The notes beneath the pieces are model-generated. The model had not been told where the DNA came from. It did no database searches and was given only the letters and a program-made list of their open reading frames with translations. DNA of 64,000 bases, from assembly GCA_002946415.1 (NCBI GenBank), contig NJPS01000011.1, positions 682,001 to 746,000 of the forward strand, given 5' to 3'. A program made the position numbers and the translations under genes. This DNA is from Rutstroemia sp. NJR-2017a BVV2 (Eukaryota > Ascomycota > Leotiomycetes > Helotiales > Rutstroemiaceae). Shown one piece after another: positions 1 to 64,000 of the stretch (its first letter is position 1; each line of letters starts with the position of its first letter).

Positions 1-2411
1 GCATTATGTAATCATGAACGCTTGGCGTGTCGAAGGCGTGCTTTTTGTCGGTCGGTTCGATAAGAGGTACTAATTTATGTGGCGATCTTGCGTGAATTTC
101 TAGACTATATCGGCCACGAGGCTGGTTATAATTTCTAGCACTATAAGGGACCCGTAGAGCTTATGTAAAATCGGTTTGTAGAAATTAGAAGTAATAAGAG
201 CTCGATAGTGGATCTATGGTGAAGGAGTTCGATTACGCCACGAAAGGAGACTCTGCAAATCAGGCGCTAGAGCGACGATGCAAATGTAATTTTTTAGTAA
301 GATTGGTTTTTGGTGTTTAGCAGTGGCTATAAAACGTAATGTATGTAAAGGAATTAGAGATATTAATTTGTGCTTAGATTTTGAGGTGCTTAAATTCAAA
401 GTACCCTTTAGATTTCTCGGCACGGTGGGTTTCTCGCTACGTAGGGAAGGACGTTATTCGGACCTAAGTTTCGGAAAACTCTATCAACAATCCAATCTTC
501 TCCACTCTCCTAGAATTCCCAATTTGCCCGGCGTCAAAACTTCATGGTAATACTCCATGATAGTATCGTAATTCATCGATTCGTTGATATGGTATCAGCC
601 TTTTTCATATACGCTGGGCTCACACTTCACCCTTTCCTCCTGGTTCCGCCATTCTGTGCTGATCATCAGACCCAAGGACTTTCCAAAACGACGATCTTAG
701 GTCTTGGTCTGCATACTGGCCCGTCTCCTTTTCTTGTGATCGAAGCTCATCTTGTACTCGTCGGCGCCAACAGTTGAATAGTTGGTTATATACCTGCTTC
801 CTCTGGGAACTGATGTAGATAGTCGTTTGCCATGCAGAACATTGCACGGGTAGCGCTGAAGGGGTACTTATTATCGCGATTTTGATTTTCTTTGGTTTCT
901 TGGTGCACATCTTGTTTGCTGATTGGTTTTCTTTCGTAATAGAATTTTTGGCATTCGTGGAAACAATATCGGGGTGCACATGTCGATAGTAGTGTCTTCA
1001 GGGTTTCGACAGTCTTCCCACTTCACACACGTGAGCAGATGCGTTGGAGGCATGGACGAGTCTGCTGAAGTGAGAGGGATGGGGGTTGAATAGAATGTTG
1101 GATCAACTGATCGGCGGAGAGAGTGCTGGTTTGTACTTTGTATGAATATTGTCATCTTCACAATTCATGCTTGGTCTTCCGCGGGACGAGTGGGATGGAT
1201 TCATTTGCTGGGCTGGGCACGAGGCACCCCAGCGTGCCTCTAGGCTTTAGCTTACATAAGCGCATCAACGTCTACCCTCCACCCCACCATGCAAGACTTC
1301 CTTATCCTACCTAACCTTACACCTACTCCATACTTTTTAAAATTGAAGGTATCGAAACAGCAGCCAGGCCTCACCGCGAGCTAGAATCTCCGACATGTCC
1401 ATAGGAACCTTGGCGAATAGTTCCCATAAAGTCTGGGGAAAACATCTTGTAAAACACACGACTGGCTCACCTGTTGGGCCGTTACTTGGGTAATGATTTA
1501 TCTCACTTACTATTGCTTCACGGTAGTCAAGCGCGAGGGTGCCGCTCTATCGAAAATTATGCACAAATGCTAAGAGATTGATTGTATTTATCAGATGGGT
1601 TAACCAAAACTATGCGCCTCCCCCGGGCTATCAACGCAGGTCGATCCCAGCCTCCCCCCCCCTAGCCGAAACACAGCCAACATAGTTGCCGATCACATTC
1701 ACAGATCCTCCTATAACCTCCTCAGGTTCCTTCCGCTTCATTGGGTAGCTGATTCCGAACCTCGATTGTCATACGTTCCTCTGATTGCATGGTGGCTAGC
1801 CCATCGGTCCAAATGGCAAACGCGTAAGCTGTCCGTTGCTCTTCAACGAAACTTAGAACGCCGCTTGAGATCCATTCCGTAAACTATCCTACTTTGGTGC
1901 AGTAAGAGTTTGTTTCGGTTGCTTTGAGGTGGGAATCGATCACGAGTGAGACTTTGATGTCATGTCGCAGATGGTATTGGTTGTGAAATTGGGAGGTTCG
2001 CGGAACAAATGGGGCATACTAGGCTGCTGAAAAGGGGTACGAGGCGTGGCGATTGACACTAGTTTGAGGACAGAAAGACAGCCGGCGGAAGACAGCACGT
2101 GAAAGATAATTGAGAGATAGTAATTGAGAGATAGTAATTGAGAGATAGTAATTGAGAGATAGTAATTGAAAGAGCGTAGGTGAAAGACCGGAGCGAGAGA
2201 CCGTAGGGCATGGCAGTCCGTGAAAGATAAACAGCAGGTGAACGACGGCAGGTGGAAGACAGTAGGCGAAAGACAGTCGGCGAATCTCCAGACGAAACAA
2301 CGAAAGAATATTTTATCCATACATGTGGGATGACTTCTGTCTCCGGAGGTGTATGGGACCGGTTCGTTGTGTTATGTCCATTCTAACTGGGATGTTCCTA
2401 AGCTATTCGCC
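1..2411. other. Gene-free left edge
   Basis: I see no convincing gene here. Open frames are short, lack family similarity and overlap in several frames. The only structure noted is the tandem repeat near 2108-2170 (listed separately) and a degenerate GAAAGAC-rich repeat continuing to about 2290. Confidence 0.6.
2108..2170. repeat. 14-bp minisatellite, about four copies
   Basis: The unit ATTGAGAGATAGTA repeats about four times head to tail. It is followed by a looser series of GTGAAAGAC / GGCGAAAGACAGT motifs to about 2290, which looks like an older, diverged part of the same repeat. Overlapping open frames on the minus strand here are made of this repeat and are not taken as genes. Confidence 0.85.
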
Positions 2412-3017
2412 TTATTGCCGGTTCAATTCCAGCTTCTTGAGTTCAAATTCGTGCTCTTCTTTGCTCATACTCAACTCGTGTTTCATGAAAGCAATGGCCA
2501 GGAAGACAACGACAGCGAGGAGACAAGCTACCGTCACTGTCTGTATAAATGAGTTCGACCTGTCTGCAAGTGTGAACACAAATGCCATAGTTGCCATTAG
2601 ATAGATTGCAAGCAACGTATAGAACGTATAGACATTGAGATTCAGAAAAACAATCGCCACAATAACACTCCCAAAAAACAAGACGAAGTAGAGATGTTCA
2701 ATCCGCGAAAAGAGCAATATCTGAGGTATATCGAAAGCTTTGAGGATGAGATAAAGCTCGTGAAGCTGTTCGATGGCCCACATGATTACATCACGGATGT
2801 ATGGAAGACACCACGCAAATACTTTTGTTGCTAGGATAATGACGAGGGCGACAGAAGTATAAATTCTGAAGAAGTTGCTTCTAATTATCCCAAGGTGTGT
2901 CAGAATGCGATGAATTGTAGAGGAAGGAGCCACCTCGACATTTACAAGAGTAGGCCTGTCTATAGAGGCCGGTAGGTCTCCTGTATTAGTAGCAGGATTG
3001 CTGCTCGAGGAGTCCAT
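2412..3017 (-). CDS. Hypothetical multi-pass membrane protein (201 aa)
   Basis: Single-exon frame from ATG at 3017 to a stop at 2412. The first 35 residues are Ser/Thr/Pro-rich and hydrophilic. They are followed by at least four hydrophobic stretches (roughly residues 50-75, 100-125, 127-150 and 160-177). The last 25 residues (ending SKEEHEFELKKLELNRQ) form a charged, helical-looking tail. I do not recognise a family. The next gene on the same strand, 4677-5510, has the same plan: an MDS start, a Ser/Thr-rich head, several membrane segments and a charged Met/Leu/Glu-rich tail. The two may be diverged tandem paralogues. The length, single frame and composition support a real gene, but no catalytic motif is visible. 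Confidence 0.55.
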   Translation of the reverse strand: MDSSSSNPATNTGDLPASIDRPTLVNVEVAPSSTIHRILTHLGIIRSNFFRIYTSVALVIILATKVFAWCLPYIRDVIMWAIEQLHELYLILKAFDIPQILLFSRIEHLYFVLFFGSVIVAIVFLNLNVYTFYTLLAIYLMATMAFVFTLADRSNSFIQTVTVACLLAVVVFLAIAFMKHELSMSKEEHEFELKKLELNRQ

Positions 3018-4676
3018 GGTGGAGTTTTGAGAGTGAAGGAGATGCTAACCGAGTTACAGGCTAACAGCAGACCTAGATATTTTCTAACGAAGCTTTTTGA
3101 AGGAATAAGTTATTCGACTTTGTTTCGTGCATTGATGTTAGTCTGTCGCCAGATAGTAGTGCTCTAGAGATAAACAGTTGGCAAAATACTTGGTGGCTTT
3201 CGAATCTTTGATGATTTGTTTGAAAATAATTTAGAAATCACTGAGAGTGTTGGCTCTAGATATACACAAAACTTCAATATTGTTCAAAGTCTCCTTTTTG
3301 TTCAATATGTTGTTCAATATGCTGTTTGATACAGAAACGATTGAATGCATAGCATTGTTTGGAACTGTTCGGACATGTAGTTATGTTGGTTAAACGAGAT
3401 CAAATGGGCTTAGACTACGGAAGGGCATTGCAAGGGCTAATTGAATGTACGACATAGGGCTGAAATGAGGGCATTCAGAGAAATAGCTAGATCCGTAGTT
3501 GTACGGAAGAGCTGGGTATTTAAGCACCCAGCTCGTTCCCATCTTTTAAGAGAATCAGACTTTTATCAAACACTGCATCAGATCACTTATTTGAGGTGAT
3601 ATTATGCCACGGTTGAGTAGTCAACCCACAAGTTAGCTCTCTGACCCTACCTACAGGTAGACACTGTACCTTATGATCACGCGCACACCACATTGTATCC
3701 ACTTGTCAACCGGCGGAGGAGGGCCTTCAATCAAAGGTTGCCAGGTTGGCTCCACCCGCTTTAAGCATGAAAGGTTTTCTAGTTAATCAGACATATATAC
3801 TCTTCTTCCCATAGCTTCGCACGGCTCTAGACCTTTAGGGAGGTGATAGGATAGACCTACTGTTCTGCAAAATAGGTAAATGCCGCCCCCTAGACAAAAC
3901 TCACAACTATCTCTCCTATACAACTAGCCCTCGTAGCAATGGGCAGTAGAGTCTTTGTAACAACCTCGTCTTCTTTATGATAGGACTATTCAGTCTATTC
4001 TGACCGGGAAAGTCCAAGACAATCGACCTCGGTAAGCACGAATGGGATATTGCAATTGATGGAAAATTTCGAATGTAAAGTAGTACCTGGAACGTCATGA
4101 AATTTATTATCACTTGGAGCAAAATTTGGGGAAATCTTTATGTTCGAACATGTTTATTTGCAAATGCTGTCTTGGAATTCGATTTGATATTCTGCTCTGA
4201 AATAGATAAGAGAATTCGACTGTTGTGGCCAAAAAAGAGAAAGTTATCGGAGGTTTCTGTCGCCTTTTTTTCTGGGTTTTCGATATTTAAAAAAGAATTG
4301 ATTGATGAATCGTGAAAAGTTAGCTGTAAAATGTTGCGATCAAGACAAGAGACTGGTGAAAATCCAAATGAAAATTGCTGGTCGATGTATTCGTGTATTG
4401 AATCCCAACACACGGTTCTGGGTATGATGAGATACGTCGACACAGCGCAAAAGGCAAAGCTGGGGGAGATGTCAGTCTTGAATGCGAGAAGAGTTTCATA
4501 CGCTTGGAATGGATTACCTTGATTCTTTCGAAGGTGAAATAATATGAGAACGATAGCCTTCGAGCTAGATGTTGCTCCGAGTCGTCAAAATTGATTTCTC
4601 TTCATCATGCATAGGACAGTGCCTTTGCTTCGCCTTATCCAAGGACCCAGTTATATGAGAATTGAGACTTCATCTT
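3018..4676. other. Intergenic, no gene seen
   Basis: AT-rich spacer of about 1.7 kb between the two hypothetical membrane protein genes. Short frames around 4097-4522 have no recognisable product. No RNA gene or repeat stands out. Confidence 0.6.
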
Positions 4677-5510
4677 TCAAAGCTCCTTCTTTGGGTTTGT
4701 TTCGATGTTTCTTTCCTTTTCTTCACATCTATTCTGGCGGCTGGCCAGTTCTTTGGCTAGTCCTGTCCCCGACTTCATGTCAATCCTGGCGATCTCTATC
4801 CCCTTATTCATATCCATCTTCGCCACCTCTATCCCATGATTCATCTCTAGGTTCATCCTGGCTATCTCTAGGTTCATCTTGCGATCTTCGTGTAGCTGGT
4901 AGCCTAACAAAGCAAACACGGAGAAAATGAAAACAGAAACAATCGTAGAACGCGATCCCAGATTCAAGCGAATGGAATTCGAGTGGAGTACTGCCAAGAA
5001 AAGCACAGGGAACAAAAATATCAAATTTGATCCGTTGATCGCTAAGAAGATAACGGCTGCAAATGACAGAATGATGACCAGATTTTGGTTCATCTGGGCT
5101 GACCCGACTGTACATAAGTATACTAGGAAACCACCGAAGTGGCTAACAGCATTCATTGTAGCCATAGCTGAGTCCATGACGATGTAATGAGCCTTGTCGA
5201 CGAAGTTATCGTTGATATGTCTAGGAATATTGGCAAGAAAACGAAGAATCCGAAAAAGAACGTAGGTGTTAATTCTGTAGGAGCCTTCGATAGCTTCGGA
5301 ATTTGCCTGGTTCGGAGTGTTGATGAGAGTAGGAGAAGATTGGGACGCAGTTGTAGGAGTCTCTTTGGGTTGCTCATCGGTATATATCTCCGCATCTCCC
5401 GTAGCGATGATAAGGCTTCCTTGCTCTCTTGTAGCATGAGAATTATACTCTGTAGTAGTAGATTTTTCATGTTCTGTATTGACAGAATTTTCGTCCCGTA
5501 CGGAGTCCAT
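4677..5510 (-). CDS. Hypothetical membrane protein with 11-residue repeat tail (277 aa)
   Basis: Single-exon frame from ATG at 5510. Residues 1-80 are polar and Thr/Ser/Glu-rich. Hydrophobic segments follow at about residues 120-140, 147-165, 166-185 and 190-205. The tail from about residue 212 to 255 is built of four 11-residue units (MNLEIARMNLE, MNHGIEVAKMD, MNKGIEIARID, MKSGTGLAKEL). This hendecad spacing is typical of amphipathic helices or coiled coils; a short DNA duplication (CTAGGTTCATC...) underlies it at about 4746-4877. The final 20 residues are Lys/Glu-rich. No known family was recognised. The topology matches the gene at 2412-3017, so a tandem paralogue pair is likely. A role in membrane shaping or oligomerisation is only a guess. 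Confidence 0.6.
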   Translation of the reverse strand: MDSVRDENSVNTEHEKSTTTEYNSHATREQGSLIIATGDAEIYTDEQPKETPTTASQSSPTLINTPNQANSEAIEGSYRINTYVLFRILRFLANIPRHINDNFVDKAHYIVMDSAMATMNAVSHFGGFLVYLCTVGSAQMNQNLVIILSFAAVIFLAINGSNLIFLFPVLFLAVLHSNSIRLNLGSRSTIVSVFIFSVFALLGYQLHEDRKMNLEIARMNLEMNHGIEVAKMDMNKGIEIARIDMKSGTGLAKELASRQNRCEEKERNIETNPKKEL

Positions 5511-6681
5511 GGTGAATTGCTAAAAGCGAATATGATGCTGATGCTCCGGTAGTTGATTAGTCAGTAGTAGGGATAGATATATTTCAGGATCGTATATTGT
5601 TTCGAGGAAGTTGTTTGGGTAAATATGAGTTGTTCGCGGAGAACAAATTGAGAACGCAACAAAGGAAATATCCAATCCCTGCTCTTTGTCCAATAGAAGA
5701 CCACTCTGTCTCTCCTTTGGTGAATTTTAAACACAGCAAAAGTAGAGATTATGATCAATACGACAATACCGGTGAATCATTGAGACCCAATAGATTTGGG
5801 CGAGTAAGGGAAAGAAATTCACTGATTCGCAGGTAGTAGCAGCATAGAGATGTTGCCCCGTGGCATCCTAACGCGCTTGTACCACCAGAGAATTTCTCTT
5901 CATTCACCATCCTCATTGATTTCGGAACTGATAGTACATTCTGCTTACAGCTCGCAGGCCCACTGTGTGTGTTTCATAGTAAATTTAACAGTGAATAAGG
6001 TCACCATCCATTCGAAAGACACACAGAATAATGGTGAGTCGTTGGTGACCAAAGAACTTAGAACCCTGCAATGATGAAATCCAGTCTCTACTACTCTAGA
6101 AGAGGCTTGGTTGCGAACCTAACCACAGAGTGAATTATGGTAACTACCCACTGATCATACCGGACAAGGTCCGGTATGTGCCATGCCTGCTAGAGTTGCT
6201 GGGTGGGCTGAAGAGCTGGGGAAACCCACTCACGGATCCCCGTCTTGCAGTTTAGACTAGGTCGACGTGTGGGTGATACTAATCACCAAGGGTAAGCTCG
6301 GAGTACAGAAATCGAGAAGTGAATACAACACAGAATGCAAGTAGGTTAGTGCTAGTTCCATAGAGAGAGTCACAACCTATCGAAGTTTGAGCGTTACGCT
6401 TTGGTCCCGGTCGCAGATGAAGTGCTGCTTTCGGTACACCGCCAGCCGTTTAGAAGCTTTCTTCCATAATTAACCAGAAATTCGACCAATTGTGGCTAGT
6501 GTCTTTCAGAGTAGGTGAGAATATTGGGGAAGCGTGAAGTCGAAAGCGATAAAAGTGCAGAAACTGTCTCCTAGAATCCCTGGCGAGGAGAAGACTCAGA
6601 AGAGGGCTCTACAGAGAATCTGTCAGTCAAATAAGTAAATACTATTTGCTCATATCATGATTTTATTCGTCAGCTATTCCC
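5511..6681. other. Intergenic, contains a perfect inverted repeat
   Basis: No gene is supported in this 1.2-kb stretch. It lies downstream of the beta-glucosidase gene (minus strand) and upstream of the membrane protein gene. The notable element is the 23-bp inverted repeat at 6155-6177. Confidence 0.6.
6155..6177. repeat. Perfect 10-bp inverted repeat with 3-nt loop
   Basis: CATACCGGAC, AAG, GTCCGGTATG: two 10-base arms are exact reverse complements around a 3-base spacer. It could be a dimeric transcription factor site (the core holds CCGGAC/GTCCGG) or a transcribed hairpin. Nothing nearby decides between these. Confidence 0.85.
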
Positions 6682-9341
6682 TTACAAACCATTCCACCAT
6701 GTAGTTCTCTCAACATTAAAAGTTCCTTTCAACTCGCCAGCGCCTTCCTCACTTGTACTGCCTACGATAACCTCGTAGTTATCCTTCTCCACAATCCAAG
6801 CCTCTCGGACCTCATCCCAAAATGCTGCTGCATACTTTATATCTAGCTTAACTTCAACCTCTTTCTCCTCCCCCTTTTCCAATGAAACTTTCGTGAAACC
6901 TTTCAGTTCCTTCTTCGGTCTCCTTATCGATGGGTTCTCTTGCCGAACATAAACTTGCACGACTTCTTTCCCTGAAATCTCTCCTAGATTCTTGACTTTT
7001 ACGCTGACGCTAAGTTCGCTCCCATCTGAGGACTTTTCGATACTCAGGTTACTCAGTTCGAAGGTGGTGTAGCTCAATCCATGTCCAAAGGGGAAGTTCA
7101 CAGGCAGGTTTAGTGCTTCGTACCATCTGTAACCCATATAGACATCTTCGCCATAAATCACTCTCCCCCTCTCTGACCGGAAGCTTAAAAATGCTGGGTT
7201 ATCTTCGATGCGTTTGGGGAACGATAGCGGTAGTTTGGCGGATGGATTAACATTTCCGAAGATGATATCAGCAATCGCATTTCCTGTTTCATTGCCTCCA
7301 TACCAAGCCTGTAGAAGGGCAGGGGTGCTGTCAAGGAATGGGAGAGCAACAGGTGTTCCCGACTGAATGACGACGGCGGTATTAGGATTCGTTTGGGTGA
7401 GGGTTGAAATAAGTTTGTTCATGTGATGTGGGAGGCCAAAGATCTCGCGATCGGTTCCTTCACCTTCCCAATCCGCCTGTAAAACATAAATTAGTTACTA
7501 TGCGATTGTGCTGAAGATGGAGAACTCACATTTAATCCAGCACAAATGATGACCTGATCAGCCTGCTTCGCTAGTTCTGCCGCATGGGCAATCTCCTCAT
7601 CTGCATCAATGACTTTCGCTCCGCCAAGTCGAACTGCCCCACCACCAGAAAGAACGTTATTTCCCCGATCCAGCTTACACGTAGGGGAGCTTCCGAATTC
7701 GATCTTGAGATGATATGTCTGTCCCTTCTTTAGCGAGATAACACCCTTCTCCTCCACCGTTCCGCAGGAGAAGAACATGGTGCCTCTCGTTTGTTTTGTG
7801 GAGTTGTCGATTACCAATTCCCCATCAACGTAGAGATTTGCGGTCCCATAAACTCCTAATCCCAGTTCGAAATCACAATCTTCTTCGGCAGTCATGTAAC
7901 CTTCGATATCCGCCCACCACAACGCGTTCTTCAATTTGGGGCAATTATAATCCATCATCAAAAGCTCTGTCTTCGTAAGAATTATTTCGTCTGCCAGTTC
8001 GCGACTTTCGGCATCTGGAGGGTCATTGTAGGCTTTAAATGAGACACCAGTTTCGCCAGTGCTCGTCTTAAGAAGCAGGCCAATAAGCGGAAGTTCTTTG
8101 TGGGCGTAGCATCCTACAGTGTAGAGCGGATCTGATTCTAGTTGTGCAGTAATTCCATCGAAAGGAGTGACCGCGTAATATGCTGCCAGAGATGCCGACC
8201 CACCACCGTGATAAGTTGCAGTTTTTGCATTTGGGCCTACAATCAAAGTCTGCGTATATTAGCTCAATTGTCGTTCATTATGAATGAAAAACTTTACCTT
8301 CTTATCTTTCTTCAACGGAAGCACGTTATTCTCGTTTTTCAGGAGTACAATTGAGTCCGCCCCAATTTCTCTCAGAAGGGCAGCAGTCTCGGGCGTATTC
8401 GCTGTCTTCTCCTCCGCATGCTCCGGAATTTTTGCGTCTGCGCAGCGATTCACCAGCTTGAGCACATTTCTTGCTCTCTCATCCAAAGTATGTTGAGGCA
8501 CCTTGCCCACTCCAACAGCCTGTATCAACATCTCACCTCTCCACTTAGTTGATCCAGGCATTTCCAAATCAAGACCAGCATTTGCTGCTCCAGATGTCGA
8601 ATAGGTACCCCACCAATCACTCATAATACAACCATCCCATCCCCATTCCACTCTTAGGATATCACCAATTATTCTCTTATTCTCACTCACATGCAGACCA
8701 TTAATTTTGTTGTAAGCAGTCATAAAACAACCCGGTCTTGACTCCTTTACCACCAACTGGAATGGCAGTAGGTATAACTCCCGTAAAGCTCTCTCAGTGA
8801 TGATAACGTTGACTGCATTCCGTTCATGTTCTTGGTCATTACAGACGAAGTGCTTTATCGTAGCCACCACACCTGTCTCCTGGATCCCATTCACAAGAGC
8901 AGCCGCACCTAGTCCAGCCAGGTAAGGATCTTCACCGAAAGATTCGAATCCACGACCCCCAAGTGGAGAACGCTGCATATTGATCGTAGGACCTAGGATC
9001 ACGTGGGTTCCTTTCGCCTTTGCTTCTTCTCCCATGAGAACGCCAGCGCGATGGAGGAGATCTTTATCCCATGTGGCTCCCAGAGCAGTCCCATTGGGAA
9101 AACAGGCGGCAGTCGTGCCATTGAAAAACTTGGTTCCACGAACACCGTTTGGTCCATCGGAGACACGAATGGATGGAACTTTGTGATTGGGAATAGCGGT
9201 AGTATGCCACCAGTCGGCACCTATAGAGGTGAGAATTTCGAAACCTATGAGGAGTAGAGGAAACAAACCTGCCAGCAGAGAGACTTTCTCTACGTTGTTG
9301 AGTTTTGATAAAACATCTTCTACGTCAATTCTATTCGTCAT
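6682..9341 (-). CDS. GH3 beta-glucosidase with PA14 domain (about 836 aa)
   Basis: Hydrolyses terminal beta-D-glucosyl residues from cello- and other beta-gluco-oligosaccharides. Exons read 9341-9269, 9220-8298, 8249-7530 and 7476-6682; the introns are 48, 48 and 53 nt, and the first is in frame but clearly splices LLAG to ADWW. The N-terminal GH3 barrel carries the substrate-binding KHFVCNDQE motif (about residue 147) and the catalytic nucleophile Asp in MSDWWGTYS (about residue 226). A PA14-type insert lies within exon 3 (about residues 390-540), then the second GH3 domain and a C-terminal fibronectin-III-like domain ending [11 protein letters not shown]. There is no N-terminal signal peptide, so the enzyme is probably intracellular, as in the bglI/bglK-type Aspergillus enzymes. 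Length agrees with that subfamily. Confidence 0.93.
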
Positions 9342-9998
9342 CTTGATGGTCTAACCTCAACTCCGTGTTTTCCAAATGCAAAATCTATGGTGAAAAGTAT
9401 CAAGGAGAAACCAATATTATATCACATTTCGGAGTGATACCAAACAGGGAAGGACGGAGGGAGTCATGAATGTCATGGAACGTCGGGCCTGCATCACCGG
9501 TCTGCTCTTACTCTTCGGATAATGTGATTCTCCGCAGTTGCCAGCGCTGTACAGTCTATCTCGGCGCGATAATTGGTTTAGGAGGAACGGAGCGGGGTAA
9601 ACTTCGGAGAAACATCGGTAAAACTAGATGGAAGGAGATCTTCCATTCTCGATCTGATGTGAGTACGTGGGGTCGAACTGTGGCCAAGTGGGCCCGTTGA
9701 AGTTGTGGGGGATCTTTCGGCATATTCACCTACGAGAGTGGATATTGAGATACGGTAAATTCTCGGGGAAATGACCAATGCGGTTGTTCGTGCTTGGATA
9801 GTACGACGGGCCTCAGATCTCTTGTAGCTAGCTCTGTCGAGTCGCCAGCTGCAACCAGAAGCCGCTTAGGAAATAGTGGCACTGTTGGAACAGGGCCGAG
9901 GGAAAATATCACATGTTCATTATCTCGTAATTGGTATATCCATACATAGGCAAGCATATCCATAAATCCGTGCGGGAGACATAAGATGCAAAAATTAT
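9342..9998. other. Intergenic between GH3 and MCM2 genes
   Basis: About 650 bp serving as the upstream region of the GH3 gene and the downstream region of MCM2. Small frames here lack similarity to anything I know. No distinct regulatory motif was identified. Confidence 0.6.
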
Positions 9999-12662
9999 CT
10001 AAGCCATGGTAGCCGTAGCTGCTCTCTGTCCCCTTTCCATGTTCCTATTCTTTCTTCCGGCGCCGGGTCTAGCCAGTGTATACTTAGCAAATGCACGTGC
10101 AAGTGCTTTCTTACAGCTAACTTTTTGACTGCCAACGAACGACTCAATGGTGACTGCAATGGCTCGATCAATGTCTTGGGAAGAGACATATTCAGAAAGC
10201 CTCATTCTGCAGAAAGCTTCACTGATTCGCATGATAGCTTCAAGATGACGGACCTAAAAAATGTCAGACGGATTTGCTGCGCAGAATTTTATTATTGAAC
10301 TTACAGTGATGGGATAAGCTCCTGTAGCCAACGACTCTCTTCTCATGTCTGCGAACAGCTTGGAAACCTTCTCCTCATCGATGTTGTAAAGTTTGGGGCT
10401 ACATTTCTCGCGAGCATATAGAATATACTTGCGAAGTAATTCCTGTTTGATTTCACCTTCTTGCTTGGGTTCCCCACCGTTTACAGCACTATCGCGCATC
10501 TCAGAATCATGTTCTGACTCCATTGCCGCTTGGTTCTCGTCCAAAGGTTGAGTTCCTGGATGAGATCGTCCATGGGATCCAACGACGAATCTTGCGAGAC
10601 GTTCATCCTCTGCTGGGTCGACAGTGTCACGAACAACACAAAGAATGTCGAAACGAGACAAAATGGGTTCTGTGAGTTCAACATTCTGTGAGAATGGAAT
10701 AGTCGAGTTATAGCGTCCACCAATAGGATTTGCTGCAGCAATAATACCGCATCTAGCCTGCAGCGTAGTTACGATACCTGCCTTCGAGATAGAGATTGTT
10801 TGTTGTTCCATAGCTTCGTGAATGGACGTTCGATCCTGGTCGTTCATCTTGTCGAATTCGTCAATGAGGCAAGTACCTCTATCCGCAAGTACCAACGCAC
10901 CACCCTCCAATGTCCACTCGCTAGTCAGTGGGTCTTTACGCACACTGGCAGTCAGACCCACAGCACTAGCACCTTGACCCGTAGCAAATACAGCTCGATG
11001 GGCTGTCTTTTCAACATATTTGAGGACTTGTGATTTTGCTGTTCCTGGGTCACCCAACAGTAACACATTGATATCACCACGAATATGATGCTTGCCTTGA
11101 GCCACTTTGGCAACTCCACCGAAAAGTGATAGGGCAACGGCTGTTTTAATATCTGTGTGACCGTAAATACTCGGTGCAATGGAGTGGATGATCTTGTCCA
11201 CAATCTGTGGATCGCGAGAAAGAGCTCGGATCTCGTGTTCATCTTCTTCGGTGAGTCTGAAGCCGGCTAGTTGATCATGGGACTTTACGACGTTATTGGC
11301 TTCGAGTATAGTGGCGAAAACGGGAAAGCCGTTGCGATTATTTAGTTGAGCATCGTAGTTGTTACGGTAAACTCCTGTAACCTCGATTTCTTCACCAGGC
11401 TTAGCCTTGTCAATAAGGTCCCATAAGAGAATGACCTCTCGGTGCCGAGGAAGGCGACCTGCAGGCACAGTGCCAGGCGATTCTTGAAGGGTCAGTTTTT
11501 GGTAATTCCGGTAGACAGTCTTTTCAGAGTTGACGTTGAAGGGACCACGGGATTGACAGTTAGAACAGAAGGAGATCTTGACTTCGACATTAGACTCCTG
11601 CTGGAAGGGACCTAGTCTTGTACCGCACTTTGTACAATCAAACATGACATATTTGAGTTGCGGAAATACGCCACTGCGGCGAGTGACCACACCACTGACC
11701 CGAACCAGACAGTTGAGATGAGTCTGGCGAAGTTGTCGAAGGGTGTAGTGAACTGGCAAATCGGTAATACGAACATGAATTTCGGAGTGAATTTGTCGAT
11801 AGTCATTGTAGTGCAAAAGAGTGACTTCCATAGCGACTTCGTCGAACAATAAAAGCATCTCGCCGGGCGCATTTGCCAGGAAATATGCGAGGATGGCTTT
11901 CGACGCGGACAAGTGATCATATGAAACTTCAAGAGATTCTGCGTTGATCTCTCCAAGTGTTTTAATACGACTCCCATAAACCGAAACTCCATGGTCGTCC
12001 GTATACTCTGTTAAGAAAGCTTTAAATTCCCTCCTAATTGTTCGTTGGACCGATGGTGTAGCAATCCACTCGACGAGGCTTGAAGATTTAACGTCTTGCA
12101 GCGTCTCAAGAGATAGTTCTTCTTCCATGATGTCGTCTGCCATATCTTCGTCTTCGTCCTCGTCGTAATGATGGCGTCTGCGTCTTGGCTGGTTCATCAA
12201 ATCAAGATCGCCTTCATCATCCTCATCCTGTAAGAAGGCTGCGGGCATTCGACGTTGCCTTGCCAATTCGCGATCCCTACGATTCAATCGAGCCTCTAGT
12301 TGTCTCCTAGCTGCTGCATCGAGTTCTTCGTAGTCGCCTTCATCGTCAATATCGGCCCCCTCATAATTTGTATTATCTCGTGCGTTGTAGTCTCGCTCGT
12401 AATTCCCTCCAAACAGATCAATCCCATCCTCATCTTCCGCCAGCTCATCGATGTCATCAATATCAGCGGCTATTTCCACGTCATCCTCCATATCATCATC
12501 GTCGTCGTCATCAACTCCATGTCGGATTGGTGCTGGAGGAGACGATCTGAAATCACCGGGAGGGCTAGATGCAGCGGGGGCACCTGGGAGATCATCATCC
12601 GGTTCTCTGGAACGCTTGCGGCGGTTGCGGCTACCATCAACACCGCGATTCGCAGAAGACAT
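9999..12662 (-). CDS. MCM2: MCM2, DNA replication licensing helicase subunit (870 aa)
   Basis: Subunit of the nuclear MCM2-7 replicative helicase. Exon 1 is 12662-10305 and exon 2 is 10253-9999, joined across a 51-nt intron (GTAAGT...TTTAG) to give ITVRHLEAIMRIS. The N-terminal 190 residues are acidic and Ser/Pro-rich, as in other Mcm2 proteins (histone-binding and kinase-target tail). A C4 zinc finger (CTKC...CSNC, residues about 343-369) sits in the N-terminal OB domain. The AAA+ core shows Walker A GDPGTAKSQ (about 537-545), Walker B LIDEFDKMND (about 599) and the arginine finger SRFD (about 669). The text VPAGRLPRHREVILLWDL and EVTGVYRNNYD is MCM2-specific. The ATG at 12662 (MSSANRG) is preferred; an in-frame ATG at 12674 would add four residues. 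Confidence 0.97.
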
Positions 12663-13078
12663 ATTATTTCGCAATGGAGAACTAAGGATTGGTGTCAGTC
12701 GAAGCTCTTCAGGGGTAGAATAAGTTCACAGAACATATATCGGGCAATGGGAATATCATGCGCACCTCATGTTGTGTTAGAGTCCCGTGTTATCAAGTGG
12801 TCGAAATTTCATACAATAGTGAAGGTGAATATGAAAATGTATTCATTTGTCTGTGCATAAAAGCTGATTTGAATGAAATGAGGGATGGAACCATAGCGCG
12901 TAAAATGTCTGCTTACCCTCAGAGCGCGTTGTCCGGTGTACGCGATAACACTAAGCTAAATTTGGCTTTCGCGTAAAGTGCTTCTAGAACCGCTGGTTCA
13001 CTCAATCATACGACCAAAGATGACGAGTGGAGAATTATATTTTGTCCCTCTATCCGTTTTCAACGAGACTTGAAAGTC
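12663..13078. promoter_or_regulatory. Shared upstream region of MCM2 (-) and UBR/PHD gene (+)
   Basis: A 416-bp divergent intergenic region that must hold both promoters. It includes TAACGCGC-like and ACGCGT-like GC patches around 12895-12950 (for example GAGCGCGTTGTCC), but I found no exact MluI cell-cycle box (ACGCGT). So cell-cycle control of MCM2 is expected from the family and not shown by the sequence. Confidence 0.4.
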
Positions 13079-14772
13079 ATGGAATCAGACAGCCCGGTAT
13101 CAACTAAGATTGGCGGCGGTCGAAGCCAGAGTTTCTCATCCCAAAAGTCTGATGATTCCCACACAGCAGCTGAGTATGTTCTGAAGCCGCATATAATTGA
13201 ATCTGAAAGCTAATATAGACCCGTAGTTTCATCAATTCCCAGTTGCAGCTTGAAGCTGACGCGCGAGAAGTTCTGCCATATGTAAGCATTCTCTGTGTCT
13301 CTGCTCTCAATCGCTAATTGTTCGCGTGCAAACAGAGCATTGATAATTGCACGAAGCCTCTGGGGTCACTTCGACAGAGTATATTTGCTTGCTTGACCTG
13401 CAATCCCCCACCCACGGAAATTACTGCCTCTTACACTCCTGCTGGTGTTTGCTATTCATGTTCAGTTTCGTGTCATGGCGACCACACTCTGGTAGAGTTA
13501 TTCAACAAGAGAAATTTCACATGCGACTGCGGTACAACGCGTCTCCCACCAACTTCACCATGTAGCCTGCGCATCAATCCAGACACAAACACAAAAGGCG
13601 GCGTACACTCAGAATTGCCTGAACCGAACAATAAATACAATCAAAATTTCAGAAATCGCTTTTGCGGCTGTGAATGCGACTATGATCCTGACAAGCAGAA
13701 AGGTACAATGTTTCAGTGTCTTGGTCTCGGTACTGCAGATGATGGAGGCTGTGGAGAAGACTGGTGGCATCCTGGCTGCATTACTGGTCTAGGGCCCGAT
13801 TGGTACGAGAACGCAAACAAGAAGGGTACAACTACCAAACAAAAGAATGAAGGGCTTCTTGAATCTATCACCGAAGTTGCAGAGTCTGCTGTGAACGAAT
13901 CGACGGAAGATGCAGAGTCACAAGAACAAGCCACGACCGCTGGGCCGAATCCAACTGCTACTGAGGCCGATGAAGAAGATGAGGGTGATCAACCCCTGCC
14001 ACCAGGATTTCCTGAAGAGGATGACTTCGAAGGGTTCATCTGTTACAAATGCGTTGATGCTAATCCATGGATGAAGCGGTATGGTGGCGCTCCCGGCTTC
14101 CTTCCTCCAGTCTTCAGAAGAAGCGCGGCACCTTCTCCGGAGACCGGCATTGTTGCAAAGACAGTAGAGTATCTCACACCTTTGTCTGCCGGAACTAAAA
14201 AGCGCAAGGCGGATGACGACGAGCTTTCAATTGCTTCTACAACGTCAAAGCGGGCCAGGAACGACGATGATGAAGTGGATGATACGAAAGAATCTGCTTC
14301 TAGCCCGTCAAATGCCTGCAGAGTAAAAGGTCTGCCCCAAGCTGCCAATGGTCAAATGTCAATTTTCTTCAAGTCCGATTTTAGGGACCATATCTGCCAT
14401 TGCTCGGATTGTTTTCCACTCGTCTCGAAACACCCTCAGCTTCTTGAAGAAGAGGAAATTTATGAGCCGCCTGTTTCGGAGGACGGCGATGAAGGGAGGA
14501 GTACGGTTGGTAGTGGAAGTTTATATGATCGTGGTGAAAGTGCTCTGAAAAACGTCGACCGCGTGAGGGCAATCGAGGGTGTAATGGCGTATAATCACCT
14601 GAAGGACAAGCTAAAGCCCTTCTTCCAGAAATTCGCGGAGAGTGGGCAAGCGATCAGTGCGGAGGATATCAAGGAACACTTCGCTAAAATGAGGGGTGAC
14701 GAGCAGGCCATTAAAGAGGCTGGTGAAAGTGCCAAATCTGGCGATAATAGAAAGGAACAGAGTGGTTACTAG
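13079..14772 (+). CDS. UBR-box and PHD-finger protein, UBR7/Mlo2-like (528 aa)
   Basis: Exons 13079-13173, 13227-13281 and 13336-14772; introns of 53 and 54 nt. The splice choice (acceptor CGTAG at 13226) gives AADFINSQLQLEADAREVLPY, which matches the start of this family. A UBR-type zinc domain (residues about 60-140; ACLTC, GVCYSCSVSCHGDHTL, CDCGTTR) is followed by a PHD-like finger (FCGCECDYDP...WWHPGC). A long acidic, Ser-rich linker (TEADEEDEGDQ) comes next, then a second Cys cluster (FICYKC; DHICHCSDCFP). UBR7 proteins act as E3 ubiquitin ligases; the fission yeast homologue Mlo2 affects chromosome segregation and lipid stress. Nuclear location is inferred from KKRK-like stretches near residue 300. 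Confidence 0.88.
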
Positions 14773-15100
14773 GACATGCCCTTCTTAATATGTTCTTAAC
14801 GTTGTACGATGTACTGGAATGTTTGACAGTGCCAGGAATGAGGTTCGACTGCTCTTCGGGATTGAACCAGAGGTCAGCTGTTTACTGAATCTATATGACC
14901 TAAGATGATTTACCCTTACCTTCAGGAAATTAATGTATACTACCCATACTTTTCCTCTGTTTCGCTTCCTTATCCTCTATACTGCCCCTGTGAATCATAT
15001 GCTCTTCTACCGGTAGGATTCGACGTATTTAAGGACAAATGATTCCAGAACATAGCAGCATGAAGTACAGTATCTAATTCCGCAGAGCACTAGTCGAGAC
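14773..15100. other. Short intergenic spacer
   Basis: About 330 bp holding the 3' end region of the UBR/PHD gene and the promoter of the next plus-strand gene. No feature was recognised. Confidence 0.6.
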
Positions 15101-16405
15101 ATGGTTAGTCTCAACTGCTCTGGATTTCCAGATCAGTGTGGTGGTTACTTGCAACCAGATGCAGACATCACAGGCATCGGTGTATGTACTTCAGACACCT
15201 AGCCTCACACACGGTGTGCCAGAAGTTTGAGCTGATAACAATGAATGACAGGTTTTTTTCTCATTTCTCGCAACGGCGCTGTCAACTCTTACAGCGGCAA
15301 TTCTTCGACTGCCCTCCCAATTTATCCTAGAACCAGGTTCTTCTTCCAAACACGGCGAACCCCGCCTTCATGACTTCGAGCATGAATCTGAGCGGAGGAA
15401 CCCTTCCAAAGTATATCATGCTGCGAAGGAGAATTTACGATTTTATTGGTATTGGCTTCTAAAGAAGGCTAACGACAGGCCAGGGCATGCAAAGTATCGA
15501 CTACTCAACGCAACACTCGTGCCTTTGATCCTTTCGCTGGCTGACCAACAACTTGTCACCAGCTTCGCTATTTTGATCGCCGCACTCAAAGAATGGGACA
15601 CGATAACAGCTTACCACATCATCGTATACCTAGCTTGGTTTTCTAGTTTCACTCATACCGTTGCGCTTGTGTCGCTCAGCGACTACTTTCAGTTGAACCG
15701 TAGTCTGGCTATCTTACGTTTGTTTGGTTATGTTTCCAACTTTGTTCTCTTTTCAGTCGCACAGAGGCGTGCGAGAAATTTTGGAAAAACAGCTGGGTTG
15801 TTTAAAATCCATGATAAAATGCATGTCACTGCGGAGGGCGCTTTTTGCTTAGCAAAGTGTGCAGTCTCTATACCATATGTTGGTAATGATCATCAGTAGC
15901 GCATCGCATTCATGGTAATTCTGTTCGCACAGGCGGTTCTGCATTGGATACCACAGGATCACCGGACCAGATTGAGCGTAGGAGTCTACAGCAAGTGTAT
16001 AGATGTTCTATGTATTTCGAGCCAGCAGAGACTGGGCGTGTTTTTGGCGTTTTCCAACTAGTGATCGTCGGATTCTGGGTCATCCCTATCGTTTGTGTGG
16101 TGATGGGTCTGGCATTTGGCATTGCTGTTGCTGTGCAGCCGAGAAACCTAGACAACTACCCCGGATTGATGTTTGCAGATGATTTTGTGTCTGTGCAAGA
16201 CGCATGGACATTCGGACAACTTGTCACCTGTATTCTTCTGGTTTTGCCAATCATGGCTGCCATTGAAGGTTTTTGGGTGAGTTAATTCTTCTGAAGGTTC
16301 GAAGCACTGGAATCACTAACATTGCATGCAGAGGAACGCAGGAAAATCTATACTAAGCATCCGAAGTTTGAAAGTGCAGGACGTTTACCACTGTGGAAAC
16401 GTTAG
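15101..16405 (+). CDS. Polytopic integral membrane protein, fungal hypothetical
   Basis: Exons 15101-15181, 15252-15882 and 15933-16276 are well supported by in-phase GT-AG introns (70 and 50 nt). The protein starts MVSLNCSGFPDQCGGYLQPD, a Cys-containing extracellular head, then alternates hydrophobic helices with short loops (at least six segments, for example SLADQQLVTSFAILIAAL and FQLVIVGFWVIPIVCVV). It resembles uncharacterised fungal membrane proteins with an N-terminal GxGV segment entering the first helix. The 3' end is uncertain. A donor at 16277 can join an acceptor at 16333, giving a short tail that stops at 16403-16405, or an acceptor at 16405, which bypasses that stop and reads on to 16708 as a polar Ser/Thr/Glu-rich tail. 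Function unknown. Confidence 0.65.
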
Positions 16406-16708
16406 CTATATTGGATGATGAATCAGACACATCTCGGCCCTGAAATTACGACGCATAGTAATGGGTCCTTGTCCCAAGTATTTGAGTGGTCGCATGATCT
16501 CGGATCTGATCATCGTAAAAGTAGCGGTTCAGAAGCATCTGAACCTCAAGAGTTGTCCTTGACTGAACTCTCCCACGTTCCAGAGCCTTATACGACGAAA
16601 CTCCCAACACATTCCGCCAATACCCAAGAAGAACCAGTGGCGCTACCCGTAGTGGAAGGAAAATTCAATCAGAACGACTGTGATACTCCCACAACTGATG
16701 CCGCATGA
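16406..16708 (+). other. Possible alternative C-terminal exon of the preceding gene
   Basis: An open frame of about 100 codons continues in the same phase after a single TAG at 16403-16405. It encodes a hydrophilic Ser/Thr/Glu/His-rich stretch ending in a TGA at 16706-16708. Splicing 16277-16405 out as one 129-nt intron would add it to the membrane protein as a cytosolic tail. RNA evidence is needed to decide. Confidence 0.4.
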
Positions 16709-17279
16709 CCGAGGCATGTTCTTCCGACTCTGTAAGTTATAGGCGCGAGGAAAGGGTTTGATACGGCTGTAGATCCTACAGACCGGCTTTGCTAGGAATT
16801 AGGTTGCTGATACACCATGTGAATGTGTGGTCAGATATATCTCTGAATTAGAATGGGTCAGGAATGCGAGTAGTTGTCTAGCTAGTTGCCTAGCTAGTTG
16901 CCAAATCTAAATGAAAGAAATTCCGCAGCTCTTGGCCAGGGCCCATTTGTTAATTGTAAATGCACTGCGCAGCTTGACACACCCTTTGGTGGGTTGCCTT
17001 GATTATATGTATATGGCATAATTTAAGTACAGTGCAGCTCACGGAAGACCTCGGTCTATTCGATTTCGCATGCAAAACCACAGCAGGCTGTTGTGTCTGA
17101 TCCTATGAAGCTTATGAGGTGACGTTCATGGATTTGGAATGAGCCAATCACATCGACGCCGATTCAGGAAACAAATCTGCCGCCACGGGGCGGAAAAACG
17201 CCGCACCGAAAAAAAAACTTGGAGAAAGCGTCTCACATTCTTTTCTTCGTAGGCATAATCCTCAATGTATTCCTGAGCC
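16709..17279. promoter_or_regulatory. LYS4 upstream region
   Basis: Holds the promoter of the homoaconitase gene. A polypurine-rich run (GAAAAAAAAAC) lies about 65 bp upstream of the start. No exact TGACTCA (Gcn4/CpcA) box was found, so general amino acid control is not demonstrated. Confidence 0.4.
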
Positions 17280-19910
17280 ATGATATTGGTACGTATATTG
17301 ATTCAAGCATCTTTGAGCTGCGATCTAACTTTGTTGTAGAGAATTGGTCCGAAAGGGCTGCGAGTTCGGGCTTCCCGTCCTCTGTACGAAGTGGGCGCTC
17401 TGCGCGGGGGATATCGGGCCTACACAGCGACAGCGAGACGTTGGCAAGATGTGTTCCACGCTCAGAAAGAAAACTCATCTTCTTCCACGATTCTATCCTC
17501 CCTGAAAGCTACCCCTCAAGTCGCGCAGACTCTCACGGAGAAGATTGTTCAGAGGTATTCCCTCGGCCTTGGGAAAGACAAATTTGTAAAATCTGGAGGT
17601 ACGAGCGATCCTTTCCCAAAAATTGTCGCAGCGGTTTGAGCAGATTCGCATATGTTCTACGGATACTGATTTGTGATGGTAGACTATGTTACTCTTTCAC
17701 CTCATTACTGCATGACACACGAGTAGGTTTATCGCTCCAGATCTCCTCGTCACCCGCCCCGCCTTCGCCTGAGGATACATTGCTAAAAGTAATATAGTAA
17801 CTCCTGGCCGGTTGCCACCAAGTTTATGTCTATTGGCGCAACCAAAATCCACAATCCTCAACAAGTCGTGTGTACTCTCGATCATGATGTCCAAAATAAA
17901 AGCGAGACCAATTTGAAGAAGTACAAACAAATCGAGGAGTTCGCGCGTCAACAAGGAGTAGATTTCTATCCTGCAGGGCGCGGAATTGGACATCAGATCA
18001 TGGTAGAGAATGGATATGCTTGGCCAGGAACTGTTACAGTCGCATCGGACAGTCACAGTAACATGTATGGTGGAATTGGATGTTTGGGGACCCCAATGGT
18101 GCGGACGGATGCAGCGAGTATTTGGGCCACAGGACGCACGTGGTGGCAAATCCCGCCTATCGCCAAAGTCACTCTCACTGGTGTCTTGCCGGTGGGGGTT
18201 ACAGGGAAAGACGTGATTGTTGCATTGTGCGGTCTCTTCAACAACGATGAGGTTCTAAATCATGCTATTGAGTTTACTGGGTCCGAACAAACGATGCGCA
18301 GTTTGCCCATTGATGATCGACTTGCAATTGCAAATATGACTACTGAATGGGGCGCTCTGTCTGGACTCTTCCCGATCGATTCAGTTCTTGAGTCATGGCT
18401 ACGATATAAGGCAACCACAGCCGCGATGTTTCCATCCAAGGATGGCAAAGAGCCACGGTTTACACATGCTCGAATCGATGATCTCATTCAGAACCAGCTG
18501 GTGGCTGACAAAGGAGCTTCTTACGCCAAATCCCTATACCTCAACCTCTCGACTCTCTCACCTTACGTTTCGGGACCTAATAGTGTCAAAGTCGCAACAC
18601 CAATTCGAGATCTTGAAGCCAAGAAGATCAAGCTTGACAAAGCCTACCTCGTTTCTTGCACCAATTCGCGTGCTTCTGATATTGCTGCCGCTGCTAAGGT
18701 TTTCAAAGACGCAGCCGAAAGCTCACCCGATAAAGCCATCCCTAAAGTCCCCAGTGGTGTTAATTTCTACATCGCCGCCGCTTCAACTCTCGAGCAAGAA
18801 GCTGCTGAAGCTGCTGGTGACTGGCAAGCCCTTCTCGCAGCTGGAGCTCAGCCACTTCCTTCTGGTTGTGGACCATGCATTGGACTTGGCACAGGGCTTT
18901 TGGAGCCAGGTGAGGTTGGCATTAGTGCAAGTAACCGTAACTTTAAAGGTCGCATGGGATCGACAGAGGCGAAGGCATACCTAGCAAGTCCTGAAGTTGT
19001 AGCATCAAGCGCCTTGAATGGATATATCTGCGGACCGGGATGGTATGAAGCTCCAGTGGGAGTGAACAAGGTTGTCCTAGGCGAGGGAAACGGGAACATT
19101 GAGGAAGATAAAATGATGAGCATCGAGGAAGCACTTGATAAAATCATTGCTCAGGCAGATTCAATCGTTGAAGGCGCTGAATCCAGTCTTTTTGGCACTA
19201 CATCCGAGACTGATAAGCCAGATACTGAGACTCTGACCGAGATTCTTCCCGGTTTCCCTGAAAAAGTGGAAGGGGAGATCGTTTTCTGCGATGCGGACAA
19301 TGTTAACACAGATGCAATCTACCCTGGTAAATACACTTATCAGGACGGTGTCTCAGTCGAGAAGATGGCAGAAGTATGCATGGAGAACTACGACAAGGAA
19401 TTCCGAACAATTGCCCGTGAAGGCGACATTCTCGTCTCTGGGTTCAACTTCGGTTGTGGTAGTTCTAGAGAACAAGCTGCTACTGCCATTCTCGCGAAGA
19501 AGATCCCTATGGTCGTTGCAGGTAGTTTCGGAAACATCTTCTCCAGGAACAGCATCAATAATGCTTTGATGGGCGTAGAGGTTCCTCGTCTGGTTCAAAG
19601 ACTTCGCGAGCATTTCGCCGCTTCCGCACCGGTTCCGAAGACGGAAGTCACCGAGCCGACTCACAATAAGCAGAGTCTGGACACTCCCAAGCCAGCAGAA
19701 CCAGCAACCCCGCAGGGAGAAAAGGTTTTGACCAGAAGAACTGGTTGGAAGTTCGTTTGGGATGTCAGGAGGAGTAAGGTTGAGGTTCAAGAGGGTGAGG
19801 GTGGCGAGAAGTGGAGCCAGAAGGTCGGAGAACTACCACCAAATGTGCAGGAAATTATTGCGAGAGGAGGTCTGGAGAAATGGGTTAAGAAGGAGATTGG
19901 CAGTCAATGA
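17280..19910 (+). CDS. LYS4: Homoaconitase, mitochondrial (806 aa)
   Basis: Interconverts homocitrate/cis-homoaconitate and homoisocitrate in the alpha-aminoadipate pathway of lysine synthesis; it is a [4Fe-4S] enzyme of the mitochondrial matrix. Exons 17280-17288 (nine bases, M-I-L), 17340-17598, 17683-17722 and 17798-19910 join in phase to 2421 nt. The Arg-rich N-terminus ([19 protein letters not shown]) fits a mitochondrial presequence. Cluster ligands are seen in VSCTNSR and SGCGPCIG. The text [21 protein letters not shown] and the swivel domain [13 protein letters not shown] are typical of the family. The ending [12 protein letters not shown]...[17 protein letters not shown] is characteristic of homoaconitase and separates it from aconitase and from isopropylmalate isomerase. 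The nine-base first exon is unusual but is the only ATG that fits. Confidence 0.95.
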
Positions 19911-20476
19911 GACTTGGAAATAAAACCCTGGAGTGAAATCTGTAACTGCTAGGTACTTGCAAAAGAAATAGAACCCGTCGAGAAGAATGGAACGATTGAA
20001 CGCAAGAATACGTAGATGTTTCTAGTCTCCGATCAAACCCCTAGCCTCTAGATGGAGTTCCTCCGCTCTCCAAATGACGTGCAGCCATCGCACGTGGGCA
20101 TGGTAGAGTCGAGTCTTACTTTAAGAGACATAATTGCAGCTTATGGACCATTATGCCGAGAAGTTCATCACCTATCCGAAGCTGTCCCTGCGTGTCTACG
20201 TGCTTTGTGTCGCGGGGCATTGAATCCCTTGTTAATATAATGAAACTATTATGATATCTTGCATGATGCTTTGTTGTAGTTGATTACTTTGCTATTTATT
20301 CTTTGTTCGGATTAGGGACCAGTTGATATATCTCTAGTGAAAATATATTTGATAGAATTCTGACACAACATCGACTTGACCATTTCCACTTCCATTTCCC
20401 CAAACAACAAGCCGAGACGAAAACCCAATCATAGATACCAAAGCTTCTCAAATCCACCCCCACACCCACGTCCCCA
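19911..20476. other. Convergent 3' intergenic region
   Basis: Lies between the 3' ends of LYS4 (+) and the thioredoxin-fold gene (-). AT-rich, with several AATAAA-like patches suitable for polyadenylation. No gene was recognised. Confidence 0.6.
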
Positions 20477-21129
20477 TCATTCCTTCACAAACGCCGTCAA
20501 CTTCCCCTCATCATAACAGTCCTCCTCGACCAATTTCTCCCAACCCTGTGGTGGAATCAGCTGCCGTGGCATAACTATCGCGACTGAACATGTCTATTTA
20601 TGTGACCTGCAGAATGGGGATAAATTAGAAAGGAAAGGGAGTGGCACACACCTCCGCAGTAATCTTCACCACTGTAGGCAATTTCTCAATCCCCCATGGC
20701 TCGTCCTTCCACTCGTTTCGGGTCTCTGTGCTTCTCCATCTAGGGAGGGGGGTTAGTATTTCTATTCTTACTTATTAGGTTTTCAACCCCTTGAAAACAA
20801 TAATAATAATAATAATACCACTCTCTTAAAGATATCCCCATCGTAAAGAAATAAAGAAAAGAAAAGAAAAGAAAAGAAAGCTCATCTCACCTCTCCCTAT
20901 CCCCAACATAAACCAACCGCACTCTCCCCTCCTCTAGCACCGTCCCTCCCAGCCGCCGCCGCAGCGGCTCCTCCGCATCCCTACAATCGCCACACCAGGA
21001 CTGGTTGCTTGGTTCCACGAGCGACGCGAAGAAGATTAGATAGTGGGGTTTTGCAGCGTCTTCGAGTTTGGGGAGGGTGTGGGAGAGGGTTTGGGGGTCG
21101 GCGGTGGTTTGGGGGAAGGGGAGGGGCAT
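20477..21129 (-). CDS. Small thioredoxin-fold protein, TXNDC17-like (147 aa)
   Basis: Exons 21129-20891, 20739-20652 and 20593-20477 (239+88+117 nt) join in phase to 148 codons. The motif SWCGDCRDAEEPLRRRL corresponds to the WCxxC redox site of the TXNDC17/DUF953 thioredoxin-like family (usual form SWCPDCxxAEP). It is preceded by a LIFFASL beta strand and followed by VRLVYVGDR and the cis-Pro strand LPTVVKI. It is about 145 residues with no signal peptide or membrane segment, so it is probably a cytosolic disulfide reductase. The second intron has weak but workable sites (GTGTGT...AATAG). The first intron, about 150 nt, contains ATA and GAAAA microsatellites. Confidence 0.75.
20799..20880. 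repeat. ATA and AAAAG microsatellites inside an intron
   Basis: AATAATAATAATAATA and a run of GAAAA units about five long occur within the first intron of the thioredoxin-fold gene. Simple-sequence tracts with no evident function. Confidence 0.8.
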
Positions 21130-21475
21130 TTTGATTGCGGTTAGGAAGAGAGGATTGTGTGAGTTGGTGGGGTTGGATAGAGGGTGGGAGGTTGAGAGGA
21201 GAGGAGAGTAGAGGGGAGGAGGGGATGGCGGGGTTGAGGGTTTTTATGGGGGATTGTTTCTCCGGGTCCGAGGAGCGGGGGGGGGATTAGAGTACGAGGT
21301 TTTACCACGGCAAAAAGGAATGCAAGCGAGCAAATGTAGCCAACGAGGCGAGCACTGTTGCAATATTTGATTAAGATAGGTGTTCCTTCAAGGAGATAGA
21401 CAGTTTGATGAACCATCCCCGATATCATAGAGAACCCATACCCCTACTATTTTCATTTCCATCCCTCAAGAAATT
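21130..21475. other. Spacer between thioredoxin-fold gene and GH31 gene
   Basis: About 345 bp. G-rich on the plus strand (runs such as GGAGCGGGGGGGGGATT at about 21270). It includes the promoter of the thioredoxin-fold gene and the 3' region of the GH31 gene. No gene was seen. Confidence 0.55.
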
Positions 21476-24418
21476 TCAAACTTGCAACGAGAACTCCCCG
21501 CTCAATTCCTTGCCCAAATCAACAACCACATCACCAACCTGGGTTCCGTCCGCTACATTTGCATTCACTGCAGAATGATGGCCATATCCACTACCTGAGG
21601 ACTTCAAACCCAAGAAAACAATCCTCTCAATGATAACTCCCGCATCATACCCATAGTGTCCATTGGCCGTAAAGGTCTTCCCATCAAACTCAAAGTTGAT
21701 CAAAGTATACCCCGCCTGTTCCAAGCTTACACCATCATCCAAGTACAGTTCTCCCTTCGCAGTACCGTCTTTGCCCACGGGAACTATGATCTCGAAGTTT
21801 TGCTTTCGGAGATCCTCGGTTGTCATGGCGCTGTTGATGCGTTGTGGGACGATGACACCGCCGCGGTAGTGCAGGGGAATGTCGGTTATGTTTTGGTCGG
21901 TGATGGTTATGGTGGAGCCATGGCCTTGGACGGTGGCGTGAGTGTAGAAGTCGTAGTAGATGTCGTTCGGGAGGTAGAGTGAGACTTCGGTGGAGTTTTC
22001 TTCGGTGACAGGGGAGACCAAGATGGAGGGGCCATAGAAATATTGATTTTCAAGCGCAAAGGTCTTGCTGTCGTGAGGGTAGATATAGAACATGGGGTTG
22101 ATAAGTGGAGTTCCGTCGACAGATTGCCGGTACATTGAAGTATAAATGTAGTCCAGAAGACGGTAGCGAATATCAATGACTTTCTTGGCAGCGACTGTGA
22201 CCGATTCCCAGCGATAGAATTCTTGAGGGATGACTGGTGGATAACCGTTATGGTTACGGTAGAATGGACTGAATGCTCCAAGTGTTGCCCAACGGGCGCA
22301 GAGTTGTTCATTGGTGTCTTCAGCGTAGCCACAAACATCGGATCCTACCATTGGAATCTGGTATATCGAGGCAAACGCAATCATACTACGCATTGACAAG
22401 CGATAATGGTCCCAATCACTAAAGTTGTCTCCTAGCCAGTGGCCTACTTTAGTACCAGCACCAACGAAAGTGCTGCGAGTGATGACGATTGGTCGTTCGC
22501 TGGGGCGGCGATTCAGCATGGCTTCTCTAGACGCGCTAGACATCACTGCTAGTGTTATTTAAAGCCATTTTATCAAAAGGTGTGCACTTACTGGTCCCAT
22601 AGAGGTTGTGAGTATCGTACATTGCTAAGCCATTCTGGTGGATAACATCAGTATTGATTGTCTGATTTGAGATACCTCCTTCAGCTGCATTCCATGAGGT
22701 TGTATATGCTGCCGCGTTGTGAATAGCATATTTGGGATATAGCAAGTCTCGTCCTGGTAGGCCAAGTTGTTGCCCGGTGGCTTGTCTTTTATGAATGACT
22801 TGAGATTTTGATGTGCGCTGAGACACTGACCGTCGTGTGCTAGTTGACGTGCAGTTACTTCCCGGAGGTTGAAAGTCACATGGGAAGCCCGGTAATGGTC
22901 GTGGTGGCTCCCTGACCGCTGGTGGATCCGGTGGAAATCCCACTGCCGATGCGTATGGATTGCTACATGGGAAGTAACAAGGGAAATTTGATGGCTCGTT
23001 CATATCAATCCATAACCCATCGATGTCAACTCCGTTTTCTGGATCAAAGAATATAGAAAATTCTTCATTCCAATAGCTCTGAACACCAGTGTTAAACCAA
23101 TCAGGAAAGACAGTAACACCAGGCCACACAACACCGAGCCAGAAAGACCCATTATTGCGCTTGAGGAAAATCTCATCTGCAGCACCTCTTTGGTATGGAC
23201 CGTATGGCTGATATGCAACTGCGGGGTCGACCATAAGCACTTGATGTTGGTTTCGTTCGTGTAAATAATGGTTGAGTTCCTGCATCATGTCTAGCGGGAA
23301 ACGCTCCGGGTCGAGAGAGAAAACCTAAGAATATTAGCTTTGTTGCAATGATTATGCCGCAAGTAACCCACTCTGCGCCTGTCCATATAATCGATGTCAG
23401 TCCACATAGTTTCCAGAGGGATTTCGGCTTTTGAGTAGTTGTAAACCGCTTCCGCAACATCATAAGCATCTTGATATCCATAACGGCAGTTGTGGAACCC
23501 AAATCCCCAGTAGGGCATCATTGCAGGAAGGCCCACAAGTTCTGCATACTGCTGAGAAAGATCGATTGGTGTCGGTCCTGCCATGAAATAGAAATCCAAG
23601 ACGCCACCAAGTGTGTTGTATTCCAAGTATTGATTTTTGCCGTTGGTATTATTTATCATAATATCCATGCCGTTCGAATTCATGAAAAGAACCCCGTGGG
23701 TGCCACCTGTTCTATGTTCAAAGTAGACTGGATGGTTTCCGTACAAATTTGTTCCTTCCGGTGTTCCATAAGCATCACGAGACCAGAGGGTACGAATGTA
23801 GTTGGTGGTGTTGAGACGAAGAGGATCGGTGTGCTCTCCAAGCCCGTAGAGGTTTGGGTTCGATGGAAGTTTGGTCCTTAACCTCAAATACTGCGACTCA
23901 AAAACGATGCTTGCAGCCGAGGTATCGAATAAAACTTCACCACTCTTCGCTCGTTTGATTGAGAAAGAGAATGGTGATTTGACGTAGTCAAACTTTATGT
24001 TTGCCTTGCTCGAATCGGTGCCACTTGATTCTGGACGAGGGAACACTGAGGCCGGAACTTGATAGACATTGTTCGCAGGGTCTTGGATAACGACATGAAT
24101 GCGATCGTCTGTTGGTGTTAGCAAGGAAGCTTATTGATAAAATAAATGAGACGAACCGGTTTCGTAAACTACTTCTAGAGTCAACTTTGTCAAATCAGTT
24201 CCGTAAGTGTTGCAGGCAGCCCCAGCAAGGCTCAAATCAGCCGTGAGAGTAGATCCAGTCGTCTTGATATTGGACGCTTTATAGCCCGGACATTTCGAAA
24301 GTGGTAGAGTGGCATTAGTAGTGACATTGGTTGCGCGTGGTAGATAACCAATGTTGGCTGCCGATGCCACTCCTGCCGTCAGTAGCAGCCAGGGAGTGAT
24401 GTTTACCATGATTGCCAA
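21476..24418 (-). CDS. Secreted GH31 alpha-glucosidase (933 aa)
   Basis: Releases glucose from the non-reducing ends of maltose, starch oligosaccharides and related alpha-glucosides outside the cell. Exons 24418-24157, 24108-23372, 23324-22592 and 22545-21476 join in phase to 934 codons; the introns are 46-48 nt. An N-terminal signal peptide is clear ([12 protein letters not shown], cleavage near residue 20-24). The catalytic nucleophile is Asp440 in [12 protein letters not shown] and the acid/base is Asp617 in [13 protein letters not shown]. Family landmarks include [23 protein letters not shown] and [10 protein letters not shown]. Many N-glycosylation sequons (NATL, NNTN, NGS) fit an extracellular enzyme. 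A fungal-specific insert lies at about residues 480-520 ([12 protein letters not shown]). Confidence 0.95.
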
Positions 24419-25832
24419 TTTTGTGGTAAAGGGGTTGATTAGGCCAAGTATTTGGGGAACTTCCAGCTCTTTATACTTGTTTTCCGTAGCTCAACGCGGG
24501 GAGAATTCACTGTTCATGTCAAGTATGCCCGTGACCGCATGGAACACCGCATTTCTATGGCTTGTAACATGCAGAGACTTGCAGCTCTTACCCCAGGTCG
24601 CGGGAAGCTTTAATTGGGAAGGCGCCACTTCTTCTGCATAGAGGTCCACAGCTCAGAGACTGGCGGGTCTCGCAGTCTCTCCTTCACCGACATCATAGGT
24701 CAGAATAACTCGAGATCATAATAAACGATCTAACAGACCGAGCCGTTCAGGGATTTGGCCGCGAAGGATGCATGCGGTAGGGTTCCTATTCGCACTTCGG
24801 GGCATATAAGTTGGTGATGAATAGAGACCGCAAGAATTAACGGGCCGATTTATGGTGTTTACCCCTCATTCCATGGCAATCCCCCGTCACCCCGCATATA
24901 GTTGACATGTCCTACCTAGTCCTACCTAGTCCTGCCCCACAAGCTGATTTTGCCGGAATTAGTTTGTCATAAGAGCGCAAAGGTATAGCTGAACAAGGAA
25001 AGCCGTCAGGACTTGCGAAGTTGCGTGGTGTGGGCTTGAAGCGATGCCTGTTGATGGCCAGGCCGTTGGAATCTGGGGATCGGAGTTGTTCGGTGCGAAT
25101 ATGGCTACACGTGAATATATCCTTCTGATACACTTGCGCCTGCATCTGGATTCTGTTGGCGAATTGTCGAATGACATGTTATGCCCGTGGTCGGTACGAT
25201 GCGAAAAACAACAAAGCTAAGTCGTGACCAGAAGAGACGAAGCTAGATGCGCCTCGGCGCATTGCAGGAGGAACCCCGAGATCACGTGGTCTCGAACCTC
25301 ATTTGATTCTCCGTCAGGTGCAGGTGCTGCAACTGTCTTTTGTTTACCTCATTTCGTTCCATACAAAAATGGACCAGAAATGTTCACTGCATTGGCTATC
25401 AGTTTTCAAGCTGCTTTTTAACACTGTATTCTACTATATGCAATGTCCGCTCGATTCTGTGAGTACAACAGGCAGATTGCATGCACCCTCCAACAAGCTG
25501 ATGTTGCAGATTCTAGTTTCACGCTGTGCTCTCTGCCACTCAAATTTCGGACTTGAGCCAAATGGTTACTTTTCTCTCTCTGAATTTGTCCTGGCCAATC
25601 ATTCTACAATTTCTCCGATGAGTTTGACAAGTGATACATGTAGCCATCCTCCTGATCTGAAACAGTGTCCCAAACTTGATCTTCGCTCACAGATTGGGGT
25701 TCCTTTTCCCGTTCCTGCACAAAGTTACGAAGCAGGCTCTTTCACATTAACACCTCTACGGTTTTTGTACATTTTATGAGGGTTTAGCAACCACACATTC
25801 TAGCCAAAGAAGATGACGCGGGCCGGCTCTTT
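24419..25832. other. 1.4-kb upstream region of GH31 gene; no gene supported
   Basis: Contains the GH31 promoter and the 3' region of the next minus-strand gene. A 158-codon plus-strand frame at 25303-25779 has no recognisable domain and was not accepted. A short direct repeat (GTCCTACCTA twice) occurs at 24908-24930. Confidence 0.55.
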
Positions 25833-26932
25833 TTAATCGACCTCATGAACCACTCTTTTGACTTCAAGCTCCACAGGCTCTCTTTCATCTCTCTCTCCAG
25901 GAAGCTCTACCACATGACCACCCGCCAATTCCAGCACGTTCTTAGGATAATCCAACTCCTGCAGCTTACGCTTCACCACTGTGGCATCTAGCTCGGGTTT
26001 GTCAAACGCTCTGGACTTCTCGTTTAATCTATTCTGTTTCCGTCGCCGATACCAAAACACGGCGATAGCACCAAAAGCACAATTCAGTCCCATGACGCTA
26101 CCGATAGCTATTCCAATTCGAGCTTTTTGCGATAAAGACTGCGGCTGCCTTTGATTGTTCTGAAGACTCTGCGGAACTGCACTAGAAGTCGGTCTGGCCG
26201 ACGCCACTACCTCGGAAGTAACAACGATGGTGACTTGGTTACTTTGTAGCGACGCAGACTTTGACTCAGTGAAAGTTAAGTTTGAAACCGATAGGATTGC
26301 TACTGTTGTAGAAGCCCCTGGGAGCGGTTGAAAAACAGTGGCAACTATGATAGTTGGGTCTGCCTTGGAAGTTGATGAAGAAGAGGTAATGGTCTGTGCA
26401 AGAGCGGTGGAAACAACAGAACTGGAACTTGGCACCTGCATCATCAATGAGTCAATCAACACTCATCGCGATGAAGATCGTCTAAGGAAGAGCGTACCAC
26501 ATCGCGAACGAAGCCAGACTGGCTGACGTAGACCACAGACGAGAAGGTGTATGTCTGCGGAGTCGCGTCTCTGATTCCGATTAAGAGAGAGAACGGCGTG
26601 TAAGATTTCGCAGGAGTCCACATAAATTGTGTTCCAGAAACAGCGACTATATTCGTTCGTCTCTTAGCTATGCCTTTCATTCAATAAGGGCTTCAGAGTA
26701 TGTACATACCCGCTATTCTTGTCGGCAATGCAGTGATAGACGACGACTTGGGATTCTTTATGTTGGGGTTATAAAGATTCATCAAGACATCGACTGGTCC
26801 ATTCGCATCTTCCCAGGTAATGGGGTACGGCTTAGCACCTGTGATTCCATCGAATGTAGTGTTTGGTGTGAAGCTAAGTGCGACGGACGAAGTTGCCAAC
26901 GCAAAGGTTAGCAAAGTTGGGAGAGCACCCAT
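25833..26932 (-). CDS. Ser/Thr-rich single-pass surface protein, Kre9/Knh1-like head (331 aa)
   Basis: Exons 26932-26710, 26667-26498 and 26435-25833 join in phase to 332 codons. The product has a signal peptide (MGALPTLLTFALATSSVAL), then a beta-rich domain with the motif NTTFDGITGAKPYPITWED and GTQFMWTPAKSYTPFSL, reminiscent of the Kre9/Knh1-type domain of fungal wall proteins. A Ser/Thr-rich stalk (about residues 135-205) follows, then one membrane helix (IGIAIGSVMGLNCAFGAIAVFW) with an RRRKQ stop-transfer, and a 60-residue cytosolic tail ending EPVELEVKRVVHEVD. The layout matches fungal wall-sensing or wall-organising proteins. Its neighbour at 27364-28296 is a diverged tandem copy. The first intron would be only 42 nt. 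Confidence 0.72.
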
Positions 26933-27363
26933 CTAAATGACGACCAGCGTGCATATAATGATAGCCTAGGAATTCCACGGGATTTATGCGACAAGTCGAG
27001 AATTAATATATGATGAAATAATAAACGAGGATGGTTCGGCGCTTGTGCTACGCCGCTCTCCTGCGTGTCAGGTTTGGGATCTGTCGCATATTATGCGGCT
27101 CATGCTTCGGAGCTCAATCTGGAATGGTTCGTAGTGGCACGACCGTTTTCAAATGCTTCTAGCCGCCAGTTGACTTCCAATTTCGTACTCACATGAAATA
27201 GACTTCTGCTGCTGACATTGGAAGAAAACACTCTACATAATTGGGGCGTTGAGAGTTCCAGAGATATTGCAGGGGGGCATGATATACACACACTATGACC
27301 GTCAGCCAAAATAATGTTAGGTGTTGCGGAGAATGTTAAATACATCGTGGAAGCTCTTTCTTG
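26933..27363. other. Spacer between tandem surface protein genes
   Basis: About 430 bp serving as the promoter of the 25.8-26.9 kb gene and the 3' region of its tandem copy. No element was recognised. Confidence 0.55.
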
Positions 27364-28296
27364 TTAGAGCCTTCGAATATCCATCTCAGATGGCTCTCTC
27401 AACGTCGGAAGCTCCATTACCCCACGATTTCCCGACTCCAATCTCCGCTCGGCTAGCAACATATCTCGAGTGACTACCTCGATCACTCGCGAGTCTATTT
27501 CTTGTCTGACATTTCCATTAGAATCGATAGCAACCACTGGCATTCGTCGCCGTTGCCGATATATCAGAACCAATATACCACTAAAAACACAGTTGACGAC
27601 CACGACCACGCTGAAGACTAGTCCAATACGCTTCCCGGGTGACATGTCGTTTACTTGCGTTTCAATGGTTGCGACGGTTGGTCCTCTATGAGCAGTAGCG
27701 CTACCGGTTGTCCCTGTGTTACTACTGCCGAGAGGGACCAGAGAACTGGTGCCCCCTATCCCATTACTACCAGTTATAAATGTGGATGCGAATTGTGCCG
27801 AAGTTGATATTGTGCTCTGCATCATCTGAGTCAGTGAGGCCGCTAAGATCCTTGACAGCTACCATACCACGACACGCTCAGGCGTACGTATTGTCATTCG
27901 AGTAGAGCAGAATGAACTTGCATCCCTGATGCTCACGCGCGCGGTGAATGGACTATCTGATGTGATGGGAGTCCACAAATATTGCGTCCCTGTGACGTTC
28001 CCTAAGACTCTGAGGTTAGTGCTGAGTAGTCTGAACAGGATATCATACTTGCTGGCTAATGTAGAACTCATAGACATCATTGCCTCCGTCAAAGTTCCAT
28101 TTTCGATTACCGCAAAGGTCATAATCCAGCTCACCAGTACGTTTACCGAACCCAGAGCGTTTTCCCAAGTTATCGGATATGCTCTACCACCTCTTACACT
28201 ATCAAATGTTGTATTGTAGGTGAAATCGATGGCCATCACCGGAGTCGCCATTGCGACTAACCACGCAACCGCAAGCACTAAAGAAGAATAAATCAT
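27364..28296 (-). CDS. Tandem paralogue: Ser/Thr-rich single-pass surface protein (about 280 aa)
   Basis: Likely exons 28296-28049, 28009-27868 and 27816-27364 (281 codons). The 39-nt first intron (GTATGA...CTAACCTCAG) is in frame, so an unspliced form of 293 aa is also possible. The signal peptide (LVLAVAWLVAMATPVMA) is followed by NTTFDSVRGGRAYPITWEN and GTQYLWTPITSDSPF, which line up with NTTFDGITGAKPYPITWED and GTQFMWTP in the neighbouring gene. A short Ser/Thr/Gly stalk, one membrane helix (IGLVFSVVVVVNCVFSGILVLIY) and a cytosolic RQRRR plus an acidic/basic tail complete the same plan. Sequence outside these motifs has diverged strongly, so the duplication is old or fast-evolving. Molecular role unknown; wall or environment sensing is inferred. 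Confidence 0.7.
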
Positions 28297-28862
28297 GGAA
28301 TATGTACAATAACGAAATACGACTCAGCAAAATTTGCACAGAACAATCAGACAACAGATCTCGAGCGCATCTTAATAGCAATACCGCTCGTACTAAAACA
28401 ACACTTGAAGCATCCGTTTTTTTCGTGGGTGCAACGCCTATCACGCCTCGCTCCTGCGTGCAGTGTTTGGAAGCTGCGGCATTTCTTCCCAAGACACGTT
28501 TGAGTGTCACGCGCACACAAATCCGCAGGCTATAAAACATAGGTAACACTTCAGACGGTGATATCTCGTTAACCTCTAGAACATGGTAAGTAATCACAGC
28601 GGCTCAACCACTTCCGGTGTCAGATCCAGTGCAATTGCAAAAGGGGAGAGTGCGCCACCGTCAACATGACCCTCGCATCTCGATACATAGAAAGATTCCA
28701 AGCCTTGTCTGTCAGTATCGACATGTTTCTATGTTCCTAATTTCTATCTTTGATTTATTGGGCTTTCATTGGTGTTTCAGTTTTCGCTTTAGGATTTTCT
28801 ACCTACTACCACCCAAACCAATACACCGCCAGAACCATCAATTGAATAGATTTCCAGCCCTC
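28297..28862. other. Intergenic, upstream of surface protein paralogue
   Basis: No gene supported. Frames on either strand are short and patternless. Holds the promoter of the 27.4-28.3 kb gene and the 3' end of the short-chain dehydrogenase gene. Confidence 0.55.
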
Positions 28863-29992
28863 TCAAACTGGCGGACCCCTCATCGACTTCACCATATGTC
28901 CAAAAATCTCCCTCCTCTTAACCTCAAAAGCTTCATAGGCCTTCTCCGACGTGCCGACCGGGATATCATCTTTCCCCTCCGTCAGCCCCTTCCACGCCGA
29001 CTCAGTGAACTCATCCAACGGCATGCCAAAACTGCTCCCGTTCTTGATATCCGGCTGGTGCTTCTCATCATGCAATTCCGTCTGCACCGCCGGCGGATAT
29101 ATCTCTATCACTTTCACATTCCCCGGCCCGTTCTTCATCTGCTCGCGCATAACTACAATCAGATGATGCAGCGCGGCTTTGGATGCGCAGTAATTCCCGC
29201 AGCGGGTGATGGGGACGAGGGCCAGGCCGGAGGTGGTGAAGATTAGAGAGGTGGGGGAGGAGAGCGATTGCAGGTGCGGGAGGAGATACTTGGCTAAGTG
29301 GATGTAGGAGATGTAGTTGGTAGTCAGTTCGAGGGAGATATCGTCCAGATCAATAGTCTCGGGTTTGGTGAAGTCGAGACCGCGCTGAATACCGGAGTTC
29401 AGGAACACACAGTCGAGCGTAGGGTGGGATTTGATGATCCTGTGGATATTGTCAGTACTCGTAGTCTTTAAATTTCGTCTCTGCATCCCCAGATCTCCAT
29501 ATTGCTCTTCCTGTCTTCCCAACATCGACATGCCCTTCCTCTATCTCAACAACCACCCCATCACTTATTCCCCAACTTCCCCCCTTCCACCTTCAATCCA
29601 CACCCCCGCCCAAACCCCCAAATTACAGAACCCCCGCCCCCTCCTCCCTAAAAAAAAAGAAACCGCCCAGTGCAACTCACCTCCCAACAAACCCCTCAAT
29701 TTCCCCCAAACGCGTAATATCGAACGCCACAGCCGAGACCTTCTCCTCCCCATGCTTCCTCACCAGCTCATCGAGATTCTCCTGGCGTCTCCCGACCGCG
29801 ATCACGTGCGCGCCGTGCGCGATGAATTTCTCCGCCAGCGCGAGGCCGATGCCCGAGGTGGCGCCGAGGACGAGGATCTGTGGGGTTTGGGTTTTGGTTA
29901 GAAGAGGGAGGTGGGAGGACGAGGGAGGGAGAAGGGAGGAGGGTAAGATGGGATAGAATGGGATGACGTACAGTTTTGTAGGGAAAGGACAT
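28863..29992 (-). CDS. Short-chain dehydrogenase/reductase (264 aa)
   Basis: NAD(P)H-dependent oxidoreductase of the classical SDR family. Exons 29992-29972 (seven codons, MSFPYKT), 29877-29681 and 29439-28863 join in phase to 265 codons. The cofactor motif is LGATSGIGLAL (about residues 11-21), with AVGRR after beta-2 suggesting NADP. The catalytic set is Ser in IFTTSGLAL and Tyr/Lys in NYCASKAAL. It resembles the DltE-type/oxidoreductase subgroup that carries IIKSHPTLDCVFLNSGIQ. The second intron is long (241 nt) and rich in C and A runs. The substrate is unknown. A cytochrome P450 gene on the same strand starts 2.5 kb upstream, but pathway linkage is only suggested by proximity. Confidence 0.88.
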
Positions 29993-30532
29993 TTTTTTCT
30001 CTCTTGAGGGTTTATGATCTTCTACAGTGCGAGACGAAACTTGAGCAGGACAGTCAAGTAACACAACGCATTATATATACATCCCGCTGTCATATCCCCA
30101 GAAAACGTAGTGACATGTATGGAATCCGGCTCGCCACTTCGATAATGATGTCGATTGGCGGAGATAGCGGACATTTCACACGGACAAATGAATTTTATGG
30201 GCCATGATTCTAGCTACAGTAGTGTCATGGAATGGAGACTGGCGGGCAGGTTTCGGTAGTTTGGGATGGTAATTGTAAAGGAGGTAAGTTTAGATTCCGC
30301 ACAGCCAATAAAAGCTAACTTGTTCCAGACTCATGACGCATTAGCGAGCGTGTCGTGGTGGGTTGGGGTCGACCACGTGGAGATGTGGCCAGACCAGAAC
30401 CAGACCCAGGGCCTCTACAAATCGCGCATTCAACGAACGGATAAAGAAGAATGGAAATAAGGAAAAGGAGAAGTATCACTAAACATCATGACAAAAGAAA
30501 ACACTCTGCTTTCCTTCGCCGACACTCACTAC
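29993..30532. other. Spacer between SDR and P450 genes
   Basis: About 540 bp containing the SDR promoter and the P450 3' region. No gene or repeat was recognised. Confidence 0.6.
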
Positions 30533-32507
30533 TTAGTCACGAGCGCGGAGTTTCACCACAAAATCCCGATTGTATGAAATCCCACCCACCACAACCCATT
30601 TTCCGGGATTCAAGACCTCGATATCAAAACGGCGGATAATCTGCTCGTGAAAAACACATCATGTCAGCTTCTATTCGGTGATTCTTCCTCTCGTGAATTT
30701 AGTCGCTCATTTATACAACCCAACTCACCTCAGGAATCAACTTAAACGTTTCCATAATCGCAAAATCTTTCCCGAGACAAACCCTCGGTCCCATCCCAAA
30801 AGCATACGTCGCAGCATCATATTCCGCCTCTTTGCCCTCTACCAGCCAGCGCTCTGGTCTGAAGCTATCGGGGTCCGGGGCGTAGAGATCGCGGTCACGT
30901 TGCACTGTGTATGCATTGCTTGTGATGTCTACACCGCCGGGAATATAGATACCGTCTATAGTTTTGCCTTCAGGTTGGACGATGCGGGCGAACCAGTTGG
31001 GGAACGGGGGGTTTAGACGGATGGTTTCTTTGACTAAAAGAGATGATCAGCTGTGACGTGCAATTCGGTTGTCAGGCCGCCTGGGTGAAAAGGTCGAAGA
31101 GCATTGTGAGTTGCGGAGAGGGAGCTGTGGGAAAATTGAATTCACATACTGGAGGCAGCGATGAATGGTAGGTGCGTGCGTGTTTCCTCATATTTCACAA
31201 GCGCGGACAGTAAATTGGAAGACTCCGCAGCAGAAAGCTCTTTTCTCGCTTTATCCAATGCACCTGGAGTAACAGTGAGGAATCGCATGGTGGAGCCAAG
31301 AAGAGTGCCTGTGCTATCAGCACCTGCTTGGATTAAGAGTGTCACATGGTTCTGCTTTTGTTGGCGACTTAATGGATGGCCGTCCATGCGTGCGTCAAGG
31401 CAACTGGTAAACTGTTAGTATGGCCACTGTCTCTATGTTCGATGCTTACTGTTGCAAGAAATCGGGCTTTTCGGATACAATCCCTGCGAAAGTTCCTTCT
31501 CTCGCTTGCTGACCTGGATACCTGCCTCTTTAATCAGATATCCCATGCCGCTGTGAATCTCTGGTTTGGGGATGAGTAGTCCAGCAAGTCCTGGAAGTTT
31601 CATAACATAATCCCGGAAGAAGGTAAATCTCTGTGACCAGCCTATAAAGTCTAAATCCCGTCTGAAACTCGCGAGAAGTCCTCGTTCGTCTCGACTATTT
31701 TCGACGAAGCCCCAGGGTTCGTTGAAAGTGAATGTGGTCATGATATCGGCTGCGAATTGTCTATTTCGAGTTAGTTATATCGACTGCGGGACTGCTAGCA
31801 ACCTACTCCAATTTATCGCAGAGAACAACCGCGGCATTTGCTTTTGCTTGCTCCGTCATTTTGGAGATGAATAACTGGATTTGATCATCTATCCTAGGTT
31901 CCCAATCGACCTTGAGTGAGCCGATCGACCACTGTTACAAGCATGTTAACGATTTTCTAATACCATTTGACCGCATTTAGGACGAATATATATAACAAAA
32001 GCTAGGATTCAGAAGCTAAATCGTCAATGACTTACCGGTGCAGCACCCAGTGCCTTTCTCAAAGGTTTATGTTCGACAGACGATAGTGTAGTAAACAGGC
32101 TTGGAGGTCCAAAACCTCCATGGCTGTACATGCCAGCCTTCTCATTACACTTGGGGTCCCAGTAAATTTCCCGAAGTGCAGAAGGCTTGGGAAGAAAGAT
32201 CGTATCAGGCTTGATGCGAATGGCAGATTCCCCTGCGAATATCAATTTAATATGCACACCGAATAGGAATGGATTGAAAATCCTAACCTCGATACTTTTC
32301 CATCAAATGATGCTGCCATTTCTGCTCGAGGTAAAAGTACGAGAGAAGTGCCAGAGGAATGGAAGAAACGCGTGAGTACCAGGGGCCAGGAAACTTGGCT
32401 AGTGGATGCAAGTATAGTCTATAGAAGACTGTATAGCATACTGCTGTCACTCCTCCAATGACGATGAGAGAGAAGATGGTTGTAGGGTCAGTCTTTTGCA
32501 GAAACAT
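30533..32507 (-). CDS. Cytochrome P450 monooxygenase (493 aa, eight exons)
   Basis: Haem monooxygenase anchored in the ER by an N-terminal helix (TIFSLIVIGGVTAVCYTVFY) followed by the proline-rich hinge LHPLAKFPGPW. Exons 32507-32288, 32232-32036, 31931-31807, 31760-31522, 31483-31450, 31403-31150, 31033-30729 and 30640-30533 sum to 494 codons. Family marks: I-helix AGADSTGT, K-helix ETIR (ExxR), PERW, and haem-binding FGMGPRVCLGKDFA with the Cys ligand. All conserved residues are present, so it is probably functional. The intron at 31484-31521 is only 38 nt, but the phase requires it. It resembles fungal pisatin-demethylase/benzoate-hydroxylase-like P450s. The substrate cannot be told from sequence; the SDR gene downstream is a possible partner. 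Confidence 0.9.
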
Positions 32508-33589
32508 CTTTTATCAAAGAGATGGTGAAGGACTGCTTGGATTCCGGGTTTCTTGCGATTGCAGAGGATGTCTGTCTCTTCTATCTCTTCCCTCTAGGAA
32601 CGAAGCAATGCTTATGTAGGCAGGTGAAGGCCTGCTGACTGCAATATTTCGTCATATTGGGTCCTGCAGTCGTACTCCTCGCATGGACGTATAGATAGAT
32701 AATGTATGGATGACTTCCCACCATTCTGAACATAAACGTGCGTGAACAGATAGGGAATTTTACTCGCTGCTTCATTTATCCTTTGCGGTGGGATTGACCG
32801 GTTGCAGTAGGATCTAGCTGTCTGTTAAAGCGGCAGTCTAATGCATCGAGTGCTTTTGCCAATACCGAACGAACTATTGTGCCGAACCCCTCACGAGCAT
32901 GTCGCACAGTGTCGCACAGTGTCGCAGCGCATCAAATCGATCGGAGATGCGTCTAAGTGATGACAATCAACAGCTATGTACAAGAGAGCTGATACGGCAG
33001 GTCATGCAAAATCGATTCTGCGAGAAGCCGACGTCAATCTGCAGAAACGAAGGATGTGTGATAGTTTCCTGTCGCTACCCGTCTTCAGATTAACCCGAGG
33101 TCTTGGAAGGTCTCGCATTCATTGAGTTTGGTAGTTGGTGAGACGAAATGCCGTTGAAGTGTCCGACTTGGAACGTTTTTCCATTCTCAAATAAGATTAC
33201 ATTCGAGGGTGTTGATGTTTTCGCTGTGCTCATTTGCCCCACCATTTTTTGAGGGGAAAGGTAGGATAGACAGGATACGACACAGGACGTCACGTTTTGC
33301 GTTCCTTCCCAATCCGTGTTTGGGGCTATGAGCAAGGCGGAAGCTCACAGTTCCAAGTCAAGTCGGCGTGAGGTAAATATTACGTGACCTCAATACGTCT
33401 TCCACCAGTTCCTCTTTAACCAATAAGTCTCCATTTTCAACCTCAATCAGTCTTTCTTTTCGACCTCAACCAGTCTCTCTTTTCAATCGGAGAAGCATGG
33501 TGACGCTCTTTCTCTGAATTCACCATTCTCCTCGGTTTCAGTGACTTTCCCTTTCACTTTTACTTTCAATACAGCATCGTTTTCGCAAA
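32508..33589. promoter_or_regulatory. Divergent promoter region of P450 (-) and DUF3405 gene (+)
   Basis: About 1.1 kb. A short direct repeat GTCGCACAGT occurs twice at 32900-32919. Pyrimidine-rich tracts (CTTTCTTTTCGACC / CCAGTCTCTCTTTTC) lie 70-180 bp upstream of the plus-strand start, as is common in fungal promoters. No gene was seen. Confidence 0.5.
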
Positions 33590-36035
33590 ATGCTTTTCCG
33601 ACATAGGAGTGGTCTCTTCTTCGCACTAGGTGTACTGCTTGTTTTTTGGGTGCTGTTGAGAGATCATGAAGAGATTGTCAACCGCGTCGTCGAACCTTTT
33701 CAACGGTTAGATACTAATGAATCTGCGGACACGCCAAACGACACCCACTTCGATCAACCGCAGGCCTACTCCTCGTCTAACTTTATTTCCCATCCCTTGA
33801 ACATCGAGGCACAGAAGCCACACGATGTCCTGTATCATCCAGTGCCTTCACCCACTCCCATGAAGACCCTAATCAATCCATCTTCAAGTTTTCTAATCTC
33901 CAAACAACCCCAAAAACCGCCAGCGACTACATCTGCCACAACTCAGACTGCTACTTCAAAGGACCCTTTCCAGATAGAATACCAAAAGCTGGAACTGTAG
34001 GTCAAAGTGCTAAATTGTCGCACAGTCTGCTAAACATTCTTAGGGAACCTAGCGCGGGCATAATGTACGGAAATACGCTCAAAAGTCTGATAGATACTGG
34101 TGCACATACAGATGAGCATGAAAAACCACTGAAGGAGACCAATCGTTCGGTTTGGTATAGCAAGGCAGCACCGCTAGAATACAACCCATACCCGGAGTAC
34201 AACAGCGAAGCTTGGAAAACAGTCAACGAAGGAGAATATGTGGCATGTGAAGGAGCAGAAGGATCGATCAGCAATGTCTTGGCCTTTTCTGGTCACTCAA
34301 AGGCCTTCGCAGACCCGCACATGGGGTCATATCAGCTTTTGGGCATTGACAACAGTTTGTGCTTTGAAAGAGAGACAAGATTGGGGCCATACGGCCATGT
34401 GGAAGCAATTACTGCATTACCAGATACTTCATCATCGGCTGAGAATGCCAAGAGACTGGAAGAATTGCAGATTTCTTTGAAGTGGGAGCAAGTGAATTGG
34501 GGTGATTTACAGGACCGATGCCTCGAGCTCAACCTTGGCCGATATGTCGCCTCTAATGGTCCGCATAGTACTTCCGAAAAGATAAAAATTCAGACCCACA
34601 ATTCTTCATTCCTATGGAATAATTCTCATACCAAAGAGACCAAAAAGCCCAGGAGATTTTCTGGCCCGGTTACCAATCGCGAAGAAACTCAGGCGAAGGA
34701 TGAAGATATGAGTCTCAACAAGCCGGACAGGAACACTTCACCGATTCGCAAAATAAAATCTCGAACAGCCGTTATTATCCGTGCCTATTCAGGCAAGAAA
34801 TGGAATGAAAATGACAAGCAAAATATACGATCAATCATAACAGAACTATCTCTGGGAAGTGGAGGAGAATACCAGGTATTCCTCTTCGTACATATCAAGA
34901 ATAGTTCCAATCCCATTTGGAAAGATTACTCGAACTACTACGACGCCATACAAGAAAATGTCCCAAAAGAGTTTCAAGATATTGCTGTTCTTTGGAACGA
35001 TCAATCAGTGCAAGAACTTTATCCCTCCATCCCAAAGAAGGTCACCAATGTTCATCAATCACAATGGATGCCAGTCCAGCAATTTGCACGAGATTTCCCA
35101 CAATTTGACCATTATTGGAATTGGGAGCTGGATACTAGATACACAGGTCATCATTACGATCTTCTTGAGAAGCTTCGCAAATTCGCTACTGCGCAACCGC
35201 GAAAGTACTTGTGGGAACGGAATGAGAGATATTACATTCCTTCTATTCACGGGAATTTTGACGCTGATTTCAGAAAAAAAGTAGCAAAAGCTTCCGGTAG
35301 GAATACTGTATGGGGAGCACCCATCATCGCAAATGTTACGCCAACTGGTCCATCACCTCCGATTGCAAACCCGGAGCAAGACAACTACGAGTGGGGCGTA
35401 AACGAAGATGCTGATTATATCTCTGTCGCGCCAATGTTTAATCCAAATGGTACAGGTTGGGTAGGGAAAAACGATGTATGGGGGTATGGCGGCCGCAATA
35501 ATACACCTTGTCGGGCTACCATCGTCACACATTCACGAGTAAGCAAGGAACTTCTCAAAGTCATGCACGAGGAAAATCTCAAAGGCAATCATGTTAGCAG
35601 CGAGATGACCCCCCAAACAGTTGCCTTGCTTCACGGACTCAAAGCAGTGTATGCCCCCATGCCAATTTTCTTCGACAGAGCATGGAATGGAACGAGCCTA
35701 GAAAGGTGGTTTAATCCAGGACCTCAGGGGCAGAGCGGGTCGACAGCCGAGAGTCCTTTCGGCTGGGGCAAGGAGAAGCGATTCTTGGGCTCCACTTGGT
35801 ATTATCGAGCCATTCCGCCAGCTCGACTGTACAATAATTGGATGGGATGGGAGGATCATGGTGTAGGCGGTCCAGAGGTTTGTCAACTTTCCAGATATGT
35901 CTTTATATTCTAACCTTTGTGTATTAGTGGGAGAAAGTTCATGGCAGGCCATGTCTTCCTCCTCTCTTACTTCATCCCATCAAGAATGGCGACAAGGTAA
36001 AGCCGGGGCATGCGACAAAGTACGATTTTCCTTAA
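33590..36035 (+). CDS. DUF3405 family type II membrane protein (about 782 aa)
   Basis: The N-terminus has a short cytosolic end (MLFRHRS), one signal-anchor helix (GLFFALGVLLVFWVLL) and a long polar stem, so the bulk faces the Golgi/ER lumen. The DUF3405 core spans about residues 300-760, with landmarks TAVIIRAYSGKKWNENDK, NWELDTRYTGHHYDLLEKL, YEWGVNEDADYISVAPMFNP and the ending GWEDHGVGGPEWEKVHGRP. Proposed exons are 33590-33841, 33889-35877 and 35928-36035. The first intron (33842-33888, 47 nt, weak GTGCCT donor, CTAAT branch) is needed to move from the first frame to the main one. DUF3405 proteins are suspected glycosyltransferases because of their fold and topology, but no activity is established. 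Several sequons (NDT, NGT) fit a lumenal protein. Confidence 0.8.
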
Positions 36036-37219
36036 CTGAACGGTGGCAATAGTAGAGATAGAGAGTAAAGGTGTATATGTTTCGCGGTTAGAGAAACGAT
36101 GTTGAAGTATGAGATCTCACAGCGAAGGCATTTCGGGGTTCTGTGTGATCTAAATGAGATATTTTGTTGGCATCGCTCCTTGCTATTTGCTGGTTGTATG
36201 AATAGAATAAGGGCTTATGCTATAGTGGCCGCATTAGATTCCAAATAATAAATTTACCAAATTCAACGACGGACTCGGACGCCTGCTGCTTAATATTCAA
36301 GGAGAGAGGTATGAATGATAGATGTTCAGATATCTGTTGTCTCCAGGATAAGAGTGACGGGAATATATCTCAAGTTGCAGACGGCTTTTTAATAAAATAC
36401 TGCAACATATTCAAATACTTTATCAGATATTCTTTGGGCTGTGAATTTTCCATCATCGGCAAACAGCAGTGAATTCCAGACGTCAATGCCGCGTTGAAGA
36501 CTGAAGCCAAAAGACCTATACGTTCCACATAGGTGTGAAACTTCAAGGTCACTTAGATATAACTTCGTTTTGTTTTCCCCTGTTCAAAGAGCATGGCAAA
36601 TTATCCGTCTCTCCCCCTTTTATATCCTCCGCTGTCTTTGGCTTTTCGCTTCCCTCTTTTCGCCTAGTGCGACGATCACTAATTACTGCCCGTGCGCCAA
36701 ATCAGACCCTGGTAACATTCGTACCGCATTTTCGAGCTCCAAGCTCCCACGACATCAATTCCACCGACCCCGACCACTTTTCCCTCGAACCCGTCGAATC
36801 GTGCCCCGCGAAACGCGTCTCCTTCCTCAGTAGGTACATCGACTATTGCCCTCAACCGGAACTTGGAGACTTGAAAGAAACGCTTGGCATAAACAGCTTC
36901 CTCGGTGATCAACCGATGCTCGAGGATAAGGTATGCTAAGTGGATGTAGTCTAAAGTTGTCGCATGCTTACGATTTACTAGCTACTACTCTGCCATCGAC
37001 ACGAGAATCTCCTGGTATATTTGCCCTCTACACTATCGATCTCTCAGTCCTCCGCCTCCGTTCGCAACCGCTCCAGCAAGACTGAGCACCGGCAATATCT
37101 CGATCTCTAGACCTCCACCATATTCGTGCAGACTCCCACGCAAGCTCCCCCTCTATACCAAAGAAACCTAAAGAGTCACCTCCACACTCCCTCGCGCCCA
37201 TACATCTGGAGAAGAAGCA
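36036..37219. other. Intergenic and 5' leader of coiled-coil gene
   Basis: No gene supported. A 134-codon frame at 36535-36939 lacks recognisable features, and its end overlaps what looks like a pyrimidine-rich promoter/5' leader (36960-37200) of the downstream gene. Confidence 0.5.
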
Positions 37220-38158
37220 ATGAATTCATACCAAAATTTCGGCGACCCGAACCAAGGCGGCCAGCCTTCAAATTCCCGTCAACCACCGCCCTCGCCCGGT
37301 CAAAATATGGCTCATGCGAATGGTATGAACGGACAAATGACCATGGCCGGTATGGCAGGAATGATAGGCTTTCCCACCCCTGCTGGTCACCAATCAGATC
37401 TCAACTACATCATGCAAATGGTCGAAGAGCTGAGCCGTCTCCTGGCAAACAACCAGAAGATCACCGACGGAATCCTAGAAAAAATCGGAAACGTCCGTCA
37501 ACGCGCCAAAGATCAAAACCTCAGCAACGAAGAACTACTCGCTCTTGTCTCAGAAGAATTAAACAGTGCGTAACCTCCAGCACCCCTTCCCCTCACACCC
37601 GCTAACCCCTCCCCAGACAGTTCCGCCAACCTCGAAAAAGAAGTCTCGACCCTAAGCAAAGCGCTGCAATTCTCCAAAGCCGACGCCGAAGACAACTGGA
37701 AGCTTGTCCTCCACGCCGCCGGCATCCTCGAAGATCTGAAAGAAAAAACGCACGCATACCGCTACCAGCACGAAAAAGACACACTCGCGTGGCACAGCAG
37801 CTACCGGGAGCAGCTGGCGGCCGAGCGCAAAGAGAATCTAGAGCTGCGCTGCCATATCGCGGACATGCAAGCGCACGCGGCGAAAGCGAACGAGTATCTG
37901 AATCAGATGCGGCGATACGCGAGCGAGCATCGCATTATCAATGAGCTGGAGACGCAGGTGCAGCGGTACAAGGAGGAGCGGAATTTTTGGAAACGCATGG
38001 CGTGTCCGGGGCTGGTGGACGATCCGAGTGAGTGGAGTGAGGGGGAGGAGGATGCGAGGGGGGAGATTCCGGAGGAGCAGAAGAGGAGGTTGGCTGGGTT
38101 GATTGCGAAGAGGGAGGAGATGGGGCATATTTTGGGGTCGGCGCCGGGGGAGTCTTAG
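37220..38158 (+). CDS. Coiled-coil protein, possible STRIPAK-associated factor (295 aa)
   Basis: Exons 37220-37565 and 37617-38158 join across a 51-nt intron (GTGCGT...CCCCAG) to 296 codons. The N-terminal 60 residues are Gln/Asn/Pro/Gly/Met-rich and probably disordered. From about residue 65 the chain is almost continuous amphipathic helix (MQMVEELSRLLANNQKITDG; ENLELRCHIADMQAHAAKAN; NELETQVQRYKEERNFWKR), predicted coiled coil. A conserved-looking patch MACPGLVDDPSEWSEGEED follows. The overall layout recalls the small coiled-coil SIKE/FGFR1OP2-type subunits of STRIPAK (fungal SCI1), but the similarity is weak by eye and I would not assign a symbol. No membrane segment or catalytic motif. Confidence 0.75.
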
Positions 38159-39213
38159 GTTGGTGGGCGCTTAATGTAAGTGTTGATATTGTATAGTTGA
38201 TTATTAGGCTTTGCAAGTGCAAAGTGATAAGTTCCTGGGACGGAAAAGAGAGATCAAGAGGGGCGATCTGTCATGATGATGACTATTTTCATGATACGGA
38301 TGAATGAATAGATGTATGGACGTCTTACGGAAAAGAGATGGCTGGCGGTGGGCTTCTGTTTTTCTTCCTCCACATTTACATTGGCGTACATGGCGCAACG
38401 GCATCGCAGGGTATGGCATGGCATGGCGTGGATAATACCCGGAAAATCTAGCAAAATCGAATTTTTGACTTGGATGAATGCATGAATGAACAAAGAGATT
38501 GAAGCAAGATGAATGAATAAATGATTGGGAGAATTAAAGAGGGAATTGAAGCAAGATGAATGAAACATAAACACAGGTTGTCATCTTTTCTCGTGACGAA
38601 GTAAATTGATAGTATCTTTCCTATTCTGTAGGATTCTTTTTCATCCCTCGGGTAGTATGGCTTTCAGATGCATCAATCTAGGAGTTGGTTGGAGTGGTGG
38701 GCATGGACAGGAAGAAAGCAAGAAAGAAAGAAAGGAAGGAGCGGGATTGGTCAGGCAGGATAGGATAGGATAGGATAGGATGGAGATGGTACTTTTACGG
38801 TATACTTGGTGGTGAGTATTCAGTTAAAGGGGCGAGAGCAAATCGGAATAGGACTAGAAGATTGAGGGCTTCGGCTTGTTTAAGAGCTGGGTATATACGA
38901 GAGAAAGAGACGAAGGGAGGGAGACAGAAATAGAAATACAGGCAAGTATAGTAGTAGTAGAGGTTCCAGCTGTTTAGATTCATTGTGAGAATATGCGAGG
39001 CTAGGTACAAGTTCAAGTGCTCGAAGCGGTGTAGCTAAGAGCAAAATCTTATATGGCAACTATCAGCATCACTTGTAGCAAAGTAGAAGTATCTATCTCC
39101 CTTTCGGATTTTCCATCCTGCGTTTATCTTTTCTCTCCTTTCGTCCATCCCAGTCTCAACCAGCAATTTAAATCTCTGCATCTCTCCCCGGATTTATAAA
39201 CCTACAATCCCTA
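38159..39213. other. Convergent 3' region with simple repeats
   Basis: Lies between the 3' ends of the coiled-coil gene (+) and the OB-fold gene (-). Contains GAAAG/GGAAGGA runs (about 38710-38740) and a GGATA tandem run (38758-38781). Repeated GAATGAATGA tracts occur at 38470-38570. No gene was found. Confidence 0.6.
38758..38781. repeat. AGGAT pentanucleotide tandem repeat
   Basis: AGGATAGGATAGGATAGGATAGGATGG: about five copies of a 5-bp unit. Simple sequence. Confidence 0.85.
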
Positions 39214-41798
39214 TTACATCTTCATCCCCAGCACACACAATTTCCCCACAACCTGCATCTCCCCTTTCCCATCCCCATCCCCATCCCCATCCCCATCCTC
39301 CCTACCAACCACTTTCTCCCCATCCCCACCCATTCCCTCCTCCTCCCCCCCCTCCCCCTCCCCAACCCAACCCACCCAAAAACTCCCCCTCATCCCCCTC
39401 AACCTCTCCTCCAACTCCAAACACCCATCCACCCCCAACAAACACACATCCTCCATTTTCCGCCCTAGCAAATCTTCCCACGCGCGCGGCGCCCACATCA
39501 GGTCTTTTGCGCGTATACTTCCAGTTTCGTCGAGGAGAGTACCGACGATGTGGGGGTTGAGGGTGAAGGAGAGGGGGGTGTGGCAGTGGGGGCAGGGGAG
39601 GGGGGGTAAGGGTGAGTTGGTGTAGTGGGGGGTGGTGCAGCTAGGAGGGAGGAGGGGGGTCAGTTGGGTTGGGTTGGTTGGGTGGGAGGGTTGGTTGGGT
39701 GAGGGAGAGAAGTGTAAGCGGAGAGGGGAAGAGGGGGTTTGGAAAAGAAGGAAGGAAAGTATGGGTAGGTAAAGTATAGTACGTGGGATATAAGAAAAGG
39801 AAGGGAAGGTGCTGAATGAAGTTGGAAGGAACAGTAAAGGAGGAAGATGATGGACGGACTCGGAGAAGGGGGAAACAAAAGAGACATACCATTCTGTATA
39901 CATAAGCATGTTACGGCGGTAATTCTGGACGAGATATACATCTAGGATGATGACACTGATAAATCCTGTGAATGTTTGATGTGGTTCGTCGCGAGCCCTG
40001 GGATTATGTTAGTTGAGTACATGGATAGAGGGTAGATAAGTGCTATGCTGGGGAGGAATAAGTCGGGTAGGATAGACATGAAAAGCTGGAAGGGGTAGAA
40101 GATGACTTGATGAATGAGCGTGACGAACAAGAAGAAAAAACAGAATGGGAAACATAGCGAATAAAGAAGAAAGAAAATAAACAAACCACTCATCCACATC
40201 CGCCAACTTGAACAACGCCGGCCTCGGTCCCTCCCACCCCTCCTCCTCAAACACCCCCTCAGGAACCCTCATCCCCACCCTCTCCCTCCTCCTCTCCCTC
40301 CCCCTCCACCACCTCCTCAACCACCTCGCATCCGCACACTCCGGCTCCACATCCACCCACGTATTCCTCCCCAAACTCAACCCCCCCATCCCTCTAAACC
40401 CCACCTTAAACACCGGCTCCGTAATCAACAGCACCGTCCCCTTCCCCTCCCAACTCTCCAAACTCGAGTTTAGATCCTCCCCCCAGATACTCCACATCAC
40501 ACTCCCCGTATGATCAACCAGCTCCACTTCCCTAACCCTCACACTCCCAATCTCTTTCCCTTCTTTATCTTTCCTCTTCACCGTCTTCGCTGCACCGATA
40601 CCGCCCACGCAGACTAGTATCCGCGCGCCGGGAACTCCGTCCCAGCCGCCGGTTTTCCAACTCTCTAATGTCATTAATCCGTTCAATTCTCTTCCTCCGC
40701 TTCCCCCAGCACCCATCGGGACCCTGCAGACCCTGCGACTGCCCTCGTTCTCCGCCATAATCATGACGCAATCGCTGCGGTTGCGTCCTGGGAACATATT
40801 CGCGTAGACGGAAACTGCGGAACTGGACCCTGTGGATATGGTTGAGCCGGATTCGGACTTTGGGCTTGCGGAAATGAAAGCGGTCCAAATGGAGAGGAGG
40901 GATCCGAGTTGGATGGGGTAGGGAGTTTGGGCGAAGTAGAGTTTGATCTGTTGAGATGAAGTGTTAGTAAGATTATACATGTCTGTGTAGTTATGATTTG
41001 GTGAAGTGCTCTTTCTGGCCCTGTTTGCTGATCTCCAAACTTCCTTTCTTGTTGCTTAGAAGCAGCTTCTGACACTTTCCGTACAGTCAGTGTATGGTCT
41101 CCGTTTGACTTCAAACTCCCACAAATAAAACTCCTCATCTTCAATTTACTCATGCCACGTCTTCACCAATGCGTTTGCTTTTCTCTCCCTCCAACATCCT
41201 TCCCTCAAAACCTCATCATTTATTACCTCTGCCGTTCTTCTCTTCTCTTCAACTATCTTCCCTTCTCCTCAACCCCAACCGACCGCACTCACAAAATAAA
41301 AATCAAACAAAACCCAAATGAAAACCATCAACTCACCCCTACACAACCCCCCTCATCTCCCAGCACCACCGCCACCCACCCCCTCGCCCCCTTCTCCCTC
41401 GTACTCCTCCCCCACCCCACATTCAACGCCTTCACCCTCCCCATAAACCTGACTCCCCTTAGTCCGGGCACCAAATCCGCAATACTCTTTACTTCCTCAT
41501 AAACCTTCTCCCTGCCCTGTGCATCGACCGGTGGATGCCAGCTTTGAGAATCCCATTCTGCGACATCTTGTTGTGTTTCGGATTTGGTGAAGCCGTCGCC
41601 TGGGGCTGGGGGGTTTGGTGGAGTTGTGTTCATGTTTGTGTTCATGTTCGTGTCCATTCTTGTCTTCGGAATACTTCCCTCTCGCTTCGAGCAGTGCTTT
41701 GGGTCACGAATTTGCAGCCGATATGATATAGCTTTGGCGTTAAACCCTGAGGACAAGGAACTGATATCAGCATCAGCTTCAGTGCCCAGATCAGACAC
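39214..41798 (-). CDS. Three-OB-fold ssDNA-binding protein, MEIOB/RPA1-like (about 571 aa)
   Basis: Exons 41798-41337, 40947-40187, 39955-39890 and 39640-39214 join in phase to 572 codons. The introns are unusually long for this window (389, 231 and 249 nt). Domain 1 (about residues 105-200) begins SIADLVPGLRGVRFMGRVKAL, an OB-fold entry like that of RPA. Domain 2 (about 260-390) shows VRVREVELVDHTGSVMWSIWG. Domain 3 carries a zinc ribbon set into an OB fold: Cys430/431 and CPHC at 446-449, then GTLLDETGSIRAKDL. This order (two OB folds, then a third with a zinc ribbon) is that of RPA1 and of the meiotic protein MEIOB; MEIOB is closer in length and lacks the RPA1 N-terminal domain. A Gly/Asp/Glu-rich stretch near the C-terminus is encoded by a CCCCAT repeat. 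A role in meiotic recombination is inferred. Confidence 0.7.
39269..39299. repeat. CCCCAT minisatellite within coding sequence
   Basis: Five to six copies of CCCCAT (plus strand) encode an alternating Asp-Gly run near the C-terminus of the OB-fold protein. Likely length-variable between strains. Confidence 0.85.
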
Positions 41799-42540
41799 CT
41801 CCTAGCTTGCTCTGCACCGATCCCTCAACTCAACTCAACCTTTTCTCCCACTCCAACCCAACACAAATCCTTTCCCCACAAAAGCTCTTCCTCTCCCTTG
41901 AAAGCACACTTGCTCTCAGTAACTGCCTGCCTTGTATTAATAAATCCTTCCGTCCCTTATATCAATCAGTAGTTCCTCTCAAGAGCAGCTCTCCTACTAT
42001 CAAAATCCTCCCTTGTGTCAAAACAAAACCACCAGTCTATCCCAAGGACGATGATGACAAAAATAACGTATTCGACTTCAAGATAAAGACGATTGCATTC
42101 CAGATCATCTGAACAGTAGATGCTGAAATTATTCATCCTGATCGATACGATCGAAAGGAATCCATTTTGTGTAAACTCAATTAAATTAAATATCATGCAT
42201 ATTAAAGCTGAAAGTGAAGTTGGAGGTTGTTGTAGTTGCCCTACGCACTGGCCACTCGTTTTCTTCACTTGTCCGACTTCACATCGACCATGAATGAAAT
42301 AAATTTAAAGATAGCCAAATCACTCATATGGATCGGAGAAAAAACTTCACAAACAGACACGTCCAAGACAAAATAGTGCGAAGTCCAATGTTCTTCAATT
42401 TGTGGAATATTATCCTATCTAAAGAACGAATGCAAGGCCACTTATCGCCCTGAGATAGACAAGAATAACCCCATGTAAACCACCCAATCTGTCAATCAAT
42501 CACCAATTCCCCCATCAGCCAAATCGAAGCCACCACTAAC
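41799..42540. other. Spacer between OB-fold gene promoter and INO1 3' end
   Basis: About 740 bp. Small frames are not convincing. AT-rich segments around 42115-42400 probably include the INO1 polyadenylation region. Confidence 0.6.
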
Positions 42541-44267
42541 TTAGAAAAGCTTATGCTCCAAAGTCATGTCATTCTCAGGTTCGAGGCCAACACAAGCACG
42601 GAAGATGTTAGTCAAAGCACCTCGTTGCTTAGCAAGAGCATTGACAACAGGAGTTCCTGGGGGAGTCAATGGAGCCTTGAGCATGTAGCTGAGAATGCTG
42701 AGAACACTGTGGAAGCTCTTGAAATCCTTGGTAGCAGCACCATCGCTGGAGTGTGCCTTCCATTGAATACGGGTCATCATCTCGGCAATGACAACAAGAT
42801 CAATGATCAATGGAGATGCAAGAAGTGAGTCCTCGCAGACGTTGAAGAGACTAAATTTCGTTAGTGTTGGAATGGATAATGTAAAAGACAATGAAGACTT
42901 ACGAAATGGTTTGATGACCACCCATGAAGATCTCGGCATAGTACTCGTCAAGGGCACGCTTGTTGTCACCAACGGCTGGCATGTACTTGATAACGACACA
43001 ATGATCAGGATGTTCACCCTTCTTGTAGAGAACAGTGTTAGCTGCAACCATGTCATCGACGACGTTGGACTTGGAAATTTCCTTGGAGCGGAATTGCTTT
43101 TGCGAACTGAGGTTCTTTCCATCGTTGTTACCAAGATGGTTGTAACTGGAGATAGCAGTAAGCTTGATACCAGCACTGATCAAGAAGTCGACCAGGGCGG
43201 ATTTCATCTTGGTTTGGCCAGATTTGAAGTCGTCACCACCAATGAAGGCGTTGTGTCTCTCGGCGAGCTCGATGCAACCAGGGACGAAGGTGTTTTGTGG
43301 TGAGCCATTGATGAATGGAGCATTTTCGAGAATGCAAGCAACTGCGAAGACGGTCGAGGGAGAAACCTCTTCGTGTCCATTCTCGATGGCCTTAAGAAGG
43401 TTGTCGGCAGTATCGTTGACACCGTCAATGAGGTCGGCAAAACGTTCAGTATTGGCAGTCCATTGGACAATGACCTTGTCGAGTCCGTTGTTGGCCTTGA
43501 AGTCACTAAGTGAAGAGTTAGTGCATGCTGAATGAAGTCAAGAAAGGTGCGTGCAATGCTTACCGGATATCCTTACGGATCTGCTCGAGATGTTCCAAGG
43601 AAGCCTTGCTACCTGGGAGGATGTTGTCGGCACGGTCTTCCTGGTTGGCAGCGATGAAGTCGGGGTAGTAGATACTGGGAAGAGGAACCATCTCAGACAT
43701 CTCCTTTCTGATTTGTGCCTTCAAGGTTGGCTCAAGAACGCCGGCACGGTCCATCGCAGCAGACAAGTTGAGACCACTGATATCCCATCCACCAATGACA
43801 AGATCGTTAGGGTGAACCATGGGCAAGACATCATGGAAAGGAATGTTGACGTCCTCACCAGTACGTGCGTTGGTGCCCAGTTTCATGGTAGAGCCCATGA
43901 CAACAGAGCCATAGTAGTTAGCTTCACGAGTAGCCTCGCGAGTCTCCCAAGAGAGACGACGTCGGTTAGCAATGATACCAGCAGTGACCGTGGTACCGTT
44001 GTTTCCACCCCAACCAACGAGCATCATACCGGTCTTGGGGATCTTACGATCAACCTTGAAGTCATAGACAGTTTCTTTGGGAGTTGCAACGAACTTGCCG
44101 CCAGCAGTTTCGTTGACAGAGGTAGTACGGTAGCTGTACTTGGAGCGGATCTCGTTCTCAGTGTAGATGACATTTGGAGAGCTGACTGTGAACAAGTCCT
44201 TGTTGGTAGATTGGGTATTCGCACCATTTCCGTTGCTGAAGCTGGTACCGTTTGCGTGAGGAGCCAT
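42541..44267 (-). CDS. INO1: Inositol-3-phosphate synthase (538 aa)
   Basis: Converts glucose 6-phosphate to myo-inositol 3-phosphate, the first and rate-setting step of inositol synthesis; NAD-dependent and cytosolic. Exons 44267-43564, 43505-42903 and 42850-42541 join in phase to 539 codons, close to the 533 of yeast Ino1. The NAD-binding motif is [18 protein letters not shown] (about residue 80). Family signatures include [63 protein letters not shown] and [10 protein letters not shown]. All match the eukaryotic enzyme well. The upstream region carries an imperfect 60-bp direct duplication (listed separately) that may matter for regulation. Confidence 0.98.
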
Positions 44268-44645
44268 CTTGATCAGAAACTCGAAAAGTTCTTGGAAGTT
44301 CTTGTTTTGTGTAGAAAGATGTTTGTAGGAATCTTAGGACTGGTGTAGAAGCTTAGAAGAGCTATGAATGTTTGATTTCGAGTGTCTTGATGGGTAACGA
44401 TGTGTAGACGAAAAGTGTGCAAAGTGATGTGTTTTGTTGAAGAAGGATTCTGTTGTTTGCACGACTTTTTATCTAACAAACGGTGAGTCCGATGCTCCTG
44501 CTGCGGAAGAGCAACGGGCTCCAGCAAACGGATGGTGCGAACTGTTGAAGAACTGTTAGCATGGTGCTTTCTCGCGAGGTTCCTGCTGGAATGGGATATA
44601 TAAGGCATGTAAGAGGAAGGAAAGAACGAGACCATCATGCAAACA

Positions 44646-44787
44646 CCATGACGGAAGTTTGCATCACGGTGATTAAGAGATAAAGTAAACAATGAGCTTT
44701 AGGAAGGAAGGAGGACATCGTGAAATCGCCATGACGAAAAGTCATTGCATCACGGCGATTAAGAGGTAAACAATGAGCTCCAAGGAA
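44646..44787. promoter_or_regulatory. Direct 60-bp duplication in the INO1 upstream region
   Basis: Copy one (44646-44707) and copy two (44729-44787) share CCATGACG, TTGCATCACGG(T/C)GATTAAGAG and TAAACAATGAGCT with small gaps. Copy one contains the palindrome ATCACGGTGAT. CATCGTGAAATC, just before copy two, is one base longer than the yeast inositol element CATGTGAAAT. The block lies 380-520 bp upstream of the INO1 start. A duplicated regulatory module is plausible; function not shown. Confidence 0.6.
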
Positions 44788-45090
44788 AGAAGCTCTGGCA
44801 AATGAATTCAAGCCAAGTATTGCACTTGCGCATGAGGTTATTGCTTGGGAAGGAGCTCGATAGAAGAAGGGAGATTGCATATCAACACTTACGAGTTAAG
44901 TAGATTGGAAAACGTCTTGACGACTTTGGTGATCACACTCGAAAGTGCGATCGAATGTGTGTGTTGGTTTTGGGAGGGATGATTTGGACGTTCGTCTGGC
45001 AATTGAAGATTCGACTATATTGACTGTGGTAGAGGAAGAAGCTTCAGAATCGTGGGGGATGTGAAGTCGTATTTAAATTCTTTCCGCACG

Positions 45091-45126
45091 ATAATCCGAT
45101 AATCCGATAATCCGATAATCCGATAA
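45091..45126. repeat. ATAATCCG octanucleotide tandem repeat
   Basis: Four head-to-tail copies of ATAATCCG followed by ATAAC, about 825 bp upstream of INO1. Short minisatellite. Confidence 0.85.
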
Positions 45127-45128
45127 CA

Positions 45129-48100
45129 AATAGTGAATCCGCTTTATCCCCCACTAAAAAGGTACCGAGAGATTAACTGCGCCTGTCGCCAGCGAAGCCA
45201 TTGCCCCACTAACGGCATCTGAGCCGCTGATTGGAGGACTGCGTAAAATCCGCTCGCGAGCAACTCAACGCTTCAACTCGGCGACTGGACATTTGTCTGC
45301 TCCGCTAAGTTATGTACGGAGTAGAGACCAGTATCCATGCTGCACAGAAGACATCCGATGACGAATACCAACATTAGATAATCCTACCACGCCTACAGCA
45401 CTTGGTTGTCTCATGCGGAGATCTGGAGAAGGTGTGGAGAGGTGTTGAATTGCTCCATAATGTACGTTTAAGAGAAGCAGATCATTCTGAGAAGAACAAA
45501 TCAGTGACTCAAATCTACCCACGGGTTGCAATTGTCCACCAGAGGTTGCGACATCGGTTTGCCGTTTCCATGAATGTTGAGGACTCGCTGGTCTCAATTA
45601 AGCCCCGCTTAACGCACTTGGTTGAGCCTACTCTACAGCAATGTGAGGATCTGGACGACGAGAAATATACGGGAAGCATTTGCGGCGATTGATCGCGTGC
45701 AAAAGTTTCCGTTTCGGGATCTACGTTCGAGACTGTTCTATGTTCGACAGGCGCAGAACTTGCCTGATGGAAACGTTTTTTGCAGCTCTACAACACGTGC
45801 GCTTCACTCCTTGGTCTTCAAGGTCGTGTGCCATTCATTTCATTTTTCTCTCATGTTCTTCCATACACAGGACTTCCACATTGGGCCTCTACGTCGAGAA
45901 TGGAAGAACCAGTGATAGTGGCGTATCAATGTGGAGATAAGTCTATTACCAAGTGGTGAACGAGCGAAAAGTCCTCACCGTACTTCTGTACCTATCTGCA
46001 ATTGGAAGGGATAATTGTGATTGAAGGTACATACATATACCGGTTGTCAGCATCGGACTGAGTACCTGTTGCACGAAGTCACATTTCCAGCTATGAGAAG
46101 TGCGGTCTGTGGGATGAGGTTGGGATTGTGCTGTGGTGTTATGCTTGGAGCAGGAAGATAATTGCAGTACGTTTCGTACTTGGTGGTATCATTTTCACGC
46201 ACGAACTTCCATGACCTTCTAAGCAAGGTCGAGAGAGGTAGAAGGAAGACACGTTTCCTCTCGCCTTCTCCGGCAACATACTTATAGACAATCGCCTTAT
46301 CGAAATGAGTCTCATGCACAGGATAAGTAGGAAGCAACAAAATGTTGGTAAAATGTCTCTACCATGCCCAACGACAGTATTCATCCGTAAGGTTACAATC
46401 CTCACGTTGCAGTCACAGCAAGTATGTATCCAATCAAGCCGTCACAGAATCCATGGCCCCCATCTTCGAAGTAACAACGAGCAACTTCCCTTCGACTCTT
46501 TTTCCCAAACGAAAATCGATCGGCTCTTATGGAAATTACATCTGGGCCCTCCTCTATTTCTGGAAGTCCTAGGTGGAGATCAGGGGCTAGAAAACCGGCC
46601 GACCACGGGCCTTAACTTAATTTATCCTCGGTAACAGCCCTGACGGGAGTGGGAATGGGAAAATGGGCAGAACTATTGATAGCGGGACGGCTTGAAGATG
46701 GAGAGGGATGGGAGATGCGAGATGTGCATTCCCGCTCGTGTGGCTTTGGGTGATATGGAAATCTTTGAATGTGCAGGCGGGAAGGAGCAAAACGGAATGG
46801 CTCGAGAAGATTGAGATCGATCTGTACCAAGGTCGCACATCATCCTCTCCTATATTCAGCATTGCGATGTATAGTAAACAAATGACCTTCTAATGCAAGC
46901 TTCTCGAACGCACCAGCGCGATAAAGAGACGTGTAATCCCATGCTGCGTGAACGTATGACCGCATTAGGTTGGCAGGGGAGGAGGATGGAGGGAACATCA
47001 TTTCGAGGGTCGACCGGCGGCAAGGACCCGAAGTGGCTAAGAACCCTATTAACGCAGGTTTTTGTACGAGGGTAGCTATGGCCATCGTAGATTAATTCTT
47101 TGCGTGTGGAAATTCTTATGCTTCACGTAGAATGGAGATGGATCCAACACTAAGGATTCTTTACACTTGATCTCTAAACCTATTCTTTAGTAGGTAACCT
47201 CGAGGTACTTGGCAATTCGTAAGGCAGTTGCTAAAGCGCGCGACATCTGAAACCGATTTGCCTTTGGTTACGGGCTCGCTCCATGATAGAGCCTCTATCT
47301 GTGCTGTGCGAGCGCGCACTACTGTATTGCGTAGAACATTGAAACGGTACCTGAAAATACTGAAATGGGTTTGAATGGCACGATTGGCTGCTACGGTAAT
47401 CTAAGGTTGCAGTGCAGTGCGTCGCCAACCCCTGGATTCGTCGCTATCGCTGCTCACTGCTTCCAAGGCCTTTCTACGGCCCCGAACCTTGACGCGCGAG
47501 TGGAAAGGCGAAAAGCTTTGGAGTTCAACAACCGCACGCTGCGCAACATAAGCTTATAAGGAAGGGTCCTTGCTTGGGGTGGAAGAATGAGAGGGACATG
47601 CTGAATTGTTTGGCTGGAGCAATTTGGGCATTCCATGTGGAAAGGAGAGAAAGAAAGTAAGGAAGGCTCTGGAAGTATTATTGCGATGTCTCCCTATCAA
47701 ACGTTAATGTCCGATTGATATAGCATGATCCCACTCTTTTGCTGCTCCTGCTCCTGCTCCCGCTCATGTCCGTCCACTGAAATCGCTCTGTGGGTGCTTT
47801 GTATCTGCCCTCCCAAGAATTAATCTCTGCCATATCCACTTACTCGAGCAATTATACACACGACAGGTCGGTATAACGATCATGCTAAGTGCCCATTCTC
47901 GGCAGATACCAATGAGACGAAGCAGCTCATGACCTTAAAAGAAGGCGTTAAGTGCAGCTATTCCCCAGACAGCCAAAGCTCATTCAAAGTGTACCATCGC
48001 AATTTGATCAATTGCGACGTGGTTTCACCAGCAGCGAATTGGCTGATCCCAAGCTTTGCAACATTTCGTGACAAGATTTTCCTTGCAAGGAATCTATCTT

Positions 48101-48640
48101 CTCATGTCTTTTCGTCTTTCCGTTGCAAATAGTCATTTCGCTCGGTTTAATTTCTGGCCAATCATCGTTCCCCTTCGGCACCCTTGAATGTTGCGATAAC
48201 CTCCAATGAAAAGCTCGGTTCACCCTACCTACAGAACCATCCCATCCCCAGCAGAAGGCCGACCTTGAAGTTTGAACCAACCCTGACCATACAGATCCCG
48301 GATCAGGACATGGCTTGAGATTCACGAGATCGTCTTCCTCTTGTTTCTCTCGTTCGTCGTTTCATCTACCGGCCTTTTACCTACACCTGCTGCACTATCA
48401 CCATCTCCATCGCCATCTCGACTTTGCTTTCCACGTTTTTGACACTCATTACTCATTTTTGCCTCGTGCGTCGTCCTTGCTGCATCTATTAATATATTAA
48501 TATTGTCATTCATTGCAATCATTGCAATCATTGCATTCTGGTCATCAGACACACATGTTAATCTACTACTAAAATTAATACTCCTCGACCACCTCTCCAT
48601 CCACACGCTGTGATCAGACATCGCGAAACTTTTAACCTTT
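45129..48640. other. Long gene-free region
   Basis: About 3.5 kb with no frame I can support on either strand. All open frames are under about 110 codons, overlap each other and show no domains. No terminal repeats, tRNA B-boxes or obvious transposon remnants were recognised. A short CATTGCAAT tandem (three copies) occurs at about 48513-48536. The region could hold non-coding RNA or decayed sequence that cannot be read by eye. Confidence 0.5.
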
Positions 48641-49042
48641 ACGACTTACGACGAACGATTTGACTTTGAAACGTTTCTGGGGTTCAATGACATAAGAACA
48701 AACACTTCAAAAAACAAAAGAAACAAAAAAGTTCGAGATCGCATCCTTTGACAAACTCCCCACAATCTTCCATCTTCCTTCGCGCGTGGAATCCCTTGCT
48801 CGGTTTTTCATATACAGGATACACATAAATTTGCCGCCCTCCTTCTTATGTGATACCTGCACTACGAACGAAGGAGTAGGTAGCATTAAAAATACAGCCG
48901 CTTCGCATGCTTGACGGTCAATCTTAGGATCAATTGAGGGAAGAGAAGTTGAAATAAAGTCAATTGAAGCTCGACTTTTTGGAAATTCGAGTCCAATTGA
49001 ATAACGCTTACCTGAAGCAATTGGAAGTTCAATTTGGAAGTC
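48641..49042. promoter_or_regulatory. Upstream region/5' leader of LIM-domain gene
   Basis: About 400 bp before the LIM gene. It includes an AC/AAAAC-rich tract (48690-48730) and four CAATTGAA/CAATTGGA motifs at 48950-49035. These may be regulatory or leader elements. Confidence 0.4.
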
Positions 49043-51276
49043 ATGGCTGCTTCAACAAGGGCGTCGAGCTTCTTGCCAACAATAAAATGTTCAAGCTGTG
49101 CTATGGATATCGAAATTGCTATGATGGGGGAGCATGTATGTGGTGGAACTGCTCCTGCCAGTGAACGTAAGTTTTCCCTTCATCAACAGACTTCTTTACC
49201 TAGCTAAACAACCTCTTGCAGCTACACCACCACCAGATTCAAGCAACAAGTTCGAAAGGATGCCATACCACCAACCATATTCACATGGCCCAGCCTTCCT
49301 CAAGCCTGGGAGAGTAATGCCTCCGAAAGTCGATACATCTGCTGCGAGTATGTATTGCAAAACCACCCTTAAGAAATTGGCTAACAAGACAAACAGATCG
49401 TCCATTCTTTCCCCAAGACCAATTGACACCCGCAAACAGTGCATCTCCCTCCCGAAGTGCTTCACCATTATCCGCGAATGGTCGTCTTCGATCGCCGTTT
49501 GGAAGACCTTCTCGTAATCTTTCGCCTATCCCACGACCTCTATCTCCCGATCAGTTGTCGTCCAACCTAGATTCCGCCTTCCCTCGTTTTCCTTCACCCA
49601 GACCGGGCAAGCAGAAGCCACAACGAAAGAGTGGATGGGGAAGCTTATCACCGAAGGACTCCCATGCCTACCAGGCCGATACTAGATATGCGCCACCAAG
49701 TCCCAAGTCAGCTTCGAACAGTGTACTACTCCAGAAGGCAGACGCTATTGCTCCCAGTCGGGTCGAGATAAATCGTGGAAAGGCCGCGACTCCTGAACCA
49801 GAGCGTGTTCCAGAAACGAACGTCGTGGTAAGCACGGACGAAAGTAGCTCACCAGCTGACATGCCAAAGGCGCAACCGAGCGCTACGGAAGAACCTGTGG
49901 TGTACGGTCATACAAGAACTGCCACCAACCAATCGAGCAACAACTTCCCTGTGCATCGAAAGAATGGATATGGAGGGCTCGGTACCGCGACTGAAGATGA
50001 CTACCAACAACCTCTACGCCAGGAAAGCAGGTCACAGACATTCCCCCGGCGAAAGGAGAGTCTAGACTTTTCGAGACGAAACCCATCCATTTCAAGCAAC
50101 ACTTCTATTGGCCAGCGTTCGTCTGGTCATCGAACGTCAAGTCAAAGGTCGTCCGAAGATAGGGGACGAAAGAAGTCGGTATCTGGACCTGATCTTTCAA
50201 GACCATTACCACCACGGGGCGCAAGTCTCATCCGGGGAAGTTCGGGACGCAAAGCAGGAGATGTTCCACCATTACCTGATATTAATCTAGAAGCAGAATT
50301 TGGTGCCAATAATCCTTACCATACCCCTACTGGATCGCAATCGTCCAACCACTCCGATTTCTCGCAACACAGCAGAACAAGCTCGCGTTCAAGTCCTCCA
50401 TCCTCAAAGAACGATCACAGCCGGAAACCTTCAACCGGTGTTGCCAGAATGTCAGATCTTATGTCAGAGATTAACTCATCAATGGCAAATCTTGGAACGC
50501 ATTCGAGATCAACCTCGGATCTAGAACCAGTGAAAGAGCAAGATCCATACTCTCCTATCCTATCCGGTTTCCCGATGCCTCGCCAAGCTCCAACCCCTGC
50601 CGTTCCAGCAGCTCGTCTTACACCTCAACCCCGCGTTCCTTCACCCGCACTGCTCAGCGCACTTACTCGCGAACCATCTCCCGCGCCACTACAACCTCCA
50701 CCTCGCCACCCCTCTCCAGCTCTATTATCCCAACGATCCCATACCGCTCCCATCCTTCCCTCAACCCGCTCCCCTACATACACACCTTCCCGCCTCACCA
50801 CTTCCAAGGGCAACTGCAAAGCCTGCACCCTCCCCATCAAAGGCAAATCCATCTCCTCCGCTGACGGCCGTCTCACCGGCCGCTACCACAAGCCCTGCTT
50901 CGTATGCACGACTTGTCGCGCTCCCTTCCCGTCCTCGGAATTCTACGTCCTAGACGATAAACCGTATTGCGAGAGACACTACCATTCGCTGAATGGATCG
51001 CTGTGCACGGTTTGTGATGGCGGGATCGAGGGCCAGTATTTGGAGGGGGAAGCGGAGGGTGAGAAGTTCCATATGGGATGCTTGAAGTGTGGGGATTGTG
51101 GGAGGGGGCTGAAAGGGGGGTATTGGGAGGTTGGAGGGGGGGTTTTCTGTGAGAGGGATGCGTGGAAGAGGGCGCAGGTGGGGAGGGCGGGGGCGAATGG
51201 GTTGGGGGGGAGTGCGCTGGGGTTGGCGCCGACGAGTAAGATGGAGAGGAGGACGACGAGGTTGATGATGATGTGA
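49043..51276 (+). CDS. LIM-domain protein, paxillin-like (709 aa)
   Basis: Exons 49043-49166, 49222-49347 and 49397-51276 join in phase to 710 codons. The N-terminus holds a compact Cys/His cluster (KCSSC, then GEHVCGG, residues about 16-34) that resembles a small zinc knuckle. A long disordered Ser/Pro/Arg-rich region follows (about residues 45-460), as in fungal adaptor proteins. Two LIM zinc domains lie at about 470-590: CKACTLPIKGKSI ... HKPCFVCTTC ... CERHY and LCTVCDGGIEGQY ... HMGCLKCGDC ... CERD. The layout matches the yeast Pxl1/paxillin-type proteins that link Rho GTPase signalling, actin and septation. Location at polarity sites is inferred from the family. The G-rich 3' end shows a codon shift relative to the middle of the gene. 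Confidence 0.85.
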
Positions 51277-51850
51277 TGTGATTTGGGGGTGGAGTGAAAA
51301 TTAGTGGGATTTGGTTTGAATGGTGTGGGAGATTTCATGTATAATATTTACTCAAGCGTTGTGTTGTGTTGCGTTCGGTTATGTGTTGCCTGGGTGGGCA
51401 CGCATTGCATTATACCTTTTTGCTTTTTTGGGTTGTTAATAATTTTTGGAGGGAGCTGGGGGAGGGAGGAGAGTCGGGCGATGATGATATGGGATATGTG
51501 GTATGGATGTATGGATATAAAGATTGGATGAAGATGGAAATGGAGGTGTGGATGATGATGCTGATGATAGGAATGAGGATGAGGATGAGGATGGAAGGAG
51601 AGCGTAGGAGAGGAGATGGGGTTAGATTGATGTGAAGAAGAAAGAATGCAGAATGATATGATTAATGTAGAAAATCAAAATGGAATGAAATGGAATAATG
51701 GAATATTCAAAGCGTGTGCAGTTATTTGTGATGTGTGATGTATTTCTTGAAAAAATGATCCTCTCCGTCTGAGGGAGGCGGACACCTGTGACGACTCGAC
51801 TGTATCTCTTTGATATCGGACGGAGGGAGGTGCAACGTATATGTACTGTA

Positions 51851-51851
51851 C

Positions 51852-51880
<29 letters not shown>
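51851..51880. repeat. GCTT tetranucleotide run
   Basis: About seven copies of GCTT; a related GTAA run (AAGTAAGTAAGTAAGTA) follows at about 51912-51928. Confidence 0.9.
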
Positions 51881-51883
<3 letters not shown>

Positions 51884-52472
51884 AATACTGTATGTGTGTA
51901 CTGGCTTTGATAAGTAAGTAAGTAAGTACTGGTGTGTAAGTGCGATTTAACCCGAAACCCGAATCATCACTCTACCACTACCGCCCCTCTGAAGTTGTTG
52001 CAGTGCAGAGACTAGTTGTTCCAAGTAGAGTAGAACGAGCTAGGGGGCTTGTAATGGGATGCGCTGAGGCTTGGGCTTGGGCGCGGGCTGAGTAGTCTCT
52101 GGATGTGGGTGTTTGGGTTGGGATGGTTGAGTTAGGATCGGCGCAAGAGAAGAAAAGAAAAGAAAAGAACGAGCAGGGCTTAGAAAGAGCGGGTTGGGGG
52201 GTTGGGTGAGGATTTGGGTATGTACTCTGGAATAGGGGTAGGGATGTAGTTGGGAGGAGAGGAGAGAGAGGAGGGGTTGGGTGGATAGGAGTAGGGCTTG
52301 TAGGGAGTGGTGGTGAGTGGTGGGGAGTGAGGGTCTGATTTGAGTGGATGGTTGTGGGAAGAGAGGGACGGGTGGAGGTCGTTGGTTTGGTTGTGGGGTT
52401 ATGTATAGAGAGGTTAATGCTCGGCTTTGGGGGTGAGATGGGGATGGAGATTGGGGATGGTTTGGAGTTTTA

Positions 52473-52499
52473 GTGCTGGTGCTGGTGCTGGTGCTGGTT
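52473..52499. repeat. GGTGCT hexanucleotide run
   Basis: About five copies of GGTGCT/GCTGGT. Simple sequence in the spacer left of the putative RiPP cluster. Confidence 0.9.
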
Positions 52500-53396
52500 A
52501 GGAGGGGATGACGGTATGGGCATACTGGTGCGGAGGTGGTGTGGGGTTTGGGAATGCAGAGAGAGAGTCTTGTGGTTGGTTACTATGAGGGCTTGAGTGT
52601 AGTACGCGTAGAGTAGGACAGGAAAGCTAGAGTGTAAGTTATAGGTAGGCGGAGAATCTACCCACCAGGGGGCAGTGTACCCGTCGGTTGGGGACACCTA
52701 CAGGTGGGTTATACTGTCTAATAGATACACATTGGGTGGGTTGAAGGGTATATTGACTACCCATATGCCTTGCCGTGTCTGAATCTGAGATATGCTACTC
52801 CTACTTGGCTTGTTCGGTAGGTTGTGGGTTGGTTGAAGGTATTCAATTAGTACATTTAGTTAGTACATATGTGTAGTGTTTCCAGTTCTTCAACCTACAT
52901 GTAGGTGCCTGTTTTGTAGCATACTCCTACGAGTATTCAGAGCTTAAACCACGGTTGTTCTAAGGAAGTTTCACACCGCCGTTACCCATCAAAATGAGTA
53001 TTATATACCGATTCAAGCCAGTCGAGGGACCATATAGGCGGGTAATGGTTGGGGATTTGATATGTAATATGACACCTAGATTCCTTTTGGACCGTGATGC
53101 TCACTAGTGTAGGTTTGAACCTCATCAATAACAGTCTTTTGTAGGAGATATTGGGAGATTGCAGCAGAGTAGTGGCAGAAACCCCCCTTGCAGTTGTTGA
53201 CTTTGGAATAACAAACTACAGAACTAAGTACACGTGGCATATAAGATTCTCTTACAAGCCTGAGCTCTGAGCTAGTATACCTAACAGGTCCTAAGTGGCC
53301 CATTAAATGGTTGCATATACGTGCTGCCAACATCAAGCAAAATTTGTGATATTCATAGCAGAACTTTGATAATTTACCCACAACACTATACATAAA

Positions 53397-54864
53397 CTAC
53401 TCACCCGTCCCATCTCCCTCCCAAACCGCCTCCAAAATCCAAAGATTAGCACCAGCCGGCTGTTTGCCACCTTTAAATATAAATCGTGGATCTGCCTCCT
53501 CGAAGAGCTTCGCCCAATCTTCCAATTCTCTCTCCCTCGAGTTCTGCAACTCCAACATCGTAAGATCCATGGATCTTAATCGCTCTTCACGCCATCTTGG
53601 CAGAGAGCCCGGCTCCGGAAGCACGTTATCGTTGATTACGATGCGGGCGCCGCGCTTGAGTGCAGGGATATGGTTTCGTAGGATCTGGATGCAGTATTTA
53701 TCGGACCAGTTGTGAAAGATCCAGCGGAAGAAATAGACGTCTGCGTTCTTAACTGGCTGCTCAGTGAGAAAGTCGTAGGCCATAAACTTTATTCGGTCTG
53801 AAAGTTCCGAGGGCGTGCTCTTCTCGCCAGCTGCAACTACGGGCGGGAGGTCTTGGACTATGAAGGTGAGGGAGGGGAAGGCTTGGGCGAGACGAGCGCA
53901 GGCAAAACCATGCGAGCCGCCGACCTGTGGGTGGGTAGAATTAGTGGAATGAATTGGTCAACGAGAAAGGAATAGTGTTACATCAACGATAGTACCGCTT
54001 CCCAATCCCTCCCAGGGGTAGTTATCAATCACAGATTGGAGATCGTAGCCAGTTCCCTCGGTCCAGGCTTTCATGGCATTGCCAAAACGTCTTGCTCGTG
54101 GAGGATTCTGGGACAAAACTGCGAATACAGATTTGTCCGTGTTGTTGGCAAGGGCAAATCCCTGTGAATTGTTGTTAGTACATACCACAGTGCGACTCGT
54201 CTCATTGCTAGTTGGGATCACAAAATAACTATCCATACCGTTTCATTCGGCTCTTGCGATCCAGGCCACTTCACCATCGCGTTCACAGTCTGCGCCGCAG
54301 CTTGCCAGAGGTCGTCCGAGCTGGCTGCAACCCAATCCGCCATCTGTTGGTCTTCGGCTAACATCCGGGATGCAGCTGTGTGGGCGACGATGCCCTTCTT
54401 CGGTTCCTTGAACAGGCGTAAAGTCATAGCATGACGAATGATACGTCGAAGATCCAGTTCATTGATGCCACATTCTTTTGCTAGATCGGCATAAGATGCC
54501 TCTTCATGGATCGGAATGCTCTTGGCAATATTAAACCGACCAATTGCTTGCATGCTTATGAGCCAGTCATGCTTTGAAAAATTAGTGAGAACAATGTCAT
54601 GTGTCTGTGCTAGTCTCTACTCACGGTATATTTCATCAGATACTCCTTAGGTCCTAGGATAAGATCATGGAGCATCAATGTGGCATCAATGAGCTCGGAC
54701 CGAGCAGCTTCGAGCTCGGGAGCATCTGAAGGAACCAAGGGTCCGGTAGGAGCGTCAACGTCAAACGATGGGGACTTCAGGTCATGGCTGCTCAAGTAAT
54801 TCTCAATCTTCGCAGTGTTTGCTGAAATCTTCGCAGCTAATTCACCGATAGATGGTTGTGCCAT
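53397..54864 (-). CDS. SAM-dependent O-methyltransferase, secondary-metabolite type (426 aa)
   Basis: Exons 54864-54625, 54571-54239, 54161-53982 and 53924-53397 join in phase to 427 codons. The protein belongs to the plant/fungal O-methyltransferase family 2, like sterigmatocystin 8-O-methyltransferase. An N-terminal helical dimerisation domain (residues 1-170, with a winged-helix segment ADLAKECGINELDLRRIIRHA) precedes the Rossmann domain. SAM motif I is TIVDVGGSHGFACARLAQAF, with downstream FIVQDLP. The catalytic His is in FRWIFHNWSDKYC. No transit or signal peptide. It is followed by an MFS pump gene and the UstYa/precursor genes, so it is the likely tailoring methyltransferase of that cluster. 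The true substrate is unknown. Confidence 0.9.
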
Positions 54865-55668
54865 AATGAAATAAAGAATGATTGTCTGAGCAGCTTTCGA
54901 GAGGGGAGAGGCGGGGTATTTTATATCAGGGAAATAGGACTAGGTGAACGAACCCCTGCTGAGTATTATTATTATTATTGTCCTAATTCGAACGAATCAA
55001 AGGAAATATGCACTGAAAGCTCTAGTGTAACCTCCAAGGGGAAGGGAGAGTGGGTATAGAGATGTGCCAAGCCTCGGTTTATTTGCGTACCGCGGGAGGC
55101 ATTTCCGGCCACAGCATACTGGTTCAAGCTTGCGCCGTTCGAAGTGACTACCTATGTTTGGTTCAGAGTAAGTTTACGCCTCAGAGTGTTGCCCGGGGAG
55201 CGAATCCCTGCTGAGTTGGTCCTGGTGTTGCATATCGGGCCGCAGACGTGCATTGAGGGTGGAGCGTAAAGTCTGCATCTGAATGTCTTGTTAGATATTA
55301 TCCATGCAGCGAGAAAGCGTAACCTGAATATCTCAATATGGTAGGTAGTATCGTATGAGTCGATTCTGCAAACTCTGCATATACTGACTGACATGGAAAT
55401 TCAAAACCAGAAACCTTTCTGTAGTTTTAGGCCAATAAAGACGACTGTTATCATTGGAGGAGGTAGATCTTGGACAGGTTATTTGTCAGCAAACTATGGA
55501 TTCTACTTCTCCTTACACTATCTGATATTCTACGCATATATCGAGTTTGGGAATAATTTCAAGCGCTATCTGCATCTAACTGAATGAGCTGATTCGAACG
55601 AATGTCTCACTAACCAAGCAAACACCGCCAATAACTTTTCCCCCGTGAGCAAAATGATCAGATCATCA
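54865..55668. promoter_or_regulatory. Spacer between methyltransferase and MFS genes
   Basis: About 800 bp containing the methyltransferase promoter and the MFS 3' region. GAATTAGG/TTCGAACGAATC palindrome-like patches occur at about 54983-54995, and GATTCGAACGAATG again at 55592-55605. The shared TTCGAACGAAT sequence could be a common regulatory site. No gene was seen. Confidence 0.4.
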
Positions 55669-57521
55669 TTAGCCAGGACGTCGAAGGTTCAGCTTCTCTC
55701 TTTTCATGAATAGGGCCATGATGAGCGTCAGCGCACCGGCGACCATAGGTAAGACATATGCCTTACTCATTGCCTTTACGATTTCGTGCAAGATTTCCTG
55801 CTGTAGATCATCACTGACACCCGGCATTCTTCCTGATGATGCTCCAGAAATGGCGGCCTGGATGGTCCCCACGGATAGAGATGGTGCCAATTTCTGCACA
55901 CCAGCAACTGAGTCGTTCAAAAAAACAGCATCTGCGATGCACAATGCGACAGCGGGTCCTGCTAATTGCGCAAATGTACAATAGCCAATGGCAATGGGAA
56001 CTTCGTGCTTTTCGACTTTCGATTGGCAAACTGTGAAAGATAACTGAACAAATGCCCCGCCTCCAATGCCAAGCAGTATAGTGTAGCCCCAAATGTTCGC
56101 GGCAGAAGTAAATTCATCAACGGTATACATAAGGCTACTACCAATAAGACATGCGGAGCCAGCAAGAACATACCAAGGCATGTAGTATGGCTTTTTGCTC
56201 ATTCCAATTCCATTGAGCATGGCGGTCGTAACATTGAAGACGACATATGGCAATAATTGAATGCCTGCCTGAAGGGCGGAGTCGTTCCGCACGAACTGAA
56301 AATAGAGAGGAATGAAGTAAACTGGCACGAAGATGGCACATGAAGCCGAAGCCGTAGTGAAAAACATCATCATCAGGAGAGGTGAGCGGAGGAAGTGGAC
56401 CGGAAACAATCGCTGGCTTATTGTAGTTCCAATAGCCCAAGTCTGCTGAACTGCAAAGAATAAGAGGAGTACTCCAGCAGTTACAAACAGGCCAATGATT
56501 CTACCACTGCTCCAAGAATAGACGGTTCCTCCAAAGGATACGGCCATTATTCCAGCAGCGAAACAGCCACATACAAGTAAAGTTCCAATGAAGTCAACAT
56601 TCTTGAGGCGCCCGATCACCGAAGTGGTAGTGGGGTTTCGTGGTGGTGCCGACGGGAGAAGAAACAAGTAGATTGGTGCGCAAACTCCACCGACCACAAG
56701 GTTAATATAAAATGCCTGGAACCACCATGTCAATAAACCTCCTCGAACATATAATGAATTGACTCACCCATCGCCATGTAGCATTGCTGACCGTGAAAGC
56801 TCCCCCCAGAATTGGACCTAGGATTGTTCCGGTTCCCCAAGTCAATCCGCAAAGACCGAAGTAGATTGGTCGTTCGTATTCCAAAGTAGTAACGGATAGT
56901 AGGACCATAACTCCTGAATACATGCCGGCACCACCAAGTCCACAAATTGCTCTACCCGCGATCAAAGCATCCATATTAGGTGCTGCACCACAAACAGCGG
57001 AGCCAATTTCGAAGAGAACAACACACGTGATATAAACATATTTGGCATCGAACTGTGAGTATATTTGACCCCTGCAATGAAGATATCAGATATGAACGAA
57101 TTTAATAGAGAGATTGGACTCAATGGGAATGGAATTATTACCAGAAGAGATTTGTCCCAGATGCCCCAAGTAGAAAAGCAACTGGAAGCCAAGCTAACTT
57201 ATCAATCGATGAGAATTGCCGGACGATTGAGGGCTGCACGTCGGCAACGATTGTGTTATCAAGTGAGAAGAGAAATGTTGATGAAAGAATTGAGAGTACA
57301 ACTAGGGCCCATCGTGCGCCGGTGACATTACGAGGGCGGCATGAAGAAATCTCTTCGTCGATGCTTGGTTTCTTCGAAGAACCGTCTAAGCCATCAACTT
57401 CTTGGACGTCTTCAGCTCTTGTGCTCAGGATTTCCTTCGTAGTAGGCTCAGAAACCACGGAATGAACCATGACAGGCGGCTTTTGCTGCTTTTCGAGGTC
57501 AAGGTTCATTTCATTCGCCAT
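55669..57521 (-). CDS. MFS multidrug/metabolite efflux transporter (576 aa)
   Basis: Exons 57521-57142, 57071-56768 and 56715-55669 join in phase to 577 codons. The N-terminal 75 residues are cytosolic and polar. About 14 hydrophobic segments follow, as in the DHA2 (14-spanner) drug:H+ antiporters. Landmarks: FSLDNTIVADVQPSI in helix 1 (the usual motif is LDxTIVxxALP), AGRAICGLGGAGMYSG (motif B/C region), GLTWGTGTILGPILGGAF (antiporter motif C) and WRWAFYINLVVGG. The ATG at 57521 (MANEMN) is chosen because the frame upstream lacks family-like sequence. Such pumps export fungal metabolites and give self-protection. It sits between the methyltransferase and the RiPP precursor on the same strand. 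Confidence 0.93.
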
Positions 57522-58672
57522 GGTGAAGCGTTGCAATGGTCTGTAGGAGGGGGTAGTTGCTAGTCCTTGAAGATTTCTTGGAGGGAAAACGACTTCAACT
57601 TCGCCGACTTCTCGTCCTTCATATCGATGCTTTCCAGACCATATGCCCAAACACAAGATCCTACCTTACCTTGCCGCATAAGTCCTAGAGGTTTGCATAT
57701 CAGTCACAACTATCGGCAAATAGTCAAGAAGGGTGGCTTGCAAATTCAACGCCTGCCAAGTACATCTGTGCCGCGTTGAAGAACGTACCAACACCGGGCA
57801 ATTTTTCCAATGACAATTGATTATCATGCTGCAGTTGGTAGGAAATCACCAACATTGTAGAAACCAACATTGTGATATCCGAATACTTCAACAATCATTT
57901 GATCTATGTCTCACTGTGGTTACATTCGCCCTTGCAGAAAGCACGGACGGCACACGCGTTGTTCTCTGTCGACATCGGGACACTTCCAAGTATGAGCCAG
58001 ACAAAGTCAAAAGCTGGGACGCCTACAGCGTAGTATAATGTAACAGTTGGTGCGTTCCACATGCATCCATGTTTGTTTTGGCGGGATCGCCTCGGAGCCG
58101 GCCTAGAAAGGCAAGGTTGAAGCGTTCCCGGGAAAATGGTACCAATCAGCGATCCTAAAAGCCTTGCGCTCTTCTTACCAACTGAAACCCAACTCCTGCG
58201 AGTATTACTTCGTAGAGGCTAAGTGCTGCGCCGTCCGTGGTCGGCCTGATATCGACTGGATAATACCCATTTGCCGCAAAATCTGCCGGGCAACATTGAG
58301 CATCAGCTCAACCATTGGACATCCTGATGCTTGACCGGTACTCAGCGCTTATTTTCATGCACAATCAAGCTTTACGAGTCGCCACAAATATCTTCATCGG
58401 CAAAAACAAGAACTCTCATTATCTCATTATTGTGGACGGAAATTATCACTGCTCAAAGAGATAGGGACCAACAGAGTAGCTTGCGTAGCTTGCATGGTTT
58501 AATTATTTTTGGTTTAGGAAAGTGTTGAATCAATCCTACTGTAGCGCTCGGCCCGTTGCGTGAGCATCGGCTGTCAAACTGAACAAACTGCCGACGTGCG
58601 ACGTGAAACATGAAACAGCGGGCCGTAAACGATAATGTTAACCTTATCTACAAACACCCTTTGTCACAACCT
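57522..58672. promoter_or_regulatory. MFS promoter and precursor 3' region
   Basis: About 1.15 kb with no gene supported. Small frames show no domains. An imperfect repeat AACCAACATTGT / CACCAACATTGT is seen at about 57847-57873. Confidence 0.5.
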
Positions 58673-59041
58673 TCATTTTTCCTCGACCTCTTTCTCCGTC
58701 CCATCTTCATTGAACCAAGCGTAGGCGATCGCATCATCATCATCACCACCATCAGCTGGGGTACGCGATTCAACCTTCTTTTCCGTACCATCTTCGTTGA
58801 ACCAAGCATATGCGATAGCATCATCGTCATCGGCACCATCGGCGGGGGCACGTGCTACAACGGCAGTGTGCAAATGACTAGCTCGTTGCTCTACTCCAAC
58901 TAATGCACCTATATTACCCCTGTCAAACCAGCATTCTTAAAGACCAGTGGGTCACTCACGAGCTTCGGCCAGTTGTGCTGGCTTTGGGAGAGCCATTATG
59001 GCCGGGACCACAAGTGCAAAGATAAGACTGGCGCAGCGCAT
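58673..59041 (-). CDS. Putative dikaritin-type RiPP precursor with two peptide repeats (87 aa)
   Basis: Exons 59041-58960 and 58854-58673 (82+182 nt) join across a 105-nt intron (GTGAGT...GTTGTAG) to 88 codons. The first exon encodes a signal peptide (MRCASLIFALVVPAIMALP). The second encodes two tandem units of 29-30 residues, each R-(A/T)-P-A-D-G-(A/G) followed by the identical block DDDDAIAYAWFNEDGTEK, then (K/E)-V-E. Secretory leader plus near-identical acidic repeats with an aromatic core (Tyr, Trp, Phe) is the plan of Kex2-processed repeat proteins and of UstA-like precursors. Eight of the 18 codons in the shared block differ, all silently. Two DUF3328 oxidase genes lie within 3.2 kb, supporting a RiPP role. 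Unusual: units begin after a single Arg, and KK is present only in the first unit, so the releasing protease is unclear. Mature product and bioactivity unknown. Confidence 0.8.
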
Positions 59042-60089
59042 GTTGTTGTGCGAATATGGACAGGTGGACTTGGATGGGGATGGTATTGAACGTGATCTGA
59101 TAGTAGAAAAAAGACTGACAGGATTTGAATCTAGCACAGAGAAAACTTGGCTTCCCAGGGAAGGAGGGCTTCACTAATAAACCTTTTAGTTGCTCAACTG
59201 ATTACTTCATTTCCTGCCGAAGAAGAATCGGTAACCGCGAGATCCCCTGTCTAGTATGTGACCAACCTCTTCCTCGGTCATATCACCCAATTCGTAGCTG
59301 AAGTTTCCTGAGATGGTTGCCATTCGTTTCTTCGATCCAAAAACATGTTGCTCTATCAGGCTGTGCCACATAGAAACTTCTACAGAACTGGACCGAGTTA
59401 TACTTGCACATTTTAATCAAAGGTTGCATACCACAGTTGGTTCTCCCGGTGGATCTACACCAAGCATCTCCCGAACGAGGCTGGGCAAGGATAGAAATTT
59501 GACGCCGGTGCCTCAATGTGAGACTATATTGCTCTGTGCCACACAGTGACTTCTGTAGAATGAGGGCGAATTCCACCTCCAATTTCATATTTCCAGCTTT
59601 CTTGGACCTGATTACGCAAGTGCCAACAGGTTGGAGAGTTGCAATCAACCAAGTGGGTATGAATCCATATGATACGCCTCCAACACACATCCCGTCCAAT
59701 ATTGGCAGGCTGATAGCATACTTCATCACTAAGTCATATCACAATGCGGCGCTGCGGCACCGCGGCGCCTAAATCAATTTCAAGCAGAACCGCAAGTAGC
59801 AGTTAGCTGTTTGATGCATCTCGTCTCAGTTATGAGAGATCGAATCACTGAAAAGACTTGCATGGTTACCGTTGACATCATCGATGAAACTGTATGGGCT
59901 TCTTGAATATCGTATTATATCATATTTTATTATTTGCCATTTTAGTCTATTTCCCCTCTCAATCTGAAGAGCCTCACAATCAAACCGTGGACTCCAGTAC
60001 TCGCCTTCTCCCATATCTTTTCCAGCTCACATTCACCCTTTGACTTGAATCCCATAATTTCTATAATCATTTCAATCGATTCATTCGCA
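59042..60089. promoter_or_regulatory. Divergent region between precursor (-) and first UstYa gene (+)
   Basis: About 1.05 kb that probably holds both promoters. It contains an imperfect direct repeat: CTGTGCCACATAGAAACTTCTACAGAA-like at 59361-59386 and a similar stretch at 59534-59560 (about 20 of 24 bases shared). A 148-codon minus-strand frame (59283-59729) has no domain and was not accepted as a gene. Confidence 0.5.
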
Positions 60090-60897
60090 ATGAATCTCAA
60101 GTCTATGAACCCTCTAGGGCCTAAAAATGCTAAATATATGCCAGTTGATCGAGCTGATGTGCTGGAAAAAGGCGAGAGTTCAACTTCGAGAGTCTCACGG
60201 CCATCTTTCTTGCTGTTTTTAGGGTTTCTTTGCTTCGTGGCGGTAGCTATTTCCGCGTACTTTGTCGGCAAGCATATAGGTAGAGAAGAGAATCGTCACG
60301 ACTGGCTTAGTACGTGGTTCCACATCTTTCACACCAGAAATGCTAACTTGAAGTATTGTAGCACCACCGGGTACTGTTGATCATACTTTCAAATACAATA
60401 GACCATTCGCAGAGAAGCCTACGAATGAAACAGAAAAGACCTGGGAAGTCATGTTTCCTCGTAAGGTGACTGCCCGCAATCGTTCTAACAAAGCTAATAT
60501 GGTAACCAGGTGGCCGTGGCTTCATTGAAAATCCAGCTGTGTCTCCCAAGCCGATGGGCGTTGCTGTATTTCATCAGCTTCACTGCTTGGTATGTCACAT
60601 ATGACCCAATGCCGTCGCAGCCAAACTGATATTTCGCAGGATGCAATTCGCAGAAGCTATTATGCTGCCATTGATGGAGTGGAGCTAAATCATCATCTTG
60701 CTCCGGGTCATGTGCGCCACTGCATTGATTATTTGAGACAGTCTCTCATGTGTGCCGCCGATACAAACTTGGAGCCCATCGATCCTGAACTAGGTGGTGT
60801 GACTGGTTTTGGAAATCCAAGGAAATGCAGGGACATCATCGCACTCATTAAATGGACAGATAAATGGCGGAGTCATGATCAGAGTACGATTCTGTAG
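60090..60897 (+). CDS. UstYa-like DUF3328 oxidase 1 (218 aa)
   Basis: Exons 60090-60309, 60362-60460, 60510-60589 and 60640-60897 join in phase to 219 codons. Like other UstYa/DUF3328 proteins it has a short cytosolic head, one membrane anchor (SFLLFLGFLCFVAVAISAYFV, about residues 36-56) and a lumenal catalytic domain. The two hallmark motifs are HQLHC (residues 128-132) and HVRHC (157-161), followed by IDYLRQSLMCAADTNLEP. Such proteins carry out oxidative cyclisation or other oxidation on ribosomal peptides in ustiloxin, asperipin and phomopsin pathways; some members act as halogenases or hydroxylases. The gene starts about 1 kb from the precursor and is transcribed away from it. The exact reaction is not predictable. 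ATG 60090 is preferred over an in-frame one at 60045 because it gives the usual short head. Confidence 0.9.
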
Positions 60898-61424
60898 TCC
60901 ATGAAACATGACTGGTAGTCGTGGTAGTGATAGTATTATAATAGTTGTAACTTTTCAATTGTACCTGCGTCACAGAAGTCCAACTGCTTTCATCCGATTC
61001 TATATGTGAGTTTTTCTTCTCTGATGGTTGATCGATGAATCCATCAACATCTTGTACTGGTAGTAACTAAGCATCAAGTAAATCTTAACGGACTGGGCCT
61101 GGAATACAAGCATAAACTAAAAAATGGAAATTCATGATGGCCATGTTAGTTATGATAGGTATATTAAAGAGACACAAAGAAGTTGGTTCGTTTGCTTTGG
61201 GGGTGGCCCGGGTGGGGGGAAAAGGGAAAGCACTAGGCGTGTGGACCTGTGGTCACTGGTCACTTCGTGCACAAGTTTCTTGGTTGAAATTTCCTTGACA
61301 TATACTCATTTTCCTAATAATCCAAATAACTACAAGACCGACGAGAAGAAGAAGTACATCCTTGTCATGGTTGCCACGCTGTCTCACCACAATCCCGTGC
61401 CATTAGTGCTCTTATTTCGAACGC
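60898..61424. other. Convergent spacer between the two UstYa genes
   Basis: About 530 bp between the 3' ends of the two DUF3328 genes. No gene or repeat was recognised; poly-purine tracts occur at 61200-61240. Confidence 0.6.
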
Positions 61425-62246
61425 CTAATTTCTCTCCGGCAATACTAGCAGATTTGGGTCGAAAAGATTCACAGATCTTTCCTCTGCCCAAGATGAAAGT
61501 TTGTCCCAATTAATGCATTGATGAGGAGCACCTTCAAGGGTCGTTGGTTCAATGTTGTTGCCCTGTTTGAGCCACTTGTAACTGGTAACTGAGATGTCGC
61601 CTTTGCAGATGGCAGCTTGTCGGAGGAGCTCAAGGCAATGCTCGGCATGTGTCTCGTGCTCGATCTTCTGGATCCTCGTCTCGTTCGGATAGTAATAGTC
61701 TTTGTAAAAATATTTACGAATTCTCTTGATGCAATGGAGCTCGTGGTAAACGCCGAGGGTGCCCAAGTATCCAGAACCGTCCGCCAGTTTGAGGGAACTC
61801 TGGCCCAGCTTAGCCATCTCGTCGTGATTGATTCGTAGATTGATACCATGCAGAAGCTCACTCCATGCTGCGTCTGAATCAGGATTGGGATGACCAGCGA
61901 AGATGCTGTCAGTGTGCAGACCGTCAACTTTCTTAGTCGTGTATTCTATTGCTCCTTGTGCTGGTGCTACGGAAAGATGTCAGTCGACACGATTCATTCA
62001 CAGAAATCTAAACATACAATAAGTCAGGCTATGGGCCGTTACGGATGCATGCCTATAACGCGTCATAAAGTACACATATGTGACTGTATAAAACGTGATC
62101 AGGGCGAAGTGCAAGGCAATGAGAACATAACGTGACTGGAACTTCTGTCCCAGTTTGTTCTCTTCGATGATAGTAGACAGATTGCTGTCATCTTCTGAGT
62201 CGCGATACTCCTTCTTGAGGAATGGTTCATTGCTTTGTTCATCCAT
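61425..62246 (-). CDS. UstYa-like DUF3328 oxidase 2 (256 aa)
   Basis: Exons 62246-62018 and 61966-61425 join across a 51-nt intron to 257 codons. A polar head (MDEQSNEPFLKKEY) is followed by a membrane anchor (YVLIALHFALITFYTVTYVYF, about residues 39-60). The lumenal domain shows the DUF3328 substrate-region motif FAGHPNPDSDAAWSELL, then HELHC (151-155) and HAEHC (183-187) with LELLRQAAICKGDI. All four His and both Cys of the paired motifs are present. It shares only these motifs with oxidase 1, so the two probably do different steps, as UstYa and UstYb do in ustiloxin synthesis. ATG 62246 is chosen; an upstream in-frame ATG at 62297 would add 17 residues. Confidence 0.9.
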
Positions 62247-63006
62247 CTTTAAGAGTGAAGGTTTGGAACCGAGAAATTTGTGGTATACGCTTGACAAATG
62301 AAACTTGAGGGAAAGATATAGCTACTAAATAGTTACATTTAAAATTCCTATGTGAATAATATTAGTGGGACTATATTTGATGTTTGCTTGCTCTTTTCGG
62401 TCACATCATCACTAAAACTGTAGTGTAAATTGAAAAGAGATATATATATACGAAATTAGATGTGAGCAGAAAGTGTGACGCGGGGGTTTACCAGGAGTGG
62501 GCAGACCGTTGTCCAAATGAATACCCCCGCCATACCCCACTTGAGCGTGTTCCGCACAGAGTAGGACTCGTTGGAATTGACGCAGTATCAATTCACGGAG
62601 AAATTTGCCATACTTTGCCGCTGCGGCCCCCCATGTATGTGGGTGCAGTTGGTTCTCGGTTGGTACATCCTGCAGGTAAATTATCAATGCACGGGAATAC
62701 CTTGGAAGGAGAAAACGAACCTCGCTGAATTACTTAAACTAGTAGGTGGCAACCAACACAATGCCCAACACAATGGTAGCATCACGGTGCAGACTTTTGC
62801 ATCCGTCTGCGGCACACCATGTACTAATTTACCAGCAGTCTGGTGAGGTGTAACGCGCGGGAGTCACTCGGAGAATAACCAAGCATGCATTAATGGTCGT
62901 TGTATTTATCTCCTCAATGAAGACTTTCCTCCTCAGCTTTTGGTGTCCAGCGCAACGTTCTCCATCCATCTTCTTCATTTCCCTAAATCTTTCTTATTTA
63001 TTGATT
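62247..63006. promoter_or_regulatory. Spacer between UstYa 2 and rhodopsin-like gene
   Basis: About 760 bp with the promoters of both flanking genes (divergent). A GC-rich block at 62470-62850 has open frames on both strands (up to 91 codons), but none shows a recognisable domain or start context. Confidence 0.5.
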
Positions 63007-64000
63007 ATGGCTCCTTCAGGTCCAAAAAATGTCATCATCATTTCAGCTGTTTTCTCTGCGCTCGCCGCTATCACCGTGATTATACGTATATACTCCCGGA
63101 AAATGAAACGTGTAACTTTGGGGGCAGATGATTATCTGATATTTCCTGCTCTTGTAGGGCTCCCATAGGCTTCTTATTTGGCGGAAGATACTGATCACTT
63201 CTTAGCTCTTTGCGTTGGGACTCGGCATTAATAATATTGTTGGTATGGGATCCCAAAATATTGGTCCTGTTCGAATTTAACATCAAGGTGCGCAGGGGCT
63301 AGCATAGGAAACTTAGGTGGACATATCCACCTCGACGCTGAGGGACTTCCAGCCTTTGACCATTCGCTCACAGTCTTTCTTCAGGCACGTTTGACTTTCT
63401 TTGAAGTCCTTCAGACTCCTTCTTACATCACCGAGTGACTTGTAGCTAACACGCCATATGAACAGACTGAATGGGCTGCACAAATTCTCTCTGTTCTTAG
63501 CCTTACCTTCACGAAACTCTCGGTTGTTTTGCTCTATCGTCGAATTTTCCGAGGCGAGCTGTTCAACAAAATCTGCTCGGGATTGATAACCATCATCGGC
63601 TGCTGGGGTATATCATTCTTCTTCGCAACGGTCTTCGAATGCTTCCCAATTCGTGATGTCTGGGTGACATTATACGGTCAACCCCGCTCCTGCTATAACT
63701 ATCTACCCATGTTCTTCGCCACCGCTATCTCCAATTTCATCATCGATGTCATGATACTGGCGACCCCTATGCCTCTTATCTGGAAGTTGCACATGCCAGT
63801 CCAGCAAAAGGCTGCAGTGACTGGTATATTCCTACTCGGTGCATTGTAAGTACTAATTAGCATGACACCAATGATCTATTAGCTAATTGGCCATTTGCCA
63901 TAGTGTTTGCGGAATCAGTATTGCCCGCATATACTTCTTCGTTCAGGCTAGCCGTGGATTCGACAATAACTATGATGTCACATGTAAGACCAAAGCAACT
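63007..64000 (+). CDS. Rhodopsin-like (PTH11-type) integral membrane protein, 3' partial
   Basis: Begins at ATG 63007 (MAPSGPKNVIIISAVFSAL) and runs off the right end. The text KNVIIISAVFSALAAITVI, then RIYSRKMK and TLGADDYLIFPAL is the helix 1-2 signature of the fungal rhodopsin-domain family. It is followed after introns by QILSVLSLTFTKLSVVLLYRRIF, ATAISNFIIDVMILATPMPLIW and VCGISIARIYFFV. The first intron is 63154-63209 or close to it; a second, less certain one falls around 63240-63310; a third is near 63847-63901. These seven-helix proteins resemble receptors such as Pth11 but their ligands are mostly unknown. It may simply flank the RiPP cluster or be part of it; the window ends before this can be judged. 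Confidence 0.75.

Follow-up and report, generated by a model that had tools for sequence, protein, structure and literature searches.

Between 53.4 and 62.2 kb of the window, i.e., the whole 64,000-nucleotide stretch of Rutstroemia sp. NJR-2017a BVV2 DNA that was analysed, an O-methyltransferase (OMT)-family gene and an MFS transporter gene adjoin the gene of a secreted two-repeat precursor and a pair of UstYa (DUF3328) genes, both intact. This locus is probably a UstYa-dependent RiPP gene cluster of the dikaritin kind, comprising the precursor and two UstYa oxidases, and the presence of UstYa genes beside a precursor with conserved repeats points to a new modified peptide as its predicted product. 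The five genes had been placed at these positions in a preliminary description, which splicing models and Pfam domains bear out, and all five models stay open across GT-AG introns:

53397..54864, minus strand: OMT-family gene, 4 exons, 426 aa (splicing model; Methyltransf_2, E 3.4e-26)
55669..57521, minus strand: MFS transporter gene, exons 57521-57142, 57071-56768 and 56715-55669, 577 aa (splicing model and hydropathy; the open frame with the last exon matches MFS_1 at E 1.2e-10, the first-exon piece alone giving no match)
58673..59041, minus strand: precursor peptide gene, exons 59041-58960 and 58908-58673 around a 51-nt GT-AG intron, 105 aa (splicing model)
60090..60897, plus strand: UstY1, UstYa/DUF3328 oxidase homologue, exons 60090-60309, 60362-60460, 60510-60589 and 60640-60897, 218 aa (PF11807, E 2e-23)
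61425..62246, minus strand: UstY2, UstYa/DUF3328 oxidase homologue, exons 62246-62018 and 61966-61425, 256 aa (PF11807, E 5e-51)

The precursor starts with an N-terminus that is hydrophobic by hydropathy, followed by two copies of DDDDAIAYAWFNEDGTEK, 18 identical residues each, within the longer near-repeat PADG[AG]DDDDAIAYAWFNEDGTEK. The repeats proposed earlier are upheld, and so is the secretion signal, by this hydrophobic start and by a leader that aligns alike in all three homologues found. The two copies differ by 8 nt over 18 codons, every difference being silent (1 in 400,000 simulations), and they were the sole match when all six frames of the 64,000 bases were scanned for coding repeats differing in DNA. 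Therefore, the repeat is not a product of chance, and its two copies have diverged under coding constraint. The same silent-only divergence, together with a Sclerotinia nivalis homologue that is 81% identical and keeps both 18-residue repeats unchanged, identifies the precursor as a real gene, the annotation of which seems to have been missed in this genome, from which the protein search returned no annotated copy. In this genome, the DNA pattern encoding AIAYAW had no match outside the two repeats, while an acidic-Tyr-aromatic pattern was confined to the precursor within the window and occurred in none of 41 other UstYa-flank loci.

Conservation is concentrated in the repeats. Between Rutstroemia and S. 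nivalis, these are identical at 36 of 36 residues, against 44 of 64 in leader and linker (Fisher p 4.6e-5, leaving out the five-residue tail, identical at 5/5). Among 89 word-sharing candidates scored in the protein search, three matched at E 0.1 or better; besides S. nivalis, two Chaetomium species encode 73-aa homologues, each with one GGDDDDAIAYAWY block. The part common to the distant homologues, a block conserved across three genera, is DDDDAIAYAW[FY]xED, so that the core block of the preliminary description, AIAYAWFNEDGTEK, has to be corrected, as it starts four residues too late. The Rutstroemia precursor has one dibasic site (KK), its S. nivalis homologue none, and none is conserved between repeats; RR or RRR stands twelve residues before the Asp run in each of the two Chaetomium proteins. 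The precursor search gave no Xylaria protein at E 0.1 or better, although Xylaria genomes carry the UstYa pair, and no relative was confirmed in bacterial, archaeal, and viral collections (UstY1 profile; S. nivalis precursor against viral contigs).

The cluster proposal had been said to fail if orthologues of the precursor never occurred beside DUF3328 genes. This was not the outcome, given the evidence from S. nivalis, Chaetomium fimeti, and, for the UstYa pair itself, six xylarialean genomes. The RiPP reading is also favoured by the general enrichment of UstYa genes beside secreted repeat-precursor genes in fungi (excerpts of PMC7329392). In S. nivalis, the precursor homologue and the UstY2 orthologue bear consecutive locus tags, OCU04_006017/006018, on contigs of the same size (2,869,516), and in C. 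fimeti, the precursor homologue and a UstY1 homologue lie on contigs of equal size (4,941,720). Homologues of UstY1 and UstY2 lie on equal-sized contigs of the same organism in Xylaria nigripes, X. flabelliformis, X. sp. FL1777, X. multiplex (gene numbers 4494/4495), X. cf. heliscus, and Nemania sp. FL0916, where the pair is more distant. Since the sole S. nivalis match to UstY1, P0082, is 33% identical and lies on a different contig, the precursor sits with UstY2 alone in the annotation of that species. None of the 30 UstY2 matches was named Chaetomium and none of the 87 UstY1 matches C. globosum, these matches being 90% clusters in which a namesake species could hide under another name.

Both enzymes carry the paired HxxHC motifs that had been attributed to them, HQLHC/HVRHC and HELHC/HAEHC. 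In an alignment of UstY1 with 19 of its 87 matches, both motifs are present in 20/20 rows; in that of UstY2 with 18 of its 30 matches, row P0023 lacks the Cys of the second motif. UstY2 is identical over 256/256 residues to the annotated P0004 of this same strain, which extends 16 residues further at the N-terminus, and is 79% identical to P0005 of S. nivalis. For UstY1, the protein search returned neither a copy from this genome nor a near-identical protein, the top match being 59% identical over 81% of the query and the highest local identity 69%, across half of it. The UstYa enzymes have no sequence relatives in the PDB at E 1 or better. AlphaFold2 models of UstY2 (P0004; pTM 0.51, mean pLDDT 71.6) and of a stand-in for UstY1 (P0043 of C. 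fimeti; pTM 0.43, mean pLDDT 64.1) are weak, and a Foldseek search of the PDB with the former model gave no match with E 0.001 or lower, the best having E 0.2. In trees, UstY1 falls with one metagenome-derived and one lichen-fungus sequence, beside a Xylaria/Chaetomium clade (39 of 87 matches plus the window protein), and UstY2 falls with S. nivalis and a pair of metagenome sequences, beside Xylaria (21 of 30 matches). The patchy distribution of both genes raised the idea of horizontal transfer, which was not retained since the trees are too poorly resolved for such a claim.

The place of the locus among known systems is given here against excerpts of PMC12048977, PMC7329392, and PMC6941272. 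The five-gene dikaritin definition of Ding et al. includes repeated core/recognition motifs, tyrosinase, methyltransferase, and transporter or peptidase (cited in PMC12048977). The class-defining UstYa/DUF3328 proteins with two HxxHC motifs each are present, as are a ribosomal precursor with an N-terminal secretion signal (by hydropathy and leader likeness in the three homologues) and repeated motifs, in the form of two 18-aa repeats in Rutstroemia and S. nivalis and one block in both Chaetomium homologues. As candidates for the methyltransferase and transporter there are the adjacent OMT-family and MFS genes, with proximity as the one link and with HpiI and LepI among the best solved relatives of the OMT. 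For tyrosinase, none of the 23 PF00264 matches in the genome falls on this contig; working dikaritin clusters without some of the listed enzymes exist, and asperipin-2a is described as having the signature gene without the usual extra enzymes (PMC12048977). Of the dikaritin-type cluster previously proposed, what stands is a secreted repeat precursor with UstYa genes as neighbours. The precursor is not of the classical Kex2-processed kind, as the repeats are two and the dibasic sites unconserved. Textbook dikaritins differ from this system, in which the precursors have two repeats or one and no conserved dibasic site between them, and the contig has no tyrosinase match.

The asperipin-2a cluster of Aspergillus flavus resembles the locus in encoding a UstYa-type oxidase, a transporter, and a secreted precursor whose blocks bear Tyr (PMC12048977, PMC7329392), whereas it contains one UstYa gene, and its repeats, usually 8 aa long, are bounded by Kex2 sites (PMC7329392); the Rutstroemia locus has two UstYa genes and two long acidic repeats with no conserved dibasic sites between them. 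The ustiloxin and phomopsin clusters share UstYa genes (two and five, respectively), a methyltransferase (a candidate one in Rutstroemia), and a secreted repeat precursor with the locus, but they need tyrosinase and cyclise Tyr-x-Ile cores (PMC7329392), unlike the Tyr-Ala-Trp block found here, and ustiloxin has an N-methyltransferase (PMC12048977) where Rutstroemia has a Methyltransf_2 protein. The UstYa clusters of lichen RiPP clans R1/R2 likewise lack a repeat precursor of the classical type; none with repeats was found for them and a single-core precursor was raised as one possibility (PMC12048977), whereas the Rutstroemia locus has a precursor candidate, with single-block homologues in Chaetomium. 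Sclerotinia sclerotiorum, a relative of S. nivalis, has four adjacent DUF3328 pairs, one of which belongs to a co-expressed cluster with a RiPP as its proposed product; the excerpt of PMC6941272 names no precursor there. Kex2-processed repeat proteins (KEPs), surveyed in 1461 genomes and found near DUF3328 genes in 22% of cases (PMC7329392), are like the Rutstroemia precursor in signal sequence and tandem repeats. However, the KEP rule asks for at least three tandem repeats of at least 8 aa between KR/KK/RK/RR sites in annotated proteins (PMC7329392) and would therefore miss this precursor, which has two repeats, one KK (none in S. nivalis), and no annotated copy among the search results. No description of this cluster was found in the abstract openings of the open-access papers listed for UstYa, DUF3328, dikaritins, and Rutstroemia, and no open-access mention of AIAYAW, CHGG_06032-06034, or OCU04_006017/006018.

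From its sequence, the precursor would enter the ER through the N-terminal hydrophobic signal. The two membrane-anchored UstYa oxidases, with the paired HxxHC motifs as suspected active site, would oxidatively modify and most likely cross-link the Tyr/Trp block DDDDAIAYAW(F/Y). Cross-linking is favoured because UstYa chemistry is known to effect cyclisation in ustiloxin, phomopsin, and asperipin-2a, the core of the latter being FYYTGY. A Golgi protease would then release each block by cutting at the Arg that precedes A/T-P-A-D-G, six residues ahead of the Asp run. The OMT-family product, a putative methyltransferase or OMT-like enzyme, may tailor the peptide, and its export may fall to the MFS pump, both genes being tied to the putative pathway by proximity alone.

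Several observations count against the RiPP reading, namely the unconserved dibasic Kex2 sites, the tyrosinase matches (0/23 on the contig), the lack of a Xylaria precursor match, the UstY2 matches without a Chaetomium name and the UstY1 matches without C. globosum, the S. nivalis precursor standing with UstY2 alone, the absence of a promoter word beyond chance, and the non-RiPP roles of UstYa proteins. As regards promoters, one 7-mer is common to four of the five 450-bp upstream regions (random mean 1.07), with no excess over 300 random sets, and no 8-mer or 9-mer is common to four or five of them. It is unlikely that the precursor gives rise to a secreted peptide that stays linear and unmodified, or to a small effector-like protein, while the neighbouring UstYa pair acts on another substrate. 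The unconserved dibasic sites and the Xylaria genomes that have both UstYa homologues and gave no precursor match would fit this, as would the 78% of KEPs without a nearby UstYa gene and the linear nature of some known KEPs (excerpts of PMC7329392). Nevertheless, the consecutive tags of S. nivalis and the equal-sized contigs of C. fimeti argue against it, and the missing Xylaria precursor may reflect missed annotation, as seemingly in this genome.

That the UstYa pair, OMT, and MFS genes form a non-RiPP pathway with the precursor as a neighbour is improbable. The best solved relatives of the OMT are HpiI (7bqo, E 9.8e-53; then 7bqj), with LepI among the next; HpiI and LepI are pericyclases of polyketide-derived pathways. 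UstYa proteins do serve non-RiPP pathways, DUF3328 genes being found in polyketide and NRPS clusters (excerpts of PMC12048977). However, the association of precursor and UstYa genes recurs in a second genus, and no domain of a PKS, an NRPS, or another backbone enzyme was detected by Pfam in 22 left-flank and 16 right-flank ORFs, a selection from the ORF lists that leaves out those of L006 and window ORFs left of 21.4 kb and from which small genes may escape. A cluster that has decayed or is never expressed is very improbable: protein searches returned neither precursor nor UstY1 from this genome, but all five gene models are open across their introns, and coding constraint acts on the repeats.

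Within the RiPP reading, the precursor and its homologues may, tentatively, define a separate family of UstYa RiPPs in Leotiomycetes and Sordariomycetes, missed by the KEP rule, in which long acidic blocks (DDDDAIAYAW[FY]xED), one or two per precursor, replace the numerous short cores bounded by Kex2 sites, and with an aromatic Tyr-x-Trp cross-link. If true, such a family of one- or two-core precursors, present in three genera and devoid of conserved dibasic spacing, would be a concrete search target for orphan UstYa clusters and a substrate for testing UstYa action on a Tyr/Trp block. UstYa genes can be numerous in a single fungal genome; in this one, 79 exon-level UstYa matches correspond to 31 loci. 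For some UstYa clusters, no precursor is recognisable (excerpts of PMC12048977).

The five-gene locus listed below, whose gene models have GT–AG introns, is a credible UstYa RiPP candidate. What makes it interesting is the precursor, which is of a one- or two-block type and has homologues in three genera, rather than the UstYa genes themselves, which are common in this genome (43.4 Mb assembly of a leotiomycete, Helotiales).

54864-53397, minus strand: O-methyltransferase (OMT)-family gene, four exons, Pfam Methyltransf_2
57521-55669, minus strand: MFS transporter, three exons, Pfam MFS_1
59041-58673, minus strand: precursor, 105 aa, two exons, 51-nt intron
60090-60897, plus strand: UstY1, four exons, Pfam UstYa/PF11807
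62246-61425, minus strand: UstY2, two exons, Pfam UstYa/PF11807

UstY2 is identical in 256 of 256 residues to a database protein of Rutstroemia sp. NJR-2017a BVV2. Protein searches returned neither a precursor nor a UstY1 copy from this genome and, therefore, both seem to be unannotated; the precursor also had no match in the Pfam scan. Judged from sequence comparison, the precursor is nonetheless a real gene, because its repeats have diverged silently and homologues occur in Sclerotinia nivalis and Chaetomium. Between the two copies of the repeat DDDDAIAYAWFNEDGTEK there are 8 nucleotide differences, none of which changes an amino acid, while 8 randomly placed changes, with the observed transition share (5/8) kept, left the protein unaltered in 1 of 400,000 simulated trials. 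The S. nivalis homologue has equal length and 81% identity, with 36/36 residues identical in the repeats and 44/64 in leader plus linker (Fisher p 4.6e-5, the 5-residue tail being excluded and the two repeats not being independent of each other). Chaetomium fimeti and C. globosum encode 73-aa homologues with similar leaders and the single block GGDDDDAIAYAWY (E 1.5e-4 and 7e-4). The precursor was the only match in the 64-kb window to a six-frame scan for identical 9-mers within one open frame with at least two nucleotide differences; as controls, 41 loci around other UstYa matches (217,290 overlapping bases) were scanned in this way, 3 of them giving matches, and four 10-kb right-flank loci gave one match, opposite an ankyrin ORF.

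Regarding linkage in other genomes, the tags of the S. nivalis precursor (OCU04_006017) and UstY2 orthologue (OCU04_006018, 79%) follow directly on each other and their contigs are of equal size; UstY2 pairs with S. nivalis beside Xylaria in its tree. The only S. nivalis match to UstY1 is 33% identical and on another contig; UstY1 is placed beside a Xylaria/Chaetomium clade. The C. fimeti precursor lies on a contig of 4,941,720 bases, as does a UstY1 homologue of that species (59% over 75% of the query), a match that taken alone is weak support. Six xylarialean genomes carry UstY1 and UstY2 homologues in the same organism on contigs of equal size. Evidence against such linkage is the 33% identical S. 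nivalis match to UstY1, together with the lack of any Xylaria protein among the precursor matches listed, of any UstY2 match named Chaetomium and of any UstY1 match named C. globosum; missed annotation or database clustering at 90% identity may account for part of this.

The conserved precursor unit is DDDDAIAYAW[FY]xED and, therefore, the boundary of the core repeat block proposed in the preliminary description must be shifted. The survey of Kex2-processed repeat proteins (PMC7329392) used annotated proteins and demands at least three repeats bounded by KR/KK/RK/RR sites. The Rutstroemia precursor, by contrast, contains two repeats and only one dibasic site, a KK; dibasic sites are absent from its S. 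nivalis homologue, and those of Chaetomium carry RR or RRR ahead of one block. In Rutstroemia and S. nivalis, an Arg followed by A/T-P-A-D-G stands ahead of each repeat, and cleavage may take place at this Arg. On the model of ustiloxin, phomopsin and asperipin-2a, the Tyr-containing block would be oxidatively cross-linked by the UstYa proteins in the secretory pathway, and proteolysis would follow. The conserved aromatic residues are Tyr, Trp and Phe/Tyr, and the simplest guess is a Tyr–Trp or Tyr–Ile cross-link. Methylation of the product is a possible role for the OMT-family protein. Among solved proteins, its best matches are HpiI (7bqo) and another Methyltransf_2 protein (7bqj), with LepI slightly lower. 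Since HpiI and LepI are OMT-like pericyclases, this proposed chemistry and the protein's cluster membership are tentative. None of 23 tyrosinase matches of the genome lies on the contig of the window. Asperipin-2a is described, in a passage of a lichen RiPP study (PMC12048977), as having a cluster with the signature gene only, the usual extra enzymes being absent.

Among scanned ORFs, Pfam families to the left are LIM, inositol-phosphate synthase, dehydrogenase, DUF3405 and GH31; to the right, a fungal rhodopsin-domain gene is followed by kinetochore Fta4, aminotransferase, ankyrin, HET, dioxygenase and hydrolase families. As these flank ORFs include no additional RiPP-type gene, the cluster probably extends to no more than these five genes. 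No motif is common to their upstream regions above chance expectation. Two copies of the 12-mer ATTCGAACGAAT are present in the window, at 54986 (upstream of the OMT gene) and 55592 (just 3' of the MFS gene).

Genome-wide, there are 79 exon-level UstYa matches, 78 of them above the family cut-off; grouping at 10 kb gives 31 loci, only one of them on C3, the contig of the window (positions 682001-746000). Some loci may be assembly duplicates: matches on contig C74 have the same scores as their counterparts on C50 and C25, and in the case of C25 the same coordinates as well, a pattern that suggests duplication. On contig C59, a classical Kex2-type repeat ORF (45880-46137, plus strand; 5380-5637 of locus L043) with six GTDADAANKVY copies, separated by dibasic KR or RR, has UstYa matches on either side (near 44.4 and 46.7 kb) and is a candidate second, textbook dikaritin-type precursor. 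On contig C15, a tryptophan-rich dibasic repeat ORF (AWPEAWADKR, WADKR; 880445-881149, plus strand; 7445-8149 of locus L040) lies at a distance of about 2 kb from the nearby UstYa match, and is possibly kin to the pheromone-like repeat protein near a DUF3328 gene that a passage of PMC7329392 describes for a different Rutstroemia strain.
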